This document shows, one piece after another, positions 1 through 64,000 of a DNA stretch of 64,000 bases (positions are counted from its first letter, which is position 1; each line of letters opens with the position of its first letter). The stretch covers positions 1,116,001-1,180,000 of the forward strand of contig NZ_CP012328.1 in NCBI RefSeq assembly GCF_001262715.1, read 5' to 3'. The translations under genes were made by a program, and so were the position numbers. The stretch comes from Spiroplasma turonicum (GTDB taxonomy: Bacteria; Bacillota_I; Bacilli_A; Mycoplasmatales; Mycoplasmataceae). Under the pieces are notes generated by a model. That model was not told the DNA's origin. It saw only the letters and a program-made list of their open reading frames with translations, and did no database searches.

Positions 1-65
1 TTTTCACCACTTAAAAATTTTTTAATAGCTATTAATTTTATCTTTTTATCTATTATTTTTGGCAT
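1..65 (-). CDS. 5' end of an ORF running off the window, possibly a transposase OrfA
   Basis: Twenty-one open codons run leftwards from an ATG at 63-65 and leave the window. The start is preceded by GAAAGG about 10 bases upstream, a normal Shine-Dalgarno site here. The peptide begins MPKIIDKKIKLIAIKKFLSGE, a basic helix of the kind that opens the helix-turn-helix of IS3-type OrfA proteins, but 21 residues cannot prove that. The adjoining non-coding DNA (about 95-140) could be an insertion-sequence end. Identity is a guess; the existence of a translated start is moderately supported. Confidence 0.4.
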   Translation of the reverse strand, partial: MPKIIDKKIKLIAIKKFLSGE

Positions 66-289
66 AAAAAACAACCTTTCTTTTGAATATATTAGTATTT
101 AAAGTATCACTAATATGGTCTCTTTAAGGTTGTTTATTCTAATTTTTGTTAATGTTTAATGTTTTAATATTTATGATAAAAAATTGGTTTATGTTTGAGT
201 ATTATAGCTCTCTATAATCTATAATCATTGCTTTATGTATTTTTTTATTGAATTAAATTAAAAAGATGTTTTATTAATTATAGTTATAC
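66..289. other. Non-coding stretch between an edge ORF and a lipoprotein gene
   Basis: AT-rich DNA without an ORF. It contains the string GGTCTCTTTAAGG near 117-129; the reverse complement of its first part recurs near 27757 in another gene-poor region. It may hold the end of a mobile element and the 3' UTR of the lipoprotein gene. No convincing terminator was seen. Confidence 0.4.
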
Positions 290-1198
290 TTAACTACGTT
301 TAATTGTGTAAGAACCAGTTAAAAATTTTGAACTTTCTAATGCAGATATTGTGATACTTTCTAATGAAAATTTAGCACCTTCAAAAGTTTCATATTCGAA
401 GAATACATCGTAATCTTTTTTATATTTATAATAAATATTATTATTACTTATTTTATTATTAATAAATTTAATTATTTCAGTTTCATTTGTTGGAAACTTG
501 CTAAAGTAATGTGCTAAGTCCTTATACTTTGGAAAATAATATCTTGTACCAATATCCTCTAATTTGGTACTAAATTTTGTTTTAATGCTTCCTTTTAAGT
601 AAATTGGTTTGTCTTTTAAACTAACATCAAAAATAGTGTTAGCTATAACTCCACCATCTTCGATATTGTTTTCATCATATTTAATTGTAAGATCTGTTTC
701 AAGAACATCTAAATAATTATTATATACGATTCTTATGGGTGCTAAAGAAAATGTTATTCCTTCTAAATAATATTCAATGTTACTTCCTGCATAAAAAAAA
801 TAATTATCTCCTAAATTTTGTGGTTTCAATTCATAATAATCAACATACATTTCATCACTTATTCCATAAAATGGTATATTATCTTTTATAATTTCGATTT
901 TAAATGTAACTCCACCTTTAAGAAATCCATCTTTATTAACTAATGAATCAAAATTATCAATATATCAGTCTTCGTTAAATCTAGTTTTATAATCACTATA
1001 ATTATGAAATGAATGATTTATTGAATCTTCTACATCTTTTCAACTATCTCCAGCAACTAAATAAATTGATTTGAAATTTATATCTGAAATGTCATAGGTA
1101 TCATCTTTTTGATTTAAGTTATATCTACATCCATTCAAATATAAACAAGGATAAACTAAAATGTTAATAGAGTTTATTGTAATTAATAATTTTTTCAT
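290..1198 (-). CDS. Putative lipoprotein, 302 aa
   Basis: The reading frame is continuous from ATG 1198 when TGA is read as Trp (two TGA-Trp codons in the N-terminal third). The start follows AAAGGAG with good spacing. The N-terminus MKKLLITINSINILVYP is a short signal sequence and LNGC (Cys24) fits a lipobox, so it is probably an acylated protein on the outer face of the membrane. The rest is hydrophilic, rich in Asn, Asp, Tyr and Phe, with no motif I recognise. It stands alone between gene-poor stretches. The lipoprotein call rests on the signal and lipobox only. Confidence 0.7.
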
Positions 1199-2640
1199 AA
1201 ATACTCCTTTATATTTTAACTACTAAGATATTTATTAGTAATAAACTGTTAATAAACAAATTTATTAGTAGACCTTCGTTAGGCAGGTTTAGTAACATTA
1301 TACAAACTTTTTTTTAATAAGCGAACAAATAAATTATTTTAAATATAATACACTTAAATAACATTATATTATTATACTAAATATAATCTTTATATTTATT
1401 AGTCTAATTTTTTAATTACTAACGTGTTTTGATTGTTTTCCTTTTAAACAACTAAAAATTTTTTAGCTTTCTTTTATTAACTGATGTGTCACCTTTTCTA
1501 ATCATTAATACATAATATTTAATATTTTTACTAGATTATCTACTTTAAAAATTGAGTATTGTGTAATTTATTATGAATTAAATATAAAATAAACTTTTTA
1601 ATTTTTTTAATACCTGTAAGTAAATTGAGTTTTATTCCTTTTCAAAAATAATAAAACTCACCTTTTTGGCTAATATCCGTTTGTAAATTGTAATTATATC
1701 CTTGACTAAGTCAAGGATATAAGATACAAAAAGTTATTATTATGAACTAACCTAATCAAGAAAATTAACCTTTTATTCTTAAGTTATGGTGTATATTTTT
1801 TAAATTACATTTCGGATATAAAACTTTATTTATAAAATAAAGTTTATTGGTTTTATGAATAATAATAAAAATTTTTTGTAATTTGTTACAAAACAATTGA
1901 GTGTATTAATAATATAAACATTTTTGTATTATTATATTTAAACCTTTTAAAAATTATTCATATATAAAGTTATTAGAGGCATCTATAAACGCATGATTAA
2001 ATTTTTTTATTTAAACTTTTTAACGATTAATTATTTAACAAATAGTTTTTACTTTTAATTATTTGTATAAACAATTAATACTGTTTAAACAAAGTTGCGT
2101 TTTATATTTTGTATACAAATTCAGTAAATATTATTTTATCCTTTTATTAAATTAATTACTTATCGCTTTTGTTAAAACGTTAAATATTTAATATACTGAA
2201 TGAAATTTTTAAAAAAATTTACTTTTTTTAAAAATAAGAATAATTAGAAAAGATAAATTTTAAGTAATGTTAATTTATATTTCCTCCTATACATATTTAA
2301 GCGTGTATAATTTATTTCAATAAATTTTAATTATAGAAATTTTTTTATCTCTTTGTTATTTAATAAACTTATTTTAAAAATACTTTAATATGAGTCTATT
2401 ATAAATATCAACTTTTAAAAAAATTATTACACATCTAATTGTTTGTCCTTCTTCTTTCTTTAACTTAGTTTATTGAAGTATTTACTTTACATATTTCTTA
2501 ACAAACTGAGTAATAATTAGAAATATATTTTAATTAACCATTTTTCTAATAGTTTCTGTACCATAAGTTCTTAATGCACATTTAAGTAAACATAAACAAT
2601 TTATTTAAGAGACATTTATATTAAATCAAATTAATTATGT
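1199..2640. other. Gene-poor AT-rich region
   Basis: About 1.4 kb with no open frame of useful length on either strand in code 4. Stops are dense in all frames, so any former gene is heavily decayed. The only clear structure is the 13-bp inverted repeat at 1694-1722. I see no tRNA or other RNA gene. Confidence 0.6.
1694..1722. repeat. Perfect 13-bp inverted repeat (hairpin)
   Basis: TTATATCCTTGAC at 1694-1706, a TAA loop, then GTCAAGGATATAA at 1710-1722. The arms match perfectly. It lies in gene-poor DNA with no adjacent gene to terminate and no clear T tract. It could be an orphan terminator, the end of a lost mobile element or a protein-binding palindrome. Confidence 0.7.
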
Positions 2641-2650
2641 ACCATTATAA

Positions 2651-3349
2651 TTAATCAAAAACTTCATAAATAATATACCCAAAAATATTTGCGAACATAT
2701 CAATAATATCAATTTCAGTAATAAGATTTATATTTTCGTATGTTATGCCATCATTTTTTATTGGTTGTGTAGCCAAAATAATACTATTTAACATAGTTAT
2801 ATTTTTTGAATTACTTGAATCTAAAAACTGAATTGCTTTTGACTTTTTTTCAATTTTCAAATTTAAAGGATGTTCAATAGCGTTTCTTAAAATCTTTAAA
2901 CTTTCAAAAAAGTATAGTCGTTCTTTTGAGAATTCTCTTAATTTATCTATCTCTTTATAAAAGAAATAACTACTTCCGTTTTTATTAAAGTCATTAGATT
3001 TTAATACCTCAATTAAAGTGTTTGGATCTGTTTTAATACATTCTCTAAAAAATAAGCTTAGCTCTAATAAGATTGTTATATTTAAAGTCAATGAATAAAA
3101 AATTAGTGACTGATATTCTTCATAATTTGAAGAATCAACTTTATTAAAAATACTTTTAAAAACAATATAATGTCTTAAAATTTGATTTTCTGCAGAGTGA
3201 AACCTTTCAGCAATTAAAGAAAATTCTTCTTTATTTAATACATTTTCTGGCAAATTAGAAATAGTTTCCTTATTTTTATTAAAAAAATTATTTAACTTAT
3301 TACGAAATTGATTAATTAAACTTTTTAGTTTTTCAAGCTGTATATCCAA
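2651..3349 (-). CDS. Orphan protein with an RNxxxH HEPN-like motif
   Basis: A 232-aa, largely helical, Lys/Asn/Ile-rich protein. Near residues 158-163 it has RNAIEH, matching the R-x4-H motif of HEPN-fold proteins (many are RNases or RNase-toxin relatives). The surrounding amphipathic helices are compatible with a four-helix HEPN bundle, but the family is not proven. The start is uncertain: codon 3347-3349 is TTG, while the GGGTGA ribosome binding site at about 3365-3370 would better suit an ATT or ATC codon at 3356-3361. The gene is isolated in about 4 kb of gene-poor DNA. It could be an abortive-infection or toxin-like protein, or a relic of a lost element. Confidence 0.6.
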   Translation of the reverse strand: MDIQLEKLKSLINQFRNKLNNFFNKNKETISNLPENVLNKEEFSLIAERFHSAENQILRHYIVFKSIFNKVDSSNYEEYQSLIFYSLTLNITILLELSLFFRECIKTDPNTLIEVLKSNDFNKNGSSYFFYKEIDKLREFSKERLYFFESLKILRNAIEHPLNLKIEKKSKAIQFLDSSNSKNITMLNSIILATQPIKNDGITYENINLITEIDIIDMFANIFGYIIYEVFD

Positions 3350-3370
3350 ATATTTAATGATTATTCACCC

Positions 3371-5165
3371 TTTTTTTTATAATATATTTATTTTGTAAGT
3401 TTATCAACTATTTTTGGTTTGTAAAATCAGTTTGATTCCTTCTACTAAATATTCTATTTTTAAAATAAAACTCTATTATACATAAACTTTGCAAAATATT
3501 TTTAACTTTGTTGAAGTTATAATTTATAGTAATAAAAATTTGTTTTACATCCTGTATGAACTATTTCATAAATAGAATAAAATTATATTTTGTAATCTCT
3601 TTATATAAAAAATATTTTATAATTTCATTATGACTATTTAATACATTATATATTATTTTGTATTAAATTTATAACATTAATATTCAAGTAATCATTCATT
3701 ATGAAAATAAGTCTTGGAAATACTAATATTACTAAAATAAATAAATTGTTATTTAATAGATCAATTCTTTAAGATTTAAAATTAGTAATTTAAAACTATA
3801 ATTATATTCTCTTTTTTATCTAATCTATCGTAATTTCTTTTCTTAAAAACTAAATTAGCGTAAACTCTATGTAACTTTTTCATTAATTAAAACCATTAAT
3901 TTAGAGAATTATTTTTTATATTTTTAGACACTCAATTTTTTTAAATAGATGTCATAATGAAAATTTCTATAAGACTTCAAGAAATTCGTTTTAAGTTTTA
4001 AAACAATAAGATTATATTTTTCAAAATACTTTAATTTCAATAAACTATCAATTATAATCTTTTTAATTTATTTTATAATTTTGAATCTTAAAAGAACAGG
4101 TTTATTTTTATCAAATAATATTATAAATTTACTTATTATCACCACATGAACCATTAGATTATTGACCAAGATTTTTTTGAGCTTTATTAAACTTAACTGA
4201 TAATGAACTAAATTATATTTAATCATTTTATTTCATATCGAACTATCTTTTTAATAAGGGTATAAATTCTACGTTTTTTGTTTATAGTTTTTTTGTCTGA
4301 AATTATTTTTTAAAATGATTGGATTGAAAGTTAATTACCCCCAATGACCTTTCAATATTCATTCTTATTTTTATTTAGACTTTACCCGTAATTTATTAAA
4401 TAAATTGAATTTAAATATTAACTGAATTCTCTTGTTTCTACATTATTTTAAAACAGTTTATTATTTCTACAATAATAAACTTATTTAGTGACTAGTTTAA
4501 AAATCTCTTTTGGATAAATTTAAAACGTATTTTAATCATTAATGATAAATAATGAATATTTAAATATTTATTCAGTTTTTTGTTTTATAACTATAAAATA
4601 ATAAACTATGTATTTTGTATAAAAATCTCAGTTTTTTATATAATTCGGAAGAACTTATAAGTTTAAGTTCTATTATTGTAACAATATTAAATTCCATTTT
4701 AAATATTTTTTATTACTTTATTAGGACTTATAAAAGAATAATATAAATCGATAGATATAATCTTTTGTTGTTTACGCTATTTTATATACAACCATTAATA
4801 CTAATGCTATTCAAATAGGGAAATGCTATTCTGGTATCTTATTACTAAATAGTTGCAAGAGTTTTTTAAGCTAGTTTTTTAAGTTTTTTTCAAACTAATA
4901 AACTTATAATAAGTTTCTTAATCTTTTATTTATGGTTTTGAATTTTATGTATCTTTAGGTTCTATACAAATAAAGATTTAACTTATTTCTGAGAATATTC
5001 ATAACTTTGACTTTTATCTGATGTCAATTACTTGTTAGATTTTTGAGTTTTATTAGTTGAATTTCTCTGATTATTAAATATTTGTTAATATGTTTTTTAC
5101 TACATTGTTGTTTTTATTAAAAATAGAGTTAAAACATACTAATTTTTAATTTTTTTTTATTTTTA
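3371..5165. other. Gene-poor AT-rich region
   Basis: About 1.8 kb without a gene I can support. Short weak hairpins occur (for example ATTGAAAG with CTTTCAAT around 4325-4354) but without gene context. Short fragments could be read as decayed coding sequence near 4130-4230 on the minus strand, but stops interrupt them and no family is recognisable. Confidence 0.55.
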
Positions 5166-5169
5166 ATGT

Positions 5170-5204
5170 AAAAAATCTACACCTAATTTCAGTGTAGATT
5201 TTTT
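5170..5204. terminator. Bidirectional intrinsic terminator after the spiralin-like gene
   Basis: A perfect 13-bp stem: AAAAAATCTACAC at 5170-5182 and GTGTAGATTTTTT at 5192-5204, with a 9-base loop. The A and T runs provide a U tract in both directions. It lies 108 bp downstream of the lipoprotein stop at 5312 on the minus strand. The CTACAC/GTGTAG core recurs in two other terminators of this window. Confidence 0.9.
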
Positions 5205-5311
5205 TGTTTTTATATAAATAGTTATTAACTTTTAAATATTGAGTTAAATATTTAAAGAGTTTGTTTCATTTTAATTGGTTTTAATAATTTAATAATAATT
5301 TATAATTTTTA

Positions 5312-6214
5312 TTAATCAAAACCTGATGCTGTTACAGTAAGTGTTAAATCTTCTGCATTTTTATAAGATATAGTTACAACAACACCTTGAGTAGTATTTT
5401 TTGATGCTGTTACAGTAAATGTATATGATGCTGCTCCATCATTTCCAGTTACTTCTCCAAGTACTATATCTGCTGATCCACTTTTAACTGTAATTTTTTG
5501 GTCAGAAGCTGGATTCGCAACTTTAACTGTAATTGTTTTACTAGATACACTTTTTGTTAGTTCCAATGTACTTTCTTGACCTTCATTAAATGATAAAGTT
5601 GGCTTTGCAGCTTCTTGTTTAGTAAATGTAACTGCTACTGTACCTACGTTATATTTAGTTGAATCTGATTTAGCTTTAATATTTGCACCTTCTGCTGTAA
5701 TACCGTCTACTTCAACTTGTGTTTTGTCTAATTTGTTATTTTTAGCAACTGCTGCTGTCAAAATATCATCTGATAATGGTATTCCTTCACCTTTAAAATC
5801 TATTGCTCCTAATGCTTTTTCAGTAATAACTGTTGATAAATCAACTTTTGCTTCTGCTGCTTTAAAAGTCAATGTAAATGTAACATTTCCACTTACTAAT
5901 TTACTTGATTCAACTGCAGTTACTTTAATTGAACCTGCTTTTTCTGCAGATTCTGCTGCTTTAAAATCACTAAAAGTAACATCTGTTTTTTCAACAACTG
6001 TAACACTTAATTTAGATTTAATTTTTGCTATAGCAGCAGTTTTTGCAGCTGCTTCATCATTTGCTGATGGTGCAAGAGTTAAATCAGTACCTTTAATATC
6101 TCCTAATGCTTTTACGCTTGATTCATCTGCTTTTTTATCTCCACAAGAAACAACTGTTGCTCCTGTTGTTGCTACAAGTCCTGTTGCAGCTAAGATTCCT
6201 AATAGTTTTTTCAT
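5312..6214 (-). CDS. Spiralin-like surface lipoprotein
   Basis: A 300-aa protein. The N-terminus MKKLLGILAATGLVATTG is a prokaryotic lipoprotein signal and VVSC gives the acylated Cys24. Start 6214 is chosen over an upstream in-frame ATG at 6295 because it carries the signal peptide and follows GAAGGGAA. The mature part is Ala/Thr/Val/Lys-rich with no Trp, like spiralin and other major Spiroplasma surface lipoproteins. Two related segments begin with ALG-D/A-I-KG patterns (about residues 35 and 138), each followed by beta-strand-rich sequence, and a Thr/Ser/Val-rich Ig-like tail follows from about residue 210. It is monocistronic, with its own promoter and terminator. Known spiralin-type proteins act in host surface interaction; the specific role here is inferred. 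Confidence 0.85.
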   Translation of the reverse strand: MKKLLGILAATGLVATTGATVVSCGDKKADESSVKALGDIKGTDLTLAPSANDEAAAKTAAIAKIKSKLSVTVVEKTDVTFSDFKAAESAEKAGSIKVTAVESSKLVSGNVTFTLTFKAAEAKVDLSTVITEKALGAIDFKGEGIPLSDDILTAAVAKNNKLDKTQVEVDGITAEGANIKAKSDSTKYNVGTVAVTFTKQEAAKPTLSFNEGQESTLELTKSVSSKTITVKVANPASDQKITVKSGSADIVLGEVTGNDGAASYTFTVTASKNTTQGVVVTISYKNAEDLTLTVTASGFD

Positions 6215-6309
6215 ATTTAAATTCCCTTCTGTGTTGGTTTTACCAACTAATAAAATTATAAACTTATTTATTATGTAATTCAATATTAAATACATTATTT
6301 TTTATATTT

Positions 6310-6338
6310 AATATAACTAGATAATTCTAAAAATACAA
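6310..6338 (-). promoter_or_regulatory. Promoter of the spiralin-like lipoprotein gene
   Basis: On the minus strand TTGTAT (6333-6338) and TATATT (6310-6315) are separated by exactly 17 bases, a sigma-70-type promoter about 95 bases upstream of the start codon. It sits just downstream of the gpmI terminator, so the lipoprotein is transcribed independently. Confidence 0.6.
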
Positions 6339-6352
6339 AAAGTTTTAAATTG

Positions 6353-6377
6353 AAAAACGCCAGCCAGAGCTAGCGCT
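6353..6377 (-). terminator. Intrinsic terminator of the tpiA-gpmI unit
   Basis: Read on the minus strand, AGCGCTAGC pairs with GCTGGCGTT (two G-U pairs) around a TCTG loop, followed by a T run. It lies 53 bases after the gpmI stop and is one of the few GC-rich stems in the window. Confidence 0.8.
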
Positions 6378-6430
6378 ATTATTTAAAAACTGTAGAATTT
6401 ATTTTTCCCAGTTTATTATGAGTTTTTTTA

Positions 6431-8014
6431 TCATTCAATTAATGAATTTTGAGTCATTTCTTTAGGTTTTTCAACTCCTAATATTTCACAAATAGTGGGT
6501 GCTACATCAGCTATTGCTGCATCTTTTTTTCTTAATTTTATTGATTTATCAGTTATTATAATTGGTACTGGTTGACTTGTGTGTTTTTTATTTGGTCCGC
6601 CTTCTTTGTCAATCATGATTTCTGCATTACCATGATCTGCAGTGATTATTAATGTGTAGTTATTAAGTTTAGCTGCATCATATAATCTTTTTAATTGTTC
6701 ATCTAGTGTTTTTACACCTTTGATAGTTGCTTCTAAATCACCTGTATGACCAACCATATCACAATTAGCATAATTTAAAACAATTAAATCATATTTATTT
6801 TCCTTAATTCTTTCAACTAATTTATTAGTTATTTCTACAGCAGACATTTCTGGTTTTAAATCATAAGTTGCTACTTTTGGTGAAGGTATTAAATCAATGC
6901 TTGCATTTTTTAATTTTACTTCTTCAGGAGTAGCTAATCCATTTTTGAAGTAATCTTTTCCACCATCAAAAAAGAAAGTAACGTGAGCTATTTTTTCAGT
7001 TTCTGCGATTCTTAATTGTTGATAGCCTTTTGAACTTAATCATTCACCAAGTCCATTAATAACTTCAATTGGTTTAAATGCTACGTGTTTTGAACCGACA
7101 CTTTCAGCATATTCCATCATTGATAAGAAGTATATTTTATCTCCTAAATATGTAAGATCTTTAAATGATGAATCACTTCAAGCCAAATAATCTTTATTAG
7201 TAAAAGTACTTGCCATTTGAATTGCTCTATCTGGTCTGAAATTAGTAAAAATTACAGCATCATTTTCTTTTACATAACCATCTGGACAACTACTATTATA
7301 AGCTGGTAAAATTCCTTCATCATCTTTTCCGGCTTCATATTGTTCATTTATATATGCATAAGGGTCTGTAAATGAAGCAGATAAACTTCTGTCTACTAGT
7401 GATTTATAACCCTCAGCAGTTCTTTCCATTCTTTTATCTCTGTCCATTGAATAATATCTACCTGATATTGAACCTACTTGACCAACTCCATATTTTTTAA
7501 ATAAGCTATATAATTCATCTAAATAATTAATAGCCACTTTAGGTTTTGTATCTCTTCCATCAGTAAATAAATGAATATAAATCTCTTTTAAGCCAGCTTT
7601 TGCAGCTGCTTCAAATGCTGCAAACATGTGTTTCATATGTGAATGTACTCCACCATCTGAAAATAACCCCATAATATGTAAAGCACTATTATTTTTTTTA
7701 ACAAATTCTATTGTATTTTGTATTTCTTGATTTTTTTCAAAATCATTATCTTTTATAGCCTTGTTAATCAATGATAAAGATTCATATTTTATTCTTCCTG
7801 CACCTAAATGAATATGACCAACTTCTGAGTTACCCATTTGTCCTTCTGGTAAACCTACTCATTCACCACTAGCATGAGCTTCTACTCATGGATAATCTTT
7901 CTTTAAACTTTCAACAAATTGCATATTAGCTTTAATAACTGCATTACCTGGATCGTTTGGTGCTAATCCTCAACCATCTAAAATAGCTAATACTACTGGT
8001 TTTTTTGTTATCAT
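6431..8014 (-). CDS. gpmI: 2,3-bisphosphoglycerate-independent phosphoglycerate mutase
   Basis: Interconverts 3- and 2-phosphoglycerate in glycolysis, a metal-dependent cytoplasmic enzyme. The 527 aa match the usual length. Family marks: an N-terminal VVLAILDGWG metal-site strand (Trp encoded by TGA), MGNSEVGH with the catalytic Ser at about residue 63, SDGGVHSH, and DHGNAE near the C-terminus for the second metal site. The start ATG follows AGAGGA. It is the last gene of a tpiA-HAD-gpmI unit (14 bases after the HAD gene), followed by a terminator. Several TGA-Trp codons split it in code 1. Confidence 0.97.
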
Positions 8015-8028
8015 ATTATATCCTCTTT

Positions 8029-8850
8029 CTAGTCTTCTTTTAAAATATAGTTGTTTAATTCAATACCAACAACACCGTCAGCATCTTTAAATTCTGATAC
8101 AACTTTTGCATTGCTTTTAGCATTATCACATGCATTTTTTGGAGCAATACTTAATCCTGCATATTTTAACATTTCTACGTCATTTTCGCCATCGCCCATT
8201 GCTAAAATGTTTATTGGATCTACTTTGAACATATTTGATAGATACTCGACTGCAAGTTTCTTATTAACACCTTTTCGGGTAATTTCACCAGATAATGATT
8301 GTTTTGATCATGCAATTTCAAGACCAATATTAATAACTTCTTGTTTAAATTCTTCATTTGCATTAAATACAAGAATCTTATAACAATCAAACATTTCATA
8401 ACTATCATCATAAATTGTTGCGGGTTTTTCAAAGAGTTTTGATTCGAATTCCAAGTCTTTTGATTCTTCGATTTTTTTTGTTACATAAGTTATGTCATCT
8501 TGAACTGTATATGCACATAAAATACATTCTTTAAACTCAGGTTTTTTTAATAAATTAAAAACTTTTGTAGCTTTTTCTTTTTCTAAAGGGAATGCTGCTA
8601 TTTCTTTTTTGTTTAATAAGTCATATATAGTAGCACCGTTAAATCCAATACCAATTGAATGTAATTCAGAAAACTCAAATTTTTCAAGGTTATTAAACTT
8701 TGCTTTTATGGGTCTGCCTGTTGCAAAAACTACTCTAACCCCTTTTTTAATTACTTGCTTAATTGGTTCTATATTACTTTCTACAATGTTATCTAATGGT
8801 AAACATGTTGTACCATCAAGATCTAAAACAACCATCTTGTAATTACTCAT
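8029..8850 (-). CDS. HAD-superfamily (Cof-type) sugar-phosphatase-like hydrolase
   Basis: 273 aa. HAD motif I is LDLDGTT near residue 9 (nucleophile and acid/base Asp), motif II includes ATGRP, and motif IV is MGDGENDVEML near residue 214. A C2-type cap lies between motifs II and III. This is the Cof/YidA (HAD-IIB) group, soluble phosphatases of sugar phosphates or pyridoxal phosphate. The substrate cannot be told from sequence. Position between tpiA (9 bases upstream) and gpmI suggests co-transcription with glycolysis and a metabolite-repair or phosphosugar role, which is inference. Confidence 0.9.
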
Positions 8851-8859
8851 TTTAGCTCC

Positions 8860-9600
8860 TTATTTCAATAATCCTAAAAATGATTCAACTTGTAATGAAG
8901 CTCCACCAACTAGTGCACCATCAATGTCATCTTGGTTTAAGATGTCTGAAATATTATCTGGTTTTACACTTCCACCATATTGAATTAAAATAGCTTGACT
9001 AACATTATCATTATAAATATCTTTTATTATACTTCTTATCTCTGAACAAACATTTTGTGCAATTTCAGGTGTAGCTACTTTTCCTGTTCCAATTGCTCAT
9101 ATTGGTTCATATGCTATAACTACTTTTTTAGCATCTTCTTCTGATATACCTTTGAAAGCTTTAACAATTTGATTTTTTACTCATTCAATAGTTTTTCCTG
9201 CTTCATAAGTTTCTAATGATTCACCACAACATAATATTGGTGTTAATCCAGATGCTAATAAAGCTTTATTTTTTTCATTTATCATTTCATCAGTTTCTTT
9301 AAATATATCTCTTCTTTCTGAGTGACCAATTACAACATAATCAACATTAATACTTTTTAACATTGGAATTGATATTTCACCTGTAAAAGCACCTTCTTTT
9401 TCAAAATAACAATTTTGTGCAGATATAACTAATTTTTTTGCTGCTTTTCTAGCATCACTTAACATAGTAAAAGGTACTGCTATCCCTGCCACAGTATCAC
9501 TATTTAAATTTAATTTAGATTCTACTTCAGTAATAAATTCAACTGCTTCTTTGTTTGACTTAAACATTTTTCAGTTACCAATAATAATTTTTTTTCTCAT
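8860..9600 (-). CDS. tpiA: Triosephosphate isomerase
   Basis: Interconverts glyceraldehyde-3-phosphate and dihydroxyacetone phosphate. 246 aa, normal length. All catalytic elements are visible: GNWKMF (Lys, Trp by TGA), VIGHSERR (His), and YEPIWAIGTGK (Glu and the mobile loop). Start ATG 9600 follows AGGAG. It is the first gene of the tpiA-HAD-gpmI transcript, isolated from nagB upstream by the terminator at 9700-9723, so it must have its own promoter in about 9601-9690. Confidence 0.97.
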
Positions 9601-9699
9601 ATGATTCGCTCCTAACTGCTATACTTATTCATTTTATCACTATATATTTAAATAATATATAAAACATAAACTAGTTGGTTTATATATTATTAATAAAAA

Positions 9700-9723
9700 A
9701 ACTACACTGATTAAAGTGTAGTT
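9700..9723. terminator. Intrinsic terminator after nagB
   Basis: AACTACACT (9700-9708) and AGTGTAGTT (9715-9723) form a 9-bp stem with a 6-base loop. The preceding A run (9695-9700) gives the U tract for minus-strand transcripts. It lies 33 bases beyond the nagB stop and shares the CTACAC/GTGTAG core with the terminators at 5170 and 35682. Confidence 0.85.
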
Positions 9724-9755
9724 AACTTAATTTATTTTAATAAAAAATTGATTAA

Positions 9756-10478
9756 TTATAATTTACTTGCTGCTTCTTCATCAATTATTATTGTTACATC
9801 ATCATGTTTTTGTAGGATTGTACATGGCCATTCTGGTGAAACTTCACCATTAATTAAATGTTTAATTGCTTCTGCTTTTTGTGAACCAAATGCTAATAAT
9901 ACAATTTTTTTTGCATTCATAATTGATTTAAGACCCATTGAAATTGCTTTCTTAGGTACATCACTTATGTTATCAAAAAATCTTGAGTTAGCTTCAATGG
10001 TTTCTTTTGTTAAATCTACAATTGAAGTTATTGAATCAAAACTAGTGCCTGGTTCGTTAAAACCAATATGTCCATTAATTCCAATACCTAATAATTGTAA
10101 ACCAATACCACCTTTAGAACTAATTAAATCATCATATTTTGATGCTTCATCTTGAGATTTAACTAATCCATCTGGAACAAATGTTTTATCTTTATCAATA
10201 TTTATATGATCAAATAATTCTTCGTTCATAAAATATCTGTATGATTGTTCATGTTCAGGTGCTAATCCAATATATTCATCAAGATTAAATGTCATTACAT
10301 TAGATCAATCTACGCTTTCTTCTTTTGTTTTATTAATTAAATACTTGTAGGTACTTATTGGTGTACTACCAGTTGCTAAGCCAAGTATAGGACTTGAATT
10401 TTCTTGAATGAAACTTAATAAAAGATCTCCTGCAATCTTTCCGCCTTCTTCTTGATTTTTTACTATAATTTTTTTCAT
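9756..10478 (-). CDS. nagB: Glucosamine-6-phosphate deaminase
   Basis: Converts glucosamine-6-phosphate to fructose-6-phosphate and ammonia, feeding amino sugars into glycolysis. 240 aa, as usual for the short bacterial form. Motifs: LGLATGSTP for phosphate binding, FNLDEYIGL with the catalytic Asp, and GIGINGHIGFNEPG. Start ATG 10478 follows AAAGGAGG. The ribosome binding site overlaps the stop codon region of the preceding 242-aa gene, so the two are probably translationally coupled. Confidence 0.97.
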
Positions 10479-10489
10479 AAAGCCTCCTT

Positions 10490-11218
10490 TTAATTAAACT
10501 TCTTATTCATTATATTATTAAAATCGAAGTAATCATACAAATTATCAATTTTTGTAATATCTAAATTTAAAGAAGGTATTAAACGTTGCAATATTACATA
10601 TGTTAAAACTTTATTTTTACCTCTTATAAGATAATTTTCTTTTTTTGTAAATAATAATGTTCCATAGTATTTAATCTCTACTTTTTCAATATCATCATAT
10701 AAAATAAATGATTGAATATTTTGTGAAGAATCAGTTAGATATATTTTAAAGTTTGAAAAGTAAAAATCAAACTCCCCTATAAATGAGAAGTTTCCATTAA
10801 TAGAATTATCTTCATTTATTTTGTGTAATGTAATATTAGATTGTAGTAGCGATATTTTTTCTCTTTTATCTAATTCAAATTTAACTGGAAATTCTTTAAT
10901 TGGTCTTCAAGAAGTAAAAATAAGTTCTTCAATATCACTAATGAACTTTTCTTCGTTTGCATTTAATTCTAGTGATAACTTTTTTATATTTCTTTTTAAT
11001 GTACTAATAAACTTTTCAGATATTTTAAAATTTCTATTGATTCATCTTCATAAAACTCAATGTTTGAAATATAAAAAATCTTTTTTATCTTTTATCTTTT
11101 TTTCCACCATTTTTATATAAAACTTTGGTTTTCTAGATAAGTTGTATTCATCAAAATATTTTAATCAATTTGACCTTTTAAGATAAAAATTAACTTCAAA
11201 AGTAGATCTGAAAAACAT
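10490..11218 (-). CDS. Hypothetical protein, 242 aa, in the fhs-nagB operon
   Basis: A frame recovered only when five TGA codons are read as Trp. It begins MFFRSTFEVNFYLKRSNW and starts after AAGGAG. The protein is basic and aromatic-rich in the first 70 residues (several Trp, Lys, Phe), then has a beta-rich second half with GNFSFIGEFDFYFSN and SFILYDDIEKVEIKYYG. This pattern resembles a PH-like or lipid-facing beta barrel, but no family is recognised. No signal peptide or convincing membrane span. It lies 29 bases after fhs and 11 bases before nagB, so it is co-transcribed. Confidence 0.8.
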
Positions 11219-11247
11219 ATTGCTCCTTATTTAAATAAATTATAAAA

Positions 11248-12810
11248 CTATTTTAAACCAACTACAACATTATTTATTAGGTCTATTTCTTTTGAGTTAG
11301 GTTCTTTGTTTAGACCTGGCATACTCATTACTTGATTAGTATATACAACAATAAATTTAGCTCCAGTATTTACTTCTAAATTCTTAATTTCCATTTTATA
11401 GTTAGATTGATTAGAATCATTACCATCAATTGATGCAAATGATTTAACCATACATATTGGATAATACTTATAGTCACTATTATTAATTTCATTTAATTTG
11501 TCTAATGCCTTATTTGAAAAACTAAATTCATTTAAATAATAAAAGTTTTTAATAACTTTTTCAATTTTTAATTCTAAACTATCATTATTATTTATAAGTT
11601 TTTTAAAGTCTGCTTTTTTATTTGATAATTTATCAACTAAAATTGCTAAATTCTTTGCACCTTCAGCACCTTTTGTATATGCTTCATTTATTTCAAAGTC
11701 ATAATTATTATTAGTTAATCATTCTTTTAAACTATTTAGGTTATTTACATCATCACCTTTAATAAAGTTTATAGCCACAACTAGGTTAAGGTTATAAAGT
11801 TTAACATGTTTTAAATGTTGGTCTAAATGTTTGAAGTTGTTATTAAAATCGTCATGTAATAATAATGCTCTTATTGTTACAACCATAACAACACAACTTG
11901 GGATTAAATCATTAGAATAATTAATTACATTCATAAATTTTTCAAAACCTAGGTCGCTACCAAAACCAGATTCAACGATACAATATTCTCCTAATGATAG
12001 TCCTAGATTAGTTGAAATTATTGAGTTTGTACCTGTTGCAATATTTGCAAAGGGTCCACAATGAATTAGGGTTGGTGTTTTATATTTAGTTACTACTAAA
12101 TTAGGTTTAATTGCATCTTTTAGGATTACCATTAAAGAACCAACAATATTCAAGTCTTTTATAAAAACTTCCTTATTATCGAATGTATATGCAACCAATG
12201 AGTTTTCTAGCCTTAATCTTAAATCCTCAACACTTGTTGATAAACTTAAAATAGTCATAATATTACTTGCAGCAGTAATAGTAAATTGTTCTTTTCTTGT
12301 AATAGTTTTAGATATTTTAATTTCAACATCTCTTAATGCTCTATCATTTAAATCAACACATCTTTTTCATATAACCTTAGTTGGATCAATGTTTAAACTT
12401 GATTTTCAATATAACTCAGAATCAATGGTTGCTGATATTAGATTGTTAGCAGATGTTATTGCATGTATATCACCTGTAAAATTTAAATTAATATCATCAA
12501 CTGGAACTACTTCACTTTCACCACCACCTGTGGCAGTTCCTTTTCTTCCAAAAACTGGACCCATTGATGGTTCTCTTAGTGCTAGTATAGCTTTTTTATT
12601 AATTAAATTAAGTCCATCTGCTAAACCAATTGCAGTTGTTGTTTTACCTTCACCAGCAGGTGTAGGATTTATTGAAGTCATTAAAATTAACTTACCTTGT
12701 TTCTTATTATTAAAATTAGTTGTATTTACTTTAGCAACATTATTTCCATATAATGTTAAATCATTATCATTTAAATTTAAACTTCTAAAAATTTCTTTAA
12801 ATTTTTCCAT
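11248..12810 (-). CDS. fhs: Formate-tetrahydrofolate ligase
   Basis: ATP-dependent formation of 10-formyl-tetrahydrofolate from formate. 520 aa, slightly short of the usual 550 but complete. The P-loop PTPAGEGKTTTAIGL is at about residues 60-74, followed by LREPSMGPVFGRKGTATGGG. ATG 12810 is chosen over GTG 12819 because AAAGGTGA is correctly spaced only for the ATG. It is divergent from folD with a 39-bp gap. Together with FolD it supplies the formyl donor used by PurN and PurH, encoded further right. Confidence 0.97.
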
Positions 12811-12890
12811 TATAATCACCTTTGTAATCTATAGAAAGGAAATTAATTTATGAGCGCTAAGATTATAAGTGGTAAAATTTTATCTCAAAA
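12811..12890. promoter_or_regulatory. Overlapping divergent promoters of fhs and folD (candidate)
   Basis: A perfect TATAAT on the plus strand at 12811-12816 directly abuts the fhs start codon and would serve folD (start 12850). A perfect TATAAT on the minus strand (12862-12867) lies inside folD codons 5-6 and would serve fhs, with TTGAGA (12883-12888) or TTTTGA (12885-12890) upstream at 15 or 17 bases. The 39-bp gap is too small for two separate promoters, so each must reach into the other gene. The -35 match for folD is poor. Confidence 0.45.
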
Positions 12891-13701
12891 ATTAAATTCG
12901 AATCTTAAAAATAGTATAGCCCAGATTCAGGATTTTAGACCACCAAAGTTAACAATAATACAAGTTGGAGATAATTCAGCTAGCAATAAGTACATTAAAA
13001 ATAAATTAGCTTCTTGTAAAAAAGTTGGTATTGAAACAGATTTATTAAGATTTGATGAAAATATTACTGAATCACAACTAGAAAAAGAGCTTATTAAATT
13101 AAATAATGATAACCTTGTTGATGGTATATTAGTTCAATTACCTTTACCTAAACATATAAATGAAAAAATAATAAAAAACTTAATAAGTGTTAATAAAGAC
13201 GCTGATGGTTTTAATCCACAAACACTAGGTAACGTTTTGCTTGATGATACAGATATTTATCCAGCCACTCCTTTGGGAATAATCAAATTATTAGAATCTG
13301 AAAATATTAATTTATTAGGTGCAAATGTTACTATAATTGGAAGAAGTAATATAGTTGGTAAGCCATTAGCAACTATATTAATAAATAAATCAGCTACAGT
13401 AACTATTTGTAATACAAAAACAAAAAATTTAGCCAAAGTTTGTAGACAAGCAGATATCTTAATTAGTGCTGCTGGTACTGCTAAACTTGTGACTAAAAAA
13501 TTTGTTAATAAAAATATGACAGTAATTGATGTTGGTGCAAATTTTGTTAATGGTATTTATTGTGGAGATGTAGATTTTGAAAAGGTTTCTAAAATCGTAA
13601 AATATATTACTCCTGTTCCAGGAGGAGTTGGACCAATGACTATATCTTGTCTCCTAGAAAATGTTTATAAATTGTATATTAAACATTCTTATAATAAATA
13701 A
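12850..13701 (+). CDS. folD: Bifunctional methylenetetrahydrofolate dehydrogenase/cyclohydrolase
   Basis: Converts 5,10-methylene-THF to 10-formyl-THF with NADP+. 283 aa, usual length. Motifs: SNKYIKNK with the catalytic Lys, DGILVQLPLPKH, PATPLGIIKLL, the dinucleotide-binding IIGRSNIVGKP, and PVPGGVGPMT near the C-terminus. Start ATG follows AGAAAGGAA. It is the only clear plus-strand gene of the window. Its stop codon directly abuts the stop of the convergent nitroreductase gene (no bases between). Confidence 0.97.
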   Translation: MSAKIISGKILSQKLNSNLKNSIAQIQDFRPPKLTIIQVGDNSASNKYIKNKLASCKKVGIETDLLRFDENITESQLEKELIKLNNDNLVDGILVQLPLPKHINEKIIKNLISVNKDADGFNPQTLGNVLLDDTDIYPATPLGIIKLLESENINLLGANVTIIGRSNIVGKPLATILINKSATVTICNTKTKNLAKVCRQADILISAAGTAKLVTKKFVNKNMTVIDVGANFVNGIYCGDVDFEKVSKIVKYITPVPGGVGPMTISCLLENVYKLYIKHSYNK

Positions 13702-14346
13702 TTAAATAATTTTAAATAAGTCTTCTAATGGAAGTCTTTTTTTATTTTTAGAGAAGTGTTCATTTTGTTCTTCAATAGCTTTACCCAAAACACAAGCAAG
13801 TGCAATTGTTTCTTTTTTCATATCGATTACATTGTATTTTTCCAACACTTCATTTGTAACAGATGTTTTATATCCTTCAATTGGACATGTGTCAATACCT
13901 AATTCTTTAGCTACTGGCATTAAACAACCTAAAGTTATATAACATTGTCTTATTGCTCACTCTTCAAAAGAAATGTTACGATCTTTCATTATATAACTCA
14001 TACCTTTGTTGATACCTTCTATTCTTGATGAATTTTCTTTAGGAACCATTTTTAATATTTGGTTCGGTAAATAAATTTCTTTTAGATAATCTTCTTTATA
14101 AACAGTTCAAACTAAAATCCCACTTGAGTTGATAACTGAGTCTTGTTTTCATCAATAAGAATGTAATTCATTAAGAATTTCTTTATTTTTAATATAATAA
14201 ACTTTATAAGGTTGCATATTGAAGGATGTTGGTGACATTCTAATAGATTCAAATAGAATATCTAGTTCCTTATTTTCAATGTTATATTTGTTATTAAAAT
14301 TTTTAATTGACCTTCTATTTCTTAAATATTCTAATACTTTGCTCAT
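13702..14346 (-). CDS. Nitroreductase-family NAD(P)H-dependent flavoprotein
   Basis: 214 aa, one TGA-Trp joining the two halves. The N-terminus has the family signature RRSIKNFNNK followed by RMSPTSFNMQPYKVY (FMN phosphate and ring contacts). A C-terminal MPVAKELGIDTCPIEGY contains the conserved segment before the second FMN-binding loop. It probably reduces nitro compounds, quinones or flavins; the substrate is unknown. It is the last gene of the helicase operon, 5 bases after the radical-SAM gene. Its ribosome binding site is weak, suggesting coupling to the upstream gene. Confidence 0.9.
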
Positions 14347-14351
14347 AATAT

Positions 14352-14948
14352 TTACTTTAGTTTAAAATCAAACTTTCCTTTCTCATCGTCAAATACAGTT
14401 CCGTCTCCATTAATAGATACTCTGTTGTTATAAATTTGTATTTCGACTTCACTATAAGGTTTTTCAAAGTAATCAGACTCTTTATACTTGTCACTTAGTT
14501 TTATTACTCTTTGATTCTTGCTTCCAATTAGTCTTCTTTTTAAGTCTAGTTGTTTAAATATAAAGGGTCCATCAATTATTATATCAATATTATTAAGTAT
14601 ATTTTTAAACTCTGACAAAAGATTTTCAATTAAATAACCTGTGAAACATATAACAGTCAAACCTAATTCTTGACAACCCTTAGTTAATTCTAATAAACCA
14701 TCTGGTTGCATAAAAGGTTCACCACCCAATAGTGTTATGCCTTCAATGTTATATTTGTCTTTTGAATAATTAATTCTCTCTAATATCAAACTTACAGGGA
14801 GAAACATTTTTTTATCAAAAGATAGTTGCTCTTGATTAGAGCAATTAAAGCACCTTAAATTACATCCCTGGAATCAAATAACAAACCTTTTACCTGGACC
14901 TTCAATTTCACTGCACATTAAAAATTTTGAGATGTTTAAATTAGCCAA
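14352..14948 (-). CDS. Radical SAM activating enzyme, NrdG/PflA-like
   Basis: 198 aa. CNLRCFNC is the C-x3-C-x2-C motif that binds the [4Fe-4S] cluster and S-adenosylmethionine; GGEPFMQ is the GGE motif. Small size and lack of an inserted ferredoxin domain fit activases of glycyl-radical enzymes, such as the anaerobic ribonucleotide reductase activase. TTG 14948 is the likely start: it keeps the first beta strand and follows GGAG at 10 bases. It overlaps the end of the AAA+ gene by 8 bases. No glycyl-radical substrate enzyme is in the window. A nearer role with the upstream ATPase genes is possible. Confidence 0.85.
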
Positions 14949-16731
14949 GTAGATTAAACTCCAATTCATCGTTTTTTATTTGTGTAGTTATTTTTGTTCC
15001 TGGTTTTATAAGAGATAGATTTTCAAAAATAAACTGTGATAGTTTATCTACTAGATTAGTTTCTAGTGAGTTTAAAACATCTCTTCCACCTCTTCTGTCA
15101 TCAGCGCTTTTTAAAAGAATGTTTATTATATTTATATTTGATAAATCAATATGAAATTCTGTTCCATACTTTTCATATAGCGCAATTTGTAAAGGTTTAA
15201 TTTTTTGTTTAATAATTTTTGCTTTTAGATTAATGTCTTTGATAAAGTTAAATGGAATAATATTATTACCAAACCTTCCCAATAGTTCAGGACGATTAAG
15301 TTCATTTGTAAAGTGTTCATGTACTTTTTTTATAAATTGATTGTGTACTTCAGATTCTCCTATATTTGGTTGTACTTCTGATGCACCAATGTTTGATGTA
15401 AAGATAATAAACGTTTCACTAAAACTTACAGTTTGACCAGTGTTATCTGTTAATCTACCATCTTCTAGAATTTGAAGAAACTTATCAAATATTTTTGGAT
15501 TAGCTTTTTCTATTTCGTCAAACAATAATACTGAGAATGGTTTTTCTTTTATAGCATTTGTTAACTGACCACCACCTTCAAAACCAACATACCCTGGAGG
15601 TGCACCAATTAATTTTTGATCTGCATTTTCTTGGCCATATTCTGACATGTCAAACCTGATTAAATTTGCCTCATCGTTAAATAAAAAAGTAGTTATTGCT
15701 TTTGCTAATTCTGTTTTACCTGTTCCAGTTGGTCCAACAAAAAATAATGTACCTTTTGGTTTACTTCTTTTAGAAGAATATGTTATACCACTTAAACCTG
15801 TATAGGCTTTGTAAATTACTTTTGAAACTTTCTCTACTGCTTCATCTTGTCCTATAACTTTGTTTTTAAGATATTCTTTAACTGTAAGCATTTTATCATA
15901 ACTTAATTCTTCTCAAGGAGAACTTTTTTCACCATAGTTATATATGTTAAAAATCTTATTAAACTCAAGTGTTGTACTAAAGTTACAAGTAAACTTTACA
16001 AAATGAGATAACTCTCTTAAAGTTCAACCTTCTGTTGCGTCAACTATATTTTCAAATTCTTGTTTTAAGTCTGTTAGTCGTAATAAACTTTTTACACTTG
16101 TTAAAAATTTTTTTCTTTCATCCCTACTTGGTTTAGGTAATGTAATGATTATAATTTCTGGGTTGTCTAAATATAGGCTTGGAGGTAACTGATTTATTTT
16201 TTTAGTTAGAAAAACAACACAGCTACTTATATCATCAATTTTTGATAGCTTAAATTCCTTTTCTTTAAGAGATTTATTGAATTCAGTAAGTGCTTTTCTA
16301 TCATCAATTTCTAATGATTGATCACTAAAGACAAAGTCTGAATAATCTGCAATGAATCCCATTTTTCTATCATCTTCTCTTGACAAATTTTTATATAAGA
16401 TATTAAAGAAGTCATAAGGTTTTTTAAGTCTAAGTTCATTTTCATTATCACTTGATTCTTCACCAAATAAAGAGTTAAAATCATCAGCATTATTATTACT
16501 ATCTTCATTTATTAATAAGTTATTTATTTGATTTCCCTTAATACCAATATTTTGATCATAAATAAATTTGTCTTTATAATTTTTTTCGTTAAAAATTGAA
16601 AATAATACTTCCTGGATACTTATATATTTATCATCATATTCAATTATGTCTTCTACGTTACCTTCAATGATTATTGCTTTTTTAATACCTATTAAGTTTT
16701 TCAATTGTATAATTTGTCTTAAAACACTCAT
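14941..16731 (-). CDS. AAA+ ATPase with ClpA/B-type D2 module and degenerate N-terminal half
   Basis: 596 aa. The C-terminal half is a full ClpB-D2-like module: VIGQDEAVE, Walker A GPTGTGKT (about 333-340), pore loop PPGYVGFEGGG (about 379), Walker B LLFDEIEKA (about 405), and an arginine-finger segment LLGRFGN. The N-terminal 280 residues look like an AAA fold without Walker A: a strand IIIEGNVEDII and a lid-like IIITLPKPSRDERKKFL. A Clp P-loop IGF/IGL docking tripeptide was not seen, so a remodelling rather than proteolytic role is inferred. It is the fourth gene of the helicase operon and starts 8 bases after the coiled-coil gene. Confidence 0.88.
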
Positions 16732-16739
16732 CTGAATAC

Positions 16740-17813
16740 CTAACTACCTTTCTTTTGTTTTTTTATTATTAGTTTAGTTCTCTCTACTTTATCAAAGTCT
16801 GGTTTTCGATAAACTTTTTTATATTCTTCACTATGTTTTATATTAAAGCCTCTAAGTTTTTCTAAGAATGCTTTTGCATCTTCATCATGTTCGTGATTTT
16901 CAAAGCCTTCTCAATTATAAATAATACTTCCATCAAACTTCACAGCGAAGTCTGCTGATTTACCATCTTCTTTTACAGCATGGATTAATACAATATTTTT
17001 TTCTTTTATTTTTCTGATATTATTTTCATCAACAAAATATCCTATACTTTTTATTGCTTCAACGATTTTGTTTATGTTATCACGTCTTATTGTCTCTTTT
17101 TCTGCTTTATATAAAAAATCTTTAAAAACTTTTTTTAAGTCTTGGACATTATTTGTTTGTAATTTATTTATTTCCTCTTTTAAAATGTCTAAGGATTCCT
17201 TATCATTTTTATATAGATCTATTGCATTTGAAACTAACTCTTTTCTTAATATATCTTCATTAGTTTCAGAAGTATTTAATTCTTGATTTACAAGTTCTAT
17301 AATTTGTTCATGACTTTTATTTACTAAAATTTCTTTTTTGTTGGCAAAATAATTTTGTATTTTTACTTTTTTATAATCATCATTTTGGGAATTAATAAGA
17401 GTGTTTTCTAAATCTTTTAATCCATAGTCTTTATTAATGTTTAAGGATTTAAAAATTAATTCTTGTTCTTTTTGAACAATATCATTTTTTAATGCAAAAG
17501 CTTGAAACTTCAATTCTACTAAAAGATCTCTTTTACGCTCTGCTAATTTTTGTATTTCATTATATGTTTCTATTGCAATATGAGTATCCTTTTCCAATTT
17601 TCTATTTATTGTACTATTTTTAAAGTCTTCTTTTTCATATATTAGTTTCTTAATTAGTTCATCGATTTTATTTTCATAGAAATCTGAGTTGTTGATTTTT
17701 TTACAATTTTCTAATAACTTCTTTACATAATTAATTATTGAATCAATTTCGTTTGAAATAAAACTGAAGTGCTTTTCACAATTCAATAATATTTCTTCTG
17801 CAGTCATACTCAT
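16740..17813 (-). CDS. Coiled-coil protein of the helicase/AAA+ operon
   Basis: 357 aa. Residues about 15-260 are almost entirely helical, Glu/Lys/Asn-rich with heptad-like hydrophobic spacing (long coiled coil). A small alpha/beta C-terminal domain follows, with VLIHAVKEDGKSADFAV, then FDGSIIYNWEGFENHEHDED, ending in a basic tail. No enzyme motif or signal peptide. Two in-frame ATGs lie six bases apart; both follow AGGAG. The gene starts 4 bases after the 750-aa gene. It is probably a scaffold or adaptor for the AAA+ protein, inferred only from operon position. Confidence 0.8.
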
Positions 17814-17817
17814 ATAG

Positions 17818-20070
17818 TTAATCTCCTAACTTATCTTTTAACTTATTTAAATCTTCAGCGCTATAGTTATTTTTAACACCAAAGATTAATTTCAGCGCTA
17901 ATTCAATTTTTTCTAAATTATTTGATATAGTGTTTTTTAATTCCATATTGTTAGTTATATTTTTTAAATAAAACATAAATAATTCAATAGGAAGTTTTTT
18001 ATCATTTGAGTTATGAACTAATAATTTATTTTCAAGCTTTGATACATAATTAATAGCTAGATAAAAAACTTTATAATTAATTTCATTTGTATCCATATTA
18101 CTAAATATGTTTGATTGGTATTCGTATAAAGTTTGATAAAACTCTTTTAAAACTTTTGAGTAAACTATTAAGTAATCATTATTAGTAGAATAAGTATTTA
18201 ATAATTTAATAAAATTTGTGATAAATTTATTATAAAGCTCTTCTACAATTATAAAATTTTTTTTATATAAATAATTGTTCATTGTTGCAAGTTCATTTAA
18301 TAATTTGGTGTGTTCTATATATGAACTTGAATTACTAAACAAACTAGTATCAAATAAGTTTTCACGTTGGTCTTTATAAAAATAATTTAATAATACGTTA
18401 ATAGAATTTGCAATATTTATTAATCAACCATCAATATACTTTTTCTCTAAATATTTATTTAAACGTAAAATGGTTTGTATTTCTTCACTTCACTTTAGTG
18501 CATTAATCAACTTTAGTATTTCAGTTTTACTATTTATATTTAATTTTTCTATTATATTTAATTTGTTATCATCATCATAATCATTTAAAGAATCCATAAT
18601 AGCTTCGTTGGATACATCTTTAAATAATTTTAGTAATGATTGTAAATTATTATTTTTTAAATATAATTTCAGTTCATTAAAGTAATTGGGTTCATTAATA
18701 GTTTCTTTTATATAAATTGTAAAGACATCTTTTATGAGATTAATTTGACCAAACCTTTCAAGTACTTTTAAATATAATTTAACAATAGAAAAGTTTTTTG
18801 AAAACAGATTTTTATTTAAAGCTAATTTTATTTCCTTTAAAAACATTTCAAAAATATTTATTACATTTAGTTCTCTTACCTTTGCTAAATACGTTACAGG
18901 GAATTTAATATTCATACCATCCAATAAAAAGTTTGATATTAAAAATGATTTTATTTTATTGTCACTACTTATATATGTAAATGTTGTTGAATTTAAAAAA
19001 TCATTATTTAAATTATTAATATATATTATTATTTTGTTATCAATAAATGATACTTCGTTGCTATTTCTTTTGGAATTGTAAAAAATAACAAACTCAATGT
19101 TTCTAGTTAATTCCTTATTTTTAAAAAAGTCAGCTTGTGAATAAATGTGTTGATCATTTATTAATAGTAAATTTCAGTTTGAGTTAATATTAATGTTTGA
19201 TATTAAATCAACTTCATAAAAGAAATTTTCACTACTAGGTAAATTATTTTCAACTGAAAAAATATTTTCTAAACTGGATTTATATTGTTTTAAAATATCT
19301 TTTACAAATTCTTTTTTTAGTTCTTGATTTTTTTCGATATATAGTTGTAAAGAATCATTTTCTATTAAAAGTTTATAATCTCCATCATTATTTATCTCTA
19401 AACATGTTTCAATTGCAATCTGATCTTTTTTTATCAACTTATTTAAAAGATTGAAATCTTTTATTTCTTGCTGTTCTGAAGTAACAATATCTAATATTTT
19501 TGGTTTTAACCCGATTATATCTGAGTTATTATTAAAAAATTGAAGTGTTTTTTCTATCATTAAATTTTTATTAAAATATTCTTTATTTAAAAAAGTATTT
19601 TTTATTTTATAACTTAGTTTAGCTTTAGGAATTTTTTTTAATCAATCAATGTCTTTAATTGCTTTACTATCATTTTGAATAGGATCATAAAAATATTTAA
19701 TATCATAGAACTTATTATTATTTGAAATAATAAAATCATCATTATTAAATGTTTTTTTTACTTCCTCTTTTATAACAAAACTACCAATTGGTATATTAGT
19801 ATTTGTTTCACCAATAGTTAATGTTAATTCCTTAAACTGTATTATTTGAAAGTTTATTAAATCTCTTAATGCTTTTTCAAACAAAACTTGATTTTTAATT
19901 TCAAACTCATTTTCTAAAATATTTTTTAAAGTTTCAGATGTATTTTTATAATCTAAAATAATTGACAAAACTAAAAATTCTATAAATGTTGGCTTTCTGC
20001 TTTCAGAGAACTTTATTTTTATAGGTAAAAAATATTTTTCATATAAAATTTCAATTTTGTCAAATAACAT
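17818..20070 (-). CDS. Hypothetical 750-aa protein of the helicase/AAA+ operon
   Basis: One frame from ATG 20070 (after AGGAG) to 17818 once TGA is read as Trp; in code 1 it breaks into four pieces. The N-terminus FIEFLVLSIILDYKNTS and ALRDLINFQIIQF looks like a small winged-helix or helical bundle. The middle (about 280-360) is beta-rich (FVIFYNSKRN, VSFIDNKIIIYIN). The C-terminal half is helical with repeated Asn/Lys-rich amphipathic helices. No P-loop, nuclease or membrane motif found. It begins one base after the helicase stop (TAGTATG), so the two proteins are probably made in fixed ratio. Confidence 0.8.
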
Positions 20071-20071
20071 A

Positions 20072-23000
20072 CTAATCTCCTAAAACATCATTTGTTTTTA
20101 AATAACAAGACTTTATATCTAACATATTAATTATATCCATATAAACTTCTTTACTATCATAAATATCAGGGTCATTTATTTTTGGTATCTTAACCATAAC
20201 ATCTCTTACAACTCTTTCTGCCCCAACGATTATTAATAATTCTCTTGCTCTAGAAAAAGCAACATTAATTCTTTCATACTTTTTTAAAAACTCTCTTCCA
20301 TTATTTAATGAAAGTTTCTCTGGATTTCTTACAAGGTTTACAATTACATAATCAGCTTCTTTACCTTGAAAATCATCAACTGTATTAATTGTTAACTCAA
20401 AATTTTTAAAGCTTTTTGTTTTAATTAATCTTTTTAGCTTATTAACTTGTAAAGCATAGAAACTAATTATAGCAACTTTTGGTTTTTTAAGTTTGTTTTG
20501 TTTATTTAAACTTTCTTCTAATCTATTTAGAACTTCTTTAGTTAGTTGAATTTCTAATTCATTAAATAAACTTGTTGAGTATTCTTCAGACTGTTCAAAA
20601 AATATATTATTGTTTTGATCATTAGTTGAATCTATTCAATAAACAGAGTTATTCGGATTTATAATAGTTTCATTATTTTTATTATAAATAATTAAATCAT
20701 GTTTTTTTAATTCACTCACATCTTCATCAACTATTAATGAGTTTTCATAAAAATTATTAACAACATCCATAATTTGTCTTGTACTTCTGTACTGTTTTTT
20801 AAGCATAGTTGTTATTGAATTGTTTTTTGCAGAGATTAATTTTTTAAAAATCGATTCATTTAGTAACTCACTCATATCATAATAACTATAATCTTTATTA
20901 AAATAATTATTAACTTCATCAACATCACTAGATTGTAGTTTTAATAATGGAGGTAGTTGTCTATAATCTCCAACCAATATAAGAGTTTTACCATATATTA
21001 ATGGCATTAATATTTCTAGTAGTGTTGCTTTCGATGCTTCATCTATAATAACAAAATCAACATCTAATGTTTTTAAGTTTATTTCTTCTAACCCTATTTT
21101 TTTTGCTACTAAATCTTTCTTATATCTAAATATATTTGCAGATGTTAATGTCATGGCATAAATATTTACTAAAGTATTTAAAATAGTTTGTGTATACTTT
21201 TTTCCTTCAGCAAACATTTGTTGTGTAAAGTTTAAAGTTGGTAAGTCATAAGAAAAATCATCATCAATTAAATAATTTGTTTTTAGATATTTTACAATAC
21301 TTTTATATAAGTTAGAATTATTTTCGCTTCTTGTAATTTTATCTTTTATTTTTTGTTGAACTTTATTTAGTTCAGATTCTATATTACTTTCTAAATCTAC
21401 ATCAGTTAATACCAAGTTTGTATCATATTTTTCATTAAAAAATTTAATTGTATCTCTTAAATACTTTGTATTTGAATTTAAACTATCATTTATTTTATTA
21501 AGTGTTACTAACAATTTATTTCTATCAACTTCTAATTTATTTTTTTCAACTTGTATTTCCTTATTTACAGTTGAACTCTTTAAATTGTTTAAAAGATTTT
21601 CTTTTTCTATTTTTAAACTTTCAATTATTAAAGTATATAAATCTAATAACGTTTTAAGTTTTTGATCACTCTGTATAATTTGATAAAGTCCATTTAATCT
21701 ACTTTCTTCTTGTATAGCCAGTTCTAAATCATAACTTCTTTTATAACTTTCAATAAGTGCTTTTGATTCTTGAATGCTACTAAATATGTCGTTGTTTAAA
21801 ACAACTTCATGATTTGTCATAGATAATATTTTATAAAAGTTATTCATATTATCAAAGTCTATATTTATAGAAGTATGTAAAATAATAAAATTTGTAATTT
21901 CTTTTTTCAAACTTTTATTAAAAAATTCAATTAAATATTCTGAAAAGTTAACTACTGCATCAAATGAATAGTTTTCTAACGAGTCTATAATTATGTCAAT
22001 GTTTAAAATATCTTCTTTTATATTTCTTAAATCACTTTTGTTTGTAATATAAGTAGAACTAATTTCTTGAAGTTTTTTATCAATATTATTAATTTCATTT
22101 TTTATATTTCTTATATCATTATTATCTTTGTGAAATCTTTTTTCTGTTAACAAAAGCTTTTCTAACTTTATTTTTAATTCAGTAAACTCATTTAGAGTTT
22201 CTTCATTCTGATTTGTTTCATCAAAAATTTTTTTTGCAATAGATCTGTAATAATTATAAACAACTCTTTCTGGTGAAAAGTTATTTGCAGCACTTGACTT
22301 AATATTTAATTGGTTAATAAGTCTAACTTTATTGATGTTAGGGTCAATAGGTAATCTATCAACTACATTTTTTATAGCTTCATGGTTTTGACTAGATAAT
22401 AATATTTTTTTATTATTTTTTGCAAGTTGATAAACTATTTCACTAATAACTTGTGTTTTACCGGTTCCTGGCGGTCCTTGAAGTATAAATACATCTTTAC
22501 AAGCAAGCGCTTTACTAACAGCCTCTTTTTGCTCATCATTTAATGCAAAATAAAAATCTTTATCATTAATAATTAAATCATCATTGGTTTCAGATAACTC
22601 AATTAGCTTTGTATTAAATAAATAATTAATTAAATACGGATTTTTAGTATTACCTTCTGAAATTCTTTTTAAAACTTGTCTTGATCTTTCTATCAAGACA
22701 TCATCTCCTACACCCAAATAAGAAATATAACCTGAGTTTAAATAATCTATATTATTTCTTATATTAAAATACTCTAAATCAGTATCATATGGAACTTCAA
22801 AATTTATACAATGAACTTTTCAATCTGTTAATTCTTTTTGATACTTTTCAGAATAATTTTCAAGTACTTTTATACTTCCAAATACTATACTTTTTTTTGC
22901 TTTTCAATATGATTCTAATGAAACATATTCTTCACTAACTCCAAGCATTAATTGTAAAGGTATTATTTTTTGTTGGTCACTGTTTTCGATCAGTTCAAAG

Positions 23001-23929
23001 TCAAAAAGTAGTTCAATATTTTCGTAAATAATATGAATGTTTTGAATGTTATTGTTAAAAGATAGAGGTAAAACATACAAATCTTGAACTTTTTTTATTT
23101 TTTTTAATACGTTATAATCTTTTACTAAAATATCAAAACTAACTACCTTAACAAGGTCATAGTTAACATTTAAATTTTCTACTAAACTTAGTGCTTCTAA
23201 TTTACAATATATGAAGCTTTTGGATTGAATTGTATTTAATTTATAGTTATTTAGCACGCTTTGAAAGTTGCTTTTATCTATTTTTATAACCTCAATTGTA
23301 TCAGCACCTAGATATGGTAGCGAGTTTTTTCTTTGCAATTTTAATAAATCTTCGCAGAAATTAAGATACTCTAACCATTTAGTTTTTTCCTCTTCAAATT
23401 TTGAAACTAATTTACCTACTTGTAGAATTGTTGATGAGTTTAAGATATTTCTTCTTAAAATTTCATCAGTGCTTATTTGATTTTTATGCTTTAATACTAT
23501 TAACTTTGTTTCACCAATTTTAGTTTCAAAATCTTGAGCAATGGGTTTTAATCTTGTGATAAATATAGATGAAATTGTAAGGCTAGCATCAAGTGGATCT
23601 ATGTTGACAAAAAAACCTAAATAATTTCCCTTTTCAAATAAAGACTGATTATAACTATCAAATTCAATTCTTATTATACCGTCATAAGTTTTCTTATTAC
23701 TATTAGATAAAGATCTTGCTTTATCATCAATCATACAAATAAATGATTGTTTAACAATAGATGATTTTAATAATTTAATAAAATCATTATAATTCTTAAT
23801 TCCGCTAATTTCTAAATGCTCGATGATGCTGTCTAAACCAGCAATGTTATCTTTAAATTTAACATTTTGCATAAATGAAAAATCTAAAACTAATTCTTTA
23901 TTTTCTGTATTTTCAATGAAACTAGACAT
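20072..23929 (-). CDS. Giant superfamily 1 (UPF1/DNA2-like) helicase
   Basis: About 1285 aa. Residues 1-400 are an N-terminal domain of unknown type. The Q motif LNDEQKEAV (about 463) and Walker A GPPGTGKT (about 485) open the helicase. A long coiled-coil insertion (about 540-900) follows before DEAS (about 963), GDYRQLPP (about 987) and KQYRS (about 1044). The C-terminus has TVDDFQGKEADYVIV and RINVAFSRAR, motifs V and VI. The order matches UPF1/DNA2/SMUBP2-type 5'-3' helicases on DNA or RNA. ATG 23929 is preferred because GGGTGA is well placed; ATG 23941 is the alternative. First gene of the operon. Confidence 0.92.
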
Positions 23930-23958
23930 ATTTTCACCCATCTTGCAATAATAATCTA

Positions 23959-23964
23959 ATTATA
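23959..23964 (-). promoter_or_regulatory. -10 element of the helicase operon promoter (candidate)
   Basis: A perfect TATAAT on the minus strand, placing transcription start about 20-25 bases before the favoured start codon at 23929. The -35 region (TTATCC at 23982-23987) is a poor match. It lies between the leuS terminator and the helicase gene, where a promoter is required. Confidence 0.45.
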
Positions 23965-23993
23965 ACAAATTATAATAAAAGGGATAAATATAG

Positions 23994-24017
23994 AAAAAAC
24001 CCATAATAAATTACGGG
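23994..24017 (-). terminator. Intrinsic terminator of leuS
   Basis: Read on the minus strand, CCCGTAAT and ATTATGGG form an 8-bp stem (one G-U) with a TT loop, followed by a six-T run. It begins two bases after the leuS stop codon and separates leuS from the helicase operon. Confidence 0.85.
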
Positions 24018-24018
24018 C

Positions 24019-26433
24019 TTATTTAACTACAAAATTTACTATTTTATCTTGTACTGCAATTTCTTTAATAATATTTTTTCCTTGAAGTTGTTTTTCAATA
24101 GTTTTTTTTGCTAAACTTATTAGAACTTCTTTTTCAGTTCCTATTTTAACTTCAACAGTGGATTTAAGTTTACCATTTATTTGAATAGCAACAACCGCTT
24201 TATTAATAACTAATTTGTTTTCGTCAAAAATTGGTCAAGATTGTGCATATATACTTGGTTTATTTCCTATTTTTTCTCAAAGTTCTTCAGCTATATGAGG
24301 GCAAAAAGCAGAAAACATTACAAGAAATTTTTCAATATAGTTTTTATAAATAGGTGTTTTTTCTTTGTAAACAGCATTTACAAATACCATTAATTGAGAA
24401 ATCGCTGTATTAAACTTACAATCTTCTAACATATTGGTTACTTTTTTCACAACATCGTTATATATGAAATCTAAATTACCATTATTTGAACTTGTTAGTT
24501 CAAAAGTTTCAATCATTCTATAAACTCTATCTATTCATTTTCTTGAACCATCAAGACCTTTGTAACTTCAAGGAAGAGAAGCCTCTAATGGTCCCATAAA
24601 TAATTCATAAAGTCTTAATGTATCAGCACCGTGTGATTCAATAATTTCATCAGGATTTATTACGTTACCTTTTGATTTACTCATTTTTTCACCGTTATCA
24701 GCTAATATCATACCTTGATTTATTAATCTTTGAAAAGGTTCTGCAACTGGAACTATACCAATATCAAATAATACTTGATGTCAAAATCTTGCATATAATA
24801 AGTGCAATACCGCATGTTCTTGACCTCCGATATATAAATCAACAGGTAATCATTTTTTAAATAACTCCATTGCTTCTTCTGATTTGATATCTATTAAGTT
24901 ATTTGGAGATTTTGTTAAAATATAAGCAAGATAGTATCAACAAGAACCTGCTCATTGGGGCATTGTATTTGTTTCTCTTCTAACTTTTTTTCCTTTATAA
25001 GTTGTATTAACTCAATCACTAATATTTGCAAGTGGTGATTCTCCAGTATTTGATGGTTTAATATAATCTGTTTTAGGAAGTTCTAGTGGTAAGTCCTCTT
25101 CGTCTATTAATGCAATGTTATTATCTTCAGTGAATAGTATTGGGAAGGGTTCACCATAAAATCTTTGTCTTGAAAATAATCAATCTCTTAGTTTGTAATT
25201 AGTTTTTTTATAACCTTTATTTAGGTTTTCTAACTCTTTTAATATGATATTAAAAGCTTCTTTTTTATTACTAACATTATTTAATAGAGGTGAATTTATA
25301 TAAGAGCTCTCTCCGACAAATGCCTTAGACATATCATCTGTTTTTAATACAAATTTAATTTTTAAACCTAAACTATTTGCAAATTTTCAATCTCTTGTAT
25401 CATGAGCAGGCACTGCCATAACTGCACCAGTTGCATAGTCATTTAATACATAATCTGCAATATAAATTGGTGTTTTTTCATTTGTTATAGGGTTTATTGC
25501 ATAAGTACCTAAAAAAACACCTGTTTTATCTTTTGAATCATCTTGTCTTTCAACATCAGTTTTTTTTGCAGATTCAGATATATAATTTAATACTTCCTTT
25601 TTTTGTTCCTCAGATACTAACTTTAAAACTAAATCGTTCTCTGGGGCTAAAACAATATAAGTAACTCCATAAATTGTGTCAGGTCTAGTTGTAAAGACAG
25701 GTATACTAATATTATTTTTTTCATTGACAAAATCTATTACAATTCCTTCAGATTTACCTATCCAGTTTTTTTGTAACTCTTTTACAGACTTTGGTCAATC
25801 AAGGTCCTCAAGACCTTCTAATAATCTATCTGCGTAATGAGTTATTTTTAAAACTCATTGTTTCATTGGTTTTTTAACTACTTCAAATCCACCAATATCA
25901 GAAACCATTTTACCATTTATATTTAAAACCTCTTCATTTGCAAGAACTGTTCCTAAACCTTCACATCAATTGACATTTGCTTCTCTGATTTCAGCTAACC
26001 CTTTTTTATAAAGTTGTTGGAATATAAATTGCGTAATTTTATAATAATTAGGATTACTAGTATTAACTTCTTTTTCATAATCATAACTAAAACCAAGTTT
26101 TTTTAATTGTTCTCTAAATATTATGATGTTTTTATCTGTAAATTCTCTTGGATCATTACCAGTTTTAAGAGCATACTGTTCAGCTGGTAAACCAAACGCA
26201 TCTCATCCTATTGGATGTAATACATCATAACCTTGTGATCTTCTCATTCTTGAAAAAACATCTGTTGCAGTATATCCTTTTGGATGTCCTACGTGTAATC
26301 CAGCTCCACTTGGATATGGAAACATGTCAAGAATATAAGCTTTTTTTTCTTTACCTTCAGTAGTTTTATAAGTTTTATTTTCTTCTCAAAATTTTTGTCA
26401 TTTTTTTTCTATCGATTTATGTGAATATTCCAT
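24019..26433 (-). CDS. leuS: Leucyl-tRNA synthetase
   Basis: Charges tRNA-Leu. 804 aa, normal bacterial length. The class I HIGH motif appears as [14 protein letters not shown] near residue 45, the KMSKS motif as [11 protein letters not shown] near residue 580. The CP1 editing insertion is present ([19 protein letters not shown]). The C-terminus ends with the family's KIVNFVVK strand. Start ATG follows AGAGGT. Many TGA-Trp codons fragment it in code 1. It is monocistronic with its own promoter and terminator. Confidence 0.97.
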
Positions 26434-26467
26434 TATTACCTCTTAAATGTCTATTTACAAATATTAT

Positions 26468-26501
26468 ACTATATTGACATAATTGTTTTTGTCAAACAAT
26501 T
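26468..26501 (-). promoter_or_regulatory. leuS: leuS promoter with an overlapping inverted repeat
   Basis: On the minus strand TTGACA (26490-26495) and TATAGT (26468-26473) are 16 bases apart, giving a leader of about 30 bases. The -35 box lies inside a perfect inverted repeat AATTGTTT-5-AAACAATT (26481-26501). That repeat could be an operator or an upstream terminator stem. Confidence 0.65.
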
Positions 26502-28040
26502 TTTCATAAATAAAAAAATATGAATAATAAGCTAAAATGTCCCTGCTAATTATTAAGTAATTATATCCTTATTTATAATAAATTTATATCACTTAGATTT
26601 CTAAATTTATATTCGATAAATATACTAGATAAACTTTTTTTAACAACAATAATGCGATTAATTTGGTTTTTACATTCAAAATTATACTTCTAATATTATT
26701 TAATATAATTAATTTAATAAAATTTTTAAAGTATGGGTAAATTAAAAGAGTTATTGATAAAAATAATGAAAAATAATATAAAAGCGCTAATTATCTAATA
26801 TATTTAATATTTATTAACAGAATTGAGTAAAGTTAAAAAAACTAGATATAGTTTTAAGTAATATTTGCTATCCAAGTAAAAGCTTTAAAGATACTGATAA
26901 TTGATTGATTCTATAGTTTAAACTCAAGAATATAAAAAAAAATTAGTATTTAAAAAATAATATTCTGATTTATATAATTTATAATTGTCGCAACAATATT
27001 AATAAACAATTTGTGAAAGTTAAGTTTATCTTGATTCTTATCTAAAATAATTAAACAAAGATTGCAAATTTTTATAATAGTTTTACCAACGCTATCTACT
27101 AACTAAAACTTCAGGAGATCTTATTAAAAATTTTAAACTTCATTATTTACTATAATATCAGTAGCAATTTCTTTACTTATATAAGTCATGTGATATTTAA
27201 AAGCTGTCTTTATTTTTTGCTTCTGCTCATTTTTCTTTAATTGTAACTTCTCCATTCAGTAGTTTTTTTTATAATCTTTTTAAAACTCTTGTATTAAAAA
27301 AGTTTCAGTAAAAATTCTTATAATTTAAAATTTGCTATCTTCTAAAAAGATTTTGCTAAATTAGGGCATTGTAAAGAATCTAACTAATTTTATAACATTT
27401 GTTTAATAATATAATAAATAAAATTACAAACTCTTCAAACGTTTTAGATACATCTTAATATAAAGTTTTTAATGTTAATGATGTCTCTTCTTTGCTTCTC
27501 CAATCCAACTAGTTATTTTTAGCCGTTATTTTTAAAAAAGTACTTTTTTAATTTATAAATGATAAACGTAATTGTAAACTCTTCAACATGAAATTTACCA
27601 CACTCACTTGAGTCAGGTGTGAAATAAACTTTCATCTTTTTTATTTTCTTATTTTTCCTTTTTTATACTTTATTAATCCAATATCTGATAATCAATAAAA
27701 TAAAAAAAGATGAGAATAATATATTGTAGTTTAAAAATTTTTAAGAAAAGAGACCATTCAATTATATTTAGAAAACCATAAATGTCAAGTAAATATTTTT
27801 TTATGCATAAAGTCTTCCAATATCATGAAAAAAAACCACAATAGATTTATATTAATGATTGGTTGACCTACTAATTATATAAGGTTTAATTGAATATTAA
27901 TTATTATGGTATAACTATTTTCTAAAATAATCTGCAAGATTATATAAAATCAATTATGTAATGTATTTTAAATTTTTAAAAGAAAATATCTATATCTATA
28001 TTTTTCCATATAAAATTTACAAATAAGTTATTATTAAAAC
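26502..28040. other. Gene-poor AT-rich region beside the SIR2 cassette
   Basis: About 1.5 kb with no supported gene. Stops occur often in all frames. Short pieces look like eroded coding sequence on the minus strand around 27180-27300 and 27480-27560 but cannot be assigned. The string AAGAGACCAT near 27757 matches the reverse complement of a segment next to the edge ORF at about 116-125. This suggests a decayed mobile element beside the cassette. Confidence 0.5.
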
Positions 28041-28052
28041 TTTTTTTAAAAG

Positions 28053-30656
28053 TTATTTTAATAAAAGCATTCTTTCTTTTAATTTATTAATTTTTTTAGA
28101 TCAAATATCTAGATTTTTAAAAAAATAAAATCTCTCCTTGTTTTTAAGATAATCCATTATATTAACTGCTTCTTTATAGTTACTTTTATAATGCTCAAAA
28201 AGTCTGTTTTCCTTATTAAATATTATTGAACAATTTAAATATATCAGTTTTGCCTCAGCTTTCTTTAATGCATCTCAATTATATAAGTAATATTTTTCTT
28301 CTTGTATATAAAATTTATTTATTTCATCTTTTTCAAGAGCGTTAATAAAATAAGATTTTTCATCATCAATGTTTTTTTCATAAACTAGCATTTTTACAAA
28401 TTTTAGATATGTCTGTGAAATTTTGCTTCAATTTTCATACAAATTATTTGCATTTTTAATTTCATAATTCAAGAATGTGTTTATATCAAAATTGATGTTA
28501 TTAATTAATATCAATGAGTGTTTATAATTTCTATTTAAATTATAAAATTCGTTTTCAAAAAAGCTATAACTTTCTTTTTGGTCTTGAAAAAACATAAAGT
28601 AATTTATAAATGTATCTGTTAAATATACTGAATCAATTTCATCTACAACACCGATTTTTAATTCGCTTGATTCGAACTTATTTAAGGAGTCTCTTTTGAT
28701 GGTAACAACTTCTTTATAATTGGTTTTAATATAATTAAAAAGTTCTTTTATGTTAAAAACATTTTTTATATGTTCAAAATTATATAAAATGTATCTATAA
28801 TTAAAGAGAAGCGCGGTTTTAATAAAATATAAAATATAAAAAATTTTTTTATCTTCATTAATGTGATTTTTAAAATAATTTTGAATAAAATTCTTTTTTT
28901 GATCGAATAATAAACTATGATTTAGTACATACACATTATTAGGTATAATTACATTTGAAAGAATTGAAAATAATTTTAAATTTTGATTAATAATATCAAG
29001 TTTGTTAAGCTCATCGTTATTTTCTAATAAAGATTTTATATTACTAATTAAATCGTTATATTGTTTATTCAAACAAAAGTTTCATTTTTTAAAATCAGAG
29101 TATTTAATAATTTTTATAGTGTCCTCAATAACTTCAAAACCAATTTGTTCAAGAATGAATATTTTAAATTCCTTTTTAATATTTATTAAATTGAAACAAT
29201 TATTAAATTCCTTCCAAAAAGTTTCTATATCTTTTATTTCGAGTTTATTATTTAAATCTCTGTATTTTTTATTGAACTCAATTAAATTATTTTTGCAATT
29301 TTCAGCAGACTCTAAACTTTTAAAAAAAGCTATAAATAAATTATTAAAGTTTTCTAAGTCCTTTAAGTAATTTTTATTGAAATTAAAAAATTTTAAAAGT
29401 TGATCAATATCCTCTTCAAAAATATTTATATTAATAATATTCGAGAAATTTCATGCCGTTTTTTTTAAATTCAAGACTAATTTTATAAAATCCTGAAAAG
29501 AATAAAAATCTTTTTTTAAAATTCGGACAAAATCTTCAAATAAAAACAAGTACTTTTCAATATTATTGTAGGTTTTTAAATAATTTAGTTTTGTTTGTTG
29601 ATATGTTTCTTCAGACTTTAAAAAAGTAACTTGATTTGTAAATAAAAATGGATTTGGCGATTCATATTCGTTATTATAAATTTTTGATACACTACAATAT
29701 TTATTTTTATTTTTTTTATTTGTTAAAAACTTATCAACCCATTGCGATTTAAATGCTTTTATTTCACCATTATATTTCTCATAAATAGTTATAAATATAC
29801 TTATTCAATTAGTTATAAGATTTTCATTTATTTTATTATTCAGATCATATTCATTTTTTATAAAACTTTCAAGTTCTTTAATATCAAATTTACTTAGAAT
29901 TATATTTAGATAAATCAAATCATACTTTATTGTTTGCCTATCAGTGTTATTATTAAAAATGTTATTAAAAATGTTTTTGTTTTCATCTGTACTATCAATG
30001 GCTAAAATAATATAAAAAAATCTCTTACTATAAAATGCATCTTTTTTTAATATTAATAACTCTTTTAATTTTTTACTTTTTTTATATGAATGGTAAAATA
30101 AAATTTCGAATAAATCATTTAAATTGCTAGGACAATTACTATAATTATAATCCTCTTTGCAAAAAGTTACTAATTTTTTATATTGTTTTAAATTAATAAA
30201 ACATTCAATTAATTTAGTACAAATTTCTTCGTTATAATTAAATTTTTTTAAGTTATCTATATTTAGATACAAAAAATTGTTATCAATAATCATATCTTCA
30301 TTTTGGCCCATGTTTAGTATCAAATTCAACGTAACTTCTTTTCTTGAAAATTGATCAATGCTTTTTTGTGTCAATCATATAAATTTGGTTTTAAGTTCCA
30401 AGATAAGATTATCACTTAAAAATTCACTTTGTTTATTTTTATTACAATACCTTAAAAATGTGTATAGCAACAAAAATGTGGTTTGGTTATCTTCATTTTC
30501 AAAAGAACCCACAGTATTATCAATAAAATTAAAATTATTGTTTCATTCTTTTATAAAGTTAATTTGTTTATATATTTTTTCAATATCGTTAACATCAATG
30601 TCATATTGAAATTGCAAAACAAGATTAATAATTTTTTTATTAAATGTTCTGATCAT
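28053..30656 (-). CDS. Unknown 867-aa helical partner of the SIR2 protein
   Basis: One continuous frame (I checked codon by codon in code 4) from ATG 30656 to TAA 28053; eight TGA and two TGG codons encode Trp. The protein is almost wholly helical and very rich in Asn, Lys, Phe, Ile and Tyr, with repeated helix pairs suggesting a HEAT/TPR-like solenoid. I found no Walker A, nuclease, TIR or membrane motif, and no signal peptide. It follows GAGGA and overlaps the end of the SIR2 gene by 17 bases, so translation is coupled. As sensor or regulator of the SIR2 effector it would fit known two-gene systems; this is inference. Family not recognised. Confidence 0.75.
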
Positions 30657-32262
30657 CTTTTTTTTGTCCTCACTCTTTTATTTTAATGCTTACACCGGAA
30701 TAATTATCTACTATAAATTTTTTAAATTTAATAAATTTAATTGCATAATTATTAAGCTCTTTTAAACAATCTATATAGTCTATATGATTAAAGAATTCTT
30801 CTATAACTTCATTTTTTTCGTTTAATTCCATTTTATAAACTTCTATTATTGAATATAAAAATAATGCATAATTTTTTTTATCTATTTCATCTTTTTTAAT
30901 TGAGTATTTGAAAAATAACTCAAGATAATCATAATCGCAGATTTCGTAAATGCAAGTATCTTTATATATTTTTTTATAAAAATTATCAATTATATTTTTA
31001 TTAATATATTGGTATAATTGTTTAATTTTTTCTTTGTACATATTTTTATCAATAATACAAAATATATCTTCTATTATATTATTATAAAAAAGTTTTTTTA
31101 AATCATCAAATTCTTTTAAATTGTCTAAAAAGTTAGATAAAAATTTATTTTTATCTACTATATCATATGATTCTATTTTTTTTTCAAAACTTAAAAGTTT
31201 ACCATTTATAGATTTTTTTAGAGTTAGCTTATCATTAAAGAGATTTATACTTTCTGAATCAAATATTGCATTTTTTAATTCTATAATGTCGCTGAAAAAT
31301 ACATAACCAATGTAATCTCTCTCTAAAAGAGATACACTTCTATCAGAACCTAAACTTTTATTTAAATAAGTATTTTTTAAATAATGGTCAATATCGTCCT
31401 GAAAAATAGTGAATTTTTTTTCAAAGGGTTTATTTTTATAAGTATACATATCCACTTCTTCAATAAGCTTTTTACCTAATAAATAATCATTAAAACTATA
31501 TCCAAAAAAAATTAGATTTTCTTCTTTTTTAAATAATCGCTTTATTAACTTTTTTAAAAATATGTTTACTTTTGATTCTTCAACCATATAACAATTAACA
31601 AAGGATGTTAAAGAGTCAATGATTGAGAAAGTATTTCCTTCTGCTTCTCAAATATTCGATTTATTATTTTCCTTAAAATATTCCTCAACTATGCTCCCGT
31701 GCAATGATATGTAAAACTGCTCACTTTCTAAAAAATTTGTATCATTACTTCAAAAACTGGTTATAAAGTTTTTTTCTTGTTCGCTTTTATTAATTAGAAG
31801 AATATCGTCATAGTTTGTGGTTATAACTTTTTCACTAAGTTTTTGAACCAAATTCAATATATTAAGGTTATTTAGTTTTTGTGTATTATTTTGAAACTTA
31901 AAATATTTCAGATAGGATTTTTTGACTATTTTGTAATATTTTATATTATCTAATCCATCCTTATTAATTTTTAAAAAATAATATAGTCAATCTAGAGCAT
32001 AAATTATGTCAATTTGTTTATTATTAAGACGTGTTTTTAAACTTTTTAAGTCATTTAATAGAGAAATGCTTTCATCTGAAATTTCTTCATTACTAATAAA
32101 ACATTCTAAATCCTTTAATAATTTATTTATAAAACCACGCCAATCAATAACATTAAAATTTAGAGAAAGGCCCGAACCATAAAACATTATGTTTTTTTTC
32201 GAATAATGTTCGTAACATAGATTTAATAAGATAAGAAGTGTGTTTCTTTCATTTTCTTTCAT
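30640..32262 (-). CDS. SIR2-domain protein, probable NAD+-degrading defence effector
   Basis: 540 aa, a continuous frame joined across TGA-Trp codons. The SIR2-like domain spans about 20-275: MFYGSGLSLNF (glycine-rich NAD loop, about 27-37), TTNYDDILL (148-156), SLHGSIVEEYF with the likely catalytic His188, and LIFFGYSFNDYLL (250-262). These are the marks of prokaryotic SIR2 domains that deplete NAD+ in anti-phage systems. The C-terminal 265 residues are helical and unrecognised. The start has no good ribosome binding site. It is the first gene of a two-gene cassette flanked by about 0.5 and 1.5 kb of gene-poor DNA. Confidence 0.85.
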
Positions 32263-32756
32263 AATTAAAGTTTACATTAATTAATTTGCAATTATCACAC
32301 GTGAGTAATAAATCTTAATTCTTTAATTAATCATAGATGCAAAAAACCAATAAAATGCATTAAAAAAACGGTGGCTAAGTTTAATTGAAAAATCAAAAGG
32401 TGTTAGATTTTTTAAAGTTGGATATAGTGACTTTTGTATTAATTATTATTAATTGTTTGCTTAAAGTAATTAAGATTAATTAATGTAAATTAAAATGACT
32501 TATTTTGTATTAAATTATAAATAATTTTATATTAAATAAAGTATGATAAATAATTGTAAGTAAATTACTATAAAACAAATAATAAATTATGTGTAAGAGT
32601 TTTAGTTAGACTTCTATACTATAAGATTTTTTTTAATGAGAATGCTTAGTTTTCATTAAACATATTCCGTCAATTATAGAGTGTGTTTTTTATTCTAAAC
32701 TGTCTTTCATGCTTTTTATTGAGTTGATTCATTTTAATCATAATTCTATTATAAAA
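32263..32756. other. Intergenic region between the SIR2 cassette and mgtA
   Basis: About 490 bases without a gene. A possible extended -10 (TGTGATAAT on the minus strand, about 32291-32299) lies 30 bases before the SIR2 start. A weak 8-bp hairpin is at about 32636-32658. The mgtA terminator borders it on the right. Confidence 0.4.
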
Positions 32757-32757
32757 T

Positions 32758-32781
32758 AAAAAAAAGGTATTAAACCTTTTT
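32758..32781 (-). terminator. Intrinsic terminator of mgtA
   Basis: AAAAAGGT (32761-32768) and ACCTTTTT (32774-32781) form an 8-bp stem with a 5-base loop, followed on the minus strand by a T-rich tail. The stem begins within the mgtA stop codon (32780-32782). Confidence 0.75.
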
Positions 32782-35476
32782 ATAATCATTCTTTAAATAA
32801 TTTTATGTATCCTAATTTTACTGTTTGTGCTAAACAAATATATGCAAGAACAAAACCAATACCAATAGGCATAAATTCTAATGGTGGTGTAGCCATTTTA
32901 ACAGTTTCATTAATTGGTGTATATGGAACTATTATAGCCATTGAACAAACAAATACTGTTGATACATTAACTTGTCAAGAAGCTCTTGATTGTATGAATG
33001 GTATTTTTTCAGTTCTGTACATTTGCATAACTGCTGTTTGAGTCATTAACCCGACTAGGAACCAACTTGCATTAAACATCTCTTTTGAATTATTGTAAAG
33101 TAGATTATCATCAACATTAATTCCAGGAATTACACCGACCTTATTAGTAAATCCATACAATAATACTAAGAATGTAGATATATCAAATATTGAACTAACA
33201 GGACCGTTTATTAAAGCAAACCAAATCATATTCTTAGTTGTAAATGGTCTAGGTTTAGCAAGAAACTTTTGATCTACTTTATCAAATATGAAAGCAAACA
33301 TTACTATATCATATAATAAATTTTGTAATAATAGATGTAATGGTTGCATAGGTTCAACTGTTGTTAAAAATAACGCAACTAAAACACTTAGAACGTTACC
33401 AAAGTTTGAAGCAATAGTCACTTTAATATATTTTAATATATTTGCAAGACTATATCTTCCTTCTGTAACTGCTGAATCAATTGCCATTAAAGATTCACCC
33501 ATTAATATCATATCTGCTGCTTCTTGAGCAATGTTTGATGCATCAGCAAATGAAATTGCAATATCTGATTCTCTTAACACAGGTGCGTCATTTATACCAT
33601 CACCCATAAAACCAACAACATGACCTAATTTTTTTAAAGTTTCAATTATTATTGTTTTATGTATTGGACTAAGTTTTACAAAAACATTTGCTTCTCTTAC
33701 AGCTTTTTCAAGTTGTTCTTGGTCCATTTCTTCTATTTGTTTTCCTGTATATAATTTTGTTATCTTAAAATCAACATTTTTACAAATTGATCTTGTTATA
33801 ATTTCACTATCCCCTGTTAGAACTTTTGTTGTTATTCCTTTTATTTCTAACTTTTTAATGATTTCTTTAGATGTTTTTTTTGGTTCATCATAGAATGTAG
33901 CATAACCATAAAATACTAAATCATCTTCAATATCTTCATCTTCAAGAACGTTGTGAGCAATTCCAATTACTCTAAAACCTTCTTGATTTAACTCATGACT
34001 CTTATCAATTATTTTAGTTTTATGCTCATCTGTAATTTCAACAATTTCACCATTGATGTTAATACGGTTACATACTTTTAAGATTTCATCAACAGCACCC
34101 TTTGTAAAAATTTCTTTTTGATCATTTTTTGTTAAAATAACAGATAAAATTTTTCTTTGGAAGTCGAATGGAACTTCTCATTCTTTTTCATACCCATCTA
34201 AATTAGGTACTTTAATTTTTTTGCTTAATAAAACAGCTTGATCAATAGGGTTTTGAAAACCAGATTGATAATAACTATTTAAATATAAAATTTTCTCGAT
34301 TGTTTCTTCAGACTTTTGATTTGTAAATGTTAATGTTTTATCAAGTGATATCTCACCACTTGTAATTGTTCCAGTTTTATCAGTACATAATATATCAATT
34401 GCTCCTATATTTTGTACAGCATTTAAATTTTTAACTACTACATTATTTTTTTTAATTTTTGAATAACCTCTTGAAAGGTTAGAAGTTACAATAATTGGTA
34501 ACATTTCTGGTGTTAAACCAACTGCAACAGCAATCGCAAACAATGTTGCATTAAATCATTTATTATCTACATCACCTGGTCTTACTCCATAAACTATAAA
34601 AACTATTGGAGTAACAGCTAACATAAATGCTATAAGGAAGAAAATGACTTTTTTGATTCCTTTTTCAAAAGAGCTTTTAGGTCTCTTTTCTTTTACCTTT
34701 TTATCAATAAGTGAAAAATATGTATTCTCACCTGTTGCAACAACAATTCCTAAACCACTACCAGATACAACTTCAGTACCTGTATAACAAATATTTTCAT
34801 ATTCTAGATACTCATTTTTATCAGAATTGTGTGTGTCCTTTTTTTGAATAGGAAATGATTCACCAGTAAGTGAAGATTGATTTAAGTATAGGTTATTTGA
34901 TCATATAATTCTAGTGTCAGCAGGTACTAGATCACCATTTGAAAAGTATACTAAATCTCCAAAAACAATTTCATCATTATCAATATGTTCTGCTTCTTTA
35001 ATTAGCTTAATTGAATTTGCATTATCAACTGATTTGAAATTAAAATCAACATCTCTAATAATTTTAGATTGTTGTCTACTTTCAGTAAGCATTTTTTTTA
35101 TAACTAAATGAGAACGTATTTCTTGAACGAAATAAATAGTACCACTTAATACAATCATGAATAATACTAGCAAAGCTCCTATTAAGTCGAACTTATCTCC
35201 ATCTTCACTTGCATATGAGTAAAAACTAAAAGCATCAATAATTATTAATATAATATTAAAAGGACTTAAAAAAGATTTTATGAATGTTAAAAAAACATTT
35301 AGTTTTTTTTGTTTTAATTTATTTTCACCATATTTTAATCTATTCTCTTCAACTTGTTTTTCACTTAATCCAAATTGATTTGAATCTATTTTCTTCAATA
35401 ATTCTTTATGATCTAATTTTACATAGTTTGTGAGAGTTACTTCTTTTTTGACTTTAGTCTTAATTATTTTTTTCAT
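32780..35476 (-). CDS. mgtA: Magnesium-translocating P-type ATPase
   Basis: Imports Mg2+ at the expense of ATP. 898 aa, the exact usual size of MgtA/MgtB. Features: N-terminal cation-ATPase domain (YGENKL), TGES in the actuator domain, the phosphorylated Asp in CTDKTGTITSG (about residue 366), the hinge MGDGINDAPVL, and ten predicted membrane segments. The TPEMLPIIV segment is typical of the Mg2+ (P3B) group. Start ATG follows TTGGAGAG. The gene is monocistronic and preceded by a structured leader with an upstream ORF, consistent with regulation by Mg2+ or translation state. Confidence 0.95.
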
Positions 35477-35522
35477 AATCTCTCCAATCTAATATTTAAT
35501 AAAACATTAAATTGTTACTGAT

Positions 35523-35597
35523 TTATCTAAGTAAGGTTAGATAATCAATAACATTTCATCGGGAATGTACGTCTGAATTTTCGAGCGGAATGTTCAT
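35523..35597 (-). CDS. 24-codon upstream ORF in the mgtA leader
   Basis: ATG 35595-35597 follows AGAGGTGAT at five bases, the strongest kind of ribosome binding site in this genome. The peptide starts MNIPLENSDVHSR, contains one TGA-Trp, ends YLTLLR, and stops at TAA 35523-35525, 46 bases before mgtA. Too short for a gene search, but its strong start and its position within two competing hairpins suggest a leader peptide whose translation sets mgtA expression. Confidence 0.65.
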
Positions 35598-35605
35598 TGA
35601 TTATC
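35523..35605 (-). promoter_or_regulatory. mgtA: Structured mgtA leader with two mutually exclusive hairpins
   Basis: On the minus strand GATAATCAATGAACATT (35589-35605) pairs with AATGTTATTGATTATC (35540-35555) as a 16-bp helix with a single bulged G, closing a 33-base loop; it includes the upstream ORF start codon. A second hairpin, TTATCTAA (35537-35544) with TTAGATAA (35523-35530), uses bases 35540-35544 of the first helix and covers the ORF stop codon. The two cannot form together. This is the layout of a riboswitch or leader-peptide switch. It does not match the M-box (ykoK) consensus I know. Confidence 0.7.
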
Positions 35606-35624
35606 ACCTCTTTCACCAAGTTAG

Positions 35625-35630
35625 ATTATA
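35625..35630 (-). promoter_or_regulatory. mgtA: -10 element of the mgtA promoter
   Basis: A perfect TATAAT on the minus strand about 30 bases before the upstream ORF start. The -35 match (GTTATA at about 35648-35653) is weak. It gives a leader RNA of roughly 140 bases. Confidence 0.5.
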
Positions 35631-35675
35631 TAATATTTATAGGTTTATATAACTATTTTTTAAAAATTAATTTGC

Positions 35676-35698
35676 AAAAAACTACACATTATGTGTAG
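35676..35698 (-). terminator. Intrinsic terminator after the 567-aa surface protein gene
   Basis: CTACACA (35682-35688) and TGTGTAG (35692-35698) form a 7-bp stem with a TTA loop. The A run at 35676-35681 gives the U tract of minus-strand transcripts. It follows the stop at 35722 by 24 bases and ends the pur operon readthrough unit. It shares its core with two other terminators. Confidence 0.85.
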
Positions 35699-35721
35699 CA
35701 TTTTATTTTATAATGAACAAA

Positions 35722-37425
35722 CTATTTTTTAAATGCAGTTTTATCTTTATTTTTTGCTTTTTTAATAAAATGAGCTATTAAGAAACTAGAAATGATGACA
35801 ATTATTATTAAGCAAATAAATGTTATAAATAAATAAATTGCTAATAGAATACTTCTAGTTAAACTCTCTGCTGCCTCTCCAGAAGATTTATTTCATCCTA
35901 AAATACTTCCTTTATAGAGAGTTGAATTATTCATTTTAAAAGAAGACTCTTCAAATGAGCTTCTTAAATAATTTGCGCCATCTTCTGTTCTACCAAGATA
36001 AAATCCTAAAACTCTTCCAAAACCATCAAAAAAGCTTGAAAAAATATTAGAACCACTATATATACCATTTTTAAAATCATGATTATTTATGTCATCTGAG
36101 TATCTATTTAAACTGTCACCAGATATTATTAAATAACTATAACCAACTGATTCATAAATACTATTAAATCTACTTTTTATATATGAAACACCAGTATAAC
36201 TTTCAGAATATTCATTATTCATATAATTAGACTGTATATTTAGGGGATTATCCTGGGAAAATATAATGCCTAATATTGCATATTCAAAAGAATCATTACA
36301 ATTTTCAATATTAGTTATTTTAAAAATACAATTGAAGCAATTTAAAATAGAGGTTTTAAAATAATCTATTTTTTCTTCAGTTCAATTATAAAGTTTGCTA
36401 AGTTCAGAGATGGAAATGCTCAATGTTATATTAGAACCAGGATATTTTCTCTTGTTGTTTGTATGATTTTTATAAAAAGTATCTAATTCATCAAATGATT
36501 CAAACTTTTTATTTTCAGTTAATAAACTTTTAAAACTTAAAACTGACTTATTACTTGCTTTCTTATAATAATAATTATTAAACTTTTTAAATGAATCATA
36601 GTTAATGCAACTATCATTATTTTTACAGAAAACATGATTTAAATTATATTCTGCTGTGCTTTTAGAATTTATATAAGATCTAGATAAACCTAATTCATTA
36701 TTATTAGAAGAAAAACTTGCTGCTGATAAAAGAGCATTTTGTAAATAAGGATAATCATTATCATTAAAATTTATCATGCCAAAAAGATCATCACTATATA
36801 ACAAATCTTGATATGTTAGACTATTACTTAGTTTTTCTGATTTTAAATCATAAATCAAATTTGCTGAATGTTGTTTAAAATCATCATTTATAATTGATTG
36901 TATTTTTTTAAAATCAAAAAAACCACTAGCCTTAGATTTTAGTGAATCATATATATTTATAAAAAAATAATTTAATAATTCTCAAGAAAAGTTTTTTTGA
37001 CTATCTAAATCAGTTAACCATTTTATAAAAGACTCAGAAAAAAAATTATTATAAGATGTCATTCCTTCTAATGAAACAACAACTGTACTTGCTACAATAT
37101 TCATTCTAAAGACTAATCCTTTGTCTTGATCATATCCTAAGTTATTAACTAATTTATTAATGTATTCAAGATCATTAATATTAGAATGTTTATACAAGAA
37201 ATATTGCAAAGCTTTTCCAGCTCAGACTAAGTTTTTTGGGTTATTACTATAATATTCTTTATCTATATATTTATAGTTTTTTTCATTAGTTTTGGAGTTT
37301 ATATAGTTAATACTTTCATTAACTGGGTTTTCATTATATAAGTTATTTGAAGTAGCACCAAAAACGGTAACAAATAAATTTACCATTATTGATGTAAATA
37401 TTACTACTATAAAACTTTTTTTCAT
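35722..37425 (-). CDS. Surface-exposed membrane-anchored protein, 567 aa
   Basis: Four code-1 fragments share one frame and join across TGA-Trp codons. The N-terminus MKKSFIVVIFTSIMVNLFV is a signal peptide. A single C-terminal membrane span (about residues 527-555, LLAIYLFITFICLIIIVII) is followed by a short Lys-rich tail, so most of the protein should lie outside the cell. The ectodomain is Ser/Asn/Tyr/Phe-rich and unrecognised. Cysteines cluster around FKTSILNCFNCIFK and IENCNDSF. ATG 37425 follows GTGGAG. It begins 36 bases after purD with no terminator between, so the pur transcript may extend into it. Confidence 0.8.
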
Positions 37426-37461
37426 AAAAAACTCCACTACAATTTGATTTTACTCTTTTTT

Positions 37462-38730
37462 TTATTTTCCTATATCTTTTCTATAATAAAATTTATTAAA
37501 ATTAAAGTCTTCTATCTTTTTATATAGATTATTAATGCAACTTGATTTATTAATATCTTTATTCACTATAAATAGTACTCGTCCACCATTACTTTCAAAA
37601 AAGTCATTTTTTTCATTGTATTTGGTTCCCATATGATAAATAAATTCGTCATTAATCAATTTATTCTTATTTGCAATTTTTATATTTGTTTTATAATCTC
37701 CAGGATAACCTTCACTAGCTATTGTTACACCAACAAAGTTTTCATTATGTCAATTAACTTCTAATATATTCTCATCTAAAATGTTTAATATTACCTCTAC
37801 TAAATCACTTTTCATAGCTGGCATTAATACCTCAGTTTCAGGATCACCAAATCTACTATTAAACTCGATTACTTTAACTTCATTATTATTTGTAAGCATT
37901 AATCCAGCATAAAGTACTCCTTTATAATTAATACCTTCATTTTTAAGGGCTTTTATAGTTTTTTCGATTATCTCTTTATTACAAAAATTTATAATGTCTT
38001 TAGTTACATAATCTACAGGAGTATAACAACCCATCCCACCAGTATTACTTCCTAAATCGTTATCAAATATTTTTTTATAATCTTTTGCTGGTTGTAATGT
38101 TAAATATGAATTATTATTTACAATTGCTAATAAACTAAATTCTTTTCCTTCTAAAAACTCCTCTATTACAACTCCACAATTATCATTGTTAAAGATATTT
38201 TCATCAAAAATACTATTAATTACATTCTTTGCCTCAATCAATGAATTAATTATAAATACACCTTTTCCACTAGCTAAACCATCATTTTTAATTACAATTG
38301 GATATTTTTTATTTTGATTTAAAAAGTTTAAAGCTACTTCTTTATCATCAGTTGCAATAAAGTCTGCAGTTGGAATATTATATTTTTCAAAAATATTTTT
38401 AGCAAAGATTTTTGAGGATTCTATTTTAGCGGCTTCTTTTGTAGGACCAAAAATCTTAAGTTGGTTTTTATCAAAAAGATCAACAACACCTTTTTCAAGA
38501 AACATCTCATCTCCAACAATTGTTAAAGTTACTTTATTTTGGATAGCAAAGTTTAAAATACTCAAAGGGTTTTCATAATCAATATCTTTTACTACTGTTG
38601 CACAATTTTTCATTCCATCATTTCCGGGGATAACATAAACTTGTTTACATAGTGGAGATTTACTGCACTTTCTTGCAAGAGCATGTTCTCTACCACCTTT
38701 ACCAAGTATTAAAACTATTTGTTTTTCCAT
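37462..38730 (-). CDS. purD: Phosphoribosylamine-glycine ligase
   Basis: Step 2 of IMP synthesis: phosphoribosylamine + glycine + ATP to GAR. 422 aa, normal length. The N-terminal LILGKGGREHALA, the ATP-grasp loop VIKNDGLASGKGV, and the metal-binding EFNSRFGDPETE are visible. The start overlaps the purH stop as TAATG. It is the last biosynthetic gene of the operon although it acts second. Confidence 0.96.
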
Positions 38731-40271
38731 TAATGTTTAAAATGCCTTACAGAAGTAAATATCATAGCTATACCTTTTTCATTTGCCATATCTATTGATT
38801 CTTGGTCTTTTAATGAACCCCCTGGTTGTATTATAGCTTTAATTTTAAATTTAGACGCGAGTTCTACAACATCACTAAATGGTAAAAATGCATCACTAGA
38901 TAGAAAAGCATCTTCTGCTTTTTTTCCAGCTTGTTCAAGAGCAATTTTAGCAGAACCTATTCTATTCATTTGACCAGGACCAACACCAATTGTCTGGAAT
39001 TGTTTTGTTATTGCAATGGCATTAGATTTAACATGTTTTACTACAACATAAGCAAAGTATGCTTCTAGCATTTCGTTTTCATCTAACTTTTTATTGGTTA
39101 CTATTTTTCAATCTTTTATATTATGTTTATATAAATCTTTTTCTTGAACTAATAAACCTTGGTTAATTGTAGTGTATTGGTATTTATTTATTTTAATATT
39201 ATTATTTTTAAAATCTAATTTAAGTAATCTTAAGTTCTTTTTCTTACTTAAAATCTCTAATGCCTCTTTATCAAAATCTTGAGCTATTATAATTTCTAAA
39301 AATATTTTCGACATTTTTTCTGCCACATTTTTATTAATAACTTGATTAGTGGCAACAATTCCACCAAAGATTGAAATAGAATCACTATCTAAAACTTTAT
39401 CTCACAACTCTTCAACATTACCTTTAATAGAAACACCACAAGGATTCAAGTGTTTAATACCAACCATACATGTAAAATCATTTAAATCTTTTACAATATT
39501 AATGGCGCTATTTGCATCTAATAAATTATTATATGACAATTGCTTTCCATTAAGTTGTTCTGCATTTGTTAATGATATCTCTTCAAAATAATCATCTTTA
39601 TATAAAGTCGCTTTTTGATGAGGGTTTTCACCATACCTTAAAGTTTCAACTTTTGAGTAAGATAATGTTAAAATATCAGGAAGTGAATCTTTATTTAATT
39701 TCTTAAACAAGTAATTATTTATTAAAGAATCATACGATGAAGTATGTGAGAAGGCTTTTTGTGCTAGTTCTAATTTAAAACTATCGTCAACAGAGTTATT
39801 ATTTAATTTAGAAATTATTAAACCATAATCATTAATATCAGATATGGTTATTACATCTTTATAATTTTTAGCCCCTGCACGCAATAAGCTAACTCCACCA
39901 ATGTCAATGTTTTCAATAATGTCTTCATGAGAGCTATTTTTATTCTTTACAGTTTTTAAAAAAGGATAAAGATCAACAACGATAATATCTATGTAGTTAA
40001 TTTTATGTTTAAGAACTTGCTCTTTATGAATATTATTATTTCTTATTGATAAGATACCACCATATAAATTTGGGTGCAATGTTTTTACTCTACCATCAAG
40101 TATTTCAGGAAAGCCAGTAAGCTCTTCTACTTTTAATGATTCAATTTTATTTTCTAACAAATAGTTATAAGTACCTCCGGTACTAATAATTTTGTAATTT
40201 AATTTTATTAATTCATTAGCGAATTCTATTAAATTATTTTTATTAAATACAGATATTAATGCATACTTCAT
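38730..40271 (-). CDS. purH: Bifunctional AICAR transformylase/IMP cyclohydrolase
   Basis: Last two steps to IMP, using 10-formyl-THF. 513 aa. N-terminal MGS-like cyclohydrolase domain ([34 protein letters not shown]), then the AICARFT domain from about residue 200 with [11 protein letters not shown] and a C-terminal QPGGSLKD. The start overlaps the purN stop as TAATG and follows AAAGGAG. The formyl donor is made by Fhs and FolD, both encoded in this window. Confidence 0.96.
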
Positions 40272-40846
40272 TAAACTTCTTCTCCTTTAATTATTTTATT
40301 TATAATTTTCCAATAATAAATATGTTCTTGTTCTTGAATTCTTAATCTTAAAGTGTCAATATTATCATTTTTATATACTTTTACTTCTTTTTGAAAAATG
40401 ATTTGTCCAGAATCCATTTCTTCATTTACATAATGAATTGTAAAACCTGTTAAGTATACTTTATAATTTAATGCATCTCTCACAGCGTCTTTACCTTTAA
40501 AACTAGGTAACAATGATGGGTGAATATTTATAATTTTATTTTTAAATTTATTAATTAAAATATCAGTAATCATTGTCATATAACCAGCTAAGAATATGTA
40601 ACTTATGTTTTCCTTTTGTAAAACTTTCAAAATACTTTCTTCATATTCTCTTTTATCTTTATAGTTACTTAATAAAAAATTATAATTTTTAATATTGTTA
40701 TCAATTGCTCTTTGCGAAGCATAACAGTTTTTACGATTTGTTATTAATATAATTTTATTTACAAATAATTTATTTTGTTTATAAGAGTCAACTATAGATT
40801 GAAAGTTGCTACCATTACCTGAAGCAAAAATTGCGATATTAACCAT
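40271..40846 (-). CDS. purN: Phosphoribosylglycinamide formyltransferase
   Basis: Transfers a formyl group from 10-formyl-THF to GAR (step 3). 191 aa. Motifs: FASGNGSNFQSIV for phosphate binding, NIHPSLLPSFKG with the catalytic His, and FTIHYVNEEMDSGQI with the catalytic Asp. The start ATG lies inside the end of purM (8-base overlap), so it is translationally coupled. Confidence 0.96.
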   Translation of the reverse strand: MVNIAIFASGNGSNFQSIVDSYKQNKLFVNKIILITNRKNCYASQRAIDNNIKNYNFLLSNYKDKREYEESILKVLQKENISYIFLAGYMTMITDILINKFKNKIINIHPSLLPSFKGKDAVRDALNYKVYLTGFTIHYVNEEMDSGQIIFQKEVKVYKNDNIDTLRLRIQEQEHIYYWKIINKIIKGEEV

Positions 40847-41879
40847 TTATTAACCTAATACTTTCATTACTTTGTGTTACTTCTCCAATTAAATAAGAAT
40901 TATATTCATCTGTTTTATTGATTAGTTTTACAACGTCTAAATGAGTATCTTCATCTACTATTAACACAAAACCTACTCCCATATTAAAAATGTTAAACAT
41001 CTCATCTTCATCAATATTACCAATTCTTTGCATTAAATTAAAAATAGGATTAATTCTTAATTTACTTTTAAAAATATTAGCACACAATCCTTTAGGTAAA
41101 GCTCTTGGTATATTTTCAATTAATCCTCCACCTGTAATATTGGCCATAGCATTGATTTTAATATTAGAGTGCATTAGGTTTTTAACTAGTTTTGAATAAA
41201 TTTTTGTTGGCTTCATAAGTTCTGTTATTAAACTACAATCTAACTCTTCAAACTTATGGTCAAACTTAAAGTTATTGTCTTTAAAAAATATTTTTCTTAC
41301 TAATGAATAACCATTAGAATGAATACCAGATGAACTAATAGCGATGATTTTATTTCCGGGTTTAACATTTTTAAAGTCTATAATTTTTTCTTTTTCCACG
41401 GCTCCTGTTATAAAACCTGCAAGATCATAATGATTTTTAATATACATATCTTGCATTTCTGCAGTTTCTCCCCCAATTAATGAACATTCACTTTGTAAAC
41501 AACCATCAACGATACCTGTTATTATAGACTCTATAATTTCAACATTTATTTTATCAACAGCAATATAATCTAGAAAGTATAGAGGTGTTGCACCTAAAGT
41601 TATAATGTCATTTACACACATTGCAACTAAATCAACACCAATAGTATTGTGAATGTTTGATTCGATAGCAAGTAGTAGTTTTGTACCAACTCCATCTGTT
41701 CCAGAAACTAATAAAGGATTCTTTAAGTTTAGTTTAGAAAGATCAAATACACAACCAAAGTTACCTATATTACTTGAAAGATTAGCATCAAATTTATTTG
41801 TTACTATTTTTTTTATTCTATTTACAACTTCATAACCTTTGTGTATGTCTACACCAGACTTTTTATAATTTTCGCTCAT
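40839..41879 (-). CDS. purM: Phosphoribosylformylglycinamidine cyclo-ligase
   Basis: Closes the imidazole ring to give AIR (step 5). 346 aa. The N-terminal SGVDIHKGYEVVNRIK, the ATP-binding SGTDGVGTKLLLA and GGETAEM are characteristic. The start follows AAAGGAG one base after the purF stop. No TGA-Trp codon interrupts it. Confidence 0.97.
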   Translation of the reverse strand: MSENYKKSGVDIHKGYEVVNRIKKIVTNKFDANLSSNIGNFGCVFDLSKLNLKNPLLVSGTDGVGTKLLLAIESNIHNTIGVDLVAMCVNDIITLGATPLYFLDYIAVDKINVEIIESIITGIVDGCLQSECSLIGGETAEMQDMYIKNHYDLAGFITGAVEKEKIIDFKNVKPGNKIIAISSSGIHSNGYSLVRKIFFKDNNFKFDHKFEELDCSLITELMKPTKIYSKLVKNLMHSNIKINAMANITGGGLIENIPRALPKGLCANIFKSKLRINPIFNLMQRIGNIDEDEMFNIFNMGVGFVLIVDEDTHLDVVKLINKTDEYNSYLIGEVTQSNESIRLING

Positions 41880-41880
41880 T

Positions 41881-43260
41881 TTAAACTCCTTTATTTAAAT
41901 CATATATATCAACTGGATACACACCTGTAAAAATATCAAAACATCCTTGATTTGGTTTAAATAATTTTTTTAAATTATCTAATGTTAAAAACGATAAACT
42001 ATCAGAACCAATATAACTATTCATTTCAGCCAAGGACATGTTAGCAGCTAATAATTCTTTATATGTTGAAATATCTATTCCATAGTAACTTGGATATTTT
42101 ATTGGTGGTGAAGCTACTCTTAGATGAACCTCTTTTGCTCCATTGTCTTTTAATAATTTAACAATGTACTTAGATGTTGTTCCTCTAACAATTGAATCAT
42201 CAATTAAGATAACTCTTTTATTATTAATAACATCTTTAATGACAGATAACTTGTTTCTCACACCAATTTCACGAAGTTCTGTTGTTGGTTGTATAAAAGT
42301 TCTTCCTGAATACTTATTTTTAATTAAACCTATATCAAATGGTAAGTTAGACTTTTTAGCATAACCCAATGCTGCAGAAGTTGATGAATCTGGAACTCCA
42401 ATAACTACATCACCTAGATAAATATTTTCTTGTTCAGCCAATAATTCTCCTGACTTAACTCTGAAATTATGAACATTAATATCGTTTATCGTACTACTAG
42501 GATGAGAAAAATAAATATATTCCATTGAACAAACAGTATTAAAATTATTTTTTGAAAAGTAATAACTTTCTAAACCATTCTTTGTTATTTTTATAATCTC
42601 TCCAGGATTTACATCTCTTATAAACTCTGCACCTGTTACATCAAAAGCATAAGTCTCAGATGATACTACATATCCATTATTAAGTTTTGCAATTGATAAT
42701 GGCCTTAAACCATTTCTGTCTCTTATTGCATACATTTCATCTTCAAAAAGTAATAAAAAAGCAAATGCACCATTTATGACATTAAGAGAGTTTTTAATTT
42801 TGTTTATTCTTGTTTCCTCTTTGCTTTTTGTGATTAAATGCGCAAGAATTTCAGAATCACTTGTTGCTTGAAAAATGCTACCTTCTTCTTCAAACTTACT
42901 TTTTATTATATGAGCATTTGTAAGGTTTCCATTATGAGCTAATCCAAAGCTATCTTTACTTAGGTTAAAAAAGAAAGGTTGTACATTGCAATCCACCGAA
43001 CCTCCGGTTGTAGAATATAGAACATGACCTATTGAATTAATTGTATTTCAATTTTTGAAATCATTAATTCTAAACTTTTCAGAAACTAATCCTAAGCCTT
43101 TTTTTAAAATAAATTTATTTTTTTCATCATAGCCTAAAATCCCGCAACCTTCTTGTCCTCTATGTTGCAATGCATGTAAACCATAATAATTAACTAAGGA
43201 TGAATTATCAATATTAAAACATCCAAATACCCCACACTTTTCTTTTAACATCTCACTCAT
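41881..43260 (-). CDS. purF: Amidophosphoribosyltransferase
   Basis: Commits PRPP to purine synthesis with glutamine as amine donor. 459 aa. A short propeptide precedes the nucleophile in KEKCGVFGCF (Cys9); the mature enzyme needs cleavage there. LHALQHRGQEG marks the glutaminase half; VILIDDSIVRGTT is the PRPP loop. The ribosome binding site is weak and the start lies one base after the purC stop, so coupling is likely. Family members are inhibited by AMP and GMP. Confidence 0.96.
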
Positions 43261-43261
43261 A

Positions 43262-43966
43262 TTAAATGTTTAAACTTTCTAACTTTTGTAAAATAATTTG
43301 ATAAATTGAAGTTACATCATCTAAATCTTCTCTAAAACAATCTTTGTCTAACTTACGATTATCTTCATCTCAAAACCTACAAGTGTCTGGACTTATTTCA
43401 TCTCCTAAAATAATATGATTAGATTCATCCAATCCAAGTTCAATTTTAAAATCTACTACTTTTATATTTAGTTTATTAAATAGATTTTGTAATAATGAGT
43501 TAATTTTTAATGTTATGTTTTTAATTTCGACTAATTGCTCTTCTGTTGTTAAATTTAATATAATTGCATGATCATCATTAATTAAAGGATCTCCAAACTC
43601 ATCATTTTTATAACAAAGTTCAAAAATAGGTCTTTCAAATCTTGTACCTTCTTTTATTCCTAATCTTTTTGTTATACTACCAGCTGCAATATTTCTTATA
43701 ATTATTTCAACTTGAAACATTTTTAACTTCTTAACTAGAATGTTCTGATCATCAATAACTTTTATTAAATGTGTTTTAACACCATTTAACTGAAGATATT
43801 TAAATATAAGATTTGATATTTTGGCTGTTAGCAATCCCTTGGAAGCATATGTAGCTTTTTTTAAACTATTAAATGCTGTTACATCATTTTTAAAATAGAC
43901 CTTTAATTCATTTTGATTTTCAGTAGAAAAACATATTTTAGATTTTCCTTCATACAACTTTGCCAT
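43262..43966 (-). CDS. purC: SAICAR synthase
   Basis: Joins CAIR and aspartate (step 8). 234 aa, the short bacterial form. LYEGKSKICF at the N-terminus, AGSITKRLG, and DEISPDTCRFWDED (Trp by TGA) near the C-terminus are the signature. The start follows AAAGGAG one base after purL. The product needs PurB to continue, and purB is not in the window. Confidence 0.96.
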
Positions 43967-43967
43967 A

Positions 43968-46900
43968 TTATAATTCTCCTTTTTTATTTTTTAAAAAATA
44001 ATTTATTGCACTACTAAATATATCTTGGTTCTTATCTCCATAAATATTTTTACAAATATAGTCACCCTTTCTTTCGCTGTGACCCATTTTTCCTAAAATT
44101 AGTCCACATTTAGAAACGATTCCTTCAATATTGTAATAAGAGCCATTAGGGTTGTTATGATTATCTAAATATTCAAAAACTATTTGATCATTTTTTACTA
44201 ACTCATTGTATCCTTCTTCATCAATAACAAATCTTCCTTCACCATGTGAGATTGGTATATTATTTAACTGATTTAATTTCAAATCTTGTGTTCAAGGATT
44301 GTTTACACTTACTGTTTTACAAGTAACATATTTTGAGACATGTCTATTAACGTTATTTTTTATTAACGATGGATCGGTTTGCAATAAGTCTTGAGGTTCG
44401 CTGTTTGTTAATAAACCCGATTTAATTAATGCTTGGAAACCATTACAGATACCTAAAATTAATTTTTTATCATTTAAGAATTTTTTTATAGCATTTTTAA
44501 CAGTTTCATTTTTTAATACATTTGCTATATACTTACCGCTTCCATCAGGTTCATCTCCTAAACTGAACCCCCCTGGTATTACAAAGATATGAGACTCAAT
44601 TATTTTTTTTGCCAATAGTTCAATTGATTCATTAATTAATTTGTTATTTAAATTATTGAATATAAACTCTTCACAAATAACATTTGTATGTTTAAAAGCT
44701 TTTCTTATATCGTACTCACAGTTTGTTCCTGGAAATATTACAACAAGTACTTTTATTAAATTTAAGTCTAATGGATAATACTTCTTTTCTTTTTGATTAT
44801 TATTAATAGTTGTTATATTTTTTTCAGGATAAGCATCATTTGAATCATAATATATTTTCTTTATAGGACTTAAATAATTATTTTTAATTATTTCTTTATC
44901 AAAAACTTTTTCATTATAAATATAGCTTTTATGTACTTTTCCTAACCTAATTAAATTTTTATTCTCTAAATCAAATGGACTTTCGATAACAATTGACCCA
45001 TATGATTTTTCAAATATATTAATGTCTGTTTGGATATTAAATCCTAAATCATTACCTAAACTCATTTTTATAAGAGCTTCGTATAGACCACCTTGCTGAA
45101 TAGCGAAAGCTGATACAACTTTCTTTTCTTTAATTAATATTTCAACATCATTAAATATTTGTTTTATTTGTTCAAAATCTGGTAAACCATTTAATAAGTT
45201 ATGTTTAAAATAATAAATATTGTTGTTCTCTTTTTTAAAATCTGTGGAAATTATATTTTGAACTTTGGAAGTAGATAGGGCAAATGATACTAGAGTTGGT
45301 GGTACATTTAATGTTTTGTATGTTCCACTCATGCTATCTTTTCCACCTATTGCAGGTATGTTAAGTTCTTTTTGAACAAGTAATGCACCTAGTAATACCA
45401 AAATAGGTTTACCTCATTTACATTTATTTTTTTCTAACTTTTCAAAATATTCTTGTAAGGTAAGTTTTGAACTATTAAAACTTCCTCCGGCTGCAACAAC
45501 TTTTGCTAAGCTTTCAATAATTGCAAGCATTGAACCTAAATATACATTTCTTTCAAATAAATATGGATCATATCCATAACTCATTATTGTACAAATATTT
45601 TTATTTTCTTTTATTGGAATGATTTGACAGCTTACTTGTGTTTCTGATAACTGATATAAACCACCATAGGGAGCAAGTACAGTTGTTGAACCTATTGAAA
45701 AATCAAACATTTCTATCATTGGTTTTTGTGACATAATATTTAATTCTGAGACTTTATTATAGAACTTTTCATTACTAAAAATCTCATTCTCATTTAAAAT
45801 ATTTTTTTCTATTAAATATTCATTTGAAACTTCTGCATCAATTATATTTTTAATGCCTCCTGAGTTTATGAAGTCTCTATTTAGATCGACGCTTATTTCA
45901 TCTTTATATCATACAGTAAATTTGTTTTTATTTGTTATTTCTCCAATTTTAACTGCAATAAGATTCTCTTTTAATGCTTCATTGATAAATGTGTCCATAT
46001 CTTTTGGACTTATTACTGCAACCATTCTTTCTTGAGATTCAGATAATAATATTTCTTTACCTGATAATCCTTTATATTTTAGATGGACATTATCTAATCA
46101 AAGTTCAACTCCATCAGATAATTCACCAGCACCAACACCAATACCACCAGCACCTAAGTCGTTTGCTTTTTTTATAAGTATAGAAACATTTGGTTTTGAA
46201 AATAATCTTTGTAGTTTTCTTTCTTCAACAGGATTTCCTTTTTGAACCTCACTATAAGAATTTTTTAATGATTCTTCATTTTGATTTTTAGAAGAGCCGG
46301 TTGCTCCACCAATACCATCTTTACCAGTTGCTCCACCAACTAAAATTATTATGTCTTTATTTTTTGGTGTTTCTCTTCTTATATTCTCGATTTTAGTTAC
46401 ACCAACTACCGCTCCAATTTCTAATCTCTTTGCTTTATAACCTTCATGATATATTTCTTTTACTAAAGTTGTGGGTACACCAATTTGATTTCCATAACTT
46501 GAAAAGCCCTCTGCAGATACTTTTGATATTTTTTGTTGAGGTAATTTATTTGCTAAGGTATTTTTTATATCCTCAAGAATATTCCCAGAGCCAGTAACTC
46601 TTAAACCTTGATAAACATAAGCACGTCCTGAAAGAGGATCTCTTATTGCTCCACCAAGACAAGTTGCCGCCCCACCATAAGGTTCTATTTCTGTTGGATG
46701 ATTGTGAGTTTCATTTTTAAATTGGACTATGCATTTTGTTTTTTCTAAATCTACATAAATTGATGATGCATTTATTTCTTCTGACAATTCTAAATCTTCA
46801 ATTTTATTTTCACTAATTAATTTTTTTATATAACAAGTAGCTATATTCATTAATGTTAGTTGTTTTTTAATATTATTTTTATAGTAATAATCTAAAATGC

Positions 46901-47633
46901 CTTTTATGCTTTCTAAGTAAATATTACCTTTAATGTTTTGCAAATTAATATTATTAATTAATGTTTCAAATGTTTTATGCCTACAGTGATCACTTCAATA
47001 TGTATCAAGCAAATGTAGTTCGACGTCATTAATAACTTTGTTATTTTTAATAGATCATTCAACAATAAAGTTAAAATCTTCTATACTCATTGCTAAATTA
47101 TTTTTGTTATATATAGTTTCTAAATTAGTATTTTGCAATTCATTAAAATTATAAAAAGTGGTTTCACTTTTTGTTAAATTAAATTCTTTATGCTTAGAAA
47201 ACAAATCATATTCATAACATTCGATTGGATTAATAATATAATTTTTTATTTGAACTAATGTATCGTAATCAAGATTGTTCTCAAAAACATAAAGCTTAAA
47301 ATGTTTAAGTAAAACTTTTCTAGATAATAGTAAGTTAGAACAATCCATTGCACTTTCTTCTCTTGGATTATATTGGCTATCTAAAACTTTAACAGCAAAG
47401 AATTTTTTACTCTCGAGATTTACATTATATAAAACTTGATCTGTGTTTGGTTCAGATAAAATGTTTTTTACAATTGTAGTTAGCTCAGTTTCAGACACAT
47501 CAAATAAATCATAACAATTATAAACTTTTATACTTTTTAAATTTAATAATAAATTTTTATTAATTTCTTCTTTCAAATTGTTGGACTCAACGTCATAGTC
47601 TTTTATTTTTTTAGTGTAAACTCTTTTAATCAT
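43968..47633 (-). CDS. purL: Phosphoribosylformylglycinamidine synthase, single-chain PurL-PurQ type
   Basis: Step 4, FGAR + glutamine + ATP to FGAM. Five code-1 fragments are in one frame, giving 1221 aa. The synthetase part has ETHNHPTEIEPYGGAATC (about 290), VGGATGKDGIGGAT and an internal repeat. A glutaminase domain is fused at the C-terminus: PGTNCEYD, GICNGFQALIKSGLL (nucleophile Cys), and SHGEGRFVIDEE with the catalytic His. The fused long form matches clostridial or proteobacterial enzymes rather than separate Bacillus PurS/Q/L. The start overlaps purK by 8 bases after GGAGGAA. Confidence 0.96.
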
Positions 47634-48708
47634 TTAATTCCTCCAGGTGTTTTGTTACATTGCTGCATATATCAAATAAATTTTTTTTACTTTTACAAAC
47701 TATATTTATGTGTCCCATCTTGCGATTCTTTTCCGCTTTATCTTTTATGTAGTTATAGATTTTTATTTTTTCATTTTTATAAGACAAATTTATTTCATCG
47801 CCTAGTAAGTTAATCATTATAGTGTTATATAAAAGTTTTGGTTTAATTATTTTATTTGATGTAATTGCGAGAATATGATTTCTAAATTGACTTACATTGC
47901 AACCATCAATTGTGTAATGACCTGTGTTGTGTACTCTTGGTGCCATTTCATTGAAATACAATTTTTTATTTTTGACAAAAAACTCAAACGCTACTGTTCC
48001 AATAATATTTTCATTAATCATTATCTTTTTAATTTTTCTTTTTACACTTCTTAATAGCTTATTATTTTTTTTAACTACAGTTGACTTCCTTAACAATCCA
48101 TTTTGGTGGACATTAATTGGCATCGGATAAAAATACACTTGATTAAATTTACTTCTTGTTACAATTACACTCGTTTCAAAATCAAAGTTCAAAATTTCTT
48201 CTATCAAATATCCAACATTACTATTAGGTATGTTATTTATATCTTCTATATTATTAATTCTAAATTGACCTTTACCATCATATCCTCCTTCATTTAGTTT
48301 CACTAAAAAAGGAAGTGGTATAATTTTATTTTCTGCAATGTTCTTAATTTCCTTAATTGATTTTGTAAAAACATAGTTAACTGTTTTTAAATTGTAATTA
48401 TTTGCAAATTTTTTTTCTTTAATTCTATTTTTAGAGATTTTTAAAAAGTTTATTGGTGGGTATATTTTATTTTTAAAGTCATTTAAAACATTTTCATCAA
48501 TATTTTCAAACTCGTAAGTTATAAACTCACATTCATTATAAATTTTGTTTATTGAACTTAAATCATTGTAATTGCAATTAATTATTTCACAATCAAGGTC
48601 TATGCAACTATTTTTAACTTTAGGTTCTAAAACTATATAATTGAAGTCTGGACTAGACTCTATTAATAATCTTGCTAATTGCCCCCCGCCAATAATACCA
48701 ACTTTCAT
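47626..48708 (-). CDS. purK: N5-carboxyaminoimidazole ribonucleotide synthase
   Basis: ATP-grasp enzyme making N5-CAIR from AIR and bicarbonate (step 6a). 360 aa. The N-terminal VGIIGGGQLARLL, KLNEGGYDGKGQFRI, and the metal-binding NEMAPRVHNTGHYT are visible. It starts one base after the purE stop. PurK plus PurE is the bacterial route, unlike the single PurE of animals. Confidence 0.96.
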   Translation of the reverse strand: MKVGIIGGGQLARLLIESSPDFNYIVLEPKVKNSCIDLDCEIINCNYNDLSSINKIYNECEFITYEFENIDENVLNDFKNKIYPPINFLKISKNRIKEKKFANNYNLKTVNYVFTKSIKEIKNIAENKIIPLPFLVKLNEGGYDGKGQFRINNIEDINNIPNSNVGYLIEEILNFDFETSVIVTRSKFNQVYFYPMPINVHQNGLLRKSTVVKKNNKLLRSVKRKIKKIMINENIIGTVAFEFFVKNKKLYFNEMAPRVHNTGHYTIDGCNVSQFRNHILAITSNKIIKPKLLYNTIMINLLGDEINLSYKNEKIKIYNYIKDKAEKNRKMGHINIVCKSKKNLFDICSNVTKHLEELND

Positions 48709-48709
48709 T

Positions 48710-49189
48710 TTAATAAACCTCAGTTTCTATTACAGTTTGGGTTTGTTTATTTATATAAGTTTTTAATTTTTCTTTTAAGTTATTATTATTTAAAGATAAG
48801 ATTCTAATAGCAAATAATGCTGCATTCTTAGCTCCACTTTCTCCAATTGCCATTGTCGCAACTGGTACACCACCAGGCATTTGAACAATTGACAACAATG
48901 AATCAACTCCATTTAAATTAGATGATTTTACAGGGACACCAATTACAGGTAAAGTAGTTAAACTTGCAACCATTCCAGGAAGATGTGCACTGCCACCAGC
49001 AGCGGCAATTATAATATCATATTTATCAACTGCAGTTTTTGCAAAGTCAAATAATAATTCAGGAGTTCTGTGTGCTGATACAATATTTAATGTAAAGTCT
49101 AGTTCAAATTGTTCTAATATATCTAAACAACCTTCAATGGTTTTCTTATCACTTATTGAACCAATTATAATAGCAATTTTATTTTTCAT
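48710..49189 (-). CDS. purE: N5-carboxyaminoimidazole ribonucleotide mutase
   Basis: Converts N5-CAIR to CAIR (step 6b). 159 aa. IIGSISDKKT, VSAHRTPELL (catalytic His) and AAAGGSAHLPGM are the signature. ATG 49189 is chosen over GTG 49195 because AAAGGTG is correctly spaced only for ATG. It is the first gene of the pur operon, just after the riboswitch terminator. Confidence 0.97.
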   Translation of the reverse strand: MKNKIAIIIGSISDKKTIEGCLDILEQFELDFTLNIVSAHRTPELLFDFAKTAVDKYDIIIAAAGGSAHLPGMVASLTTLPVIGVPVKSSNLNGVDSLLSIVQMPGGVPVATMAIGESGAKNAALFAIRILSLNNNNLKEKLKTYINKQTQTVIETEVY

Positions 49190-49202
49190 TTTCACCTTTC
49201 TT

Positions 49203-49232
49203 AAAAAAAAGACTCCTTTACAAAAGGAGTCT
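49203..49232 (-). terminator. Riboswitch-controlled terminator before purE
   Basis: AGACTCCTTT and AAAGGAGTCT form a perfect 10-bp stem with a 3-base loop, followed by seven T on the minus strand. It ends 14 bases before purE. Its 5' arm overlaps the antiterminator partner TTATAGAC (49229-49236). Confidence 0.95.
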
Positions 49233-49260
49233 ATAACAAAAAAATCATAGTTATATGACT

Positions 49261-49329
49261 CATTTTATAGACAATAATTTTCGGTTATTTGTAGAAACGC
49301 TCGACCATATTACAAGCATATATAAAATG
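49261..49329 (-). ncRNA. Purine riboswitch (guanine type) controlling the pur operon
   Basis: P1 is CATTTTATA with TATAAAATG (9 bp). P2 is GCTTG/CGAGC with loop AATATGG. J2/3 is GTTTCTAC. P3 is AATAA/TTATT with loop CCGAAAA. J3/1 is GTC, so the specificity base is C, as in guanine sensors; the base before it is U where the xpt aptamer has A. GTCTATAA of J3/1-P1 is complementary to TTATAGAC at the terminator base, a clear antiterminator. Ligand binding would hold P1, free the terminator and switch purine synthesis off. Known class; operation here is inferred from pairing. Confidence 0.9.
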
Positions 49330-49340
49330 ATTACAAATTT

Positions 49341-49349
49341 ATTATAACA
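49341..49349 (-). promoter_or_regulatory. Extended -10 promoter of the pur operon
   Basis: TGTTATAAT on the minus strand, a TGn-extended perfect -10 box, about 10 bases upstream of the riboswitch P1. No good -35 is present, which an extended -10 can tolerate. Confidence 0.6.
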
Positions 49350-49401
49350 TAACATATTTTATACTAATATAAATATCTTAATCAATTTAAAACAGTAAAT
49401 A

Positions 49402-49427
49402 AAAAACTTCCTTATAGGGAAGTTTTT
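49402..49427. terminator. Intrinsic terminator of the ecf-truA operon
   Basis: AAAAACTTCC (49402-49411) and GGAAGTTTTT (49418-49427) form a perfect 10-bp stem with a 6-base loop and A/T flanks, usable in both directions. It separates truA from the pur promoter. Confidence 0.9.
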
Positions 49428-49569
49428 CACGTACTAGCATTTTAATCAACTGATATAAATTAACTTTCCCTTATGAATATCCAAAAAAGTTATTAAATAT
49501 CAAATAATTATAGTGTACTTAATTACTAGTACTTATTTTATTTTAACTAAATTTTTAATAAAAATATTT

Positions 49570-50316
49570 TTATTTGTTATTTTTAATTTTTAATAACATT
49601 AAACCACATGCTTCAGCCTTATATGGTAGTTTGTTTTTTTTCATATTTAATGTATCAATAATATCTTTTAATGATACTTTATTAAGTGCATGTGCAATTG
49701 ATGCGCCCATTATCATTCTAATTTGATATCGAATGAAACCTTTAGCTTTAAAAAAAACTTCGATTAAGTTATCATTCATTAATACATTTATATCATCGAC
49801 TTTTCTAATTGGATTTATTGTTTGTGATTCTAAGTATGTTAAACCTGAAAAATTAATAAAGTTATGTTGGCCAATAAAAATGTTAAGTGCTTCTTTCAAT
49901 TTATTAAAATCAAAATGATTCTTTTGAATATAACAACTAAATCTATTTGTTAGGATGTCTAAATTATTAAAAGATATTGAATACTTATAAATTTTATATT
50001 TACAATTTCGAACTCTATATGATTTTGGGATTGATTCCATTGCTAATATTTTTATACCTATTGGTAAAGTTTTATTTATTGCTTTCAAAAATCCTTCAAT
50101 ATTAGGGTTAAAATTTAATTCAACTCAGACCTTTTGATCTAAGGCATGTACACCAGAATCAGTTTTAGATGCACCTACTAATTTAAAAAGAGAGTTTGGA
50201 GCAACCTTGCTTATAGCTGACTCTAACTCCCCTTGAATTGTTTTTTTGTTTTTTTGTTTAACTCATCCACAGAAATCAGTACCATCATATGAAATTGTCA
50301 TTAAAAAATAAAACAT
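49570..50316 (-). CDS. truA: tRNA pseudouridine(38-40) synthase
   Basis: Makes pseudouridine in the anticodon arm of tRNAs. 248 aa. TISYDGTDFCGW (Trp by TGA) at the N-terminus and GASKTDSGVHAL with the catalytic Asp are the family marks. ATG 50316 begins MFYFLMTISYDG and lies one base after the ecfT stop (TAGTATG). ATG 50301 is an alternative. truA following ecfT is a common order in Firmicutes and Mollicutes. Confidence 0.95.
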
Positions 50317-50317
50317 A

Positions 50318-51214
50318 CTAACTTCTTAAGCCTAATATTTGATCAATTCTTGGTAACTGAATTGAATGAAGTGTTGGAATATATGGATAGCAGAATAATG
50401 TTATTGCAGCACCCATAACAATCGTAAATATAATTAAATCAATAAATCTAAATTTAACTTGTCTATATCTTGTTCTTTTTGCATGAGGGTCATATCCCCT
50501 TGAGTCCATAGCATATGCTAAATCCTCAGCTTTTTGGAAAGCAGATACAAGCAAAGGTATTATAAGTGATGTCATTGCTTTTGCTTTATCTTTAAGTTTA
50601 CCATTTTTAAAGTCAATTCCTCTTGAAGACTGTGCCTTCATAATTCTACCAGCTTCATCTATTAAAGTTGGTATCATTCTTAATGCAATAGAGATTATTA
50701 TTGAAAATATATATACTGGAACTTTTATTAGTTTTAAAGGAGATAGTAAATCTTCTATGGCAAGTGTTAATTCTAATGGTTGAGTAGTACCAGTAAGTAT
50801 TGTAGTTAAAGTAATCATTAAAAATATTCTAACTGTCATATAAATTGCAGAGTATATTGCTTTTTCTGAAAAGTAAAATATCTTTCATTTATATAAATAT
50901 CCATAATCTTTAAAAGCATATAAACCATCATCACTGTTATTTAAACTTTCTGGTCTAAGCATAAAGATATTAATTAATAAGAGGACTATAAAAATGAACA
51001 TTATTGGTAAAAATAGTTTTAATAACATTTTAAAATTTAACTTACTAATAAAATACATTAAAAATATTATGCTTCCAGCAAGTACAAATCCTGTAAAACC
51101 AATAGGGAAAAATACAACAACAATTAAAGATATAATCATTAACAATTTAAGTCTTGGGTCCATTTTATGTATGACCGAGTTGTAGGACATGTACCTACCA
51201 AATACCATTCTCAT
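50318..51214 (-). CDS. ecfT: ECF transporter transmembrane component EcfT
   Basis: Membrane coupling subunit of a group II energy-coupling-factor vitamin/metal importer. 298 aa, about five or six hydrophobic segments. The two coupling motifs that contact the ATPases are visible as AQSSRGIDF and AMDSRGYDP. One TGA-Trp joins the halves. The start follows AGGAGG, three bases after ecfA2. Substrate-binding S components are not in the window. Confidence 0.95.
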
Positions 51215-51217
51215 ATT

Positions 51218-52426
51218 TTACCTCCTGTTTTTACTTTCTTTTATATACATTGCTAACTCTTCAATTGTTCTGAATTTTTTACCAGTAACATCTATTCCTT
51301 TATCTTTAAGTTTATGCGCTAATTTATAAAGCTTTGGTGGCTCTATTTCTATTGTTTTTAAGAGTTCAGAGTTTGAAAATACCTCGAATGGGGTACCAAC
51401 AGATATAACTTTACCTTTATGCATAACTATAACTTCATCTGCAATTTGTAATACGTGATCCATATTGTGAGTTACAATAATGATTCTTTTATTTTTTTCT
51501 TTATTTAAATTATAGAAAAGTTTCATAAAGTCTTCTTCACCTTGGGGGTCTAATCCACCTGTTGGTTCATCAAGGACAAGTGTGTTTCCATCCATTGCAA
51601 TAATTCCAGCTATTGCAACTCTTCGCTTTTGACCACCACTTAAATCAAAAGGACTTCTTTTTGCATAATCTTCTGGTAAATCAACAGTTTTTAATAACTC
51701 TGGAACTTTCTTAAAGGATTCTGTCTTATCTGCACCCAAGTTGATAGGTCCAAAAGCAATATCTTTTTCTATAGTGTCTTGAAATAGTTGATATTCTGGA
51801 AATTGGAATACAAGTCCAATTTCTCTTCGTAATTCTTTTACCATTTTAATTTTTTTTGTTTTTGCTATTATTGGGAAATTACCAACAACAGTTTTTCCTG
51901 TTTCTGTAATTATAAGCCCATTAGTTAACTGAATTAAAGTCGATTTACCACTACCAGTCATACCAATAACAGCAGTAATTTTTCCTTCTTTTATTGTCAG
52001 ATTAGCGTTATCCAAGGCTTTAAACTCAAAAGGTGTTCCTCAACCATATGTATATGAAACATTTGTAAATTCTATTGGGGCTTTAAAATCATATAAAGTT
52101 TGTTTAGCCTTTAAAAGCTTAATTTTGTATTGCTTTTTAGTAATATTTTCTTTGCTTTTATTATCTAAATATCATTTTTTAACTTCAGCAACTCTTTCTT
52201 TGACATTTTTTTTGTCTTGTTTAATGAAAGCATTATTTTCTTTGTTATATTCTACAATATTTTTTTTATCTTTTTTAGTAGACAAGATTGTTGCTTTATG
52301 AAGTAACTTTCTATTCTTAGTATCTTCTTTTAATTTAAGGTTTAGATTTTTCAAGTGTTCTTTATGTTCAGCTTTTGTTGATTTTTTATTGTTATTTGAT
52401 TTAACATTTTTATCTATATTTGACAT
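51218..52426 (-). CDS. ecfA2: ECF transporter ATPase EcfA2 with N-terminal extension
   Basis: 402 aa, about 120 longer than usual. The ABC core starts near residue 130: Walker [10 protein letters not shown], signature [13 protein letters not shown], Walker [13 protein letters not shown]. The first 85 residues are a Lys/Asn/Glu-rich helical extension in frame ([15 protein letters not shown]), joined by a TGA-Trp. The start follows GGTGG and overlaps the end of ecfA1 by 13 bases. The extension may contact ribosome, membrane or partner; its function is unknown. Confidence 0.93.
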
Positions 52427-53616
52427 ATCTTATCCACCAATTCATCTAAGTTCTCACTTCCTGAAATATCTAAACCTAAATTTTGTAAAGCTTCTTCTAC
52501 TTGAGCAACAAAAGGAATATCCAAGTGTATAGATCTTAAAAAGTTTTTATCTGAAAGTATTTCCTTAGGCGTACCAAAGCTAACTAATTTCCCTTTATTC
52601 ATAACCATAACTTTATCAGCATTAAGTATTTCATCCATATCATGTGTAATTGAAAAAATTGTTTTTTCACGTGTTTTTTTTAATTCAACCATAATTTGTT
52701 TTACTTCACTTTTACCTTTTGGATCTAGCATACTTGTAGCTTCATCAAATATTAAAATATTTGGTGATAAAGCCAGTGCTGATGCTATTGCAACTCTTTG
52801 TTTTTGACCACCACTCAACATTAAAGGTTCATGATCTAAAAAGTTCTCCATATTTACTTTTTTAGCTGCATTAACAATAATGTCATTCATTTTTGATGGT
52901 TCAATTCTTCTATTTTCTAAACCAAAAGCAATATCGTCTCTAACAGTCGAACCAATAAATTGGTTGTCTGGGTTTTGAAAAACAATTCCTAAAAATTTTC
53001 TAATTATGTTAATATTGCTTTTAGTTACTTTGTTACCATATACTTCAATACTTCCTTGAGTAGGTTCTAAAACACCAATAATAATTTTAGAAAGTGTTGA
53101 TTTTCCACTTCCATTGTGCCCAATAATTGCAATGTAGTTTCCATGCTCAATTTCAATTGATACATCATCAACTGCAAATGGGTGGTTTTCTCTATACTTA
53201 AACTTTATATTTTGTAACTTTAATGCAACATTATTCAATGCTGATAATTCTCCACCAAATCCTCTTTCTTTGACTGCTTCTTTATATCCTTTATAAAGTT
53301 TCTTTGCAACTTTGTAATTATTTAATATTTCCTTAAAGTTGCTATCATTTTTATTTACAGAATTATAAAGTTTTTTAGCCTCGTATAAGTTTTGTTGGAA
53401 TAAATCATTTTTGCAACCTTCGTTAAATTGTTTTTTTGCTTCTTTGTAGTAATTTTCATATTCTTTTACAAAGTCTTTATTTACTTCCCTCTTTGCAAAT
53501 TTACTTTTTGCAATTATTAATTTTTTACCTGATCTTGTAAGATTATCATTTAAATCATTTAACTTTAGCTTAAAATCATTTAAATCAGACTCTGTTAAAA
53601 ATTTATATTCAGACAT
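52414..53616 (-). CDS. ecfA1: ECF transporter ATPase EcfA1 with N-terminal extension
   Basis: 400 aa. A basic coiled-coil-like extension of about 125 residues (repeated [29 protein letters not shown] units) precedes the ABC core: Walker [10 protein letters not shown], signature [13 protein letters not shown], Walker [13 protein letters not shown], then SITHDMDE. It forms the ATPase dimer with EcfA2. The start follows AAGGAG. First gene of the ecfA1-ecfA2-ecfT-truA unit. Confidence 0.95.
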
Positions 53617-53639
53617 AATAATCTCCTTGTACTTTAAAC

Positions 53640-53648
53640 ATTATAACA
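53640..53648 (-). promoter_or_regulatory. Extended -10 promoter of the ecf-truA operon
   Basis: TGTTATAAT on the minus strand about 25-30 bases before ecfA1, identical to the pur operon element. It lies after the ribosomal operon terminator, so the ecf genes can be transcribed on their own. Confidence 0.5.
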
Positions 53649-53705
53649 AATATTTATTTATAAAAAATATAAATTATATATAATCATCTCAAATAATTAT
53701 ATAAT

Positions 53706-53735
53706 AAAAAAAACCACTTTTAAGTGCGGTTTTTT
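53706..53735 (-). terminator. Terminator of the ribosomal-protein operon
   Basis: On the minus strand AAAAAACCGCACTT pairs with AAGTGGTTTTTT around AA, with one bulged G, ending in a T run. It begins two bases after the rplQ stop. Confidence 0.8.
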
Positions 53736-53736
53736 A

Positions 53737-54096
53737 TTATACTAATTCTATGATACACATTGGTGCATTGTCACCACGTCTATTATCTAATTTTAATATT
53801 CTGGTGTAACCACCATTTCTTGTTTTAAACTTTTTAGCAAGTTTAGTAAATAACTTTTGAAGTGCATTTTCTTTTTCAGAAACATCAATATGTCTTAATC
53901 AAGCAGCTGCTTGTCTTCTAGAATGGACATCACCTTTTTTTGCTAATGTTACCATGTGGTCAAAGTGCCTTCTTAGTTCTTTGGCTCTTGCTTCAGTAAT
54001 TTCAAGTTTTTCATGAATAATAAGTTCAGTTGTTAGGTTTCTTAATAAAGCTATTTTTCAAGCAGTATTTTTACCTTGTTTTTGAATATATGACAT
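53737..54096 (-). CDS. rplQ: 50S ribosomal protein L17
   Basis: 119 aa, large-subunit protein at the exit-tunnel side. The N-terminal [14 protein letters not shown] (Trp by TGA), [12 protein letters not shown] and C-terminal [14 protein letters not shown] are conserved. The start follows AAGGGAG. Last gene of the ribosomal cluster, after rpoA as in other bacteria. Confidence 0.97.
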
Positions 54097-54111
54097 AAAA
54101 CTTACTCCCTT

Positions 54112-55068
54112 CTAATCTTGTCTAAATGTTAGTCCTAATTGAACAACTTTATCTTTAATTTCTTTTAATGATTTTCTACCTAAATTTCTAATTTCTTGGA
54201 TATCATCTTCACTTTTTGAAACTAGGTCACGCAATGTATTGATATTTGCACGTTTTAAACAATTTAAACTTCTTTGAGTAAAGTCTAAGTCTTCAACTAT
54301 TTTATCAAGTTCTTTTTCGTCTTCTTCACTTGTTGCTCCAATAACTTTGATATCACTTATTTCTTCATTTAAATTAACAAAGAATTCTAAGTGCTCCACT
54401 AAGATTTTAGCAGCAGTTGCAACTGCATCACCAACTGAAAGTGTTCCATTGGTTTCAACTTTCATAACAAGTTTTTCAAGATCTACTGACTTACCAATTT
54501 TTGTTGTTTCTACATCATATGCAACATTTAAAATTGGTGAATAATTTGAATCTATTGTTATAGCATCTGCAAGTAGCATTTTTTCTTTTTTATTATCTTT
54601 AAAGGTTCTGTAACCTCTTGAGTTTTTTGCAAACATGATTAAATTAATGCTTCCACCATCAGCAATAGTACATAATTTTAAATCTTTATTTACAACTTCT
54701 ACACCTGTTGGTACTTCTATATCACCAGCAGTTAATTCTCCAACAGTTGAAGATTTAAGTTTTAATTCTACAACTTCATCGTCTTCAAATATTTTTGTAT
54801 CGATTTTTATAGCTAGCTTTTTAATGTTAAGTATTATTCTACTTACATTTTCAACTATACCTTCTATTGATGTAAATTCATGGGCTGCTTTGTCAAGTTT
54901 AATTGCATATACAGCAGCACCTGGAGTAGAAGATATCAATGTTCTTCTTAAAGCATTACCTAAAGTAATACCAAAACCTCTTTCTAAAGGTTCTACCTGA
55001 AATTCCCCATAGTTTTTACTTTTTTCTTCTTTTAATAATTTAAATTCTGGTCTTGAAAATTGTTTCAT
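54112..55068 (-). CDS. rpoA: RNA polymerase alpha subunit
   Basis: 318 aa. N-terminal assembly domain with LERGFGITLGNALRRTLISS; C-terminal DNA/activator-binding domain with LKRANINTLRDLVSKS and IRNLGRKSLKEIKDK. No Trp codon. The start follows AAGAGGA, 3 bases after the rpsK stop. Confidence 0.98.
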   Translation of the reverse strand: MKQFSRPEFKLLKEEKSKNYGEFQVEPLERGFGITLGNALRRTLISSTPGAAVYAIKLDKAAHEFTSIEGIVENVSRIILNIKKLAIKIDTKIFEDDEVVELKLKSSTVGELTAGDIEVPTGVEVVNKDLKLCTIADGGSINLIMFAKNSRGYRTFKDNKKEKMLLADAITIDSNYSPILNVAYDVETTKIGKSVDLEKLVMKVETNGTLSVGDAVATAAKILVEHLEFFVNLNEEISDIKVIGATSEEDEKELDKIVEDLDFTQRSLNCLKRANINTLRDLVSKSEDDIQEIRNLGRKSLKEIKDKVVQLGLTFRQD

Positions 55069-55071
55069 TTA

Positions 55072-55464
55072 TTATCCTCTTGGTCTCTTTGGGGGACGTA
55101 CACCATTATGGGGGATTGGTGTTGTATCTTTAATTGAAGTTATTTCTAATCCTATTCCTTGTAAGCTTCTAACAGCAGCATCTCTACCTGGTCCTGGTCC
55201 TTTTACTTCTACTGAAATTGTTTTTACCCCATTTTCAATAGCTCCTTTACCAGCAGCTTCTGCTATAAGTTGTGCAGCATAAGGAGTTGATTTTTTACTT
55301 CCTTTAAACCCTATTGCACCAGCACTTGATCAAGCAATAACATTACCTTTTTCATCTGAGATTGTAACGATTGTATTATTGAATGTTGAATGGATGTGGG
55401 CAATACCTTTAGCAATATTCTTTTTAACTTTTTTCTTTGCGGTATTTTGTTTTTGTTTTGCCAT
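55072..55464 (-). CDS. rpsK: 30S ribosomal protein S11
   Basis: 130 aa platform protein. [35 protein letters not shown] and the C-terminal PPKRPRG are typical. One TGA-Trp in IAWSSAG. The start follows AAAAGGAG. Between rpsM and rpoA. Confidence 0.97.
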
Positions 55465-55480
55465 AGCCTATACTCCTTTT

Positions 55481-55846
55481 CTATTTTTTCTTATTAGCCA
55501 CAGTTTTACGTGGGCCTTTTCTTGTACGGGCATTTTGCTTAGTAGATTGACCTCTAACAGGTAATCCTTTTCTATGTCTCATCCCTCTATAACATCCAAT
55601 TTCCATTAATCTTTTTATGTTTAAAGCAACTTCTCTACGTAAATCTCCTTCTGTTTTAAATTTAGAGATTTCTTGTGAGATTGTTTTAATATTTTGTTCA
55701 GATAAATCTTTAACTCTTACATCTTCATTGATTTTTGAGTTTTCTAATACTTTTTGAGATGTTGATAAACCAATTCCATAAATATATGTAAGTGCAATAA
55801 CAACTCTCTTTTCGTTTGGAATTTCTACACCATTTATACGAGCCAT
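55481..55846 (-). CDS. rpsM: 30S ribosomal protein S13
   Basis: 121 aa head protein contacting t[21 protein letters not shown] at the N-terminus, YIYGIG, then [18 protein letters not shown] and a basic tail. The start follows GAAAGGAA. Confidence 0.98.
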
Positions 55847-55881
55847 TACTTATTTCCTTTCTAATTTAAAATGTCTTAGGT

Positions 55882-55995
55882 TTAACCTTGACGTTGCTTA
55901 TGTTTTGGTTGCTCACAAATAACCATTACACGACTTTTACGTTTTATTACACGACATTTATCGCATATCTTCTTTACAGATGATCTTACTTTCAT
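55882..55995 (-). CDS. rpmJ: 50S ribosomal protein L36
   Basis: 37 aa, too short for most ORF lists. [20 protein letters not shown] with C-x2-C, followed by [12 protein letters not shown], gives the zinc-ribbon Cys3-His of the zinc-binding form. The start follows GGGAGGT. Its place between infA and rpsM is the standard order. Confidence 0.97.
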
Positions 55996-56034
55996 CTATT
56001 TGGACCTCCCATTTCAAAAAATAAGGATTACTTA

Positions 56035-56262
56035 TTATTTAGCATTTTTAAATCTATATGTAATCCTTCCACGTGTGTGATCATAAGGTGAAATTGCTAC
56101 AGTTACTTTGTCACCTGGTAAAATGCGTATGTAGTTCATACGGATTTTACCAGACACGTGGGCATCAATAACTATTTCATTATCTAACTTCACCTTGAAA
56201 GTAGCATTTGGTAATACCTCTAAAACGACTCCATCTACTTCTAAATAATCTTCTTTTGCCAT
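56035..56262 (-). CDS. infA: Translation initiation factor IF-1
   Basis: 75 aa, single OB-fold, binds the 30S A site. [34 protein letters not shown] and [11 protein letters not shown] are characteristic. The start follows AAGGAGA. Confidence 0.98.
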
Positions 56263-56277
56263 TTAAATTATCTCCTT

Positions 56278-57033
56278 TTATTTAAATAAAGTTAATACTT
56301 CAGGATCGTCTTCTGTTACTAATACAGTATGCTCAAAATGAGCTGTCATACTACCATCTTTAGACAACACTGTTCATTTGTCATCATCTACAATTGTTTT
56401 ATTCGTACCAACTTGGACCATAGGTTCTATACAGATTGTCATTCCAGGTACTAATCTCATACCTGTATTTTTTATACCAACATTTGGTATAAAAGGATCT
56501 TCGTGCATTTCTAATCCAATTCCATGGCCTGAATAACTTGTTGGCAAATGAAAACCATTATCTTCTATAAAATTCTGAACAGTAGCAGAAATGGTTCCGA
56601 TGCGCACACCGGCTCTTACATGTTCAATTGCCAAGTATAAAGACCTTTCAGTTAGGTCTACTAATTTACTAATTTTTTCATTTGAAGAATCACCACAAAT
56701 AACAGTAAAAGCACTGTCGCTATGGTATCCTTCATATATGCACCCTGCATCTATTGAAACAATGTCTCCGTTTTTCAGAATTCTATCTTTTGGAATTCCA
56801 TGAATTAACTGTTCGTTGATTGAGACACATATATGTGCGGGGTAATCATAATAACCTTTAAAGTTGCTAGTGCATCCCTTACTTGTAATAAAATCTATAA
56901 ATGATTTATCTAACTCTAGACAATTAATACCAGGTTTTATCATTTTTTTTAAATTATGCAGTGCTTCACTTAGTACCTTGCCAGCGTATCTCATTTTTTC
57001 AATTTGTTCTTTGTTCTTTATTGTAATTGCCAT
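56278..57033 (-). CDS. map: Methionine aminopeptidase
   Basis: Removes N-terminal Met; 251 aa. Metal ligands are seen in VSIDAGCIYEGYHSD, GHGIGLEMHEDP and CIEPMV. A TGA-Trp near residue 221 would truncate it in code 1; the true end is LTLFK. The start directly follows the adk stop (TAAATG). Confidence 0.97.
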
Positions 57034-57669
57034 TTAAATACCTAACGAATCTAAAATATTTTTAAATATTTCATTTGGACTTTTATTATTAGAATCTATT
57101 TTTTTTAATCTATTTTTATAAAAATCTATTAGAGGTTTAGTTTGTTCATTATATGTTTGGAGTCTCTGATTTACTTTTTCAAGTACATCATCATCTCTAA
57201 CCTCTAATGGTGTTTCATCAAAATCACAAATATTTTCAACTTTTGGTTTTCTATTCAATTTATGATAGCTTCTTTTACAAGTTGGACATACCAGTCTATT
57301 AATAATTCTTTCAACCAATATTGAATCATCAATATCGAGATAAATTACATAGTCTAATTTTTTGCTATTATTAGCTAGCATTTTATCAAGTTCAACTGCT
57401 TGTTCAATGTTTCGTGGATATCCATCAAATATTAGGTTATCAGAATCATTTTCTAAAAATTCTTCAACCATTTTGTTTGTAACTTCATCTGGAACTAATA
57501 ATCCTTTTATAATAAAATCCTTAGCTCATAAGCCAACCTTTGTTTCTTCACTTATATTTTTTCTAAAAAGGTCACCTGTTGATAGATGTTTAAACCCTTT
57601 TTTACTACAAAGAAACTCAGATTGAGTTCCTTTACCACTTCCGGGTGCTCCTAACATTAATATATTCAT
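57034..57669 (-). CDS. adk: Adenylate kinase
   Basis: 211 aa. P-loop MLGAPGSGKGTQ, GYPRNIEQA for substrate binding, and a zinc-type LID with CPTC and CDFD (three Cys and an Asp, as in many Gram-positive enzymes). The start follows AAGAGGT, after secY. Links the IMP-derived AMP pool to ADP. Confidence 0.97.
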
Positions 57670-57686
57670 TTAGCAATACCTCTTAA

Positions 57687-59129
57687 TTATCAAATATGTG
57701 AGTTATGTTCTTCAACAGTTTTAGTAAATTTATCATCTTTTTTATCTAAGAATGATTGTTGTATTAATCTACCTTTTAGTTGTTGAACTGTTTGAATTGC
57801 GACAGAAATTACTATTATTAGACCTGTTCCACCAATAGCTAAACTACTAGGTAAGCTTGTAAGTTTAGAAATAATATATGGAAGAACAGCAATTCCTGCT
57901 AAAAATATTGAACCCAATATACTTAATCTATTTACAGTTCCTTGAATAAATTTCTCTGTATCTTTTCCAGGTTTTATACCTGGGATAAACGTTCCTGATT
58001 TTTTAAAATTCTCTGCAATTTTTTCTGGATTTATTTGAACTTGTGCATATAAGAACGTGAATAAAATAGTCAATACACCATATATCCCTATTCCTCATCA
58101 TGTCCCAAATGATAAATATGATTGTGTAAATAACACAAATCCATTTTGCGGATTATTAGCTCCAATAATTTGAGCTACGGTCATCGGCGTAGAAATAATA
58201 GCAGATGCAAATATAACAGGTATAACTCCTGCGTTATTAATTTTTAAAGGTAAGTGTGGCGTATGGTCTTTTGTATCTACTAAACCCGAACCTGTTTGTT
58301 GAATAGGAATCTTTCTCTCAGCTTCATTCATTAAAACAACAACAAATATAACTAACAAGAATGAAACAACATAGATTAAGAATTTTAAAATTCCATCGAA
58401 CAATATTGTTGCATCTTCATTTCCTTTAACTCAAAATTGAAAAGTTGATTTAAAGTTATTAGGCATTTGTGCAACTATTCCAGCAAAAATAATTATTGAA
58501 ATACCATTACCAATACCTTTAATTGTTATTTGATCAGCTATTCACAGCATTAGAAATGTACCAGCCAACATAACTAATGGTATAAGGATGTAATAGAATC
58601 AAGAAGGTCCTGATCCTAGTTCACTTGTTCCTCATTTTGCACTAATTAAACCTTGACTTGATAAAGTAAATATAGTTGCAGTTGACTGCATTAAAGCAAA
58701 TGGTATTGTAAGCACTTTTGTTAATCTATCTAATTTTCTTCTTCCTCTTTCACCTGATTTATTTCATCTTGTTAAAACTGGAATAACATCAGTTGATAAT
58801 AACTGCACAATAATTGAAGCAGTAATATATGGTGAAACCCCTAAGGCAATTATTGAAAATTGCCCAATTGATCCACCACCTAAAGTTGATAGTAATTGGA
58901 AGAATTCTTGGTTTCCAATACTACTTTGAAAATTAGAACTTATACTTACACCTGGAACAGTTAATAAAGTTCCTGCTCTAATAAGTACTAAAACCAATAA
59001 AGTAAAAACGATTCGTTTAATTAGGTCTTTGTTACGAATAAAGAAATTACCCTTAGCGAATTCGTTTTTATTTTTTAATGATTTGGTTTTTTTTACTTTT
59101 GCTTTAGTTTTGTTAGCTTTTAATGCCAC
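57687..59129 (-). CDS. secY: Preprotein translocase subunit SecY
   Basis: 480 aa, ten membrane segments, channel of the Sec pathway. A 40-residue Lys-rich N-terminal extension precedes the first helix. The plug region LLSTLGGGSIGQFSIIALG and later NNAGVIPVIFA are typical. It starts with GTG, which follows AGAGGTGAT and directly abuts the rplO stop. The last sense codon is TGA-Trp followed by TAA. Confidence 0.97.
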
Positions 59130-59567
59130 CTAAATCACCTCTATTGTGCCCCCGGCACTTTTTATTGCCTCTTCGGCACTTTTTGATACTTTGTTTACTT
59201 TTAAAACAATACCTTTAGATATTTTACCATTACCTAGAACTTTAACTAGGGTTTTTTCATTTTTTATTACTTTTTTTTCTAATAATGTCTTATGATTTAC
59301 TTCTTTTAAATCAAGATTTTCAATCATATCAAGATTAATAATTTTATATTCTTTTCTATTTAAACTAGTAAAACCAACTTTAGGAATTCTTCTGAATAAA
59401 GGAGTTTGTCCCCCTTCAAAACCTGGTCTTACTCCTCCACCTGAACGTGAATTTTGCCCTTTGTGACCTCTTGTTGATGTTTTACCTTTACCAGAAGCAT
59501 TACCTCTACCAACACGTGTTGCTTTTTTCTTGCTTCCTTCAGTATATTTTAATTCGTGTAATTTCAT
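59130..59567 (-). CDS. rplO: 50S ribosomal protein L15
   Basis: 145 aa. The glycine-rich N-terminal half ([34 protein letters not shown]) is diagnostic. The start follows AAAGGAGA. It is directly followed by secY with no gap. Confidence 0.98.
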
Positions 59568-59583
59568 AAAATATCTCCTTTAA

Positions 59584-60246
59584 TTAATTAGCCTTACTTG
59601 CTAATTGTTTTTTATCATCAACTTGTTTTCCACGCAATCTTGCAATTTGTTCAGGGGTTTGCATAACTTTTAAACCTTCTAATGTAGCACGTATCATGTT
59701 AATTGGTGAGTTTGATCCTAATGATTTAGTATAAATGTCTGAAATTCCTGCTAATTCAACAACTGCACGAACAGGTCCACCAGCAATAACACCAGTACCT
59801 TTTCTAGCAGGTTTAATCATAATTCTACCTGCTCCAAAGTGACCGATTGTATCATGAGGAACTGTTGTGTCTTGCAATGGTACTCTTATTAAAGCTTTTT
59901 TAGCTTCTTTAATTGCCTTTTTAATTGCATCAGGCACTTCATTTGCCTTACCAGTTCCTAAACCAACTCTACCTTTTTTATCACCAATAACGACAACTGC
60001 AGCAAATCTAAATCTTCTACCACCTTTTGTAACTTTAGTTACACGGTTAATTGCAACAACTCTTTCTTCAAAAGGATTATCTTCTTTTCTGAATCTGTTA
60101 TTATCTCTTTTAAATCTGTCTCCGCCTTGTCTTGGGTTTCTTTTAAAATCTCCACCTTGTTGTTGGTTTCTAGAATTAGAGTCTTTTTTTACTTCTTGGT
60201 TAGGTGCAGTTTTATTTTCAACTTCGACTTTTTTTTCTTCTGCCAT
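59584..60246 (-). CDS. rpsE: 30S ribosomal protein S5 with long N-terminal extension
   Basis: 220 aa versus about 165 usual. The core [19 protein letters not shown] and [13 protein letters not shown] is canonical. The first 60 residues are disordered, rich in Asn, Gln, Lys, Arg (repeats RQGGDFKRN and [10 protein letters not shown]). ATG 60246 is chosen over GTG 60252 by spacing from AAGGAGA. Confidence 0.97.
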
Positions 60247-60261
60247 TTTCACAATCTCCTT

Positions 60262-60612
60262 TTAGAATTTCATACCATTTTCTTTTGCAGATTCTGCAAA
60301 AGCTTTTACTTTACCATGGAATAAGTACCCACCACGATCAAACACTACATTAACGATTTTTTTAGCTTTAGCTTTTTCAGCAATATCTTTACCAACTGCT
60401 TTTGCAGCTTCTATATTGCTACCATTTTTTAAACCTAACTTCATAGAAGAAGAGGCTACAATTGTAATACCTTTTGAGTCATCAATAAGTTGAGCATAGA
60501 AGAATGAGTTTGATTTGAAAACATTTAATCTTGGTTTTTCGCTTGTTCCAGTTATTTTTTTTCTAACTCTGAAGTGTCTTCTTTTTCTTGCTTCTTGTTT
60601 TGTATATTTCAT
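60262..60612 (-). CDS. rplR: 50S ribosomal protein L18
   Basis: 116 aa, 5S rRNA-binding. [33 protein letters not shown] and [16 protein letters not shown] are typical. The start follows AAGGAGA. Confidence 0.98.
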
Positions 60613-60634
60613 AATATCTCCTTATAACCGGTTA

Positions 60635-61177
60635 TTATTTACCAGCAGCTTTACCTTGTTTTCTAATAATTTTTTCATCCTTGTATTTAACACCTTTACC
60701 TTTGTAAGGTTCTGGTTTTCTATATGCTCTTATATCAGCGGCCACTTGTCCCACTAACTGCTTGTTGATACCCATTATTTTTATTTCAGTTGGTTTTGGA
60801 ATTTCAACTGTAATACCTTGAGGTATTTCATACTCAACAGGGTGTGAAAATCCTAATGATAAGTTAATTTTGTTACCAGCTAGAGCAGCACGATAACCTA
60901 CTCCAACTATGCTAAGTTCTTTAACAAAACCAGTATGTGTACCAGTTAACATACCCTCTAATATAGAATTTGTAGTACCATGTAATTGTTTTGTATGTTT
61001 AATTTCATTTTCTCTTATAGTTTTGATTTGTTGATCTTCAACTATAATTTTGATTAAAGGACTAAAAGTTTGTTTCAATTCTCCTTTTTGACCTTTTATA
61101 GTTACAACATTGTTACCTTCAACTTTAACTTCAACTCCATTTGGTATTGGTAATATTCTATTTCCTATACGTGACAT
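60635..61177 (-). CDS. rplF: 50S ribosomal protein L6
   Basis: 180 aa. [32 protein letters not shown] and the C-terminal [16 protein letters not shown] are diagnostic. The start follows AAAGGAGA after rpsH. Confidence 0.98.
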
Positions 61178-61192
61178 AAAATATCTCCTTTT

Positions 61193-61582
61193 CTATCAGA
61201 TAAATGCAAGCACTTCTCCACCAATATTTTGTTGGCGTGCTTCTTTATCAGTCATTATACCTTTTGAAGTTGAAACAACAGCAATACCAAGTCCGTTTAA
61301 AACGTGAGGAATTTTATGTGCATTTGAGTATACTCTTAATCCTGGTTTTGAGATTCTTTTTAATCCTTTGATAACTCTAACTTTCCCTTTGTATTTTAAT
61401 GTTATTGTAATACCTTTTTTGAAATCATCAGCAACTGTATAGTCTTCGATGAATCCTTCTTGTTTTAAGATATTCGCAATTTCTAACTTAACTCTGCTTC
61501 CTGGAATAAAAACTTCTTTATGAAAACGTTGGTTTGCATTTCTTATTCTAGTAAGCATATCTGCTATTACATCTGTAGTCAT
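61193..61582 (-). CDS. rpsH: 30S ribosomal protein S8
   Basis: 129 aa. [28 protein letters not shown] and [18 protein letters not shown] are characteristic. The protein ends FIW, with Trp as TGA immediately before TAG; code 1 translation loses the last residue. Confidence 0.98.
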
Positions 61583-61602
61583 ATCTTATTATTTTCCTTT
61601 CA

Positions 61603-61788
61603 CTATCATGATGCTTTTTTAACACCAGGGATTTGTCCTTCATATGCAAAGTTTCTAAAACATACTCTACATAGATTAAATTTTCTCAAAACAGCATGTG
61701 GTCTACCACAGTGGCCACAACGTGTATACTCTCTTACTTTAAATTTTTGAACCTTAGCTTGTTTAGCTTTTAATGATTTTTTTGCCAT
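61603..61788 (-). CDS. rpsN: 30S ribosomal protein S14, zinc type
   Basis: 61 aa, type Z form. [11 protein letters not shown] and CRVC give the zinc ribbon. It ends KKASW with TGA-Trp followed by TAG. Standard position between rplE and rpsH. Confidence 0.98.
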
Positions 61789-61803
61789 ATTATAACTCCC
61801 TCA

Positions 61804-62361
61804 CTACTTAGTGAATGGCATTCCCAATTTTTGAATTAATGAAAATGCATCTTCCTTATTTTTTGCTGTTGTAACTAATGTTATATCCATACCACGAACT
61901 TTGCTAATTTTATCATAATCTATTTCTGGAAAGATTATTTGTTCTTTAACACCAAATGTATAATTACCTTGTTTGTCAAAACTATTTTTTGGTACACCTC
62001 TAAAGTCTCTAACACGAGGTAATGCCACATTTATAACTTTTTGTAAGAATTCATACATTCTTTTTCCTCTTAAAGTAACTTTTGCTCCAATTGGCATACC
62101 TTCACGAAGTTTAAACGCAGCTAATGATTTTTTAGCCTTTGTAACAAGAGGTTTTTGTCCAGTTATTAATGATAACTCATGAACTGCTGCATCAAGTCTT
62201 TTTGAATCTTGTACAGCATCTCCAACTCCCATGTTAACTACTATTTTAGTGATTTTAGGAACTTCCATAATTGATTTATATTGTTTTTCCTTAAATAGTT
62301 CAGGAACAATCTTATCTTTATATAAAGCTTCTAAACTATTTTTAGTATCATTTTTTGCCAT
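61804..62361 (-). CDS. rplE: 50S ribosomal protein L5
   Basis: 185 aa, 5S rRNA and P-site contact. [37 protein letters not shown] and [17 protein letters not shown] are diagnostic. The start follows GGGGATAA. Confidence 0.98.
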
Positions 62362-62378
62362 TTTTGATTATCCCCTTC

Positions 62379-62696
62379 CTATTTAATTTCTGCTCCTGAT
62401 CTTTTGGCAATTCTTACTTTTTTGCCATCAGTAATTTTATAACCAACCCTTGTTGTGTTACCTTTACTTTTTGGATCTATAAGAGCAACATTAGAAATGT
62501 TAACTGGAACTGCAACTTCTTTAATTCCACCTTCTTGATCTGTTTCAGATGGTTTTACGTGTTTAACTCCATTAACACCTTCTACATAAACTTTAGATTT
62601 ATCTTTTGATAATTTTTTAACTGGTCCAGTTTTACCTTTGTGACTTCCTGAGATAACTTTTACAACGTCACCTTTTAAAATTTTTGATTTATTCAT
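62379..62696 (-). CDS. rplX: 50S ribosomal protein L24
   Basis: 105 aa. The KOW motif GDVVKVISGSHKGKTGPVK and KHVKPSETDQEGGIKE are typical. Early assembly protein near the exit tunnel. The start follows GGAGG. Confidence 0.97.
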   Translation of the reverse strand: MNKSKILKGDVVKVISGSHKGKTGPVKKLSKDKSKVYVEGVNGVKHVKPSETDQEGGIKEVAVPVNISNVALIDPKSKGNTTRVGYKITDGKKVRIAKRSGAEIK

Positions 62697-62707
62697 AAAA
62701 GAACCTC

Positions 62708-63076
62708 CTATAAAACTTCTGGAGCAAGTGATGCGATTTTATTAAAACCTGCATCTTTAACTTCTCTTGCTATTGGACCAAAAATACGTGTACCCCTTGG
62801 GTTTTTATCATCTCTTATTATAACTGCGGCATTCTCTGAGAATTTGATGTATGTTCCATCATTTCTTCTTAAACCTCTAACAGTTCTAACTATAACAGCT
62901 TTAACTACTTGACCTTTTTTAACAGCACCACCTGGTGATGCTGCTTTAACAGTTGCTACAACAATGTCCCCTATATTTGTGAACTTTCTAACACTACCAC
63001 CTAAATTACGTATTACTAATATTTCTTTTGCTCCAGAGTTATCTGCAACTTTTAATCTTGATTCATTTTGTATCAT
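62708..63076 (-). CDS. rplN: 50S ribosomal protein L14
   Basis: 122 aa. [36 protein letters not shown] and [17 protein letters not shown] are diagnostic. Between rpsQ and rplX. Confidence 0.98.
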
Positions 63077-63088
63077 ACTTAACCTCTA

Positions 63089-63346
63089 TTAAATAATTGC
63101 TTTCTCTACAACTCTAACAAGTCTAAAGTTTTTAGATTTACTTAATGGTCTTGTTTCCATAATTTCTACTCTATCACCTAAATGAGCTTGTTGAGTTTCG
63201 TCATGAGCTTTGTATTTTTTTGAATATTTAACACGTTTCTTATAAATAGGATGGTTTTTATAAGTTTCAACTAGTACAGTAATAGTTTTATCCATTTTAT
63301 CTGAAACTACTTTACCAACATAGGTTTTTCTAAGATTTCTTTCCAT
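63089..63346 (-). CDS. rpsQ: 30S ribosomal protein S17
   Basis: 85 aa, 16S rRNA-binding OB-fold. [19 protein letters not shown] and [19 protein letters not shown] are typical. The start follows AAAGGAGA that lies over the end of the preceding gene, two bases after its stop. Confidence 0.98.
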
Positions 63347-63348
63347 AA

Positions 63349-64000
63349 CTAGTTATCTCCTTTTTTTGTTGTAGTTTTTTTTGGTTTATCGTCACTTGTA
63401 GTTTTTGTAGTTGTTTTTTTAGAAGCTAACTTTTTATTTGCTTCAGCTATTTGTTTTTTTGCTTCTTCAGCATTTGAACCAAATGTGTATGTTTTAGCAT
63501 CTTTTGGCTTTGAAGAAAGCTTTAAATCAATTGCTTCAACATTTTCAGCTTTAACAGTTCCAACTTTAACTGTTTTTGGTTTCACTTCTTTAAAAGCAGC
63601 TTTTCCTTTACCAGTACCTTTTGCTTCTGAAGTATCTATTTGATGTAATTCTAAATCTTCTGAAGCTGTTTTAGTTTTAGAAGATGCTTTACCTGTTTTT
63701 TTAGCTGCTTCTTTTGTTAAAACAGGTTCAATAACTGCTTCTTCTTTTTTAGTTGCAGATGGTTTTGAACTTGTCTTTTTAACATCAGTAGCAGATGTTT
63801 TACTTACATCTTTTTTTGTTGTTGCTTTTTTTTCAGTTGCTTTTTTAACTTCTTTTTCTGATGTTGCTTTTTTAACTTCTTTTTCTTCTGATTCATCTAC
63901 AGCAGCATTCATAGCTGCTAATATTGCATCTTCAGATAACTGACTTTGTTCTGAACCTGCATTTTGTTCTTGTTGCATTTTTTCTAATAATTCACGTTGT
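63349..64000 (-). CDS. rpmC: C-terminal part of ribosomal protein L29 with a long Lys/Ala/Thr-rich tail (partial)
   Basis: The gene enters from the right edge. About 217 residues are visible, opening [15 protein letters not shown]. Position directly before rpsQ is that of rpmC, and the QRELLEKM start could be the end of the L29 helix. The rest is low-complexity, with repeats [25 protein letters not shown] and [18 protein letters not shown]29 is normally 60-70 aa, so this is an unusually long tail. Assignment rests on gene order since the L29 core is outside the window; a separate inserted gene cannot be excluded. Confidence 0.65.

Follow-up and report, generated by a model that had tools for sequence, protein, structure and literature searches.

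A putative ribosome-gated leader peptide in front of the Mg2+ transporter gene mgtA of Spiroplasma turonicum and related Mollicutes

Introduction

Gene regulation is thought to be sparse in near-minimal bacteria, and the usual Mg2+ switch in their Gram-positive relatives is the M-box. How, then, might a Mollicute control its Mg2+ pump? The complete genome of Spiroplasma turonicum (1.26 Mb, genetic code 4, TGA = Trp) poses this question at mgtA. An earlier note, made from the letters of the sequence, had described a short open reading frame (uORF) and two mutually exclusive hairpins in the leader of this gene and had read them as a switch, based on a leader peptide or on Mg2+ sensing, without a described counterpart in Mollicutes. 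We analysed a window of 64,000 nucleotides containing the locus, and took mgtA orthologues with their upstream regions from 60 genomes of the same family, to which Spiroplasma sp. TIUS-1 and Mesoplasma grammopterae belong; these yielded 65 leaders.

Results

The gene mgtA (32780-35476) and all elements of its leader lie on the minus strand. Its 898 aa product, translated with code 4, is a P-type IIIB Mg2+-transporting ATPase and scored 846.8 bits against TIGR01524, above the cut-off of 610.75. The gene upstream of the leader ends at 35722 and has an intrinsic terminator-like hairpin behind it (35681-35699, an 8-bp stem followed by a T-run), and mgtA therefore appears to be a separate transcription unit. 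A perfect -10 box, TATAAT (35625-35630), is situated 33 nt upstream of the uORF start codon. Transcription of mgtA is accordingly expected to start shortly before the uORF, which, with the start site placed from this box, would be the first element of the transcript. This arrangement is conserved: TATAAT precedes the uORF ATG by 24-42 nt in 39 of the 49 family leaders that have a uORF by the strict rule given below. A search for a terminator within the leader yielded no candidate between uORF and mgtA, the only such hairpin being that of the upstream gene.

The surroundings of the locus deserve a brief description. Just downstream of mgtA (30640-32262) a 540-aa protein with a SIR2-like domain is encoded (PF13289, E 4.1e-6), possibly involved in defence. 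Further upstream, the window holds a complete purine biosynthesis run (37462-49345), which is unusual in a Mollicute; its genes resemble by sequence purE, purK, purL, purC, purF, purM, purN, purH and purD, and it is headed by a purine riboswitch (RF00167, 57.4 bits, 49248-49345, minus strand). Elsewhere in the genome, mgtE sits directly behind another gene and has no comparable leader.

The uORF (35523-35597) comprises 24 codons, reads MNIPLENSDVHSRWNVIDYLTLLR with TGA as Trp and ends on TAA. Its strong Shine-Dalgarno (SD) sequence, GAGGTGAT (35603-35610), is 5 nt away from the ATG, and the uORF is presumably translated. The earlier note had placed its start inside one hairpin and its stop inside the other, with a near-perfect ribosome binding site (RBS), and this was confirmed. 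Five of its codons are rare: CCG at position 4, CTC at 5, TCC at 12, CGA at 13 and ACC at 21. In the neighbouring genes CCG, CTC, TCC and CGA account for shares of only 0.00, 0.01, 0.03 and 0.04 within their codon families, and none of 5000 stretches of 23 codons sampled from genes had codons as poor as those of the uORF.

Four arms describe the folding of the leader. Arm 1 (35582-35610) carries the RBS of the uORF together with its start codon and first codons, and arm 2 (35533-35561) its late codons. The 16-bp helix between them announced in the earlier note (35589-35605 with 35540-35555, one bulge) was found again and turned out to be longer in both directions, outwards by 35606-35610 with 35533-35537 and inwards to 35582-35561. 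It is the minimum free energy (MFE) fold of the leader and buries the RBS and start codon of the uORF. The second helix had been described as 8 bp long and as sharing five bases with the first. It does exist and the two are mutually exclusive over the same bases, but it had been under-called: it runs to 16 pairs with one bulge, between 35537-35552 within arm 2 and a 3' arm that includes the uORF stop codon (35514-35530), so that helices 1:2 and 2:3 share all of arm 2, about 16 nt. Helix 2:3 is obtained when folding begins downstream of a ribosome parked on the early codons. A further helix, missed in the earlier note, pairs arm 3 (35502-35514) with arm 4 (35485-35497). This helix 3:4 overlaps the MFE helix 2:3 at C35514 only and ends on the first G (35485) of the mgtA SD sequence, GGAGAG (35480-35485).

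That such a leader is more than a chance product was indicated by its folding energy, surpassed by one of 200 shuffles (z -2.81), and by the recurrence of the uORF plan in relatives. A strict rule asked for a six-base SD match, an ATG, 20-45 codons and a stop 12-110 nt before mgtA. Leaders of this kind made up 49 of the 65 in the family as against 8 of 1300 shuffles (0.6%), and none of nine divergent mgtA paralogues of the same family had one. Among the 16 family leaders falling outside this rule, several have a uORF visible by eye (L030, L042 and, with a GTG start, L040 and L041), and part of genus g8 has an 8-codon leader ORF, MDLGILLL. In this part of genus g8 (L043-L048, L056 and L060, with one mgtA copy) the leader consists of only 8 codons ending in LGILLL, ATT sometimes stands at the expected start codon, and a TTTAGGA segment has its complement, TCCTAAA, before mgtA. 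A motif pattern made of RBS, start and first codons had exactly one match per genome in 28 genomes, each time just upstream of mgtA; reversed, as a control, it had none.

The plan of the leader is kept in relatives while most of the sequence drifts. The N-termini of the peptides are homologous. When 25 distinct peptides, of either the window type or the MSIPS type, were compared, there was hardly any variation in codons 1-5, with Pro4 present in all 25, whereas the later codons varied. The motif M-x-[IV]-PL-[ED]-NSD-[VL]-HS is common to the three window-type peptides, between which synonymous differences were seen as well. Compared with seven genes of the window, codons 2-16 of the family leaders were rich in Pro (7.3% vs 1.7%) and Ser (17.7% vs 7.2%); Asp and Glu were without enrichment across the leaders as a whole. 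Acidic/proline motifs were observed in other genera, namely PLPVSDSPES (L026), GDFPDPES (L030), SDNPEP (L061), PEPEPGE (L063) and LDDNPES (L064), and a cluster of this kind near the N-terminus was clear in L026, L030, L055, L061, L063 and L064. Window-type peptides had no such cluster and nothing resembling EPDP. No run of a single amino acid or a single codon type was seen in the family peptides inspected.

The earlier note had proposed an alignment of related leaders as a check. Relatives were found to retain the ORF as well as the two helices. In one clade five pairs of helix 2:3 were altered on both sides, and the changed cells and the score exceeded 500 of 500 shuffles as well as all slid controls. 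For helix 1:2 no double compensation was seen in this clade (clade A, the best-aligned one), where covariation is uninformative since arm 1 is invariant.

The M-box covariance model (RF00380) found no match in the window or in any of the 60 family genomes, as the earlier note had anticipated for this leader, and no other Rfam family matched the mgtA leader at gathering or permissive thresholds. M-boxes of 107-143 bits immediately precede mgtA in order-mates (L078, L080-L083) and in other Bacilli (L105, L110), and these leaders mark the transition from the uORF type to the riboswitch. The two seem, from this distribution, to have been exchanged for one another at the same gene. A different mgtA leader, with a uORF of 22-26 codons, is seen in family f7 (L085, L087, L096, L099). 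Its GERS/CERY/YERS motif is conserved and includes GAGCG, for which a CTCTCC-like segment opposite the mgtA SD sequence would be a possible pairing partner. Leader-like ORFs before mgtA, such as MEDSQSRYYKVHNF and MDSGSSYRPIPNG, were noticed in Bacilli using code 11 (L108, L111, L112), and given these the uORF type of leader may reach beyond Mollicutes. Rho over the cut-off was found in 0 of 60 family genomes; the weak matches below it are probably ATP synthase paralogues. This agrees with the reported absence of Rho from Mollicutes (PMC7745072).

The cost in free energy of opening the SD and start region of mgtA was then calculated for each leader, both for ribosome-free RNA and with a ribosome footprint placed on one uORF codon after another. 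The method was thermodynamic folding, which ignores co-transcriptional kinetics. The start site was predicted to be closed without a ribosome or with a ribosome late on the uORF, and open with a ribosome near codons 8-12. In the window the cost was 9.8 kcal/mol for the free leader, fell to 5.4 kcal/mol for a ribosome on codon 8 and stood at 9.7-10.3 kcal/mol from codon 11 to codon 23, dropping again only once the ribosome had reached the uORF stop. This result was robust to a 12-nt footprint edge and held for the SD sequence alone (6.1, 2.7 and 6.3-6.9). The conserved codons 1-5 belong to the part of the uORF on which a retained ribosome is predicted to open mgtA.

Larger swings were predicted for relatives, some of which went from under 1 to over 10 kcal/mol: free, early and late costs were 7.1, 0.3 and 8.5 kcal/mol in L013, 6.7, 0.1 and 13.1 in L021 and 9.9, 0.8 and 11.4 in L005. 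When the effect was scored as the smaller of the free-minus-early and late-minus-early differences, the mean over 34 leaders was 3.8 kcal/mol vs 0.09 in shuffles that preserved dinucleotides and kept the 5' and 3' ends fixed. Better scores than in every shuffle tried were obtained for 20 of the 34 leaders, including the window (4.4, with 0 of 33 shuffles as good). The corresponding Z of about 15.5 is not a clean probability and overstates independence, since the leaders are phylogenetically related. The position effect was weak in L002, L003, L011, L046, L049, L053 and L061, and the two nearest relatives were modest, with 5 of 46 (L002) and 5 of 40 (L003) shuffles as good. It vanished in L007 when the SD sequence was considered alone, and the f7 leaders L085, L096 and L099 did not follow the position-dependent pattern. 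In the window species helix 3:4 reaches no further into the SD sequence than its first base, besides flanking stems, which makes the predicted effect weaker than in relatives. Masking of the SD sequence in the window species is therefore marginal, and the strongest support comes from the relatives.

Discussion

Taken together, these data make it reasonably likely that the leader is a ribosome-gated translational attenuator of mgtA, in which a ribosome on the first uORF codons opens mgtA and slowing or destabilisation of this ribosome at low Mg2+ is the most likely trigger. The reading of the earlier note as a leader-peptide switch is supported by the conservation of uORF and helices and by the compensatory changes in helix 2:3 in one clade. 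The predicted architecture of a uORF with mutually exclusive helices is well supported. Without a ribosome, arms 1 and 2 would pair, leaving arm 3 free for arm 4, and the mgtA start site would be closed. A ribosome that stays, stalls or drops off within the first ~10 codons would keep arm 1 open and arm 2 uncovered; helix 2:3 could then form, helix 3:4 would open and mgtA would be translated. During smooth elongation the ribosome would cover arm 2, helix 3:4 would re-form and mgtA would be off. This direction of control in vivo is the one that the folding calculations suggest. A translational readout fits because no Rho above cut-off was found in the family and no terminator-like site is present between uORF and mgtA.

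Concerning the trigger, Mg2+ is probably the signal, given that the gene is mgtA and by analogy with enteric MgtL and Salmonella mgtQ. Low Mg2+ would slow or destabilise the ribosome on the early codons of the uORF, where the conserved Pro4, the rare codons and, in several lineages, the acidic/proline motifs are found. In enteric MgtL the EPDP motif leads to ribosome drop-off at low Mg2+ (PMC11282234), and drop-off on an aborting peptide of this type might, by analogy, act as trigger here as well. The same attenuator might instead respond to a signal other than Mg2+, such as translation speed, the charging of a scarce tRNA or the supply of an EF-P-type factor. Pro4 and the very rare CCG, CTC, TCC and CGA within the first 13 codons would suit such a signal, and Salmonella mgtP does respond to charged tRNA-Pro (PMC8092293). 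However, the peptides have no one-amino-acid run of the amino-acid attenuator kind, and the Mg2+ pump gene is the only gene with which the leader is associated; there it occupies the place of the M-box. We therefore regard a non-Mg2+ signal as unlikely, if worth keeping in mind.

The remaining explanations dispense with part of this design. Stable alternative helices in front of a gene for a Mg2+ importer could belong to an RNA that binds Mg2+ directly as a riboswitch, the uORF being incidental. The leader drifts freely outside RBS, start, first codons and helices, it has no Rfam match and the uORF is strictly conserved; a leader peptide is preferred to a ligand-binding riboswitch, since conservation falls on the RBS, the start and the first few codons and not on an aptamer core, which leaves the direct riboswitch very improbable. 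A uORF that merely supplied mgtA with ribosomes, through coupling or reinitiation and without any switch, would agree with the distance of about 15-110 nt between uORF stop and mgtA, and short leader genes are reported to be able to increase the expression of genes behind them (PMC4833913). Coupling needs neither a covarying helix 2:3 nor an opening that depends on ribosome position far beyond what shuffles give, and we hold it to be quite improbable. Most classical leader-peptide attenuators act on transcription, and E. coli mgtL acts through Rho (PMC11282234). With neither a terminator-like site between uORF and mgtA nor Rho above cut-off in any of the 60 family genomes, transcription attenuation by a terminator inside the leader is extremely improbable.

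If the ribosome-gated attenuator is the right reading, near-minimal, wall-less bacteria would possess a conserved ribosome-gated leader on their Mg2+ pump, and one regulatory RNA would have been replaced by another at the same gene. Mg2+ sensing by the ribosome would moreover have been adopted on at least two occasions, in enterics via Rho and in Mollicutes via translation alone. We found no earlier report of such a leader in Mollicutes in the open-licence literature, in line with what the earlier note had supposed. The chances are about even that these leaders represent a class of Mg2+-sensing peptides that is widespread in Mollicutes and evolved independently, with the ribosome replacing the M-box as sensor, a purely translational readout and fast-evolving peptides that have no more in common than a slow or destabilising stretch early in the frame.

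Several known systems resemble the present one. The M-box (ykoK, RF00380) stands in the same position before the same gene with presumably the same signal, but it is a ligand-binding RNA without an ORF and absent from this Mollicute family. In the erm leader peptides, drug-inducible translational attenuators, it is likewise the position of the ribosome on a leader ORF that frees a downstream RBS, although antibiotic-bound ribosomes are the inducer there and resistance genes are regulated (PMC8274638). MgtL, the enteric mgtA leader with its IRD motif EPDP, shares with the Mollicute leaders a peptide encoded before mgtA (PMC11282234, PMC6460261), and its early Pro and acidic codons have counterparts in several Mollicute lineages (PEPEPGE in L063, DFPDPES in L030, DSPES in L026). 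It acts via Rho-dependent termination, however, a type not encountered in this family without Rho. Another parallel is mgtQ of the Salmonella mgtC-mgtB intergenic region, a short ORF with a strong RBS before a Mg2+ P-type ATPase gene, in which the opposition of arms 1:2 and 3:4 to 2:3 was demonstrated by mutation and compensation (PMC8092293). There, too, helix 3:4 closes the RBS of the transporter gene (one SD base in the window), control acts on translation and not on transcription, as predicted here, and a single Pro is found at position 4. The differences are nevertheless considerable. MgtQ counts 8 codons, is located within an operon and depends on Asp2/Glu5, whereas the Mollicute leader has 20-44 codons, would come first on its own transcript and encodes an unrelated peptide in a different phylum. 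As the Mollicute peptides are not recognisably related to either MgtL or MgtQ, their leader is likely to be of independent origin.
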